Shown piece by piece: positions 1 to 42,436 of a stretch of 42,436 nt of DNA. The DNA is taken from positions 1 to 42,436 of the forward strand of contig JACRMT010000020.1 of assembly GCA_016214855.1 (NCBI GenBank). The letters are read 5' to 3'. The DNA comes from Nitrospirota bacterium (GTDB lineage: Bacteria; Nitrospirota; Thermodesulfovibrionia; Thermodesulfovibrionales; UBA6898). Numbering within the stretch: the first letter of the stretch is position 1; each line of letters starts with the position of its first letter. The notes beneath the pieces are model-generated. The model saw only the letters and a program-made list of their open reading frames with translations. It had not been told where the DNA came from and did not search any database. The translations under genes were made by a program, and so were the position numbers.

Positions 1-1
1 A

Positions 2-142
2 GAGATGGTGATGCCTGGAGACAACGTCAGCATGACGGTAGAGCTGATCTCACCGATAGCGATGGAGAAGGAACTGAGGTTCGCAATCAGGGAAGGTGGC
101 CGCACGGTTGGTGCCGGTGTCGTCACCGAGGTCATGGTATAA
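2..142 (+). CDS. tuf: Elongation factor Tu, C-terminal fragment
   Basis: This is the last 46 codons of EF-Tu, the GTPase that delivers aminoacyl-tRNA to the ribosome; the 5' part lies outside the window. The frame ending in TAA at 140-142 reads through the beta-barrel domain 3 of EF-Tu, with the family ending [13 protein letters not shown] near the C-terminus. It sits two bases before rpsJ, the usual order at the start of the S10 operon. Identity is clear from the conserved C-terminal motif. Confidence 0.93.
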
Positions 143-144
143 AC

Positions 145-450
145 GTGAATCAGAAGATAAGAATAAAATTACGGGCATACGACCATAAGGTCCTTGACCA
201 GTCACTGAAAGAGATTGTGGATACTGCGCAGCGTACAGGCGCACGTGTTGCCGGGCCAATCCCCCTGCCCACGCATATCAGCAAAATTACCGTGTTGCGG
301 TCTGTTCATGTTGACAAGAAGTCAAGGGAGCAGTTTGAGATTCGGACACATAAAAGACTGATCGATATACATGATGCAACGCCGCAGACCGTTGATGCGC
401 TCATGAAGCTTGAGCTGGCGGCTGGCGTTGATGTGGAGATAAAATTATGA
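145..450 (+). CDS. rpsJ: 30S ribosomal protein S10
   Basis: This 101-residue protein is a small-subunit head protein that also acts as NusE in transcription antitermination. It begins [16 protein letters not shown] and contains the S10 signature around [20 protein letters not shown]. The start is GTG, two bases after the tuf stop. Its stop overlaps the rplC start by four bases, so translation of the two genes is probably coupled. Confidence 0.97.
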
Positions 451-1061
451 CAGGTATTCTTGGCAGAAAGCTTGGGATGACCCAGGTTTTTGATGAAAGC
501 GGCAGGATATATCCTGTAACTGTTATAGAGGCAGGACCGTGCTGCGTAGTTCAGATTAAGACAAAAGAAAATGATGGATACGAGGCGATCAAGGTCGGCT
601 TTGGCGAAATCAAGAAAGAAAAGAATGTGAATAGGCCCATGAAGGGCATGTTCAAAAAGGCGGGAACAGCATCTTATCGGCTCCTCAAAGAGTTCCCTAT
701 GGCTGACCTGAAGGTGGGTGAGATGATTACAGCCGAAAAGTTTCAGAAAGGTGATCTCATCTCGGTAGCGGGCGTGTCGAAGGGCAAGGGATTTCAGGGC
801 GTAATGAAGAGGCACAATTACTCAGGCGGTCCGGCTTCGCATGGATCGACATCCTACAGAGAGGTCGGCTCTATCGGTGCAAGCTCTTTCCCTTCCAGGG
901 TTTGGAAGAATAAGGGGATGCCAGGGCATATGGGATCCGAGCTCATTACGGTCAAAAATCTGAAGGTTGTTGATGTTAAGGCTGAGCAGAACCTTATTCT
1001 TGTTTTGGGTGCAGTTCCTGGATCAAAAGGGACATATCTCGAAATCAGAAAGGAAAACTAA
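447..1061 (+). CDS. rplC: 50S ribosomal protein L3
   Basis: L3 (204 residues) binds 23S rRNA near the peptidyl transferase centre and is an early assembly protein. The sequence opens [15 protein letters not shown] and has the central loop [18 protein letters not shown] typical of bacterial L3. The ATG overlaps the end of rpsJ by four bases, and rplD begins immediately after its stop. Confidence 0.97.
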
Positions 1062-1062
1062 G

Positions 1063-1692
1063 ATGGCAGAGATCGATATAAAAGATAAGAATAACTCATC
1101 TGTTGGCAAAATAGCCCTTCCTGAAACTGTTTTCAGTGTATCAGCAAGGCAGGGAGCTGTTCACGACGCCATTGTCAATTTCCTGGCAAACCAGCGTCAG
1201 GGGACTGCTGCTACAAAGACCAAGGGTCTTGTCAGCGGCGGAGGGAAAAAACCGTATAAGCAGAAGGGTACAGGGCGGGCACGAGCTGGCAGCAGCCGCT
1301 CGCCTCTCTGGAAGGGTGGAGGCACAGTATTCGGACCTCAGCCGAGAGATTACTCCTACAGCCTGCCGAAAAAGGCAAAAAGGGTTGCTCTGCATAGTGC
1401 GCTTTCGGCAAAGCTTTCTGATGGAGAGATAATGGTTATAGACAGCATATCCCTGGATAGACCATGCACTAAGGATATCCTTGCGCTTCTCAAGAACCTT
1501 GGGCTTGAAGGGAAGTCAACACTTATTGTTATGCCTGAGAAGAATGACAACGTTGTTCTTTCAGCAAGGAATATCCCCGGAGTCAAGGTTGCCAGAGTGA
1601 CAGACCTCAATACCTATGAAGTGGCAGTGCATCATATAGTGCTGATCACAAAGCAGGCTGTTGAGATGCTTGCGGAGGCGAAAAAGAAATGA
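1063..1692 (+). CDS. rplD: 50S ribosomal protein L4
   Basis: L4 (209 residues from the ATG at 1063) lines the peptide exit tunnel and in some bacteria autoregulates the S10 operon. The extended tunnel loop is visible as KPYKQKGTGRARAGSSRSP. The open frame extends upstream into rplC, but 1063 is preferred because the protein then starts MAEIDIKDK, directly after the rplC stop. It overlaps rplW by four bases. Confidence 0.96.
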   Translation: MAEIDIKDKNNSSVGKIALPETVFSVSARQGAVHDAIVNFLANQRQGTAATKTKGLVSGGGKKPYKQKGTGRARAGSSRSPLWKGGGTVFGPQPRDYSYSLPKKAKRVALHSALSAKLSDGEIMVIDSISLDRPCTKDILALLKNLGLEGKSTLIVMPEKNDNVVLSARNIPGVKVARVTDLNTYEVAVHHIVLITKQAVEMLAEAKKK

Positions 1693-1979
1693 AAAATGTT
1701 TTTGACGTGATCAAGCGGCCTCTGTTTACTGAAAAAGGAAGCAGCCTTAAAGAGGCAGAGAATAAGGTGCTGATTGAAGTTGCAAGAGAATCAAATAAGA
1801 TAGAGATCAAGAAGGCGGTCGAAGAACTGTTTAAAGTAAAGGTCGAGAAAGTAGCAACCATAAAGGCCCATGGCAAGATGAAGAAATATGGCAAGTTCGC
1901 CGGTAAGACATCTGACCGTAAAAAGGCTCTTATTACCCTCAAAGAGGGCGAAAAACTCGACTTCATCGAGGGTGTATAA
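1689..1979 (+). CDS. rplW: 50S ribosomal protein L23
   Basis: L23 (96 residues) sits at the exit-tunnel opening and is the docking point for trigger factor and SRP. The pattern [16 protein letters not shown] at the N-terminus and the [18 protein letters not shown] region are typical. The gene overlaps rplD by four bases and shares one base with the rplB start (TAATG arrangement). Confidence 0.95.
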
Positions 1980-2797
1980 TGGGAATAAAAAAATATAAAC
2001 CGACATCTCCAGGTAGACGATTTCGTACGGTTATGGACTATGCTGAGCTGACCACAGACAAGCCGCTTAAGGCCTTGGTCACGAACCTGAAAAAAACAGG
2101 TGGAAGAAATAATCTCGGTCGTGTGACAGCATGGCAGAGAGGCGGCGGCAACAGGACAAAATACAGGATTATCGATTTCAAGAGAGATAAGGTTGGTGTG
2201 CCTGCTACGGTTGCCACGATTGAATATGACCCAAACAGGTCAGCCCGTATCGCGCTTCTGAGCTATAGAGATGGCGACAAGCGTTATATCATTTCTCCGG
2301 TTGGTCTTGGTGTCGGCGACGAGCTCGTTTCAGGCAGGGGGGCCGAGATAAAGGTCGGCAATGCCCTTCCTCTTGGCGATATGCCGCTGGGCACATTTAT
2401 TCATAATATCGAGCTCAAATCGGGTCAGGGTGCAAAGATGGTAAGGAGCGCAGGGACTTCTGCGCAGCTGATTGCCAAGGAAGAAGACTATGTCCAGATC
2501 AAGATGCCGTCCGGTGAAGTAAGGAAGGTGCTTTCCCGCTGTATGGCAACTGTTGGCCAGGTAAGCAACCCTGAACATGAGAATATCTCCTTTGGTAAGG
2601 CGGGCAGATCGCGTTGGGTCGGGAAGAGGCCTCATGTGAGAGGTGTTGTAATGAATCCTGTCGATCATCCGCTTGGCGGTGGAGAGGGACGAAGCTCCGG
2701 CGGAAGGCCTCCGTGTACCCCTTGGGGCGTGCCTGAGGGAATCAAGACGAGGCGCAATAAACGGACGAATACGTTCATAGTCAAGAGGAGGAAGTAA
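1979..2797 (+). CDS. rplB: 50S ribosomal protein L2
   Basis: L2 (272 residues, normal length) is required for subunit joining and peptidyl transferase activity. It begins [20 protein letters not shown], and the C-terminal RNA-binding segment [18 protein letters not shown] contains the conserved histidine region. The start overlaps the rplW stop, and rpsS follows after one base. Confidence 0.97.
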
Positions 2798-2798
2798 A

Positions 2799-3083
2799 TT
2801 GCCACGGTCACTAAAAAAAGGTCCATTCGTGGAAGAAAAACTGCTGAAGCGGCAGCAGGAAATGGTCGCTTCTGGCGATAAGAAGCTTATTAAGACCTGG
2901 TCGAGGCGCTCTGTGATATTACCTGAATTTATAGGGTATACCTTTGCAGTGCATAATGGCAGAAAATTTATCCCGGTCTACGTAACGGAAAATATGGTCG
3001 GGCATAAGCTCGGCGAATTTTCTCCTACAAGAACATTCAAGGGCCATTCAGGCTCAGGAAAGACTACTACGGTAAAGGGCTGA
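2799..3083 (+). CDS. rpsS: 30S ribosomal protein S19
   Basis: S19 (94 residues) is a head protein contacting the A-site finger and S13. It reads [17 protein letters not shown] at the N-terminus and [16 protein letters not shown] at the end, both family signatures. The start codon is TTG at 2799, preceded by a strong AGGAGG-like site that lies inside the end of rplB. Confidence 0.96.
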
Positions 3084-3087
3084 TTCT

Positions 3088-3423
3088 ATGGAGGCAAAAG
3101 CTATTCAGAAGTACGCAAGATTAACGCCGCGCAAAGCGAAGCGGGTGATGGATCTCATCAAGGGCAAGAGGGCAGGGGATGCGCTCATATCTCTGAGGTT
3201 TATGCCGTACAAGGGTGCGCGGTTTATTGAGAAAGTTCTGAAATCCGCGATGTCGAATGCGGAACAGAAGAGCACGAACACGGATTCGGAAACATGGGTG
3301 ATCAGCAGGGCTGTTGCTGATGCAGGATCTACCATGAAAAGGATTGAACAGAGATCAATGGGCAGATCGAATGTGATCAAGAAGCGGTCCTGCCACATAA
3401 CGCTGGTATTAACCGAAGAATAA
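3088..3423 (+). CDS. rplV: 50S ribosomal protein L22
   Basis: L22 (111 residues) binds all domains of 23S rRNA, and its beta-hairpin reaches the exit tunnel. The sequence [18 protein letters not shown] and the ending [20 protein letters not shown] match the family. It starts with ATG four bases after the rpsS stop. Confidence 0.95.
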
Positions 3424-3436
3424 TCAGGAGGAGATT

Positions 3437-4099
3437 TTGGGCCAGAAGACACATCCGATAGGAAACAGACTGGGCATTACCAAGACATGGGATTCAAGAT
3501 GGTATCTCAAGAAAGGATATGCTGACCAGCTGCTCGAGGACATTGCGATCCGCAAGGAGATTAAAAAGAGGCTGTTCCATGCAGGTGTGTCGAAGATCGA
3601 GATCGAGCGCGCAGGCCAGAAGATCAGACTCATCATTTTTACTGCCCGCCCCGGCATTATTATCGGGAAGAAGGGCTCTGAGGTGGAGAAGCTTCGTAAG
3701 GATGTCGAGGCAATGAGCGGCAAACAGGCTTCCGTCGATATCAAGGAGATCAGAAAACCTGAGATCGATGCTCAGCTGGTTGCTGAAAATATTGCCCTGC
3801 AGCTCGAAAAGAGGGTTGCCTTCAGACGTGCAATGAAGAAGTCTGTATCTTCTGCGATGCGGTTTGGTGCTCTTGGCATCAAGATAACCTGCTCGGGCAG
3901 ATTGGCCGGAGCTGAGATAGCAAGGACGGAATGGTATCGCGAGGGAAGGGTGCCTCTGCATACGTTCAGGGCGGATATCAACTTTGGTTTCGCTCAGGCC
4001 CGGACAACCTTTGGAATCATTGGCGTCAAGGTTTGGGTCTATCTTGGAGATGTGCTGCCTGAAGTGGCCAAGACTGAAGCCCAGGCAGCTGCGATATAA
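3437..4099 (+). CDS. rpsC: 30S ribosomal protein S3
   Basis: S3 (220 residues) forms part of the mRNA entry channel and helicase. It begins [20 protein letters not shown], has a KH-domain GxxG loop in [15 protein letters not shown], and the C-terminal [19 protein letters not shown] block. TTG at 3437 is the start, with an AGGAGGAG ribosome binding site just upstream. Confidence 0.97.
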
Positions 4100-4111
4100 G
4101 GGGTATACGTT

Positions 4112-4531
4112 ATGTTAATGCCGAAGAAAGTCAAATTCAGAAAGATGCAGAAGGGAAATATGAACGGCAAGGCCTATCGCGGGTCTGATGTTTCCTTCGG
4201 AGAGTTCGGGCTTAAGGCCATGGAGCCTGGCTGGATAACCTCGCGACAGATCGAGGCAGCAAGAATTGCGATCAATCGGCATGTGAAGAGGGGTTGTAAG
4301 GTCTGGATCAGAATTTTCCCTGACAAGCCAATTACCAAGAAGCCTGCTGAAACAAGAATGGGTAAGGGAAAGGGTGCTCTGGAGTATTGGGTGGCGGTAG
4401 TTAAGCCGGGAAGGATCATCTATGAGATGTCAGGCGTAACCGAAGATGTTGCAAAAGAAGCCTTAAGGCTTGCGTCTCACAAGCTTCCCCTGTCAATGAA
4501 GTTTGTTAAGAGGGAGGAGAGCGTACAATGA
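4112..4531 (+). CDS. rplP: 50S ribosomal protein L16
   Basis: L16 (139 residues) organises the A-site region of the large subunit. It starts [15 protein letters not shown] and contains [20 protein letters not shown] and [18 protein letters not shown], the standard L16 motifs. Its end overlaps rpmC by four bases. Confidence 0.97.
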
Positions 4532-4725
4532 AGGCTGCAGAGTTACGCGAAGTAACAGTAGAAGAGCTCAGGAAGAAGGAGCAGGACCTGAGAAAAGAGC
4601 TCTTTAACCTCAGATTCCAGCAGGCAACGGGAGAGATCGAAAATCCTATGCGTATCCGTGCGATCAAAAAAAGCATTGCAAAGATATTGACCGTAATAAC
4701 TGAGAAGAGCAAAAAGGCTTCATAA
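4528..4725 (+). CDS. rpmC: 50S ribosomal protein L29
   Basis: This 65-residue alpha-hairpin protein lies next to L23 at the tunnel exit. The sequence [20 protein letters not shown] followed by [19 protein letters not shown] is diagnostic of L29. The ATG overlaps the rplP stop. Confidence 0.95.
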
Positions 4726-4745
4726 AAAGGATCTGGAAGGGAACC

Positions 4746-5006
4746 ATGATTAACAAGGTCTATACAGGAAAAGTAGTAAGCAATAAAATGGAGAAAACCG
4801 TTGTCGTAGCGGTAACCAGAATGTTTCAACATCCTGTTTACAAGAAGACGGTGAAGAAGGTCTCTAAGTTCAAGGCCCATGATGAGGTCAACCAGTGTAA
4901 GGTCGGCGATGAGGTTAAGATCACGGAGACACGGCCCATCAGTAAGGACAAAAGATGGATTGTCCTTGAAATTCTTGATAAATCGGCGAGGAGTACCAAA
5001 AAATGA
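4746..5006 (+). CDS. rpsQ: 30S ribosomal protein S17
   Basis: S17 (86 residues) is an OB-fold 16S rRNA-binding protein. It shows [20 protein letters not shown] and the C-terminal [20 protein letters not shown] signatures. It overlaps rplN by four bases, suggesting coupled translation. Confidence 0.95.
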
Positions 5007-5371
5007 TCCAGATGAGCAGCGTCCTTGAGGTAGCAGACAATTCAGGAGCTAAAAGGGTCTCGTGTATAAAGGTCCTTGGCGGATCAAAGAGGCGGTATGC
5101 CGGGCTCGGGGACGTTATAGTCGTCAGCGTCAAAGAGGCAATACCCGAAGGGAACGTCAAGAAGGGTGCTGTTGTGAAGGGTGTTATCGTGAGGACAAAG
5201 AGAGACTCAAGAAGGCCTGACGGATCATACATTCGCTTTGACCAGAATGCAGTCGTCCTGATCAATGCCCAGGGCGAGCCCATTGGAACAAGAATTTTCG
5301 GACCAGTCGCAAGAGAGCTAAGATGGAAAGAGTATATGAAGATAATTTCCCTTGCTCCTGAAGTGCTGTAG
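5003..5371 (+). CDS. rplN: 50S ribosomal protein L14
   Basis: L14 (122 residues) forms intersubunit bridges with 16S rRNA. It begins [19 protein letters not shown] and ends [18 protein letters not shown], as expected for bacterial L14. The length is standard, and the start lies within the end of rpsQ. Confidence 0.97.
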
Positions 5372-5379
5372 GAGGAGAG

Positions 5380-5697
5380 ATGAGCTTAGGAATAAAGAAA
5401 GAAGATGCCGTGGTTATTATTGCCGGCAAGGAGAAGGGTAAAAAAGGCCGTGTCCTTGCTGTCAACAGGGATAAGCATCAGGTCCTTGTCGAGAAGATCA
5501 ATATCATCAAGAAACATATGAAGCCGAACAAGAAGTATTCACAGGGCGGCATTATCGAGAAAGAGGCACCGGTCCATATATCCAATGTCCTTCTTTCCTG
5601 TCCCAAGTGCAGCAAGGCAACGAAGGTGGCTGCGACTGTCCTTGACAGCGGCGAAAAGCACAGGACATGCAAAAAATGCAAGGAGGTCATTGACTGA
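5380..5697 (+). CDS. rplX: 50S ribosomal protein L24
   Basis: L24 (105 residues) initiates large-subunit assembly. A KOW motif is visible in [17 protein letters not shown]. The C-terminal part contains CPKC and CKKC pairs, so this is the cysteine-containing form of L24, probably able to bind zinc. A strong GGAGGAG site precedes the ATG. Confidence 0.95.
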
Positions 5698-5699
5698 TA

Positions 5700-6242
5700 A
5701 TGACTCCACGACTGAAAGAAAAATATATCAAAGAGATCATCCCTGCCATGATGAAAGAGTTTTCATATGGCAATATCATGGAAGTCCCCAAGGTTCAAAA
5801 AATTGTACTGAACGTAGGGCTTGGCGAGGCTATCCAGAACATCAAGCTTCTTGAGGCAGCGCAGAAGGAACTTGCGACGATCACCGGCCAGAAGCCGGTT
5901 GTCTGTAAGGCGAAGAAGTCAATCGCAACTTTCAAACTCAGGAAGGATATGCCGATAGGCTGCAAGGTCACGCTGAGGGACCGATCCATGTATGAGTTTC
6001 TGGACCGATTTATCAGCATTGCTCTGCCGCGAATCAGGGACTTCCGGGGTGTTTCGGGCAAGTCATTTGACGGCAGAGGCAACTATGCCATAGGCCTCAA
6101 GGAGCAGTACATATTCCCTGAGATCGATTATGACAAAGTGGAAATGGTCCACGGACTTGACATAATAGTATGCACATCGGCCAAGACAGACAAGGAGAGC
6201 AAGGCGCTCCTTCGTTACTTCGGCATTCCTTTTAGAAATTAG
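5700..6242 (+). CDS. rplE: 50S ribosomal protein L5
   Basis: L5 (180 residues) binds 5S rRNA in the central protuberance. It starts [20 protein letters not shown] and has [15 protein letters not shown] and [20 protein letters not shown] motifs. The ATG is two bases after the rplX stop. Confidence 0.97.
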
Positions 6243-6256
6243 AGAGGTATTGAAAC

Positions 6257-6442
6257 ATGGCAAAGACATGCATGATAGAAAAGTCAAAGAGGCCACCGAA
6301 ATTTGCGGTTCAGGCCCATAACAGATGCAAGATATGCGGACGGCCGCGTGGCTATCTCAGAAAGTTTGGGATGTGCAGGATCTGTTTTAGACATCAGGCG
6401 CTTCGGGGGCAGATACCCGGCGTTACAAAATCAAGCTGGTAG
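6257..6442 (+). CDS. rpsZ: 30S ribosomal protein S14, zinc-binding type
   Basis: This 61-residue S14 is the short type Z form. It carries two CxxC pairs (CKIC and CRIC) that form a zinc ribbon around the [12 protein letters not shown] segment. It lies between rplE and rpsH, the standard spc-operon position. The symbol rpsN is also used for this gene. Confidence 0.96.
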
Positions 6443-6451
6443 AGGTGACGG

Positions 6452-6847
6452 ATGGTAACTGACCCAATTGCAGATATGCTGACAAGAATAAGGAATTCGG
6501 TCATGATAAAGGCTGAAAAGGTTGATATCCCTGCCTCTAAGATGAAGCTCGAGATCGCGAAGATCATGAAAGAAGAAGGCTTCATAAGGGCATACAAGAT
6601 CCTGAAGGACAAGAAGCAGGGCATCCTGAGGGTTACTCTAAAATACACGGCTGACAATGAGCCTGTGATAAGCGGAATTAAGAAGATAAGCAAGCCGGGA
6701 AGAAGGGTCTATGTTGGTCACGATACAGTTCCTATGGTGATGGGCGGAGTGGGTATTTCCGTAATGACTACTTCCAAGGGCCTTATGAGCGACAGGACAT
6801 GCCGCCGCGAGAATGTCGGCGGTGAAGTGCTCTGCTATATCTGGTAA
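6452..6847 (+). CDS. rpsH: 30S ribosomal protein S8
   Basis: S8 (131 residues) binds helix 21 of 16S rRNA and in some bacteria represses the spc operon. It begins [20 protein letters not shown] and ends with the G-[IV]-[SM]-V-M-T-T-S-K-G-L-M-[ST]-D pattern typical of S8. The start is ATG at 6452. Confidence 0.96.
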
Positions 6848-6860
6848 AAGGAGAAGCGGA

Positions 6861-7403
6861 ATGTCAAGAATCGGAAAGAAGCCAGTAGATATTCCATCAG
6901 GAGTGAATATCACATTGCTGGATAATACGATAAAGGTGAAGGGGCCAAAAGGAGAACTGCAGTGGGCTCACCCTTTTGGCACAAAAGTATCAGTTGCTGC
7001 CAGCAGTATTGTTGTCGAGCGTGCTGATGATACCAAGAAGAACAAAGCGCTGCACGGCCTTACGAGAAACCTGATCTCTAACATGGTGACGGGCGTGACG
7101 ACCGGTTATCAGAGAGTTCTTGACATAGTAGGTGTCGGATACAGGGCCCAGGTTCAGGGGAATAAGATTGTCATGACCCTTGGTTATTCTCACCCTGTCG
7201 AATTTTCCCTGCCGGATGGGATCACTGCCGTGGTTGACCAGAAGCAGACACAGATAACCTTGAGTGGAATCGACAAGCAGAAGATCGGGCAGGCTGCAGC
7301 CAATCTTAGGGAATTGAGAAGCCCTGATGCATACAAGGGCAAAGGTGTAAGGTATTCCGGCGAACGGCTAAAACTGAAAGTCGGCAAGACGGGCAAAAAG
7401 TAA
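6861..7403 (+). CDS. rplF: 50S ribosomal protein L6
   Basis: L6 (180 residues from the ATG at 6861) lies near the factor-binding site. It starts SRIGKKPVDIPSGVNI and has the C-terminal SPDAYKGKGVRYSGE signature. The open frame runs further upstream into rpsH, but 6861 is favoured by an AAAGGAG site and by the family N-terminus. Confidence 0.96.
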   Translation: MSRIGKKPVDIPSGVNITLLDNTIKVKGPKGELQWAHPFGTKVSVAASSIVVERADDTKKNKALHGLTRNLISNMVTGVTTGYQRVLDIVGVGYRAQVQGNKIVMTLGYSHPVEFSLPDGITAVVDQKQTQITLSGIDKQKIGQAAANLRELRSPDAYKGKGVRYSGERLKLKVGKTGKK

Positions 7404-7463
7404 CTATCAGCAGCAGTATTTAGCTCATGGACGGAAATCATGGGCTTCAATCAGGAGGATATT

Positions 7464-7823
7464 TTGGCAAACAGTAAAGAGATAGGCAGGAAGAGGCGCC
7501 ATGTGCGCATCAGAAGAAGGGTTGTCGGCACAGCAGAGAAGCCGAGACTTTCTGTATATAGAAGCCTGAATCAGATTTATGCTCAGGTTATCGATGACAC
7601 CAAGGGTGTGACCTTTGTAGCTGCATCGAGCCTTGATGTATCTTTTAAGGGTGCAAAGGGAAAAGGAAGCATTGCGATGGCAAAAGAAGTGGGAAGCCTG
7701 ATCGCAAAAAAGGCTGTTGAAAAAGGGATCAAGCAGATAGTTTTTGACAGAAGCGGGTACCTGTATCATGGAAGGATCAAGGCTCTTGCGGACGGCGCGA
7801 GAGAGGCAGGACTCGAATTTTAA
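7464..7823 (+). CDS. rplR: 50S ribosomal protein L18
   Basis: L18 (119 residues) binds 5S rRNA together with L5. It contains [20 protein letters not shown] near the N-terminus and ends [10 protein letters not shown]. An upstream in-frame ATG exists at 7440, but TTG at 7464 is preferred: it follows a CAGGAGGA site at about 7451-7458 and gives normal family length. Confidence 0.93.
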
Positions 7824-7853
7824 TGACGATTCATATTGTTGCAAGGAGGTAAG

Positions 7854-8363
7854 GTGGGAAGGATTGACCCGGAAGGACTGAATCTCAAGGACAAAGTGGT
7901 GTTTATCAATAGAGTCGCCAAGGTCGTCAAGGGCGGGCGAAGGTTCTCGTTCAGCGCCCTCGTTGTAGTCGGAGACGGTGCCGGTACCGTTGGCATAGGT
8001 AAAGGCAAGGCAACCGAGGTTCCTGAGGCTATACGCAAGGCGGTTGAGCAGGCAAAGAAGAGTCTCCTGAAGTTTCCGCTCAAGGAGGGAACAATCCCTC
8101 ATCGTATTATCGGAAAATTTGGAGCGGGAAGCGTTGTTATGAACCCGGCCCAAAAAGGAACAGGACTGATCGCAGGTGGCGCTGTCAGGGCAATCCTCGA
8201 GGTTTCCGGCATCCAGGATATTGTCGCAAAGTCGCTTGGCAGCAATAATCCCTATAACACGGTTAAGGCGACCGTTGATGGTTTGGTGAATCTCAAAGAC
8301 CCTGATGTTGTTTCAAGATTGAGGGGCAGGACTGAAGAGGAAGCACAGGAGGCTGCAATCTGA
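7854..8363 (+). CDS. rpsE: 30S ribosomal protein S5
   Basis: S5 (169 residues) is a decoding-fidelity protein. It has the double-stranded-RNA-binding-like block [20 protein letters not shown] and the loop [20 protein letters not shown]. The likely start is GTG at 7854, with AAGGAGGT immediately upstream; a TTG at 7836 in the same frame is less likely because that ribosome binding site would fall inside the gene. Confidence 0.94.
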
Positions 8364-8542
8364 TGCTGAAGATAACATTAAGGAGAAGTTATATCGGAAT
8401 CCCTGAGAAGCAGCGCAAGGTTCTTGCGTCACTCGGCCTAAAAAAAATCGGTTGTAGTGTTACTCATGCAGAAAATGAGGCAATCAAGGGAATGGTTCAT
8501 AAAGTCTCTCACCTCGTGGCAGTGGAACGAGCAGATAAATAG
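8363..8542 (+). CDS. rpmD: 50S ribosomal protein L30
   Basis: L30 (59 residues) is a small large-subunit protein. The translation begins [20 protein letters not shown] and continues LASLGLKKIG, matching the family. The ATG shares one base with the rpsE stop codon (TGATG), so it is probably translationally coupled. Confidence 0.94.
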   Translation: MLKITLRRSYIGIPEKQRKVLASLGLKKIGCSVTHAENEAIKGMVHKVSHLVAVERADK

Positions 8543-8560
8543 TTCGGAGGTCGGTGTCCT

Positions 8561-9001
8561 ATGAGAATAGAAGATATACAGCCTGCTGAGGGAAGCAGGA
8601 AAAGAAGAAAGAGAGTCGGCAGAGGTGTCGGGTCTGGACATGGCAAGACGTCCTGTAAGGGTCACAAGGGTCAAAAAGCCCGCTCCGGCGGACCGAAAGG
8701 AGCCGGTTTTGAGGGCGGTCAGATGCCGCTTCAGAGAAGGGTACCTAAAAGGGGTTTTACAAATAACTTCAGGGTCGACTATGCCATTGTGAATCTTGAT
8801 GCCATAGAAAGACTGAGATCAGAAGGCACTATCACCCCTGAACTGCTCTATAGCAAAGGGGTGATTAAGAACATGAAGAGCGGACTTAAGGTTCTCGGTA
8901 ACGGTGCTGTTCAGGGACCCGTTATAGTTCGTGCCATGATTTTTAGCGCATCTGCTGCTGCAAAGATCGAGGCAGCAGGCGGAAAGGCTGAGGTGTTATA
9001 G
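8561..9001 (+). CDS. rplO: 50S ribosomal protein L15
   Basis: L15 (146 residues) is a late-assembly large-subunit protein. The glycine-rich N-terminal region RKRVGRGVGSGHGKTSCKG and the C-terminal SASAAAKIEAAGGKAEVL segment are family hallmarks. It directly precedes secY, as in most bacteria. Confidence 0.96.
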   Translation: MRIEDIQPAEGSRKRRKRVGRGVGSGHGKTSCKGHKGQKARSGGPKGAGFEGGQMPLQRRVPKRGFTNNFRVDYAIVNLDAIERLRSEGTITPELLYSKGVIKNMKSGLKVLGNGAVQGPVIVRAMIFSASAAAKIEAAGGKAEVL

Positions 9002-9003
9002 CT

Positions 9004-10311
9004 TTGACCTTCCTTTCAAGAATACAGAACATATTTAAGGTCGAGGAGCTTAAGAACCGCATCTTTTTCACACTTGCCCTCCTCACCGTATATAGAATAG
9101 GCTGCCATATACCAACTCCCGGAATTAACGGAGAGGAGCTGAGCAAGTTCCTGACGCAAAACGCCGGTGCATTCATGGGCTTTTTTGATATGTTCTCGGG
9201 AGGTGCTCTCTCAAGGGTTACCATCTTCGCTCTCGGCATTATGCCCTACATCAGCGCTTCGATCATTATGCAGCTCCTTACGGTGGTTATTCCGTCCATC
9301 GGCAAGCTTGCAAAGGAAGGCGAGGCCGGCAGAAAAAAGATCGTTAAATACACTCGGTACGGCACGGTCGTCATTGCGGCTATTCAGTCATTTGGCATAG
9401 CCGCAGGACTTGAGAAAATGCAGGGCGGCCTGTTTGTACAGAATCCCGGGATTGCCTTCAAGTTGATCACCATGATTACGCTTACGTCAGGCACGGCTTT
9501 TATCATGTGGCTCGGTGAGCAGATTACAGAGCGCGGCATCGGAAATGGGATCTCGCTCATTATCTTTGCGGGAATTGTAGCCAGGTTTCCCAATGCCATT
9601 GTCGATACCATTCGTCTTATCCAGGCCGGCGAGCTGAATCTCTTTTTTGTGATATTCCTTGTTGTAATAATGGTGGGAGTAGTTGCCGCAATTATTATGC
9701 TTGAACGAGGACAGAGAAAAATACCAGTTCAGTACGCAAAACGCGTGGTGGGAAAGAAAGTCTATGGAGGCCAGTCTACTCACCTTCCGCTTAAGGTCAA
9801 TACCGCTGGCGTAATTCCACCTATCTTTGCATCGTCAATTATCATGTTCCCGGCGACCGTCGCTGGATTTATTGAGATCCCCTGGGTGCAGGCCTTTGCA
9901 AAGCAGCTTTCACCGGGAACAATTATTTATACCATGCTCTATGTCAGTATGATATTCTTCTTCGCTTATTTCTACACAGCTATTGTGTTCAATCCTGTTG
10001 ATATTGCCGACAACCTTAAGAAATATGGCGGCTTTGTTCCTGGCATCCGACCAGGCCAGAAAACGTCAGAGTATCTCTATAAAGTGCTGTCGAGGTTAAC
10101 GTTCGTAGGTGCGATCTATCTGGCAGTTGTATGCGTTATACCGGAAGTGCTTATACGAAGATTTAATGTGCCTTTTTACTTTGGAGGTACATCGTTGCTT
10201 ATTGCCGTAGGAGTAGCGCTGGATACGGTATCCCAGATCGAGTCACACCTCGTCACCCGCTCATACGAAGGATTTCTTAAAAAGGGCAGGATCCGGGGAA
10301 GAAAGAGCTAG
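9004..10311 (+). CDS. secY: Protein translocase subunit SecY
   Basis: SecY (435 residues) is the central pore of the SecYEG translocon in the inner membrane. About ten hydrophobic segments are visible. Typical features are the plug-region FDMFSGGALSR, the loop TRYGTVVIAAIQSFGIA and the cytosolic loop GRKIPVQYAKR-like stretch GQRKIPVQYAKRVVG. The start is TTG at 9004, two bases after the rplO stop. adk, which usually follows, is absent. Confidence 0.97.
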   Translation: MTFLSRIQNIFKVEELKNRIFFTLALLTVYRIGCHIPTPGINGEELSKFLTQNAGAFMGFFDMFSGGALSRVTIFALGIMPYISASIIMQLLTVVIPSIGKLAKEGEAGRKKIVKYTRYGTVVIAAIQSFGIAAGLEKMQGGLFVQNPGIAFKLITMITLTSGTAFIMWLGEQITERGIGNGISLIIFAGIVARFPNAIVDTIRLIQAGELNLFFVIFLVVIMVGVVAAIIMLERGQRKIPVQYAKRVVGKKVYGGQSTHLPLKVNTAGVIPPIFASSIIMFPATVAGFIEIPWVQAFAKQLSPGTIIYTMLYVSMIFFFAYFYTAIVFNPVDIADNLKKYGGFVPGIRPGQKTSEYLYKVLSRLTFVGAIYLAVVCVIPEVLIRRFNVPFYFGGTSLLIAVGVALDTVSQIESHLVTRSYEGFLKKGRIRGRKS

Positions 10312-10383
10312 GCCGGCAGCGCGATCGTCAGACATAAGGCTGCGCATGATAATACAAAACGCATCACCTTATTTGAGTAATTG

Positions 10384-11133
10384 GTGATTTTTCTTAAGTC
10401 TCCTCAAGAGATAGAGATTATGGCCCAAGCCGGTCGTATCGTTGCTGAGGTGATGAGATCGCTGAAAGAAGTTATTGCTGTCGGTGCAACGACCAATGAG
10501 ATAGAGCAGTTTGCTGATAAACGGATCAGAGCTCTCGGCGGCAAATCAGCCTTCAGGGGATACCGGGGTTACCCATCGAGCATTTGTGCTTCGATCAATG
10601 AAGAAGTCGTGCATGGCATCCCCTCCTTCCGGAAGCTGAAAGAAGGGGATATCATCAGCGTTGATCTTGGTGTCCTTTACAACGGTTTTTTTGGTGACGC
10701 TGCCTGCACGTTTCCGGTCGGAAAGATCGACGAGGAAACAGCACTGCTTATGAAGGTGACCGAAGAGGCGTTATACTGTGGCATAGAAAAGGCTGTTGTC
10801 GGGAACCGGGTGAATGATATTTCTCATGCCATACAGCAACATGCTGAGCAGCATGGATTCTCCGTGGTAAGGACCTTTGTGGGGCACGGCATTGGCCGTC
10901 AGCTTCACGAGGAGCCACAGATTCCGAACTTTGGTGCTCCCGGGCAGGGTCCCCGGTTGAAGCAGGGCATGACACTAGCAATCGAGCCCATGGTTAATGC
11001 CGGGACCTTTGAGGTGAGAGTATTACAGGATGGCTGGACCGCGGTGACTGCGGACGGCAAGCGATCAGCGCATTTTGAGCATACAGTTGTGGTAATGCCC
11101 GACAGGGCAAGAATATTGACTAAATTCGATTAA
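10384..11133 (+). CDS. map: Type I methionine aminopeptidase
   Basis: This enzyme of about 249 residues removes the initiator Met from nascent proteins using two metal ions. The metal ligands are recognisable in SVDLGVLYNGFFGDAACTF (two Asp), GHGIGRQLHEEP (His), AIEPMV (Glu) and the C-terminal FEHTVVV (Glu). GTG at 10384 gives the common N-terminus MIFLKSPQEIEIM; TTG at 10381 is an alternative. No good Shine-Dalgarno sequence is seen. It is separated from secY by 72 bases with no adk. Confidence 0.95.
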   Translation: MIFLKSPQEIEIMAQAGRIVAEVMRSLKEVIAVGATTNEIEQFADKRIRALGGKSAFRGYRGYPSSICASINEEVVHGIPSFRKLKEGDIISVDLGVLYNGFFGDAACTFPVGKIDEETALLMKVTEEALYCGIEKAVVGNRVNDISHAIQQHAEQHGFSVVRTFVGHGIGRQLHEEPQIPNFGAPGQGPRLKQGMTLAIEPMVNAGTFEVRVLQDGWTAVTADGKRSAHFEHTVVVMPDRARILTKFD

Positions 11134-11154
11134 AGCGGGTATAATTCTCGTTCT

Positions 11155-11373
11155 ATGGCAAAAGAAGATAATATTGAAGTTCAGGGAACTATTGTCGAAA
11201 CCCTGCCCAACGCAATGTTCAGGGTGGAGCTGGAAAACGGCCAGGTTATCCTGTCCTATGTCTCCGGCAAGATGAGGATGAATTTCATAAAGATCCTGCC
11301 AGGCGATAAGGTCACGCTTGAGCTTTCCCCCTATGATCTGACCAGGGGGAGAATTACTTACAGGTTTAAATAG
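11155..11373 (+). CDS. infA: Translation initiation factor IF-1
   Basis: IF-1 (72 residues) binds the A site during initiation. The single OB-fold sequence starts [20 protein letters not shown] and ends [15 protein letters not shown], typical of the family. It lies between map and rpmJ, the common order in the alpha operon. Confidence 0.97.
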
Positions 11374-11392
11374 GAGCTGAAGGAGATAGCGT

Positions 11393-11506
11393 ATGAAGGT
11401 TCGTTCATCAGTAAAGCCAATCTGTTCAAAGTGTTCGGTAATAAAGAGAAAAGGCGTCATCAGAATTATTTGCGACAACCCGAAGCACAAACAGCGCCAG
11501 GGTTAA
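11393..11506 (+). CDS. rpmJ: 50S ribosomal protein L36
   Basis: L36 is a 37-residue zinc-ribbon protein. It starts [20 protein letters not shown], and the ligands C-x2-C, a later Cys and His are all present (zinc form). The ATG at 11393 is preceded by AAGGAGA, and rpsM follows 16 bases after the stop. Confidence 0.95.
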
Positions 11507-11522
11507 GTTAAGGAGGTTTCAA

Positions 11523-11897
11523 TTGGCAAGAATCGCCGGAGTTGATTTGCCCAAGAACGAGCGTATCGAGATAGGTCTCACGAGGATTTTCGGTATCGGT
11601 CGTCCGCACTCGAAAAAGATACTCAGTGAGGCAGGAGTAAATCCTGACACCAGGGTCAAGAATCTTACAGATGAGGATACGGTCAAGATAAGGGCTGTGC
11701 TTGAGAGGGATTATCGGGTGGAGGGTGACCTGCGCCGTGATATTTCCCTGAGCATAAAGCGGCTCACGGACATTGGCTGTTATCGCGGCACCAGGCACAG
11801 AGCCGGCCTGCCGTGCAGAGGGCAGCGCACCAAGACGAATGCCCGCACGAGAAAAGGTCCGAGAAAAGCGGTTGTCGGCAAGAAGAAGGAGGCATAG
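11523..11897 (+). CDS. rpsM: 30S ribosomal protein S13
   Basis: S13 (124 residues) contacts the P-site tRNA and 23S rRNA bridges. It begins [20 protein letters not shown] and ends with the basic [19 protein letters not shown] tail. The start is TTG at 11523 after a strong AAGGAGG site. Confidence 0.97.
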
Positions 11898-11900
11898 GGA

Positions 11901-12287
11901 ATGACGCAGAAGAAAAAAGGCATCAAGAGAGATAGAAAGAGCATAAGCTCTGGTGCTGCTTATATACAGGCAACGTTCAATAACACCATTGTGACCATAA
12001 CGGATATGACCGGAGGCGTGATTACATGGGCAAGTGCCGGCCATATGGGGTTTAAAGGATCAAGGAAGGGAACGCCTTATGCAGCGCAGATGGCTGCAGA
12101 AACTGCGGCCAAGAAAGCAGTTGATGCCGGTATGAAGCAGGTTGACGTTTATGTGAAAGGTCCGGGATCGGGCAGAGAGTCAGCCATTCGAGCGCTTCAG
12201 GCTGCCGGGCTTGATATCAATCTCATTAAGGATGTTACCCCCGTGCCTCACAATGGGTGCAGGCCACCGAAGAGAAGGAGAGTGTAA
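11901..12287 (+). CDS. rpsK: 30S ribosomal protein S11
   Basis: S11 (128 residues) forms the platform near the mRNA exit channel. It shows [36 protein letters not shown] and the basic C-terminus [12 protein letters not shown]. It starts with ATG three bases after the rpsM stop. Confidence 0.97.
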
Positions 12288-12288
12288 A

Positions 12289-12915
12289 TTGGCCAGATAT
12301 TCAGGAGCATTATGCAGGATCTGCCGCAGGGAAGCGGAAAAACTTTTCCTTAAAGGGGATAGATGCTATACGGAGAAGTGTTCGATTGAGAGGAGGCAGT
12401 ACCCTCCCGGACAGCACGGTCAGCGCAGGAGCAAGCTTTCTGACTATGGTGTTCAGCTAAGGGAAAAACAGAAAGTAAGAAAAATTTATGGCCTTCTTGA
12501 AAAACAGTTCAGAAATACCTTTGGCAGGGCTGAGCGGAAGAAAGGCGTTACCGGTGAGGTATTGCTTCAACTTCTTGAATCAAGGCTGGACAATGTAATT
12601 TACAGAATGGGATTTGCGCCGAACAGGAACAGTGCCCGACAGCTTGTGACCCATGGCCATTTCCTTGTCAACGGCAGGAAGGTAGACATTGCTTCTTTTG
12701 CGGTCCGCGTAGGGGATATTGTGGAACTCAAGGAAGCGAGCAGGAATATCGTTATCATTAATGACAATATCTCCAAGATGGAGCACCGTGGTGTTCCTGT
12801 CTGGCTTGAAATGGATTTCCCGAACTTTAAGGGGAAGGTCACACAGGTGCCTACACGGGAAGATATCCAGCTGACGGCGAATGAACAGCTCATTGTTGAG
12901 CTCTACTCGAAGTAA
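12289..12915 (+). CDS. rpsD: 30S ribosomal protein S4
   Basis: S4 (208 residues) initiates 30S assembly. The N-terminus [20 protein letters not shown] is followed by two further Cys (CYTEKC), giving a zinc-binding form. The S4 RNA-binding domain is seen in [20 protein letters not shown]. The start is TTG at 12289, one base after the rpsK stop; an open frame upstream overlaps rpsK and is not used. Confidence 0.96.
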
Positions 12916-12992
12916 TACCGGCAGCGGAGTTCGTCTTCAATAACGAACATTTAAGTAATAATAGAATATAAATATACCCTACGGGAGGCCTG

Positions 12993-13985
12993 ATGAACCT
13001 GAAGAAAAAAGGCTTTCAGCTACCTGAAAAGATCAGGTTTGATGAAGAGACATTAACAGATACCTATGGCAAGATTGTCGTTGAACCGCTTGAACGAGGC
13101 TTTGGAGTTACGTTAGGAAACGCTCTGAGGAGGGTGCTTCTTTCTTCGCTTGAGGGAGCTGCCATTACGTCAGTGAAGGTTGCCGGCGCACTTCATGAAT
13201 TCTCATCCATAAACGGTATCAAGGAAGATACGATCGACATCATTCTTAACCTGAAGAAACTGAGGTTCAGATTTCATGGAGATACCAATAAAATAGCCCA
13301 GTTTATGGTAAAGGGCCCGGCCCTCGTGACTGGCGCAGATCTACAGTGCGATTCTTCCATTGAGGTTCTTAATCCCGGGCAGGTGATTGCGACGCTTGAC
13401 AAGAATGCGAATTTCAATGCCGAAGTCTACATAAAAAAGGGCAAGGGTTATCTTTCGTCTGAGTATGGCAAGAAGGAAGATCTCCCTGTTGGCATGATCG
13501 CTGTTGATGCTGCATTCTCACCGATCAGAAAAGTGAAGTTCGATGTGGAGAAGACAAGGGTCAAGGAGTCCACTGACTATGACAGGCTCATTCTTGAGAT
13601 CTGGACCGACGGCAGCGTAACCCCGCAGAGGGCGCTTTCTGATGCAGCTTCAATCGTGATCGATCATATGGATATTTTTGTGGCGGATGAAGAATACGAG
13701 ACTGTTCAGATTGAAGCGGCAGAAGCCGGTGAGGGGCCAAGCATTTCCGGTTCTAATCCTAATCTCAATAAGACCGTTGACGAGCTTGAGCTTTCAGTCC
13801 GTTCCTATAACTGTCTGAAGAATGCTGATATCAAGACGATAGCCGAGCTTGTTGCCAAGAGCGAGCCGGAGATGCTCAAGACGAAGAATTTCGGAAGGAA
13901 GTCGTTAAATGAGATCAAGGAGATCCTGAGCAGAATGGGACTCCACCTCGGCATGAAGATAGATGCTGATACTAATAGCAAATAA
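12993..13985 (+). CDS. rpoA: DNA-directed RNA polymerase alpha subunit
   Basis: RpoA (330 residues) nucleates RNA polymerase assembly and contacts UP elements and activators. The N-terminal domain has VEPLERGFGVTLGNALRRVL, and the C-terminal domain ends SVRSYNCLKNADIKTIAELV with the helix-hairpin-helix FGRKSLNEIKEIL. A GGGAGG site precedes the ATG. The 77-base spacer after rpsD is AT-rich and may carry an additional promoter. Confidence 0.97.
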   Translation: MNLKKKGFQLPEKIRFDEETLTDTYGKIVVEPLERGFGVTLGNALRRVLLSSLEGAAITSVKVAGALHEFSSINGIKEDTIDIILNLKKLRFRFHGDTNKIAQFMVKGPALVTGADLQCDSSIEVLNPGQVIATLDKNANFNAEVYIKKGKGYLSSEYGKKEDLPVGMIAVDAAFSPIRKVKFDVEKTRVKESTDYDRLILEIWTDGSVTPQRALSDAASIVIDHMDIFVADEEYETVQIEAAEAGEGPSISGSNPNLNKTVDELELSVRSYNCLKNADIKTIAELVAKSEPEMLKTKNFGRKSLNEIKEILSRMGLHLGMKIDADTNSK

Positions 13986-14015
13986 GAGTCATAAAGACCG
14001 GAGGAAATAGATACC

Positions 14016-14441
14016 ATGCGTCACAAGGTAGATGGAAGACTATTCGGGCGGCCTTCGAACCAGAGGAAGGCATTGCTTCGCTGTATAGTTACAGCACTTT
14101 TTGAGAACCAGAGGATCGAAACGACTGTTGCAAAGGCAAAAGAGGCAAAAAGGATCGCAGAGAAAATGATCACGTTCGGCATCAAAGGAGATCTTCACTC
14201 AAAGAGGCAGGTGCTCTCCTACGTAACGGCGAGAGATGTCGCGTCCAAGCTTTTCAATGAGATAGCTCCCCGTTTTGCCGGAAGGCCCGGCGGTTATCTG
14301 AGGCTTGTCCAGACCAGACAGCGGCTCAAGGACTCAGCTCCCATGGCTATTCTTGAGTTCATTGATTACGAAGCGGTCAAGAAACCAAAGGGCAAGGCTG
14401 CGAAAGCAGATAAGGCCGACAAGGCCGAGAAGAAAGATTAG
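14016..14441 (+). CDS. rplQ: 50S ribosomal protein L17
   Basis: L17 (141 residues) is the last ribosomal gene of the cluster. It begins RHKVDGRLFGRPSNQRKALL and has RIAEKMITFGIKGDLHSKRQ and PRFAGRPGGYLRLVQTRQR. The last 20 or so residues form a low-complexity Ala-Lys-Asp tail (KADKADKAEK). Its TAG stop shares a base with a GTG that opens the next small ORF. Confidence 0.96.
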   Translation: MRHKVDGRLFGRPSNQRKALLRCIVTALFENQRIETTVAKAKEAKRIAEKMITFGIKGDLHSKRQVLSYVTARDVASKLFNEIAPRFAGRPGGYLRLVQTRQRLKDSAPMAILEFIDYEAVKKPKGKAAKADKADKAEKKD

Positions 14442-14581
14442 TGCACGACCTGCTTGTAGGCATAGGCATTATTGCAGTCTGGATCGTTCTGCAAGTATTT
14501 GTCTTCCCCAGACTTGGGGTTCCTACTTGAGCGGTACCTGATCCGAAGGCTTCGGGCAAAGAGAAAAAAATCTGTAAATAA
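14441..14581 (+). CDS. Candidate small membrane selenoprotein (in-frame TGA)
   Basis: A GTG that shares its first base with the rplQ stop opens a 46-codon frame. The first 29 residues form one hydrophobic helix (HDLLVGIGIIAVWIVLQVFV) followed by FPRLGVPT. Then comes an in-frame TGA at 14528-14530, and 16 more codons (AVPDPKASGKEKKICK) lead to TAA exactly at the terminator. A short hairpin with a GGC loop begins 12 bases after the TGA. If TGA is the stop, the product is a 29-residue membrane peptide; if read as selenocysteine, Sec lies at the helix exit. selA and selB in the window make Sec possible. I do not recognise the family firmly, and the GTG has only a weak ribosome binding site. Confidence 0.4.
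14540..14557 (+). promoter_or_regulatory. SECIS-like hairpin after TGA of small ORF
   Basis: CCGAA (14543-14547) pairs with TTCGG (14551-14555) around the loop GGC; a U-G pair can extend the helix by one. Seventeen bases separate the TGA at 14528-14530 from the loop, similar to the E. coli fdhF arrangement, where the apical loop also carries GG. Small hairpins of this size arise by chance, so this is only suggestive. Confidence 0.3.
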
Positions 14582-14603
14582 AAAGGGCTCGCAAGAGCCC
14601 TTT
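14582..14603 (+). terminator. Terminator ending the ribosomal gene cluster
   Basis: AAAGGGCTC (14582-14590) pairs perfectly with GAGCCCTTT (14595-14603) around the tetraloop GCAA. The downstream U-tract is short and interrupted. The position right after the last ORF of the alpha operon supports intrinsic termination. Confidence 0.8.
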
Positions 14604-14811
14604 GACGTTTTCTGCGTTAGCTGTAGAGCATCGTTTGATGGTTATCAGCCGGTGCATTGGCTGAAATAGTTCAGATATCGTCTTTCCTCCTCATTCCTCA
14701 AACCGGCAGAGCCCGATCCTGGCAGCACCGCAACCTTTACATGACTTGCCGCCTTCAAACATTATCACGGCATTGCCGCCCTCTAGCTTTGCTAACAGCG
14801 TGTAGAAATGA

Positions 14812-14827
14812 TATGACGTAGATCATA
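14812..14827. promoter_or_regulatory. Candidate CRP/FNR-family operator
   Basis: TATGA (14812-14816) and TCATA (14823-14827) form a perfect inverted repeat with a six-base spacer, CGTAGA. The TGA-N6-TCA core matches the geometry of CRP/FNR-superfamily sites. It lies upstream of a nitrate/nitrite respiration cluster, where such regulators commonly act. The regulator itself is not in the window. Confidence 0.4.
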
Positions 14828-14846
14828 GAAAGTCAGCGCGAAAAGG

Positions 14847-14859
14847 ATCATATTATGAT
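14847..14859. promoter_or_regulatory. Second palindrome with TATGA half-sites
   Basis: ATCATA (14847-14852) and TATGAT (14854-14859) form a perfect palindrome around a single T. The half-site TATGA is the same as in the repeat 20 bases upstream, but in the opposite arrangement. It may be a second operator for the same or another regulator. Confidence 0.35.
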
Positions 14860-14908
14860 ACCGGCGGCAGGCTATTTATAAAGTCAACTATATCTAAATA
14901 TTATTACA

Positions 14909-14936
14909 TTGACTGTACATTAGAGTTTGATAGACT
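14909..14936 (+). promoter_or_regulatory. Possible sigma-70 promoter for the nitrite/nitrate cluster
   Basis: TTGACT (14909-14914) is followed after 16 bases by TAGACT (14931-14936). The -35 match is good and the -10 match is modest. It is 129 bases upstream of the octaheme nitrite reductase start and downstream of both palindromes, where an activator site could work. Confidence 0.3.
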
Positions 14937-15065
14937 AGAGTTATAGTTCCTACATTTATGTCGGATGAACTGGCTGTAGGTGCAAGCTAATAGATGAGCC
15001 AACTGTGACGAGAATGTTACGAAGAGCAGCTAACATCGTATCACCAAAAGAAAAAGGAGGGTTCC

Positions 15066-16754
15066 ATGAAGAACAAAGTTTATGCAGCACTGATTATGGC
15101 AATAGCAATGATCACCGGAATGTATTACACGGGAGCGGAAGCAGAGAAATATAAGCCAGCAAAGGCTGCTGAGGCCAAGCCAGCAGAAAAAGACGTGAAG
15201 ACTGATACCTGTTATGGCTGCCACGCAACGGTCAAAGATCTGCACAAGATGGGAAAACATGCGAAGCTCAATTGCACCAAGTGCCACAATGGACTGGCCA
15301 AGCACCTGAGCGCACCCGGACCGGATACCCGGCCTGATACTGACCTCTCCTGGCAGGCATGCGGACAGTGCCATAAGGAGCAGTTCGAGAGCTTTATGAA
15401 GGAAACCTATCATCGCCCTGCTCGTGATGAGAAGTCCCAGCTCACTAACAGGGCTCCAAATCCATTCTGGGACAAGTTGATGGCCGGACATGGTTTTACC
15501 AAGGAGCATAACCTTACCAGAAGTCATAACTGGATGCTGATCGATCACCTGATAGTCGATCGTGCATATGGCGGAAGGTTCCAAGGCAAGAACGGCTGGC
15601 AGTACATGTTTGAAAAGGGCATGGCATGGGATGTTCTGACCGATACCAAGCCAGAGAGCACGGAGCATAAGGCATTCATTCCGCAGTCAGCAGCTGCAGC
15701 CAATTCGGTCTGCCTTCAGTGCAAGTCACAAGACCAGATCCTCAAGTGGTCATATATGGGCGACAAGGTCGAGGGCAAGACAAGCTGGGACCGCACATCC
15801 AATGTTGTCGAATTCGTAAAGGACCTGCAGCACGGCCTGAACTGTATCACATGCCACGACCCGCATGCCGCAAAGCCGAGAATTGTCCGCGATGGACTTA
15901 TTCAGGCCCTCACCAGAAAAGAGGCAGATACGCTCTGGCACAAAGACCCGAAGCATACCAACATCAAGGTCATTGATATGGGAATCAGGGGGTTCACCAG
16001 AAAAATCGCACTTCTCGACAAATATGACACCCGTCTGCAATGCGGACAGTGCCATGTTGAGTATAACTGCAATCCCGGCACAGATACAAAGACAGGCGAG
16101 GCGGTGAAAATGACAGACCAGAGGACAAATCACTTCCCGTACAAAGATGTGTTCGGCCTTTACGAGCACTATGTAAACCAGATCAATTTCCTGGACTTTA
16201 AGCATGGGCTCACTGGCGGATTGCTCTGGAAGGCCCAGCATCCAGAGTCCGAATCCTATTACAATTCGAAGCATGCAAAGGCCGGCGTCGGATGCGACAG
16301 CTGCCATACACCAAAGATGAAGAACAAGGCAGGTAAGGTATATACGTCGCACTTTGCAGTCACTCCCCGGGTCCAGCTCAAGGAGACCTGTCTGAAATGC
16401 CATCCAAAATGGACAGAGGAGATGGCACGGTATTCTATTGACTCGGTAAAAGCCCATATCAGAGGTAAGATGCGGAAGGCAGAATTCCATCTTTCAGCGC
16501 TGATCGATAAGATCGTGGAAGGCAAGAGGATCGGCCTTGGCAATGATGCGATCAAACAGGCTCAAGATCAGCACCTCCGGGCTCATATACTCTGGGAATA
16601 CTGGACAGCGGAGAACTCCGATGGATTCCATAATCCGGAGATGGCCCGTGAATCACTGACAAAATCAGTAGATGAATCGATAAAAGGCATTAAGATCATC
16701 AACGATGCAATTGCTGCCAAGACGGCTGCAGCTTCTCCGGTACCGGCTAAGTAA
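15066..16754 (+). CDS. Octaheme cytochrome c nitrite reductase (ammonia-forming)
   Basis: This 562-residue exported protein has an N-terminal signal peptide and eight heme attachment motifs. Seven are CxxCH (starting at residues 49, 70, 99, 260, 326, 410 and 442), and the fourth is CLQCK at 216. A single CxxCK as the fourth of eight hemes is the pattern of the octaheme nitrite reductase of Thioalkalivibrio; NrfA has CxxCK in a pentaheme frame. CHVEYNC gives Tyr333 and Cys335, matching the Tyr-Cys cross-link pair of that enzyme, and KAQHPE supplies the catalytic His392. It should reduce nitrite to ammonium in the periplasm in six electron steps. It lies directly upstream of napA, suggesting joint expression. 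Hydroxylamine oxidoreductase is unlikely because of the Lys-ligated heme. Confidence 0.9.
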   Translation: MKNKVYAALIMAIAMITGMYYTGAEAEKYKPAKAAEAKPAEKDVKTDTCYGCHATVKDLHKMGKHAKLNCTKCHNGLAKHLSAPGPDTRPDTDLSWQACGQCHKEQFESFMKETYHRPARDEKSQLTNRAPNPFWDKLMAGHGFTKEHNLTRSHNWMLIDHLIVDRAYGGRFQGKNGWQYMFEKGMAWDVLTDTKPESTEHKAFIPQSAAAANSVCLQCKSQDQILKWSYMGDKVEGKTSWDRTSNVVEFVKDLQHGLNCITCHDPHAAKPRIVRDGLIQALTRKEADTLWHKDPKHTNIKVIDMGIRGFTRKIALLDKYDTRLQCGQCHVEYNCNPGTDTKTGEAVKMTDQRTNHFPYKDVFGLYEHYVNQINFLDFKHGLTGGLLWKAQHPESESYYNSKHAKAGVGCDSCHTPKMKNKAGKVYTSHFAVTPRVQLKETCLKCHPKWTEEMARYSIDSVKAHIRGKMRKAEFHLSALIDKIVEGKRIGLGNDAIKQAQDQHLRAHILWEYWTAENSDGFHNPEMARESLTKSVDESIKGIKIINDAIAAKTAAASPVPAK

Positions 16755-16762
16755 ATCAAGGT

Positions 16763-16802
16763 CTGAAAGAGGCGGCGGTGCTTTCCCTGCCGCCTCTTTC
16801 AG
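16763..16802 (+). terminator. Strong hairpin between nitrite reductase and napA
   Basis: A 14-bp perfect stem pairs CTGAAAGAGGCGGC (16763-16776) with GCCGCCTCTTTCAG (16789-16802) around a 12-base loop. No T-run follows, so it may be an mRNA-stabilising or processing hairpin, or a weak terminator separating expression of the cytochrome from the nap genes. Confidence 0.5.
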
Positions 16803-16911
16803 CAGAGCATATTCTCCAACTGACAGCAGCAAAAGAACTGAGTGACACCCAAGGTTAAGCTGGCAAAGATATACGACCGAAATATTAAGCATACGTCTCA
16901 AGGAGGGTCAG

Positions 16912-19683
16912 ATGAAACTCACGAGAAGAGAGCTGTTGAAAACGACTGCAGCCGTTGCTGCAGCGACAGCGGTTGGGATGACCGTGCCGCAAGAGCTGCA
17001 AGCAGCAGCAAAAAAGACTGAGGCCGGCTGGCGATGGGATAAGGCGGTCTGCAGGTTTTGTGGCACAGGCTGCGGTCTTATGGTCGCAACCAAGAATGAC
17101 AGGATCGTTGCCGTGAAGGGAGATCCTGCTGCGCCGGTCAATATGGGCCTGAACTGCATTAAGGGATATTTCAACGCCAAGATTATTTATGGTGCGGACA
17201 GGCTTACGGAACCGCTCATGCGTGTCAACGACAAGGGAGAGTTTGACAAGAAGGGCAAGTTTAAGCCGATTACGTGGCAGAAGGCATTCGATGAAATGGC
17301 CAGACAGTTCAAGAAACACTACAGCACACTCGGTCCAAAGGGTGTGGCCGTGTTCGGATCAGGCCAGTACACCATCATGGAAGGGTATGCAGCTGCCAAG
17401 CTGATGAAAGCAGGCTTCAGATCCAACAACTTAGACCCCAATGCCAGACTCTGCATGGCGAGCGCGGTTGCCGCCTTCATGGAAACCTTTGGCATTGACG
17501 AACCTGCCGGCAACTATGATGACATGCATCATTCAGATACCATTGTTCTCTGGGGAGCAAACATGGCCGAGATGCACCCGGTGCTCTGGTCCAAGATCAC
17601 GAACCGGAAACTTGCGGACTCCAAAAGAGTGAAGGTTATAAACCTTACGACCTTTACGAACCGGTGTTCGAGCCTGGCTGACAGCGAGATCATTATGAAA
17701 CCGAACACTGACCTGGCGATCCAGAACTTCATTCTGCGCGAGATCGTGTATAACCGGCCACAGGCGATTGACTGGGATTTTGTGAACCAGAACTGTGTCT
17801 TTACAACCGGTCACGTGGACATAGGCTATGGCCTCCGACCGAAGATTGACCATCCAAAATATCGCAAGGAAGAGCTCGACACTGCAAGCAAAGAGTCCTT
17901 CAAGATCATTACGAAAGAGGAAGCAGTTGCCATGGGTGCGCTCGGAATTAAGGAAGGCAGCAGAATGGATATGAAGAATACCAATACTGCCGGTACACAC
18001 TGGGCGATCAGTTTTGAGGACTTCAAGAAGGGCCTCGATCCTTACACGCTCGACTTTGTCGCAGCACTTGCCAAAGGCGATTCCAATGAATCTCTTGAGG
18101 ATTTCAAGAAAAAACTGACTGCACTTGCTGATCTCTATGCAGAAAAAGACCGGAAGGTCGTGAGCTTCTGGACCATGGGCTTCAACCAGCATGTGCGCGG
18201 CACCTGGGTGAACGAGCAGATCTATGCTATCCATCTCATCCTCGGCAAGCAGTCACAGCCCGGCAACGGCGCTTTCAGTCTTACGGGACAGCCTTCTGCC
18301 TGCGGCACTGCCCGCGAGGTCGGAACCTTTGCTCACCGGCTGCCGGCTGACATGGTCGTTGCAAATCCCAAGCATCGGGCGATGACCGAAAAAATATGGA
18401 AACTGCCTGAGGGAACATTGAACCCGGTTGTCGGCTCGCATTTTATCAAGATCATGAGAGATCTTGAGGATGGCACGGTCAAGTGGGCCTGGGTCCAGGT
18501 GAATAACCCCTGGCAAAATGCTACGAACGCCAATCACTGGGTTGCTGCTGCGCGGGAGATGGACAACTTTATTGTTGTTTCAGACGCGTACCCGAGCATC
18601 TCGGCAAAAGTGGCTGATCTGATCCTTCCTGCTGCCATGATCTTCGAGAAATGGGGTGCGTACGGAAACGCGGAGCGCAGGACACAGCATTGGAAACAGC
18701 AGGTGACGCCTATCGGAAACTCCATGTCAGACACGTGGCAGACCGTGGAGTTTGCAAAGCGGTTCACCCTTGCCGAGGTCTGGAAGGAATGGAAGATCGA
18801 TGACAAGAACACGCTTCCGAGTGTCATCGAGAAGGCCAAGGCCATGGGATACAAGGAGACGGATACGCTCTTCGATGTTCTCTTTGCGAACAAGGAGGCA
18901 AAGGCATTCAAATGGCCCGATCCTGTAGGTACAGGCTTCATGAACTCTGAGGCCGGTGGTGACAAGAGGAACGTTGAGGGCTTTAAGGGATACGGGTTCT
19001 TCCTGCAGAAATATCTCTGGGAGGAATACCGGCAGTTCGGTCTTGGCCATGGCCACGATCTTGCGGATTTCGATACTTATCATAAAGTCCGGGGACTCAG
19101 ATGGCCGGTTGTTGACGGTAAGGAGACACTCTGGAGGTTCAATGCTGAATATGACCCCTATGCAAAAAAAGAGAATCGCGGCAAGTTCGCCTTCTACGGT
19201 GATGCCATGAAGGAAATTCCAAAGGGCGATCTCATGGGGCCGAAAGGCGATGAAAAACTGAAACTGCCGAACAAGGCTAAGATATTTCTGAGGCACTACA
19301 TTGAGCCGCCGGAAAATCCGAGCAGCGAGTATCCTTTCTGGCTCTGCACCGGCAGGGTGCTTGAACATTGGCATACCGGCACCATGACCATGCGCGTGCC
19401 GGAGTTGTACCGCGCAGTGCCTGAGGCACTCTGCTTTATGAACGGAAATGACGCCAAAAAGAATGGCTTCAAGGATGGTGATCTTGTCTGGGTCGAGTCC
19501 CGGCGAGGCAAGGTCAAGGCCCGTGTCGAGACCCGGGGAAGGAATCTGCCGCCCCAGGGACTGATCTTTATACCGTTCTTTGATGAAAATGTTTTTATCA
19601 ATAAGGTGACGCTCGATGCCACCTGTCCGATCTCAAAGGAGCCGGACTACAAAAAATGCGCGGTAAAGATGTACAAGGCATAG
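16912..19683 (+). CDS. napA: Periplasmic nitrate reductase catalytic subunit NapA
   Basis: This 923-residue Mo-bis-MGD enzyme reduces nitrate to nitrite in the periplasm. The N-terminus has a Tat signal (TRRELLKTT followed by an Ala-rich stretch). The [4Fe-4S] ligands are Cys47, 50, 54 and 82 (C-x2-C-x3-C-x27-C). Lys84 follows the last ligand, and Cys181 in [10 protein letters not shown] is the expected Mo ligand. The sequence [20 protein letters not shown] is typical NapA rather than formate dehydrogenase. It is longer than E. coli NapA (about 830), with extra sequence around residues 300-400 as in epsilon- and delta-type enzymes. A strong AAGGAGG site precedes the ATG; napG follows 15 bases after the stop. 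Confidence 0.95.
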
Positions 19684-19698
19684 AGGTGATGGTTTTTC

Positions 19699-20511
19699 AT
19701 GGTAAGTGGAGATAAGGAAGAGAAGATGCCTGAGAGGAGAAAATTCCTGTTTGACATGGTCAGGGGCCTTGGCGCTGCAACAGTTGGAGGGCTTGCATGG
19801 ACAGACATGCTTGACGGGAAAAAAACCTTTGCGACTATTCTGCGGCCTCCTGGCGCAGTGGTTGAGCAGGAGTTTCTTGCAAAATGCACGAAATGCGGCC
19901 TCTGCGTCGAAGCATGTCCGTACAAGGCGCTTCTGCTTGCGAAGCCGGGAGATGAACGGCCAGTCGGCACACCGTATTTTCAGATGCGTGAGAATCCCTG
20001 CAGAATGTGCAGGGACATTCCCTGTGCAGTGAGCTGCCCCACCGGCGCGCTTCTCCCTTCGCTGGTAAGCGACAGTGATGAGCAGGGGAAGTCACGTTTG
20101 GATGTCAACCTGACAAAGATCGGCCTTGCATTGATCGACAGGGAGACATGCATCGCTTACTGGGGAATCCAGTGCGATGCGTGTTATCGGGCATGCCCTT
20201 TGATTGATAAGGCGGTTACGGTTGAATACACGAAGAACGAACGGACAGGCAAGCATGCGATGCTTGCACCGGTTGTTCACAGCGACCACTGCACCGGATG
20301 CGGCATATGCGAACATGCCTGCGTTACGAAAAAGGCCTCGATCTTCGTGCTTCCAAGAGAGCTTGCCATGGGAGAGTCATCAGACCGGTACATACGGGGA
20401 TGGGACGATGCTGATGAGGAACGGATGCAAGGCCTTCCTGAGGAGACAACGACCAGGACACCGCGGTCAGAAAAGTCCCCGCTTGACTACCTGAACAAGG
20501 GAGACCTTTGA
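19699..20511 (+). CDS. napG: Periplasmic ferredoxin-type protein NapG
   Basis: NapG (270 residues) is an exported protein with four [4Fe-4S] clusters that passes electrons from NapH toward the nitrate reductase. A Tat-like ERRKFLF motif lies near the N-terminus. Cys clusters CTKCGLCVEACP, CRMCRDIPCAVSCP, CDACYRACP and CTGCGICEHAC are visible in order. ATG at 19699 is used here; ATG at 19726 (MPERRKFLF) would place the Tat motif right at the N-terminus and is a reasonable alternative. It lies between napA and napH, one base before napH. Confidence 0.93.
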   Translation: MVSGDKEEKMPERRKFLFDMVRGLGAATVGGLAWTDMLDGKKTFATILRPPGAVVEQEFLAKCTKCGLCVEACPYKALLLAKPGDERPVGTPYFQMRENPCRMCRDIPCAVSCPTGALLPSLVSDSDEQGKSRLDVNLTKIGLALIDRETCIAYWGIQCDACYRACPLIDKAVTVEYTKNERTGKHAMLAPVVHSDHCTGCGICEHACVTKKASIFVLPRELAMGESSDRYIRGWDDADEERMQGLPEETTTRTPRSEKSPLDYLNKGDL

Positions 20512-20512
20512 T

Positions 20513-21340
20513 ATGCCAATGTTCAGAGAATATAAGTTTATGGTACTGCGCAGGACCAGCCAGATTTCTATCATGCTCTTATTTGTGTCAGGTAACCTGC
20601 TCGGATGGCATGTCCTGAGAGGCAATCTCAGCACATCAAAGGTGCTGGATAGTGTACCGTTGACCGATCCCTTTACCCTTCTCCAGATATTTGCCGCAAA
20701 ACACCTTGTTTCAGGGCAGGCGCTTGCAGGTGCTCTGATCATTGTCCTTTTTTTCGGCCTGATCGCAGGCAGGTCCTTCTGCAGCTGGGTCTGTCCTCTC
20801 AACATGGTGACCGATCTTGCTAACTGGCTCAGAAAAAAGACCGGCCTTGATGCTTTGGGTAAAGGCCCTGTGATCAGCAGGAAGACGCGGTACTGGGTCA
20901 TTGGTACCAGTCTTGCTGTTTCCCTGGCAACAGGCGTTGCTGCCTTTGAGTGGATCAGTCCTATATCCATGCTGCATCGGGGCATTATTTTTGGCATGGG
21001 CATGGGATGGACCATGATACTTGCAGTTTTTTTATTCGACCTGTTTGTAAAAAGAGATGGCTTCTGCGGCCACCTCTGTCCTTTGGGCGGCTTTTACGCT
21101 CTCATCACACGGTTCAGCCTGGTCAGAGTCATGCACAGCAAAGAGAAATGTACACTCTGCATGAACTGTCTTGAGATCTGCCCTGAGCAGCAGGTTCTGC
21201 CCATGGTCGGAAAGGTCAGCAGCGCAGTGGCATCAGGAGAGTGTACGAACTGCGGCAGATGCGTAGAGGTATGCAATGAGAATGCCATGAAGTTCGGAAT
21301 CCGGTTTTCTCCGGAGAAAAACAAAACCAGTATTGCATGA
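20513..21340 (+). CDS. napH: Quinol dehydrogenase membrane component NapH
   Basis: NapH (275 residues) is a polytopic inner-membrane iron-sulfur protein that takes electrons from menaquinol. Four hydrophobic segments are visible, with the cytoplasmic CxxxCP motifs CSWVCP and CGHLCP. The C-terminus has two [4Fe-4S] motifs (CTLCMNCLEICP and CTNCGRCVEVC). With NapG it can replace the tetraheme NapC, which is absent here. Confidence 0.93.
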   Translation: MPMFREYKFMVLRRTSQISIMLLFVSGNLLGWHVLRGNLSTSKVLDSVPLTDPFTLLQIFAAKHLVSGQALAGALIIVLFFGLIAGRSFCSWVCPLNMVTDLANWLRKKTGLDALGKGPVISRKTRYWVIGTSLAVSLATGVAAFEWISPISMLHRGIIFGMGMGWTMILAVFLFDLFVKRDGFCGHLCPLGGFYALITRFSLVRVMHSKEKCTLCMNCLEICPEQQVLPMVGKVSSAVASGECTNCGRCVEVCNENAMKFGIRFSPEKNKTSIA

Positions 21341-21358
21341 TCATATAAGGAGGGTCCC

Positions 21359-21916
21359 ATGAAAGACATCTGCAGAAAAGGATTCATAGCAATGGGGATG
21401 GCCGTTATACTGTCTCTCGGAATCAGTCCGGCTGTTGCTGACGAGAAGAAGCATAAAGAAAAGAGCGAAGAGGAGCTTGGGATCAGGAAGGAGACACTCT
21501 ATGACGAAAGTAAGGTCATGCCTCAGCATGGCGAATACGGCAAGGCTGAGCCCGGCAAGAGCAAGAGGATAGAGCGGGCTTTTGAGAACAGTCCGCCGCT
21601 TATCCCCCATGACCTGACCGGTATGCTTCCGGTGGTAGAGACGAACAATGCATGCCTTAACTGTCATATGCCCGATGCTGCCCGGGCAATGAATGCCACG
21701 CCCCTGCCAAAGTCTCATTTTGTGGATATGGATACAGGCAAAGACCTGAAGGGCAGTCTGGATGGGAAACGGTACCCGTGCATGCAGTGCCATGTGCCTC
21801 AGGTGAAGATACCTGAGGCGATCAAGAACACCTTCAAGGCTGAGTTCAGAAGTAAAAAATCGAAGACCAGCTCGAATCTCCTTGACTCTCTGAACGAAGG
21901 GGTCAAGAGCGAATGA
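21359..21916 (+). CDS. napB: Diheme cytochrome c subunit NapB
   Basis: NapB (185 residues) is the periplasmic electron-transfer partner of NapA. A signal peptide ends near VADEKK. There are two heme sites, CLNCH and CMQCH, and family segments PPLIPHDLTGMLPV and MPDAARAMNATPLPKSHF. The C-terminal lysine- and serine-rich tail is longer than usual. A strong AAGGAGGG site precedes the ATG. Confidence 0.94.
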   Translation: MKDICRKGFIAMGMAVILSLGISPAVADEKKHKEKSEEELGIRKETLYDESKVMPQHGEYGKAEPGKSKRIERAFENSPPLIPHDLTGMLPVVETNNACLNCHMPDAARAMNATPLPKSHFVDMDTGKDLKGSLDGKRYPCMQCHVPQVKIPEAIKNTFKAEFRSKKSKTSSNLLDSLNEGVKSE

Positions 21917-21966
21917 ACAAGGATTATGCTGTCGTGCTATCCGTTGAGAAAAGAGGCGCTCTGTGA
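21913..21966 (+). CDS. Possible 17-codon coupling ORF between napB and napD
   Basis: ATG at 21913 overlaps the napB TGA (ATGA), and this mini-ORF ends at a TGA (21964-21966) that overlaps the GTG of napD (GTGA). The peptide MNKDYAVVLSVEKRGAL has no recognised function. The double overlap suggests a translational relay from napB to napD, but an ORF this short can arise by chance, and napD also has an AGAGG site of its own. Confidence 0.3.
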   Translation: MNKDYAVVLSVEKRGAL

Positions 21967-22232
21967 GCATATCGAGCATGGTTGTTATGACTCTGCCGGA
22001 GAACCTCGAAGCAGTTCTCGCAGAGCTGGAAAGATCGCAGCTCTGCGAGGTTTTTCTTTCAGATCAGTCGGGAAAGATCATTGTCACGATCGAGGCCGAT
22101 GAGGTCAGAGGCGGGATGCAGAAGATGGGGGAAATACAGAATCTTCCCCATGTCCTTTCGGTCCAGCTTGCCTATTCGTATTATGAAGAACATGAAAAAG
22201 GCTCAGAAATAAACAGCCCTCCTGCTGGGTGA
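21963..22232 (+). CDS. napD: Nitrate reductase chaperone NapD
   Basis: NapD (89 residues) is the cytoplasmic chaperone that binds the NapA Tat signal peptide and helps cofactor loading. It starts SISSMVVMTLPENLEAVLAE and has the ferredoxin-like fold pattern with GKIIVTIEADE and HVLSVQLAYSYYEE. The start is GTG at 21963 with an AGAGG site upstream. It ends the nap cluster. Confidence 0.9.
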   Translation: MSISSMVVMTLPENLEAVLAELERSQLCEVFLSDQSGKIIVTIEADEVRGGMQKMGEIQNLPHVLSVQLAYSYYEEHEKGSEINSPPAG

Positions 22233-22267
22233 ATAGTTTTCACCAGACGCGAACCATTGTCGCCTTC

Positions 22268-22300
22268 TTGACTAACTCATAAATATATGTTTATATATTT
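22268..22300 (+). promoter_or_regulatory. Promoter with overlapping palindromic operator of the arsenic gene cluster
   Basis: TTGACT (22268-22273) and TTATAT (22291-22296) are spaced by 17 bases, a good sigma-70 promoter. A perfect palindrome, AAATATAT (22281-22288) and ATATATTT (22293-22300) with a GTTT spacer, covers the -10 element. ArsR-family repressors bind AT-rich palindromes in this position, and arsR lies downstream in the same cluster, so autorepression by ArsR is likely. Confidence 0.65.
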
Positions 22301-22324
22301 CTATGCGAGGCAGGGAGATGGCAT

Positions 22325-23275
22325 ATGCTTGACGCATTTGCATCATATATTACATACAGTCTGTTCAATGTTTCTCAGGGCAGCAGGCTCGGTGATGCTC
22401 TTCATTTCTTTATATACGACACCATAAAGATATTCCTGCTGCTTTCGGTCATCATATTCGCTGTTTCTGTTATCAGGAGTTATTTCCCCCCTGAGCGGAC
22501 AAGGAAAATACTCTCACATAAAAAAGAATTTATCGGAAATATTCTTGCTGCGCTTCTTGGCATTGTTACTCCTTTCTGCTCCTGTTCAGCTGTTCCCCTG
22601 TTCATAGGTTTTATAGAGGCCGGTGTGCCTCTTGGCGTAACCTTCTCTTTTCTGATCTCCTCACCCATGGTAAATGAGGTGGCGGTTGTCCTCCTTTGGG
22701 GACTCTTCGGCTGGAAGATCGCTGCGATCTATCTGGGAACCGGGCTTCTGGTCGCCATAGTTGCGGGGTTGGCAATAGGGAAGCTGAAACTCGAAAAATG
22801 GGTGCAGGAATATGTCTACAAAATTCAGATCGGGCAGGGACAGGAAATTATTAAACAGGTCTTCAGAGACCGCCTGAAGTATGCGAAATGGAATACCGCA
22901 GATATCGTGAAAAAGGTCTGGCCTTATATTATTGTTGCCATCGGCATCGGCGGATTCATCCACGGGTATGTTCCCCAGGATTTTCTGGTGAAATACGCGG
23001 GACCGCAGAACCCATTTGCTGTGCCGATTGCTGTAGCGCTTGGAGTGCCGCTCTATTCCAATGCAGCAGGCGTAATCCCGATTGTCTACGCCCTTATGGA
23101 GAAGGGTCTAAGCACAGGGACAGTCCTGGCGTTTATGATGGCAGTGACAGCGCTCTCCCTTCCGGAGATGATCATCCTCAGAAAAGTATTAAAAGTCCCC
23201 CTGCTCGCAGTATTTGCAGGAATTATGACCATAACTATTACGGCTGTCGGCTATCTCTTTAACGCTATTTTATAG
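22325..23275 (+). CDS. ArsP/DUF318-family permease
   Basis: This 316-residue inner-membrane protein has eight or so hydrophobic segments. The motif TPFCSCSAVPLFIGF with three nearby Cys is the signature of the DUF318 (ArsP) permease family, which includes exporters of trivalent organoarsenicals. A second family block, YSNAAGVIPIVYALMEKG, lies near residue 240-260. It is the first gene after the promoter-operator and is followed by a thioredoxin-like gene, as often seen for this family. The exact substrate cannot be told from the sequence. Confidence 0.85.
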   Translation: MLDAFASYITYSLFNVSQGSRLGDALHFFIYDTIKIFLLLSVIIFAVSVIRSYFPPERTRKILSHKKEFIGNILAALLGIVTPFCSCSAVPLFIGFIEAGVPLGVTFSFLISSPMVNEVAVVLLWGLFGWKIAAIYLGTGLLVAIVAGLAIGKLKLEKWVQEYVYKIQIGQGQEIIKQVFRDRLKYAKWNTADIVKKVWPYIIVAIGIGGFIHGYVPQDFLVKYAGPQNPFAVPIAVALGVPLYSNAAGVIPIVYALMEKGLSTGTVLAFMMAVTALSLPEMIILRKVLKVPLLAVFAGIMTITITAVGYLFNAIL

Positions 23276-23280
23276 GAGGC

Positions 23281-23526
23281 ATGCATATGGAGATCAAGGT
23301 ATTAGGCCCGGGGTGTGCTAATTGCCATGCCATGGAAAGACTGGTTCAGGCCGCTGTCAGTGAACTCGGCATTATCGCCAATATCGAGAAGATTGCCGAT
23401 ATACAGGAGATCATGAAATATACGATGTCTACTCCCGGGCTCGTGGTGAACGGCAAGCTCAAACACTCCGGCAAACCCTTGCCCAGTCTTGAGAAGGTGA
23501 AAGAATTGCTAAAGGCTGAGGACTGA
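23281..23526 (+). CDS. Thioredoxin-family redox protein (redox-active disulfide protein type)
   Basis: This 81-residue small thioredoxin-like protein starts EIKVLGPGCANCHAMERLVQ, with the CxxC active site at the end of the first beta strand. It ends with the cis-Pro region TPGLVVNGKLKHSG. The family is frequently paired with DUF318 permeases in arsenic loci and probably reduces or transfers the thiol-bound substrate. ATG at 23281 or 23287 may start it. It is five bases after the permease stop. Confidence 0.85.
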   Translation: MHMEIKVLGPGCANCHAMERLVQAAVSELGIIANIEKIADIQEIMKYTMSTPGLVVNGKLKHSGKPLPSLEKVKELLKAED

Positions 23527-23530
23527 AAAT

Positions 23531-23908
23531 ATGCGGGACCTGCTTATTATATTTAAGGCTCTCTCCGACGAAACAAGACTCAGGATCATCAAGCTGCTTG
23601 AAAGGGGTGAACTCTGTGTCTGTGATATTGTCGCAGCGCTTGATATGGTTCAGCCGAAGGTATCGTTTCATCTTGCGGCACTGAAAGATGCCGGTTTTAT
23701 AAAGGACAGAAAACAGGGGCGGTGGACCCATTATAGTCTTGATGATTCGGATTTCTTCAAGAGATCCCTTCTTTTGTCTGTAATGGAAAGGACACCAGCG
23801 AAAGCAGTAGCTTTGGACCGGGAAAAGCTTGAGGATTTTCTGGAGGGCAAGCCGGCAAAAGGAGACGTTGTTCCCATGCAAAGCAAAAAAAGATGCTGCG
23901 GAGAATGA
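23531..23908 (+). CDS. arsR: ArsR/SmtB-family metalloregulator
   Basis: This 125-residue winged-helix repressor has the As(III)-sensing motif ELCVCDI (Cys29 and Cys31) in the DNA-recognition helix region, followed by [19 protein letters not shown], the helix-turn-helix. A CC pair near the C-terminus (residues 122-123) may add a third thiolate. As(III) binding would release it from the operator at 22281-22300. Its stop overlaps the start of the ACR3 gene. Confidence 0.92.
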
Positions 23909-24990
23909 TGATGGCCGAAATCGCAGACAAAAGGCTTTCTTTTCTCGACCGCTTTCTAACGCTTTGGATATTCGGCGCAATGGTCCTCGGTGTCGGCCTT
24001 GGATTTTTTATTCCGGGAACAGAGGGGTTCATCAACCTGTTTCAGGTCGGCACCACGAACATACCGATAGCCATCGGTCTTATCCTGATGATGTACCCTC
24101 CCTTGGCAAAAGTTAAATACGAGGAATTGGGGGAAGTATTCAGAAATAAGAAGATCCTCCTGCTTTCTCTCGCACAGAACTGGGTTATAGGTCCTGTTCT
24201 CATGTTCCTGTTAGCCATAGCCTTTCTTTCCGGATATCCGGAATATATGGTCGGCCTGATCATGATCGGTCTTGCCCGATGCATTGCCATGGTCATTGTA
24301 TGGAACGATCTTGCCTGCGGCGATACCGAGTACGCAGCAGGACTTGTCGCCTTTAACTCGATATTCCAGGTGCTCTTCTTCTCTGTCTATGCGTATGTTT
24401 TCATAACCGTCCTTCCTGCATGGTTCGGACTCAGGGGCGTTGTGGTCAATGTGACCATAGGCCAGATAGCTGAGAGCGTTTTCATCTATCTCGGCATACC
24501 GTTTCTGGCAGGCATGTTTACCCGCTTTGTCCTGCTTAAAGTAAAGAGCCGGGAATGGTATGCGAAGGTATTTATACCAAGAATAAGTCCGATCACACTC
24601 ATTTCGCTCCTCTTTACTATTGTGGTGATGTTCTCTCTCAAAGGCAATTACATCGTGAAGTTGCCGCTGGACGTCCTGCGGATTGCCGTGCCGCTGCTGA
24701 TCTATTTTGCAGTAATGTTTCTTGTCTCCTTCTATTTGGGAAAGAAGATAGGCGCTGATTATCCAAAGACAGCCACGCTTTCCTTTACGGCAGCAAGCAA
24801 TAATTTCGAACTTGCAATCGCGGTCGCTGTTGCGGTCTTCGGCATCAATTCAGGCGAAGCCTTTGCTGCAGTCATCGGCCCGCTCGTCGAAGTGCCGGTA
24901 TTGATTGGCCTCGTGAATGTGGCGCTTTATTTCCAGAAGAAGTATTTCAAACTTGAATACTGTCGGGTGAATAATGCTGATCTGTTGTGA
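23905..24990 (+). CDS. acr3: Arsenite efflux transporter ACR3
   Basis: This protein of about 361 residues is a 10-transmembrane arsenite exporter of the bile/arsenite/riboflavin transporter superfamily. It has [18 protein letters not shown], containing the Cys known to be essential in Acr3 proteins, and the family stretch [18 protein letters not shown]. Several ATG codons are clustered; 23905 overlaps the arsR stop as ATGA, and 23911 is also possible. Confidence 0.93.
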
Positions 24991-25022
24991 ACTTTTCATG
25001 AAAGCTGGACAGGGATAAGGTA

Positions 25023-25262
25023 ATGACAAGGGATCTTATCTGTTACTGTTTTGCCTACTCTGAAGAAGACATTGTCAGGGATGTCAGGGAAAATAATGGC
25101 ATTTCCTCAATTCTGGAACGAATACGCAGTGAGAAAAAAAGGGGTGGGTGCAACTGCAAGACGAACCACCCTGAGGGCAGGTGATGTCTCGGCGATGTCC
25201 GCCGTGTTGCGGACGAGGCAAAGAAGCGGTTGATTAATGTTTCCGCGGAAGACAGGGGATGA
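25023..25262 (+). CDS. CopZ/BFD-like [2Fe-2S] protein, candidate selenoprotein (in-frame TGA)
   Basis: An 80-codon frame, 79 residues if TGA is read as Sec. Residues 1-53 match the BFD-like [2Fe-2S] half of CopZ proteins: LICYCFAYSEEDIVRDVREN, then a CNC pair and NHPEGR. The next codon is TGA at 25182-25184, followed by CLGDVRRVADEAKKRL. CopZ-type proteins normally read NP-x-GRCCLGDV here, so TGA replaces the first Cys of the conserved CC pair and family similarity continues past it. The final TGA overlaps the ATG of the CDF gene (25259). A hairpin follows the TGA at SECIS distance, and selA/selB lie about 2-6 kb downstream. If Sec is inserted it would be a cluster ligand or redox residue. 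The alternative is a Cys-to-stop mutation or sequence error. The N-terminal zinc domain of full CopZ is absent. The setting, between acr3 and a metal exporter, points to metal or metalloid handling. Confidence 0.78.
25185..25220 (+). promoter_or_regulatory. Candidate bacterial SECIS element
   Basis: Immediately after the in-frame TGA, a lower 6-bp helix (TGTCTC 25185-25190 with GAGGCA 25215-25220, one G-U pair) and an upper perfect 6-bp helix (GTCCGC 25197-25202 with GCGGAC 25209-25214) are separated by a six-base 5' bulge. The apical loop is CGTGTT, 18 bases after the TGA. Spacing and size suit SelB recognition. A competing 5-bp hairpin (25190-25204) exists, so folding should be computed. 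Confidence 0.6.
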
Positions 25263-26224
25263 GTTTAATCTTGCATGTTGTAATAGAGAAATCCAGATTA
25301 TTATCGAGTACCGGAATGGATAATAGTTCAATAAAACGCCTCGGCTGGAGCCTGGTCGTTACCCTGGTCATATTCGTCGCCGAGGTGATCGGCGGCGTAC
25401 TGAGCCGCAGTCTTGCTCTCCTGAGCGATGCCGGGCATGCGCTGACCGACGCCTTTGCGCTTGGCCTGAGCCTCATAGCCCTTCTGATCATGGAGCGGCC
25501 TTCCGACCACAAGGCAACCTATGGGTACCAGCGCATAGGCCTGCTCGCAGCCCTTATCAACGGCATCAGCCTTGTAGTTATAGCCCTGTTCATCTTTATG
25601 GAGGCGTATAAGCGCCTTCATGCTCCGCCCGAGATCAATTCATCGGTGATGCTTTTTATTGCGACAGCAGGGCTCTTTGGCAATTTGGTCATGGCATGGA
25701 TTTTAGGACACAAGCATCATGACCTGAATATGAAGAGTGCGTGGCTCCATGTGCTCGGCGATACCCTGGCTTCAGCAGGGGTTATCATAGCCGGGCTGAT
25801 CATTAAGTTTACCGGTTGGGTGCTTGCCGATACCATTGCGAGCGCCATTGTCGGATGCATGATCATCATCGGCGGGACCCGCGTCATAAAAGAAGCCCTC
25901 TGGATACTCCTGGACCTCAGTCCGATCGGCTTTCATGCAGAGGATTTTGCAAAGGTTATAGCAGAAATGCCGGGGGTGCGCAATGTACATGATCTGCATA
26001 TATGGTCCATTGGTCACGGCATACCTGCTTTTTCGGCACATGTTCAGGTTCATGACCAGAAGATAAGCGAAGCCGATGCCATTCGGAAGGAGATCGAGCA
26101 AAGGCTCGAACAGAGGGGAATAAAGCATGCCGTGATCCAGATGGAGTGCGAAGACTGCTGTAATAATGAGATCTACTGCCGCGTGAATGCAGAAAGCAGC
26201 CACCTTGGGCACCATCATCAATAA
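25259..26224 (+). CDS. Cation diffusion facilitator (CzcD/ZitB-like metal exporter)
   Basis: This 321-residue protein exports Zn(II), Cd(II) or similar ions from the cytoplasm. Six transmembrane segments are visible, with the metal site ALLSDAGHALTDAFALG in TM2 and the matching HVLGDTLASAGVI in TM5 (HxxxD). The cytoplasmic C-terminal domain has NVHDLHIWSIGHG. The tail is rich in Cys and His (ECEDCC, HLGHHHQ). ATG at 25259 overlaps the previous stop, but an ATG at 25316 (MDNSSIKRLGW) fits the usual family N-terminus and may be the true start. Confidence 0.92.
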   Translation: MSLILHVVIEKSRLLSSTGMDNSSIKRLGWSLVVTLVIFVAEVIGGVLSRSLALLSDAGHALTDAFALGLSLIALLIMERPSDHKATYGYQRIGLLAALINGISLVVIALFIFMEAYKRLHAPPEINSSVMLFIATAGLFGNLVMAWILGHKHHDLNMKSAWLHVLGDTLASAGVIIAGLIIKFTGWVLADTIASAIVGCMIIIGGTRVIKEALWILLDLSPIGFHAEDFAKVIAEMPGVRNVHDLHIWSIGHGIPAFSAHVQVHDQKISEADAIRKEIEQRLEQRGIKHAVIQMECEDCCNNEIYCRVNAESSHLGHHHQ

Positions 26225-26246
26225 AAATCCGGATTAAGGTGCAAAG

Positions 26247-26864
26247 ATGCTCAGCATGAATAACGAATATGAACACGAGTTTCAAAGAGTTTATGAACGC
26301 TTCCATGAAAAGATTCGACGCTATCTGGCCAGAATGGTCAACGAAACTGAAGCTGATGATCTATCCCAGGAGGTTTTCGTAAAGGTCAGCCGGGGGTTGA
26401 AGGATTTCAAACGAAGATCCAGCCTTTCAACATGGATCTACAAAATAGCAACCAACACGGCATTTGACAGGCTGCGTTCGCTCTCATTACAGAAAGAGAC
26501 TTCGGATATTCTGCACGGAAACGATGAAGGAGACGTTGAGGCTGCATATCTGGAGACGGAAGACCATAAACCTTCGCTTGAGGCATCTCTGATCAAAAAA
26601 GAAATGAATACCTGCATTCGTGGTATGGTGGATGGGCTGCAGGAAAAGTATCGGACTGTGCTGGTTCTGAGTGATTTTGAAGAACTGGCCAGTGATGAAA
26701 TTGCCCACATTCTCGGCATATCTTCGGATACGGTAAAGATCAGACTGCACCGGGCCAGAGCGCGGCTCAGGAAGGAACTGAAGGCAGGATGCAATCTCTA
26801 TCGTGATGAGCGCAATGAACTGGCCTGTGAAAGGACTTCCACTTCTCTTATGTTTCTCAAATAA
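26247..26864 (+). CDS. ECF-type RNA polymerase sigma factor
   Basis: This 205-residue protein has sigma region 2 (ADDLSQEVFVKVSRGLKDF and STWIYKIATNTAFDRLRS) and region 4 (YRTVLVLSDFEELASDEIAH followed by the HTH helix SSDTVKIRLHRARARLRKEL). The C-terminus CNLYRDERNELACER holds two Cys that could sense metal or redox state. No anti-sigma factor gene is next to it; the neighbour downstream is a CMD/AhpD-like protein. It may direct transcription of the metal-response genes here. Confidence 0.9.
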   Translation: MLSMNNEYEHEFQRVYERFHEKIRRYLARMVNETEADDLSQEVFVKVSRGLKDFKRRSSLSTWIYKIATNTAFDRLRSLSLQKETSDILHGNDEGDVEAAYLETEDHKPSLEASLIKKEMNTCIRGMVDGLQEKYRTVLVLSDFEELASDEIAHILGISSDTVKIRLHRARARLRKELKAGCNLYRDERNELACERTSTSLMFLK

Positions 26865-26922
26865 TAGATGTATCCTTTCCTGCCCCTTCTTCGTCTATAG
26901 GACAGGAAGGAGGTGATATGCC

Positions 26923-27180
26923 ATGAAGCTTGATAACCGGATTACAGAATTGATCGCGATAGGGGCATCGGTAACAGCAAACTGCCAGCCATGTCTGCAG
27001 TATCATGTTGATAAGGCGCTGGAAAGCGGGGCCAGTGACCCTGAAATTGCACAGGCAATTGAAGTTGCAAAAACAGTCAGAAAGGGCGCTGCAGGAAAGA
27101 TGGATCAGTTCGCTGCAACCATCAGTAAAACTGCACCGTCAAATGCAGGAGCATCGATGCAAGGATGCGGATGTAGCTAG
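26923..27180 (+). CDS. Carboxymuconolactone decarboxylase/AhpD-like protein
   Basis: This 85-residue protein has the CMD-domain core ELIAIGASVTANCQPCLQYH, with the CxxC plus His arrangement used by AhpD-type peroxidase partners, and SDPEIAQAIEVAKTVRKG. The C-terminus ends in a Cys-rich GCGCS. It probably acts as a thiol-disulfide enzyme. In some bacteria the equivalent CxxC is CxxU, but here both are Cys. AGGAGGTGAT precedes the ATG. It directly follows the sigma factor gene. Confidence 0.88.
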   Translation: MKLDNRITELIAIGASVTANCQPCLQYHVDKALESGASDPEIAQAIEVAKTVRKGAAGKMDQFAATISKTAPSNAGASMQGCGCS

Positions 27181-27190
27181 GGCTGCCGGA

Positions 27191-27238
27191 AAAAGCCTTG
27201 CAGCGGAGTGCAGAAGATGCCTCAGCTGCAAGGCTTTT
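27191..27238 (+). terminator. Terminator after the sigma-CMD genes
   Basis: A 14-bp perfect stem joins AAAAGCCTTGCAGC (27191-27204) with GCTGCAAGGCTTTT (27225-27238), with a 20-base loop and T-rich sequence after it. The stem is flanked by A and T tracts, so it could also terminate transcription from the opposite strand (selB). Confidence 0.75.
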
Positions 27239-27415
27239 CTTATATAGGCGAACAACGGGTAAAAAAAGCAGAAAGTCCTGCATGGTGGAGAAAAGACTTG
27301 AAGTGCCTGCTCGGGAAACCCCTCACTCTGGTGCACTACTGCAACGGCATATTTTAAATTTACGTGTTGTTTCCATGAGATAGCACATACGACTCCGGTT
27401 ACCCGGCAGGGGAAA

Positions 27416-29299
27416 TCAGCTTTTGAGCAGCAATTTTCTCGCATCCCCCAGCCGGAGGGTTACTCTCGCTGCGTCGAGGTGTTCGAGAAAGGGAAGAGCG
27501 AATTTGCGGGATGTATTGAGAAGGTCTCGGAATTCTGCTACCGTGAGCTCCGGTTTCCTGGCGAAGAAGGTCTTCAAGGCTGTTATCATCTTGTCATATG
27601 CAGCGGCAGACAGGTAGATCGATTCGTTGACCCTTACCACAGCGCGCTCTTTTGCCAATATGTTGAGAATATCGGTTATCTGCTTCTGATCCATCTTCAG
27701 GGCCTCTGCCATCTCTGTCTTGGTGAGCGGCTGAAACTCTCCCTGTGCGAGAAGGTCGACGATCTTCGCCTTATGGGCTTCAGCAGCGCCGGATAGCGCT
27801 ACTCTGAACGTTTTCAGCCTGAGCAGGTCCTTATCAACGGTCACATCTTTGAGCGATGTCAGAAGATAATTAAAGAGCCTCGGATCGCTGTTCAGAAGAG
27901 TTCTTGCCTCTTCTTTTGGCATGCCCGGCTTGAGGGGATGCTCTTTATGGAATATTATGAGCAGGTTGCGCACCCTGCTGTTCAGGAGGTCAAAGGCATG
28001 TTTATGAATAAGCAACTCCTCGTGTTTTATGATCAGGCCAGACTGCACGAGGCCATTAATGGCATTTCGTATGGCCGTAAGGTCAGCACTGATCCAGCCA
28101 TGGAGCGCATGCGCTGAGATCCCAGCGGGCCCTGCTTTTTCGATCTTCAGTGCAAGCTTCTGATCGAGCTTGCCTGTATGCAATATTGATAGATCCTGAA
28201 TGCCATCCTTTCTTTTTCTTCTGACCGGTGAAGGATCAAGCACTTCTCCGCCGCCGAGCGTTTCAAGAGGCGAGAATCTTCTGATGATATACCGGTCTCC
28301 TGACATGGCAATAACAGGAGTCTGAATCCTGAACTGGCAGAAACAGCTTTCGCCTGCCTTGAGCTCTTCTTTTTCGTAGAGGATGACGCGGGCGACCGTC
28401 TCGGCGGTACCAGCATAGAAATGCACAAGGCTCCTGTTTTTCAGTACAGGAACATTTGTCAGCAGTTCAAGAAAAAGATCCAGGGTTCTCGTCGGAACAA
28501 AACTTGAAGGAGCAACGGCAACGTCTCCCCGCTGAAGGTCATCCTTTTCGACGCCCTGGAGATTTATCGCGATCCTCTGGCCGGCATATGCCTTTTGGAT
28601 GGCCTTGCCGTGGCTGTGGAGACCTCTTACTTTGGTTGTTATCCCCGCCGGAAGGATCTCGACCGGCGTATCAACCGCTATCATGCCGGATACCGCTGTG
28701 CCTGTGATAACAGTGCCGAATCCCTTCAGGGTAAAGACCCTGTCTATCGGCAGCCTGAATATCCCCTCTGCTGTCTTGGGGCGGATGGTGAGGGCAAGGT
28801 CCTTTATCGATTTTTTGAGAGAATCAAGATTTTCGCCGGTTTTGGAAGAAACAGGAATGACGGCAGCCTGTTCCAGAAAGGTTCCTTTAACAAAACCTTT
28901 GATTTCGTCTGCAACGAGACCAAGCCATTCTTTTTCGACAAGATCTGCCTTGGTTATCACGATCAGACCTGCCTTGATCTTCAGAAGATCGCATATGGCA
29001 AGGTGTTCGCGGCTCTGGGGCATGATGCCTTCGTCAGCAGCAATGACCATGAGCACAATATCTATGCCGCCTGCTCCGGCAAGCATGTTGCTTATCAGTT
29101 TCTCGTGACCGGGCACGTCCACGATTCCGACCGTGAGGCCGTCCTCAGGATAGGCGAGGTCGGCGAACCCGATATCAATGGTGATGCCCCGGTCTTTTTC
29201 CTCTTTCAGCCTGTCAGGGTCAATGCCCGTGAGGGCCTTTACGAGCGAACTTTTCCCATGGTCTATATGTCCGGCAGTGCCGAGGATGATATGTCGCAT
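27416..29299 (-). CDS. selB: Selenocysteine-specific elongation factor SelB
   Basis: SelB (627 residues) delivers Sec-tRNA to UGA codons marked by a SECIS hairpin. The GTPase domain has GHIDHGKS (residues 10-17), [16 protein letters not shown] (61-66) and TKAD (116-119). The domain then continues into EF-Tu-like beta barrels, and the C-terminal half contains the winged-helix repeats that bind SECIS RNA (for example [21 protein letters not shown] [13 protein letters not shown]). Length is normal. No selC was found next to it. AT-rich DNA upstream probably holds its promoter. Confidence 0.96.
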
Positions 29300-29330
29300 A
29301 CTTTTTATTATAATATTTTTCAGACAGTTC

Positions 29331-29357
29331 TGTAATTTGTTATAATATTAAATTACA
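29331..29357. promoter_or_regulatory. Inverted repeat around a TATAAT box between selB and the CW gene
   Basis: TGTAATTT (29331-29338) and AAATTACA (29350-29357) form an 8-bp inverted repeat whose spacer contains TATAAT (29341-29346), a perfect -10 box for the + strand. It could be an operator for the CW gene downstream. The region also contains AT-rich -10-like sequence for selB on the other strand. Confidence 0.35.
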
Positions 29358-29403
29358 AGAAAAAGACGCTTACAAAATAAAGAACTGTATTACGGAGGTA
29401 GTG

Positions 29404-29709
29404 ATGAAGAAACGTAACTGCTGGGAGGTCAAACAGTGCGGTCGTGAGCCTGGCGGCACGCATGAAAGCGACCTGGGGATCTGTCCTGTTACCGTGGAAA
29501 TCCGACTCAATGAAGCTCACGGCGGCAAGAATGCCGGACGAAGCTGCTGGGTTGTGGCAGGAACGCTCTGTAAAGGCGAAACGCAGGGGACCTTTGCCCA
29601 GAAATACAAGAGCTGTGAGACCTGTGATTTCTATAAGCAGGTAAAACAGGAAGAAGCTCATCAATTTGTATTGTCTGCTGTGCTCCTCAGCAAGCTGAGA
29701 AGCAAGTAA
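29404..29709 (+). CDS. Small cysteine-rich two-CW-type protein
   Basis: This 101-residue protein starts KKRNCWEVKQCGREPGG and later has CWVVAGTLCKGETQGTFAQK and CETCDFY. These Cys-Trp repeats with paired Cys resemble the two-CW domain seen alone or attached to PAS and chemotaxis proteins. Eight Cys could bind an iron-sulfur cluster or metal. Function is unknown. It is alone on the + strand between selB and selA, with a GGAGG site before the ATG. Confidence 0.75.
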   Translation: MKKRNCWEVKQCGREPGGTHESDLGICPVTVEIRLNEAHGGKNAGRSCWVVAGTLCKGETQGTFAQKYKSCETCDFYKQVKQEEAHQFVLSAVLLSKLRSK

Positions 29710-29730
29710 CGGGTAGAGAGAAAGGACCGG

Positions 29731-31149
29731 TTACGGCCTTAGTGCAGAAGAAACCATCTTGACGAGTTCTTTGATATCCTGATCCTGTATCGTTCTGGCG
29801 TCAAGCAGAATGGCATTGTCTCTTATCCGGGCTATGACCGGCGTTGAGCCTGTTCTCAGCCGCGTTTCCAATACATTTGCAGCGATATTTATTGGGTTTA
29901 TTGAAACAGCAAAGGTCTCAAATTCGGCCTCAGGCAAAGAGCCGCCGCCGGCCTTTGAGGAGTCTCTTTCCACGGTCATTGTCAGGGCTATACCCGCTCC
30001 TTTCAGCTGTCTGCGGAGTTGTGCAGCGATCTTTTTTGCCCGCGACCTGATCGTTTCCGGCGACTGGAAGAGCATCCGGAGCACGGGTATGCTTTGCAAT
30101 GCTTTCTCAGGATCAAGATAGTCCATGAGCGTTGCCTCAAAGGCTGCGATGGTCATCTTGTCGACCCTGACTGCGCGTGCAAGAGGATTTTTTCGGATCT
30201 TCTCAAGAAGATCCTGCCTGCCGACAATGATGCCGCCCTGCGGTCCCCCAAGAAGCTTGTCGCCGCTGAAGGTCACAAGATCTACACCGGATCTTACTAT
30301 CTCCTGCACAGAAGGCTCTCCATGGATGCCGTGTGGTTTCAGGTCGATCAGGCAGCCGCTGCCGAGATCATACATGACAGGGATGCCGTGCTCTTTGCCC
30401 AATAGTGCAAGCTGTTCTATGGACACCTCTTCCGTGAAGCCGGTGATCTTATAATTTGACTGATGGACCTTGAGAATAAGACCTGTTTTCTCATTGACTG
30501 CCTTGCGGTAATCATGGAGGTGAGTCTTATTCGTTGTTCCGATCTCGCGAAGTGTTGCACCGCTTGCAGCCATCACATCAGGCACCCTGAAAGAGCCGCC
30601 GATTTCGACAAGTTCGCCTCTCGACACGATAGCTTCCCTGTCCTTCGCAAGAACGGCAAGAGAGAGAAATACCGCTGCAGCATTATTGTTCACGATCAGG
30701 GCATCCTCAGCCCCGGTTAGCTGACAGAGGATCCTCGTTGTATGGGAATGGCGCTTACCTCTCTTCCCTGCATTGAGGTCATATTCGAGATTAGAATATC
30801 CCCTGCTTGCGACAATCACATTGTGCACCGCTTTTTCGGAAAGCACTGCCCTCCCCAGATTCGTATGCAGCACGATGCCGGTCGCATTTATCACGGGAAC
30901 CAGGCTGAAAGAGGAGAGCTGCTGAATTCTTGCGCTGATGCAGGATGAGAGGGCAGATGAGGCGATGTCCGGCTGTCCTCCTTCGAGTATCTTTTTTCTT
31001 TCCCCGGCTATGATATCCCTGATCGCCTGCACGACAATGGTTCTTGGGAACGAGGAAAGCCACTGGCCGCTGTCAGCGCCTTTCAGAAGTTCGTCGACAG
31101 ACGGAAGCGCTGAAAGGACTGCGGCCTTTTCACTTTTGTCTTCTTTCAC
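29731..31149 (-). CDS. selA: L-seryl-tRNA(Sec) selenium transferase SelA
   Basis: SelA (472 residues) converts Ser-tRNA(Sec) to Sec-tRNA(Sec) with selenophosphate. It is a PLP enzyme. The PLP-binding lysine is in TFSGDKLLGGPQGG near residue 295, and VINATGIVLHTNLGRAVLSE is the family N-terminal signature. It ends with RLRTGSTPVIARIRDNAILL. SelD and selC were not seen in this window. Confidence 0.96.
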   Translation of the reverse strand: MKEDKSEKAAVLSALPSVDELLKGADSGQWLSSFPRTIVVQAIRDIIAGERKKILEGGQPDIASSALSSCISARIQQLSSFSLVPVINATGIVLHTNLGRAVLSEKAVHNVIVASRGYSNLEYDLNAGKRGKRHSHTTRILCQLTGAEDALIVNNNAAAVFLSLAVLAKDREAIVSRGELVEIGGSFRVPDVMAASGATLREIGTTNKTHLHDYRKAVNEKTGLILKVHQSNYKITGFTEEVSIEQLALLGKEHGIPVMYDLGSGCLIDLKPHGIHGEPSVQEIVRSGVDLVTFSGDKLLGGPQGGIIVGRQDLLEKIRKNPLARAVRVDKMTIAAFEATLMDYLDPEKALQSIPVLRMLFQSPETIRSRAKKIAAQLRRQLKGAGIALTMTVERDSSKAGGGSLPEAEFETFAVSINPINIAANVLETRLRTGSTPVIARIRDNAILLDARTIQDQDIKELVKMVSSALRP

Positions 31150-31210
31150 TTTGGCTCCATAATATCAGTTTGTTTACTGCACGTGAATGCCTTTCAGACC
31201 TTATTATGTC

Positions 31211-32065
31211 CTATAGCTGCTGCGATATCAAAGGGTCTTTTAGGCCTGCTTCCCGGAAGCCCTTTTCCCGCAGCCTGCAGCTGTCACATTTTCCGCAGGG
31301 GTAAAGGTTGTTGTGCGCGATATGTTGTGATGCGTGATCTGCGAATTCTTTCTTAACCCGTTGCCCGTTGCCCGTTGTCCGTTGCGTTATTGCCGGCTGA
31401 GGATCATAGCAGCTCCAGGTGAGCCCATAATCTATCCCCAGCGCTATACCTTTCTGTATGATCTCTGCCTTGGTCATGAAGATAAGAGGTGCTATTACAT
31501 GAAAGTGAAAACTCCCTTCCACCGACGCCTTTGTCGCAAGATTGGCCATTTTTTCAAATGCCTTGAGATATTCAGGCCTGCAGTCGGGGTACCCGCTGTA
31601 ATCAACGGCGTTGGCGCCGATAAAAATGGCTCCTGCCCCGAGCACCTCTGCCCAGGCAAGGGCAAAGGACAGAAAGATCGTATTGCGGGCCGGGACGTAA
31701 GTAGCCGGGATCGGTGATTCGTGATTCGTAATTCGTGATTCTGCGGTTTTTTGGGAGATGGCTTTTTTTGACTTGTTACGCATTACTGATAACGCATTAC
31801 GGTTTTTCGGGACCGTCAGATCAGAAGTGAGCGCAGAGCCGCCGATATTGCGGAGGCTGAAGTCAACAATGAGATGTTTTTTTACCGCTAAGGCCGATGC
31901 AATGGAACGGGCTGATTCGAGTTCCCGCGCATGCCGCTGCTGATAGTCAAAGGTGACGGCATATAATTCATGGCCCTTTTCTTTTGCAATTGCCAGGGTC
32001 GTTGCAGAATCCAAGCCTCCGCTTAAAAGAACAACTGCCTTCCCAGGATTTTTGGCCCGCCTCAT
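31211..32065 (-). CDS. queC: 7-cyano-7-deazaguanine synthase QueC
   Basis: QueC makes preQ0 for queuosine tRNA modification. The N-terminus [20 protein letters not shown] is the PP-loop. The [17 protein letters not shown] block and the C-terminal zinc motif (WSC, then CGKCDSC) are family features. Before ATYVPARN there is an atypical low-complexity insert ([19 protein letters not shown] and ITNHES) encoded by short repeats, and a second insert ([12 protein letters not shown]) follows WSCYDPQ. ATG at 32065 is chosen as the start; a TTG at 32089 in frame is an alternative. Confidence 0.93.
31357..31384. repeat. Heptamer repeat array inside queC (CCCGTTG type)
   Basis: Four consecutive 7-base units, CCCGTTG three times then TCCGTTG, cover 31357-31384. 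On the coding strand they read as part of TGNGQRV-like peptide. They are in frame and lie in a variable insert before the zinc motif region. Confidence 0.85.
31714..31741. repeat. Heptamer repeat array inside queC (GTGATTC type)
   Basis: Four 7-base units, GTGATTC, GTGATTC, GTAATTC and GTGATTC, cover 31714-31741. On the coding strand they give the peptide ESRITNHES. The unit length of seven bases means three units add seven residues without changing frame. Confidence 0.88.
31778..31800. repeat. Direct repeat ACGCATTAC inside queC
   Basis: ACGCATTAC occurs at 31778-31786 and again at 31792-31800, near the heptamer array. It is another short repeat within the same variable insert of queC. Confidence 0.7.
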
Positions 32066-32216
32066 GTTATTTTTCCCGGCTGCATTCAAAATGATAACAA
32101 GGCGGCAAGCCAGAAGTAGGTGCTTTAAGCAGAGGAAGCGACGCAGTCATACTGCCTTGTATGTTGAGGAGTTGACAACCAAGCCAACGCAGTTTGCGCT
32201 TGAATGCCGCCCGGAA

Positions 32217-33266
32217 TCAGTATACATCATCGCCTGTCCCAGGAGTCCGATCCGGTCCTGAGCTCTTTATAAAGAATCCGTCTTCTGACACCGTATAGAT
32301 ATAGGGACGACCCCAGGGATCTGATTCATTGGTTATCGCAGAAAGGTCAGGCGGATAGATCACGTTTTTTAATTTTGCTGCTTCTATGCTGAACCTGAGT
32401 TCCCTAATCTTTTTTGACGCATCAAAGACCTTCAGTGTCTCATCCTTCTGCATAAAAACAACAACAAAGGAGAGGATGAGAGATGCGGCCACCGCAAGAT
32501 AGGGGATGTACTTCAGTGCAGTTCCTGTTTTCCTTGTCTCAGCGCTGCCCTCAGACGGGATGACAGGCGCAGCCTCCTGTGCATCGACCAATCCTTTTTC
32601 CATGAGCGAAAGGAGGGTTTTGGAGACTGTGTAGCTGTCCAGGCCGGTAAGGTCGATAATAGTACTGACATCATTCTGTCCGTCTACGCAGGCGAAAATC
32701 TCATTTTCCTCTTCGGTCAGGCCCGAGACATCATTTTCCTTTCGCATAAGAAGTGTGTCAAGGGTGATCCTGTCCTTGATAATGGAGAGCTCATCAAGGA
32801 TCCTGAGACCTTCCATAAGAAGGTGTTGCGTATCAAGGGAAAAGGGAAGCTCCTTATCCTGCGGCACGCCCTGCGCTGCAAACTCATAGGTCCCCTGTTG
32901 CCAGCCGAAGAGCTGGACAACGGTCTCGGTAATCTGGCTGTTCAGGATCTCCTTTATCTTTTCCCTGTCAGCCAGTTCTCTCTGAATGAGCGCTGTGCCA
33001 AGTTTGATGCCGGTCCTGCGCTGTTCCTCAAGCACGGCCTTGAGATCTTCGTCCTTAATAACCCCTCTTTTTACCAGGATTTTGCCGAGGCGGTTATCCT
33101 CATTTCTTCTCTTGGAATCGGCCCCGACAATGTTCCCATCCACGAACAGGAGTTTTACCTTGTCTGTCTTGCCATCAAGCGCAAGGACTCCGGTCTTCCT
33201 CTGGAAGTAGATGAGCTGAAGGATATCAGCAAGTCCAAAATCTTTTAATGAGCCTTCTAAAGCCAT
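32217..33266 (-). CDS. DUF4388 protein with GspG-like C-terminal motif
   Basis: This 349-residue protein starts ALEGSLKDFGLADILQLIYF and continues as a DUF4388 (PatA-N-like) domain of about 100 residues. A possible second segment IFACVDGQNDVSTIIDLTG looks like a winged helix. One transmembrane helix lies at about 254-272 (KYIPYLAVAASLILSFVVVF). The last 34 residues (DPWGRPYIYTVSEDGFF, then SSGPDRTPGTGDD) resemble the C-terminus of type II secretion pseudopilin GspG, where these residues bind calcium. Cytoplasmic signalling and external pseudopilin-like parts in one chain is unusual. It is the last gene of the envelope operon. Confidence 0.8.
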   Translation of the reverse strand: MALEGSLKDFGLADILQLIYFQRKTGVLALDGKTDKVKLLFVDGNIVGADSKRRNEDNRLGKILVKRGVIKDEDLKAVLEEQRRTGIKLGTALIQRELADREKIKEILNSQITETVVQLFGWQQGTYEFAAQGVPQDKELPFSLDTQHLLMEGLRILDELSIIKDRITLDTLLMRKENDVSGLTEEENEIFACVDGQNDVSTIIDLTGLDSYTVSKTLLSLMEKGLVDAQEAAPVIPSEGSAETRKTGTALKYIPYLAVAASLILSFVVVFMQKDETLKVFDASKKIRELRFSIEAAKLKNVIYPPDLSAITNESDPWGRPYIYTVSEDGFFIKSSGPDRTPGTGDDVY

Positions 33267-34924
33267 CCCTTGGATATCCTCTGCCGGGTAAAGATATTGG
33301 AAATAATAAGCAATATAATTGCGATCACCAGCGACGCAAGGTTCACAACCCAGTGAGTCCCCCGGGCGTCAGGAGGCATGAAAGAAGTTGCGAGAGGAAA
33401 AAGCAGGAAGAACAGAAAAGGCCAGATGAAGAAAAAGCCGTACAGGATCTTCCCTGCATAGACCTGAGACGAACCGGGAATGATGAAAGAAAGCAGCTTC
33501 ATGACATCCCTGCGGTGTTTCTGGTGTTCATAAATGGATAACAGTTGAGCAACGCGCTCTTTTACTTCGATCTCTTCGAGCTTTATGAGAGACCGAAAGC
33601 ATTGAGGGCACATCTGCCCCCACATAATATGTTTTTCACATTGAGGACAGTAGATCTGATTGCATCGCCTGCAGCGGTATGCCTTGTTGCCGGCGTGGTT
33701 GTTCATCATATAAAAGGCGAATATCATCAGCACTGCGACAAGAGAAATGGACCATCCCGGAAAAACGGAAAGGTTGAATGTGGCCGCCTTAACCGGGGTT
33801 TTCCATGCAAGGGCCCAGAGAGATGAAGGGGGAATAGCCTCATCAGCCACTATCCTGTTCGGGTTCCTTCCCGCGATCGCCCGGTATCCTGTGACAGCAT
33901 CCCGGTCGATCTGAAGCGCTTTTGCGAAGTATTCATTGCCCTTCTCGAAGTCCAGGCCCTCCCTATAGATCTGGGACAGGTTGTAATATGCTGAAGCAAG
34001 AGGCCGCATAGTTAACGAAGCATGATAACTTTTTATTGCTTCGTCCAGCTTATTCTGTCCGACATAGATATTGCCGAGATTTACATAAGCAGCTGCATCG
34101 GCCTCTGTTTTTATGAGATTGCTGTATGCTGCGGCAGCCTGATCATAATTTCCTGTGCGTTTCAATGCCAGTCCATAGGAAAACAGCGCGGGAGGCTCAT
34201 CTGACGTCTTGAGAGCGGAAAGGGCATACGCATTGTCCTTTGATTCATTGACCTCGACAATGGCCTTCATGGTTCCTGACGATGAGACCTGCAGAAACCG
34301 CGCAGCAGTCCCCAAGAAAAAAGGAGAGACGACGAGAAAGAGCAGAAAGAAGTATACGAGTGTCTTGTCTATCTTCGGCATATACAGGCCAAGCAGGACC
34401 AGGATACCGGCAAGGAACAGGAGCGGACTGATCAGAGAACATACAAAGAGGAGGAACAGCAAGGTAATATTTTGCCGGGATTCTTCAAATTCATGGGAAA
34501 GCAGCGGCAGATCGCTGAATATGCGGATAATAATGATAATAAATATGGCAACGATGAACGAGAGCATAAGTCCCAGGTATGCAGCCCCGGCCAGGCTGAA
34601 CGACCACCAGAAGTTCCTTGAATAGGCATTGAGGCCCGAGACCAGATGATCGACGCTGTCGAGAAGGCCGCTGTAGCTAAAAGAAAACGTTGATCTGGCA
34701 TGAGCAAAGTGAGCTGCCGGAAGGTCGGGAGAGTACTCAGATGCCCTGCCGAGCAAAGCAGCTGCGTGCGATCTGTTTGCCGCTGACTCCTGCAGCAGAA
34801 GATATGAGGATACTTCCGAGTTTCTGATCCCGTTGTCAAGCCGGGATTCGGTAAACTCATCTGCAAGGCTGATTGCCGGCGACAATACTACGCAAAAAAA
34901 CAGAAAAATAGTCAGCTTTCTCAT
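33257..34924 (-). CDS. Membrane protein with TPR repeats and zinc ribbon
   Basis: This 555-residue exported/membrane protein has an N-terminal signal (FFCVVLSPAISLADE), several transmembrane segments at residues 110-230, and TPR units near 250-350 (AAAYSNLIKTEADAAAYVNL and SAYYNLSQIYREGLDFEKG). A zinc ribbon with three CxxC pairs follows near residue 430 (CRRCNQIYCPQCEKH, CPQC). Two or three more helices lie at the C-terminus. It overlaps the DUF4388 gene by ten bases. I do not recognise a function; co-operonic placement suggests a membrane-bound assembly or regulatory role with the DUF4388 protein. Confidence 0.75.
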   Translation of the reverse strand: MRKLTIFLFFCVVLSPAISLADEFTESRLDNGIRNSEVSSYLLLQESAANRSHAAALLGRASEYSPDLPAAHFAHARSTFSFSYSGLLDSVDHLVSGLNAYSRNFWWSFSLAGAAYLGLMLSFIVAIFIIIIIRIFSDLPLLSHEFEESRQNITLLFLLFVCSLISPLLFLAGILVLLGLYMPKIDKTLVYFFLLFLVVSPFFLGTAARFLQVSSSGTMKAIVEVNESKDNAYALSALKTSDEPPALFSYGLALKRTGNYDQAAAAYSNLIKTEADAAAYVNLGNIYVGQNKLDEAIKSYHASLTMRPLASAYYNLSQIYREGLDFEKGNEYFAKALQIDRDAVTGYRAIAGRNPNRIVADEAIPPSSLWALAWKTPVKAATFNLSVFPGWSISLVAVLMIFAFYMMNNHAGNKAYRCRRCNQIYCPQCEKHIMWGQMCPQCFRSLIKLEEIEVKERVAQLLSIYEHQKHRRDVMKLLSFIIPGSSQVYAGKILYGFFFIWPFLFFLLFPLATSFMPPDARGTHWVVNLASLVIAIILLIISNIFTRQRISKGWL

Positions 34925-35505
34925 GTCTTTCTGCCGACCTTTGATTCCGTGCCTGCTATCAGGCGCTTGATATTATCCTTGTGGCGCACTAGCAATATTA
35001 TACTCATAATAATCGCAATGGGAAATTTTTCCTTCGTATCAAGAAAAAAAATGCTCAGGGGCAGGCTGCAGAAAGAGATCACTGCGCCGAGCGAGGAGTA
35101 GCGGGTCAATGCTACGGTCATAAGCCAGAGGATGATCGTGACCAGCGCTGCAAGCGGGGCATAGAGGCTAAGAACCCCGAGGCTGGTTGCGACACCCTTT
35201 CCTCCCTTAAATTTCAGGAATATCGAGAAGTTATGGCCAATTACCGCACTAATCCCTATAAGACCCTGATACGGTATCCCCACATCAAAAAATCTTGCAA
35301 GCAGAATAACCGCCGCTCCTTTGGCAAAATCTCCGATCAGGGTGAAGAGTGCCGGCAGTTTTCCGGTAGTGCGCAGGACGTTTGTAGCGCCGATATTTCC
35401 GCTGCCGGACTTCTGCAGGTCGATGCCGCGGTTTCCGGCAATAATCTGACCGACCGGTATGGACCCGATCAGAAAAGCGGCCAGCGACAGCAGAGCAAAT
35501 TTCAC
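34921..35505 (-). CDS. plsY: Acyl-phosphate glycerol-3-phosphate acyltransferase PlsY
   Basis: PlsY (194 residues) is an inner-membrane enzyme that acylates glycerol-3-phosphate in the first step of phospholipid synthesis. It shows LIGSIPVGQIIAG, GSGNIGATNVLRTTG and KFKGGKGVATSLGVL, the three conserved loop motifs. It overlaps pgsA at one end and the TPR gene at the other by four bases each. Confidence 0.95.
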   Translation of the reverse strand: MKFALLSLAAFLIGSIPVGQIIAGNRGIDLQKSGSGNIGATNVLRTTGKLPALFTLIGDFAKGAAVILLARFFDVGIPYQGLIGISAVIGHNFSIFLKFKGGKGVATSLGVLSLYAPLAALVTIILWLMTVALTRYSSLGAVISFCSLPLSIFFLDTKEKFPIAIIMSIILLVRHKDNIKRLIAGTESKVGRKT

Positions 35506-36044
35506 ACTTTTTTCCAGAACGAGATCGTGTATTGCACGCCTGATGTCACGGACAACACAAGGGCGATCCAGATAAATACCATGCCGATGTCATACAGATC
35601 GAAAGGAAGCTTATCAAAGATGCTGCCCATGAGTATGAGGCAGAGGACTGCTGTTATCTGGGCAGTAGTTTTAAGTTTACCTCCCATTTCTGCCGGGATA
35701 ACAATATCCTTTGAAAGGGCCACGACCCTCAAACCCGTTACCAGAAAATCCCGTACAATAAGAATTATTGCAACGAATGCAGACACCCTTTCCATGTCAA
35801 CAAGAACGATGAGCGCTGATATCACCAGGAACTTGTCTGCAAGAGGGTCCATAATGATGCCGAACTTGGTGATCTGGCCGGACCGCCGTGCAAGGTATCC
35901 GTCAAGAAAATCCGTGATCGAAGCTATGCTGAACACCAGGGCACCGATCACCGGATGGGTATAGACCGACAAAACGAAGAAGGGAATGAGAACGATCCTG
36001 CTCAGTGTCAGGATCGTCGGAAGGTTAAGCTTTAAAGTAGTCAT
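35502..36044 (-). CDS. pgsA: CDP-diacylglycerol-glycerol-3-phosphate phosphatidyltransferase
   Basis: PgsA (180 residues) makes phosphatidylglycerophosphate. The CDP-alcohol transferase motif D-x2-DG-x2-AR-x8-G-x3-D-x3-D is intact (Asp45, Asp48, Arg53, Gly62, Asp66, Asp70). The N-terminus LNLPTILTLSRIVLIPFFV is typical. It overlaps kdsC and plsY, so the phospholipid and Kdo genes appear to share an operon. Confidence 0.94.
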   Translation of the reverse strand: MTTLKLNLPTILTLSRIVLIPFFVLSVYTHPVIGALVFSIASITDFLDGYLARRSGQITKFGIIMDPLADKFLVISALIVLVDMERVSAFVAIILIVRDFLVTGLRVVALSKDIVIPAEMGGKLKTTAQITAVLCLILMGSIFDKLPFDLYDIGMVFIWIALVLSVTSGVQYTISFWKKV

Positions 36045-36600
36045 CGCACATCCCTTTCCAGAGACCTTTAGCCTTAAGAATGAAATCCGTTACTTCTCTG
36101 ACTGCTCCCCTCCCCCCCCTATTTTTCGTGACCATGACGGCATACTTCCTGGCTTCAGCATCAGCGTCAGCAACAGCGACGGGCAGACCTGCAACCGCCA
36201 TGATCGGCGCGTCAATGATATCGTCGCCGACATAAGCCACTTCATGATCTTTCAGTGCATGCTGCTTCAGGAGCCTGGCATAGGCCGTCTTTTTGTTCAG
36301 ACATTTCTGAAAGACGTCAGTGATGCCGAGTTCACGAGCTCTGCGCTCAACCACCTTCGAGTGTCTGCCGGTAATGATCGCGATCCGAATGCCTGCCTTC
36401 TGCAGCATTTTGATGCCATGGCCGTCCCGCACGTGAAATGCCTTGAATTCATTACCCTGATTATCCAGGATGATGCTTCCATCCGTGAGAACGCCGTCAA
36501 CGTCCAGAATGAGAAGCTTTACACCTTTTGCGATTTCTTTTGCAGTGCCCTTTGCCGCTTGCCGCCTGCCTGCTTTGTTTCCTGCCCCTTGCTTTTCCAT
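36025..36600 (-). CDS. kdsC: 3-deoxy-D-manno-octulosonate-8-phosphate phosphatase KdsC
   Basis: KdsC (191 residues) is a HAD phosphatase that releases phosphate from Kdo-8-P. The catalytic motif LLILDVDGVLTDG (Asp33 and Asp35), FHVRDGHGIKMLQKAGI, ITGR and VGDDIIDAPIM are all present. There is a basic N-terminal extension of about 25 residues encoded by low-complexity DNA containing two copies of TTGCCGC; the true start may be later, though no other ATG is near. Confidence 0.93.
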   Translation of the reverse strand: MEKQGAGNKAGRRQAAKGTAKEIAKGVKLLILDVDGVLTDGSIILDNQGNEFKAFHVRDGHGIKMLQKAGIRIAIITGRHSKVVERRARELGITDVFQKCLNKKTAYARLLKQHALKDHEVAYVGDDIIDAPIMAVAGLPVAVADADAEARKYAVMVTKNRGGRGAVREVTDFILKAKGLWKGMCDDYFKA

Positions 36601-37596
36601 CTATGCGATCCCCTTCTTCAGAATGTCATGCAGGTGGAGCACTCCCGTTACCCGGTTATTCTCGCTGATCACGACAAGCGCTGTGATAGCAAGTTTTTCC
36701 ATGATGCCCAGGGCCTTGGCTGCAAGTTCATCTTCTGCAATGATACGGGGATCCGTGGTCATTACTTCGCTGGCCATCATGTCAAAAAAGTCCTTGCCCC
36801 ACTTTTCAATTCCTCTTCGCACATCGCCGTCAGTGATAATGCCGAGCATGGTTTTTTCGTTATCAGCGATAACGGTTATGCCCAGCCGCTTCGAAGATAT
36901 GTTGATGACCGCCTCAGCAAGCGACGCGTCAGGCGGCGTGATCGGCAAAGAGTCACCAGAGTGCATAAGGTCCTTTACCCTGATAAAGAGTTTTTTCCCA
37001 AGGCTTCCGCTGGGATGGAAAGAAGCAAAGTCATCCTGCTGGAACCCTCGTTTAGTGAGGAGGGCAACGGCAATGGCGTCTCCCATGGCAAGTGCTGCCG
37101 TTGTTGAGGATGTCGGCACGATGCCGAGCGGGCAGGCCTCTTCCTGTACGGAAATATCGAGATTCACTTCTGCAGCCTTTGCAAGCGTGGAGCCGTGATT
37201 CCCTGTCAGAGAAATAAGCCCTACATTAAACCGCTTGAGAAAAGGTATGATGCTGATGATCTCGTCTGTTTCGCCGCTGTTTGAGATCGCTATAATGACA
37301 TCGTCCGCTGTTACCATGCCGAGATCGCCGTGGCTTGCTTCAGCAGGATGCATGAAGAAGGAGGGTGTGCCTGTTGATGCCAGCGTGGCAGCGATCTTTT
37401 TGCCCACCAGGCCTGATTTTCCCATCCCGGTGACAACCACTCTCCCCTTGCTGTTGAGGATGATCTCAACAGCCTTTTCAAATGTCTGGTCGATCCTGTC
37501 AATGAGGCTGCGTACGGCATCTGCCTCGGTCTGCAGGACTTTTTTGGCAATGTCAATGCTGTTCAAAGAATTCATCAGTTCTAATCGAACTGGCAT
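36601..37596 (-). CDS. kdsD: Arabinose-5-phosphate isomerase KdsD
   Basis: This protein (up to 331 residues) converts ribulose-5-phosphate to arabinose-5-phosphate, the first step of Kdo synthesis. A SIS domain (VVTGMGKSGLVGKKIAATLA, SSTGTPSFFMHPAEASHGDLG-type loop and ISNSGETDEI) is followed by two CBS domains (VKDLMHSGDSLPITPPDAS and VMTTDPRIIAEDELAAKAL). A start at 37575 (MNSLNSIDIA) is possible; the 37596 ATG overlaps the preceding gene by 16 bases. Confidence 0.94.
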   Translation of the reverse strand: MPVRLELMNSLNSIDIAKKVLQTEADAVRSLIDRIDQTFEKAVEIILNSKGRVVVTGMGKSGLVGKKIAATLASTGTPSFFMHPAEASHGDLGMVTADDVIIAISNSGETDEIISIIPFLKRFNVGLISLTGNHGSTLAKAAEVNLDISVQEEACPLGIVPTSSTTAALAMGDAIAVALLTKRGFQQDDFASFHPSGSLGKKLFIRVKDLMHSGDSLPITPPDASLAEAVINISSKRLGITVIADNEKTMLGIITDGDVRRGIEKWGKDFFDMMASEVMTTDPRIIAEDELAAKALGIMEKLAITALVVISENNRVTGVLHLHDILKKGIA

Positions 37597-38056
37597 CTGA
37601 GCCAGCCCGGCGGTATTCCTTTTCTGTGGGCTTCGTTCTCTATGTCAGTGAGGTCTCTCTCTGCAGAAGACAGGTGGTCCTTTGCTTTCTTGAGCCTGCC
37701 CTGCAGCGTGTCCATTTTTCTGCTGGTGCGGACATGTTTTGACTGCTCCCGGGAAATGTCTTCTTCCCGCTCCCTGACATCCCTGCCTGCATCATCAATC
37801 TTTCTCTTCACGACCGCTGCCCTTTTGCACCAGTATTCCTGTTCCTGTTTTCCCCGTGCTTTCCTGCTGTCATCCTTTATTGCTGACGGGGGAGCTTTTC
37901 TCTGCTCCCTGGGTCTGCTGTCTGACGGATTGCGGTATTTATCTATATCATCATTGGTGAACGAAAGAGGCTTTTCCTCGCCGAAGCCTGCTCCCGTAAA
38001 AAAAAGAAGGACGGCAGCAGTCAATGCCAAAGAGAGCAGATGAGAAGAGAGGTTCT

Positions 38057-38060
<4 letters not shown>
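37581..38060 (-). CDS. Secreted coiled-coil protein of unknown function
   Basis: This 159-residue protein has an N-terminal signal peptide ([17 protein letters not shown]). The middle is charged, and the region 75-150 is a predicted coiled coil ([20 protein letters not shown] and [19 protein letters not shown]). The C-terminus [11 protein letters not shown] is hydrophobic with one Cys. No catalytic motif is seen. It overlaps kdsA by four bases and kdsD by 16, so it is likely co-translated with the Kdo genes and may act in the periplasm. Confidence 0.75.
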
Positions 38061-41348
<3,288 letters not shown>

Positions 41349-41422
41349 TATATACTAATTGACCCAAATCTTGACAGCCGGAACGATAACCGTCCGACCT
41401 GTTTCTGAGATATACTGTACCC

Positions 41423-42253
41423 ATGGAGATCCCAAAGAGAAAACTCGGCAGGACCGGCATTGATGTGACCATCCTCGGCCTTGGAGGCGAGGGTGTGCTT
41501 CGGACCTTTGGCCAGGAAAAGGAGGCGTACCAGCTCATCAACCGTGCAGTCGATCTGGGCATCACCTACTGCGAGTCTGCGCGGGCGTACTCAGGCAGCG
41601 AGTCCTATTACGGCCTTGCCCTGAAGGAGCGGAGGAAGGAGATATTCCTGACGAGCAAGTCGCACGCCCGGGACAAAAAGGGTGCCTTTGATCATCTCCA
41701 TGAGACCCTCCGGAATATGAAGACCGACCATCTCGACCTCTGGCAGGTGCATGATGTGAGGACCGACGAGGAGATCGAAGAGATCTTCGGCAGGCAGGGG
41801 GCGATCGAGGCCTTTGTTGAGGCAAAGGAGAAGGGGCTTGTGCGGTTCGTCGGCCTGACCGGCCACCATGATCCGCTGATCTTAAGAAAGTGCATCGAGC
41901 GGTTCGCATTCGACACGGTCCTTATGCCGCTTAACCCGGCTGAACCCCATTACAACAGCTTTATCGGGCAGGTGATGCCGCTTGCTGTTGAGCGGGGCAT
42001 GGGGGTCGTTGCGATGAAGGTCTATTTCAGGGGAGCCGCAGCGCAGATCGCACCGGGCAATCTCGATCTCTTCTTTCGCTATGCCCTGTCCCATCCGATA
42101 AGCACTGCAGTCATCGGCTGCGACACAATCGGGCAGCTTGAAGAGAATGTTCGCTTCGCCTCAGCCTTCAGCCCGCTGACAAAAGACGAACAGGAGATGC
42201 TCAGCGAGCAGCTTTCTCCTATCGCCCGGAAGTTGATGTATTACAAGCCATAA
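41423..42253 (+). CDS. Aldo/keto reductase family protein
   Basis: This 276-residue TIM-barrel oxidoreductase begins PKRKLGRTGIDVTILGLGGE. The expected catalytic Asp-x4-Tyr region reads CESARAYSGSE, so the usual Asp is replaced by Glu while Tyr is kept. The Lys (TSKSH) and His (LWQVHD) of the tetrad are present. The C-terminal NADPH-binding region is STAVIGCDTIGQLEENV. It is likely NADPH-dependent; the substrate is unknown. It is transcribed divergently from kdsB. Confidence 0.88.
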   Translation: MEIPKRKLGRTGIDVTILGLGGEGVLRTFGQEKEAYQLINRAVDLGITYCESARAYSGSESYYGLALKERRKEIFLTSKSHARDKKGAFDHLHETLRNMKTDHLDLWQVHDVRTDEEIEEIFGRQGAIEAFVEAKEKGLVRFVGLTGHHDPLILRKCIERFAFDTVLMPLNPAEPHYNSFIGQVMPLAVERGMGVVAMKVYFRGAAAQIAPGNLDLFFRYALSHPISTAVIGCDTIGQLEENVRFASAFSPLTKDEQEMLSEQLSPIARKLMYYKP

Positions 42254-42382
42254 AAGGGGAGAACGCGCAGGTAAGCCGCTTGTCAGTCTTGACCTGCTTG
42301 ATACTCATTAAGGCCCCCCTGAACCAGACCCGAAACAGGTATGATTCAGGGACCCAAAACCTTTTCCCACAGGAGGCCTTAA
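42254..42382 (+). mobile_element. Left end of IS110-family element, noncoding upstream region
   Basis: The 129 bases before the transposase hold nested inverted repeats. TTAAGGCC (42308-42315) pairs with GGCCTTAA (42375-42382), and CCCTGAA (42317-42323) pairs with TTCAGGG (42345-42351). IS110-group elements carry a structured noncoding RNA (bridge RNA) in this position. The exact left boundary of the element cannot be set because only one end is visible. Confidence 0.55.
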
Positions 42383-42436
42383 ATGAGATTTTACACCACA
42401 CAGCACAAATTTTACTGCGGTATCGATCTGCACGCA
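42383..42436 (+). CDS. IS110-family transposase, N-terminal fragment
   Basis: The first 18 codons, MRFYTTQHKFYCGIDLHA, run off the window. GIDLHA contains the first Asp of the DEDD catalytic set that defines the IS110 RuvC-like recombinases. An AGGAGG site lies at 42370-42376. The rest of the gene is not visible. Confidence 0.75.
   Translation, partial: MRFYTTQHKFYCGIDLHA

Follow-up and report, generated by a model that had tools for sequence, protein, structure and literature searches.

A short CopZ-like protein of Nitrospirota as a predicted GxUC selenoprotein encoded beside arsenic efflux genes

Iron-sulfur proteins of the CopZ type have entered the catalogues of bacterial selenoproteins. 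One entry, the ‘(2Fe-2S)-binding protein (copper chaperone CopZ family) form 1’, is assigned to cd10141, has the motif GxUC and is represented by WP_245779778.1 (PMC13188914, Table 1, 2026); an identical form 1 entry appears in a 2022 review (PMC9312934). The reviews credit this form to a 2008 GOS paper (PMC2398784), in the main text of which neither ‘CopZ’ nor ‘2Fe-2S’ appears. The protein described here shares with form 1 a CopZ-like BFD domain, a single selenocysteine (Sec) and the motif G-x-U-C, here GRUC, although the catalogue entry comes without gene context, size or function, and the likeness is one of listed description rather than of sequence. As the motif is identical, the protein is regarded as a new member of this catalogued selenoprotein type. 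The suspicion voiced in a preliminary description of the locus, that a Sec-containing CopZ-like domain would be new, is thus not borne out, a GxUC selenoprotein of the CopZ family having been catalogued already (PMC13188914, PMC9312934).

Further relatives are found among protein families and solved structures. The Csac_0668 family (NF045877, ‘form 2’) has the same kind of domain and also carries Sec within a cysteine pair, but in the order CU, whereas the order here is UC. The putative iron-sulfur metallochaperone CopZ_Nterm_CC (NF047645) has the cysteines in common but reads CC where UC is found here; proteins of this kind are all-Cys and longer (open frames of about 150-320 aa), with an extra N-terminal cysteine-rich domain that is absent from the protein under study. 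PDB 2hu9, whose chain is labelled as a mercuric transport protein component, is the N-terminal domain of Archaeoglobus fulgidus CopZ. Its VCYC...C...NPSGRCC aligns, weakly (E 0.37), with ICYC...C...HPEGRUC of the protein under study; the solved chain lacks Sec and carries another domain ahead of the match.

The gene lies on the forward strand at 25023-25262 of the window, the whole stretch of 42,436 nt of Nitrospirota DNA that was analysed. Its frame opens with the ATG at 25023, is interrupted in frame by the TGA at 25182-25184 and closes with a terminal TGA at 25260-25262. With the first TGA read as Sec, translation yields the 79 residues MTRDLICYCFAYSEEDIVRDVRENNGISSILERIRSEKKRGGCNCKTNHPEGRUCLGDVRRVADEAKKRLINVSAEDRG, in which Sec is residue 54 and the GRUC motif occupies residues 52-55. 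The best profile match is to CopZ_Nterm_CC (51.5 bits, residues 3-59), covering only model positions 85-137 of 138 and falling below the cut-off of 100 set for the whole model. The Csac_0668 family profile (CopZ_Nterm_CU) gives 27.3 bits against a cut-off of 190, with the UC order setting the protein outside that family. Fer2_BFD (PF04324) matches residues 5-47 at 18 bits (E 0.0037), beneath its gathering threshold of 26, and on sequence grounds a likeness to this domain, though not formal membership, is plausible. Since the matches are partial and fall on the C-terminal part of the CopZ_Nterm_CC model, the protein is viewed as a stand-alone domain. It is very probably a single BFD-like [2Fe-2S] domain, akin to the N-terminal portion found in CopZ-type metallochaperones but shorter, and a genuine selenoprotein.

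In an alignment of the protein with seven close relatives, Cys7, Cys9, Cys43, Cys45, Cys55 and the Sec column are invariant. By homology, a [2Fe-2S] cluster would be held by Cys7, Cys9, Cys45 and either Sec54 or Cys55, the remaining one of the last two standing as a free selenol or thiol beside the cluster. An AlphaFold model of the 79-residue protein is predicted with a mean pLDDT of 88.8; Foldseek returned no matches to it, and VIA-align aligned only three chains, with one unrelated row and no relevant match.

The seven close relatives were found by scanning the contigs of genomes, and come from metagenome-assembled genomes with Nitrospirae, Nitrospiraceae or Deltaproteobacteria in their titles; each of them has TGA at the matching place. 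A profile built from the eight sequences was run over 396 Nitrospirota genomes and over a second set of 395 genomes, from the phylum of one Deltaproteobacteria MAG. This profile scores Sec as Cys, and is therefore not biased against short Cys forms. In Nitrospirota the best 28 matches are short forms, all with TGA; within the matched region, one of them has an additional TGA and one has a TAG. Two broken copies come next in the ranking, followed by long Cys proteins. The best 56 matches in the Deltaproteobacteria phylum all have TGA. When intact loci were aligned by codon, TGA occupied the column in 71 of 71 (31/31 in the Nitrospirota set, 40/40 in the Deltaproteobacteria-phylum set). No short Cys form was found by the profile search in the 396 and 395 genomes, and in the genomes sampled the short form looks to be Sec-only.

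The residues beyond the TGA are also kept, Cys and Asp each being present in 31 of 31 loci of the Nitrospirota set. Longer Cys relatives, which have a cysteine-rich N-terminal domain ahead of the matching part, read GRCC, GSCC, GGCC, GACC or GTCC at the GxUC site. Because these relatives have CC where the short form has UC, Sec is taken to replace the first Cys of the pair. The earlier reading of the locus as a frame of one family on both sides of the TGA, with the TGA in place of the first Cys, is therefore upheld: flanks are conserved in the 71 intact loci from two phyla, the long homologues have Cys at position 54, and UGA recurs at this column in every intact short locus. Of the outcomes that would have spoken against it, namely homologues truncated at this point, TGT or TGC at the site, or a genome lacking tRNA-Sec, none was seen. 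The two broken Nitrospirota copies (L080, L081) have an apparent frameshift before the TGA, attributable to assembly error or to decay; genome G384 contains one of the pair together with an intact TGA copy (L073). A further homologue with TGA in the same column is found at L174:3001-3210, on an IMG/VR contig classed as viral, which may be host DNA that was misclassified or mixed.

Downstream of the TGA lies a candidate apical stem-loop of a bacterial SECIS element, GUCCGC-CGUGUU-GCGGAC, at 25197-25214 on the forward strand. The stem begins 12 nt and the loop 18 nt from the UGA, the loop has 6 nt with G as its second, and the stem alone has a folding energy of -10.6 kcal/mol. The bSECIS model has a loop of 3-9 nt, a G in loop positions 1-2, a distance of 16-37 nt from the UGA and an energy of -7.5 kcal/mol or lower (PMC13188914), and the hairpin agrees with it in every respect. 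As the single-sequence fold is unexceptional against shuffles (z -0.42), the case for a SECIS element relies on comparative evidence. In the 31-locus set there is no synonymous variation at Val+5 (GTC in 30/30), Arg+6 (CGC in 25/25) or Ala+9 (GCG in 17/17), whereas the conserved Gly-13 and Pro-4 are spread about evenly over four codons. Stem pairs are formed in 98.6% of cells of the first, Nitrospirota, set and in 95.6% of the second. Two-sided changes number 9 cells in the first set, against 3.6 in shuffles (0/500 reach 9), and 7 in the second, against 1.0 (0/500 reach 7); the counts are inflated by kinship among the sequences, with both phyla concordant. Controls with slid stems have far fewer two-sided changes. 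Among the Deltaproteobacteria-phylum loci, U-A replaces C18-G31, in some cases with Asp giving way to Asn, and G-C replaces C21-G28, so that some compensatory swaps alter amino acids. An Rfam scan of the window gave no match, a weak test since bacterial SECIS hairpins are highly diverse.

The machinery for inserting Sec is present in the genome. A tRNA-Sec scores 70.9 bits, above the cut-off, on contig 12, and the window itself encodes SelB, the Sec-specific elongation factor (27416-29299, reverse strand; TIGR00475, 375 bits over 27431-29290), and SelA, the selenocysteine synthase (29731-31149, reverse strand; TIGR00474, 616 bits over 29749-31113), both scores being above cut-off. These two genes are on the strand opposite to the selenoprotein gene, 2-6 kb downstream of it. 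A SelD homologue (L020, G000:C2:175951-176877) has one in-frame TGA, and the SelD of this genome is probably itself a selenoprotein, as judged from its sequence. With tRNA-Sec, SelA, SelB and SelD all accounted for, SelB and tRNA-Sec would decode the UGA at 25182-25184 under the direction of the hairpin 12 nt downstream.

UGA is a normal terminator of other genes in the window, acr3 among them. Genome-wide recoding of UGA was set aside for this reason, and the same fact lends some plausibility to a real stop here, which would leave a 53-residue CYC...GR peptide, with the CLGDV part as a conserved RNA or the tail of an old pseudogene. This account is very improbable, given that the residues after the TGA are conserved and can be aligned on to the long Cys CopZ forms, and that a covarying hairpin and a full set of Sec machinery accompany them. 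An error of sequencing or assembly turning TGC or TGT into TGA, or a decaying pseudogene, might be thought of in view of the two apparently frameshifted relatives, but is more improbable still: the homologues refute it, and with TGA in all 71 intact loci of two phyla, frame error, pseudogene and chance are ruled out as explanations. The gene at 25023-25262 almost certainly encodes a true selenoprotein, as far as comparison of sequences can establish this.

The gene is placed in a run of genes on the forward strand, in the order ArsP, ArsE-type thioredoxin, ArsR, Acr3, selenoprotein, CDF, ECF sigma factor and AhpD-like protein. The ArsP_1 permease (22325-23275; PF03773, 279.8 bits) is the only copy found in the 3.3-Mb genome. 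It is followed by a thioredoxin-like protein of the MTH895/ArsE family, a Cys form with a CANC motif (23281-23526; TIGR00412, 85.5 bits, above cut-off), an ArsR/SmtB-family metalloregulator (23531-23908; NF033788, 98.3 bits, above cut-off) and an Acr3 arsenite efflux transporter (23893-24990; TIGR00832, 459 bits, above cut-off). Beyond the selenoprotein gene lie a CDF-family cation efflux transporter (25259-26224; TIGR01297, 268 bits), an ECF-type sigma factor (26247-26864; Sigma70_r2 and r4_2) and an AhpD/CMD-like protein, again a Cys form (26923-27180; PF02627). The next gene had been said to start exactly where the selenoprotein frame ends; the stop does overlap an ATG at 25259, but the true start of the CDF gene is probably 25316, since the alignment with CDF homologues sets in only near residue 20. 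Genes for NapG, NapH and NapB-like proteins of the periplasmic nitrate reductase occur at 19699-21916, just upstream of the arsenic cluster. The Tso three-selenoprotein operon was considered for its ArsR-type regulator and rejected, as its motifs LULAxC, UxxxxU and GxxU differ from GxUC.

The arsenic setting recurs. Neighbours were counted around 73 loci, 31 in one set and 42 in the other, with the locus in the window included. Within 5 kb the leading four families are ArsR (28 loci), ArsE-type thioredoxin (25), ArsP (24) and Acr3 (20); they are the top four in both phyla and lie mostly on the same strand. In 30 of the 73 loci (15/31 and 15/42) a same-strand ArsP or Acr3 lies no more than 5 kb away, and the placement in an arsenic cluster proposed in the preliminary description is thus a real feature shared by two phyla. 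With one ArsP_1 in 3.3 Mb, chance nearness of ArsP would be about 0.3% per locus, a figure to be read with the loci of related genomes not being independent. Several Deltaproteobacteria-phylum loci have the order ArsR, ArsP, selenoprotein gene, thioredoxin, and other loci have no arsenic genes. The remaining 43 of the 73 loci, some of them on short contigs, have no same-strand ArsP or Acr3 within 5 kb, so arsenic is not the whole story. The ECF sigma factor and the AhpD-like protein lie within 5 kb in 6/73 and 5/73 loci, respectively, the locus in the window counted, and several related genomes (e.g. L057, L058, L060) have the pair close to the selenoprotein gene.

From the gene neighbourhood, it is tentatively proposed that the selenoprotein is a small redox or metalloid-binding partner of arsenical efflux. 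It would act with ArsP or Acr3 and the ArsE-type thioredoxin in the detoxification of arsenicals or metalloids in this lineage, as a small protein that transfers electrons or binds soft metals or metalloids, so that either the arsenical or a partner thiol protein stays in the reduced state needed for export. Tight binding of As(III) by the selenol is conceivable, as is a supply of electrons from the adjacent cluster. A narrower version, in which the short form is a Sec-only subfamily dedicated to arsenical efflux and uses a [2Fe-2S]-linked selenol to reduce trivalent arsenicals or carry them to ArsP or Acr3, is rather unlikely; no description of such reduction or carriage by a BFD or CopZ protein was found in the literature. 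Since over half of the loci are without same-strand arsenic exporters, it is about as likely as the efflux role that this is a Sec-containing [2Fe-2S] protein of general use, in redox chemistry or in the trafficking of copper, mercury, iron or selenium, for which the arsenic genes are one neighbourhood among several. That general role, which comes close to an even chance, is favoured also by plasmid-borne long Cys relatives annotated as CopZ-family copper chaperones, one of them under a mercuric reductase feature, and by the closeness of SelA and SelB in the window. Against it, the arsenic families head the neighbours in both phyla, and ArsP is single-copy here.

The comparison seems to add two things to the catalogued type: the short form looks Sec-only, and arsenic genes recur in its neighbourhood. 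Neither was found described, and an earlier account is possible in Haft and Tolstoy 2025, on selenoprotein neighbourhoods. Ordinary gene calling would cut such a gene at residue 53 or overlook it. As far as sequence can settle the matter, a small gene widespread in Nitrospirota and Deltaproteobacteria now stands as that of a selenoprotein, and a catalogued, uncharacterised selenoprotein type is tied to arsenic operons. Why selenium should stand beside an iron-sulfur cluster thereby becomes a question open to ordinary experiments, and a family seemingly without Cys versions offers a useful case of what Sec does that Cys cannot. The names ArsC-like and CcdA-like, where used for neighbours, are our own assumption, given by eye from sequence. 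In the Nitrospirota loci L055 and L070, a thioredoxin-like gene lies directly upstream of the selenoprotein gene and a CcdA-like membrane protein is encoded downstream, a flanking pair that suggests a redox relay.
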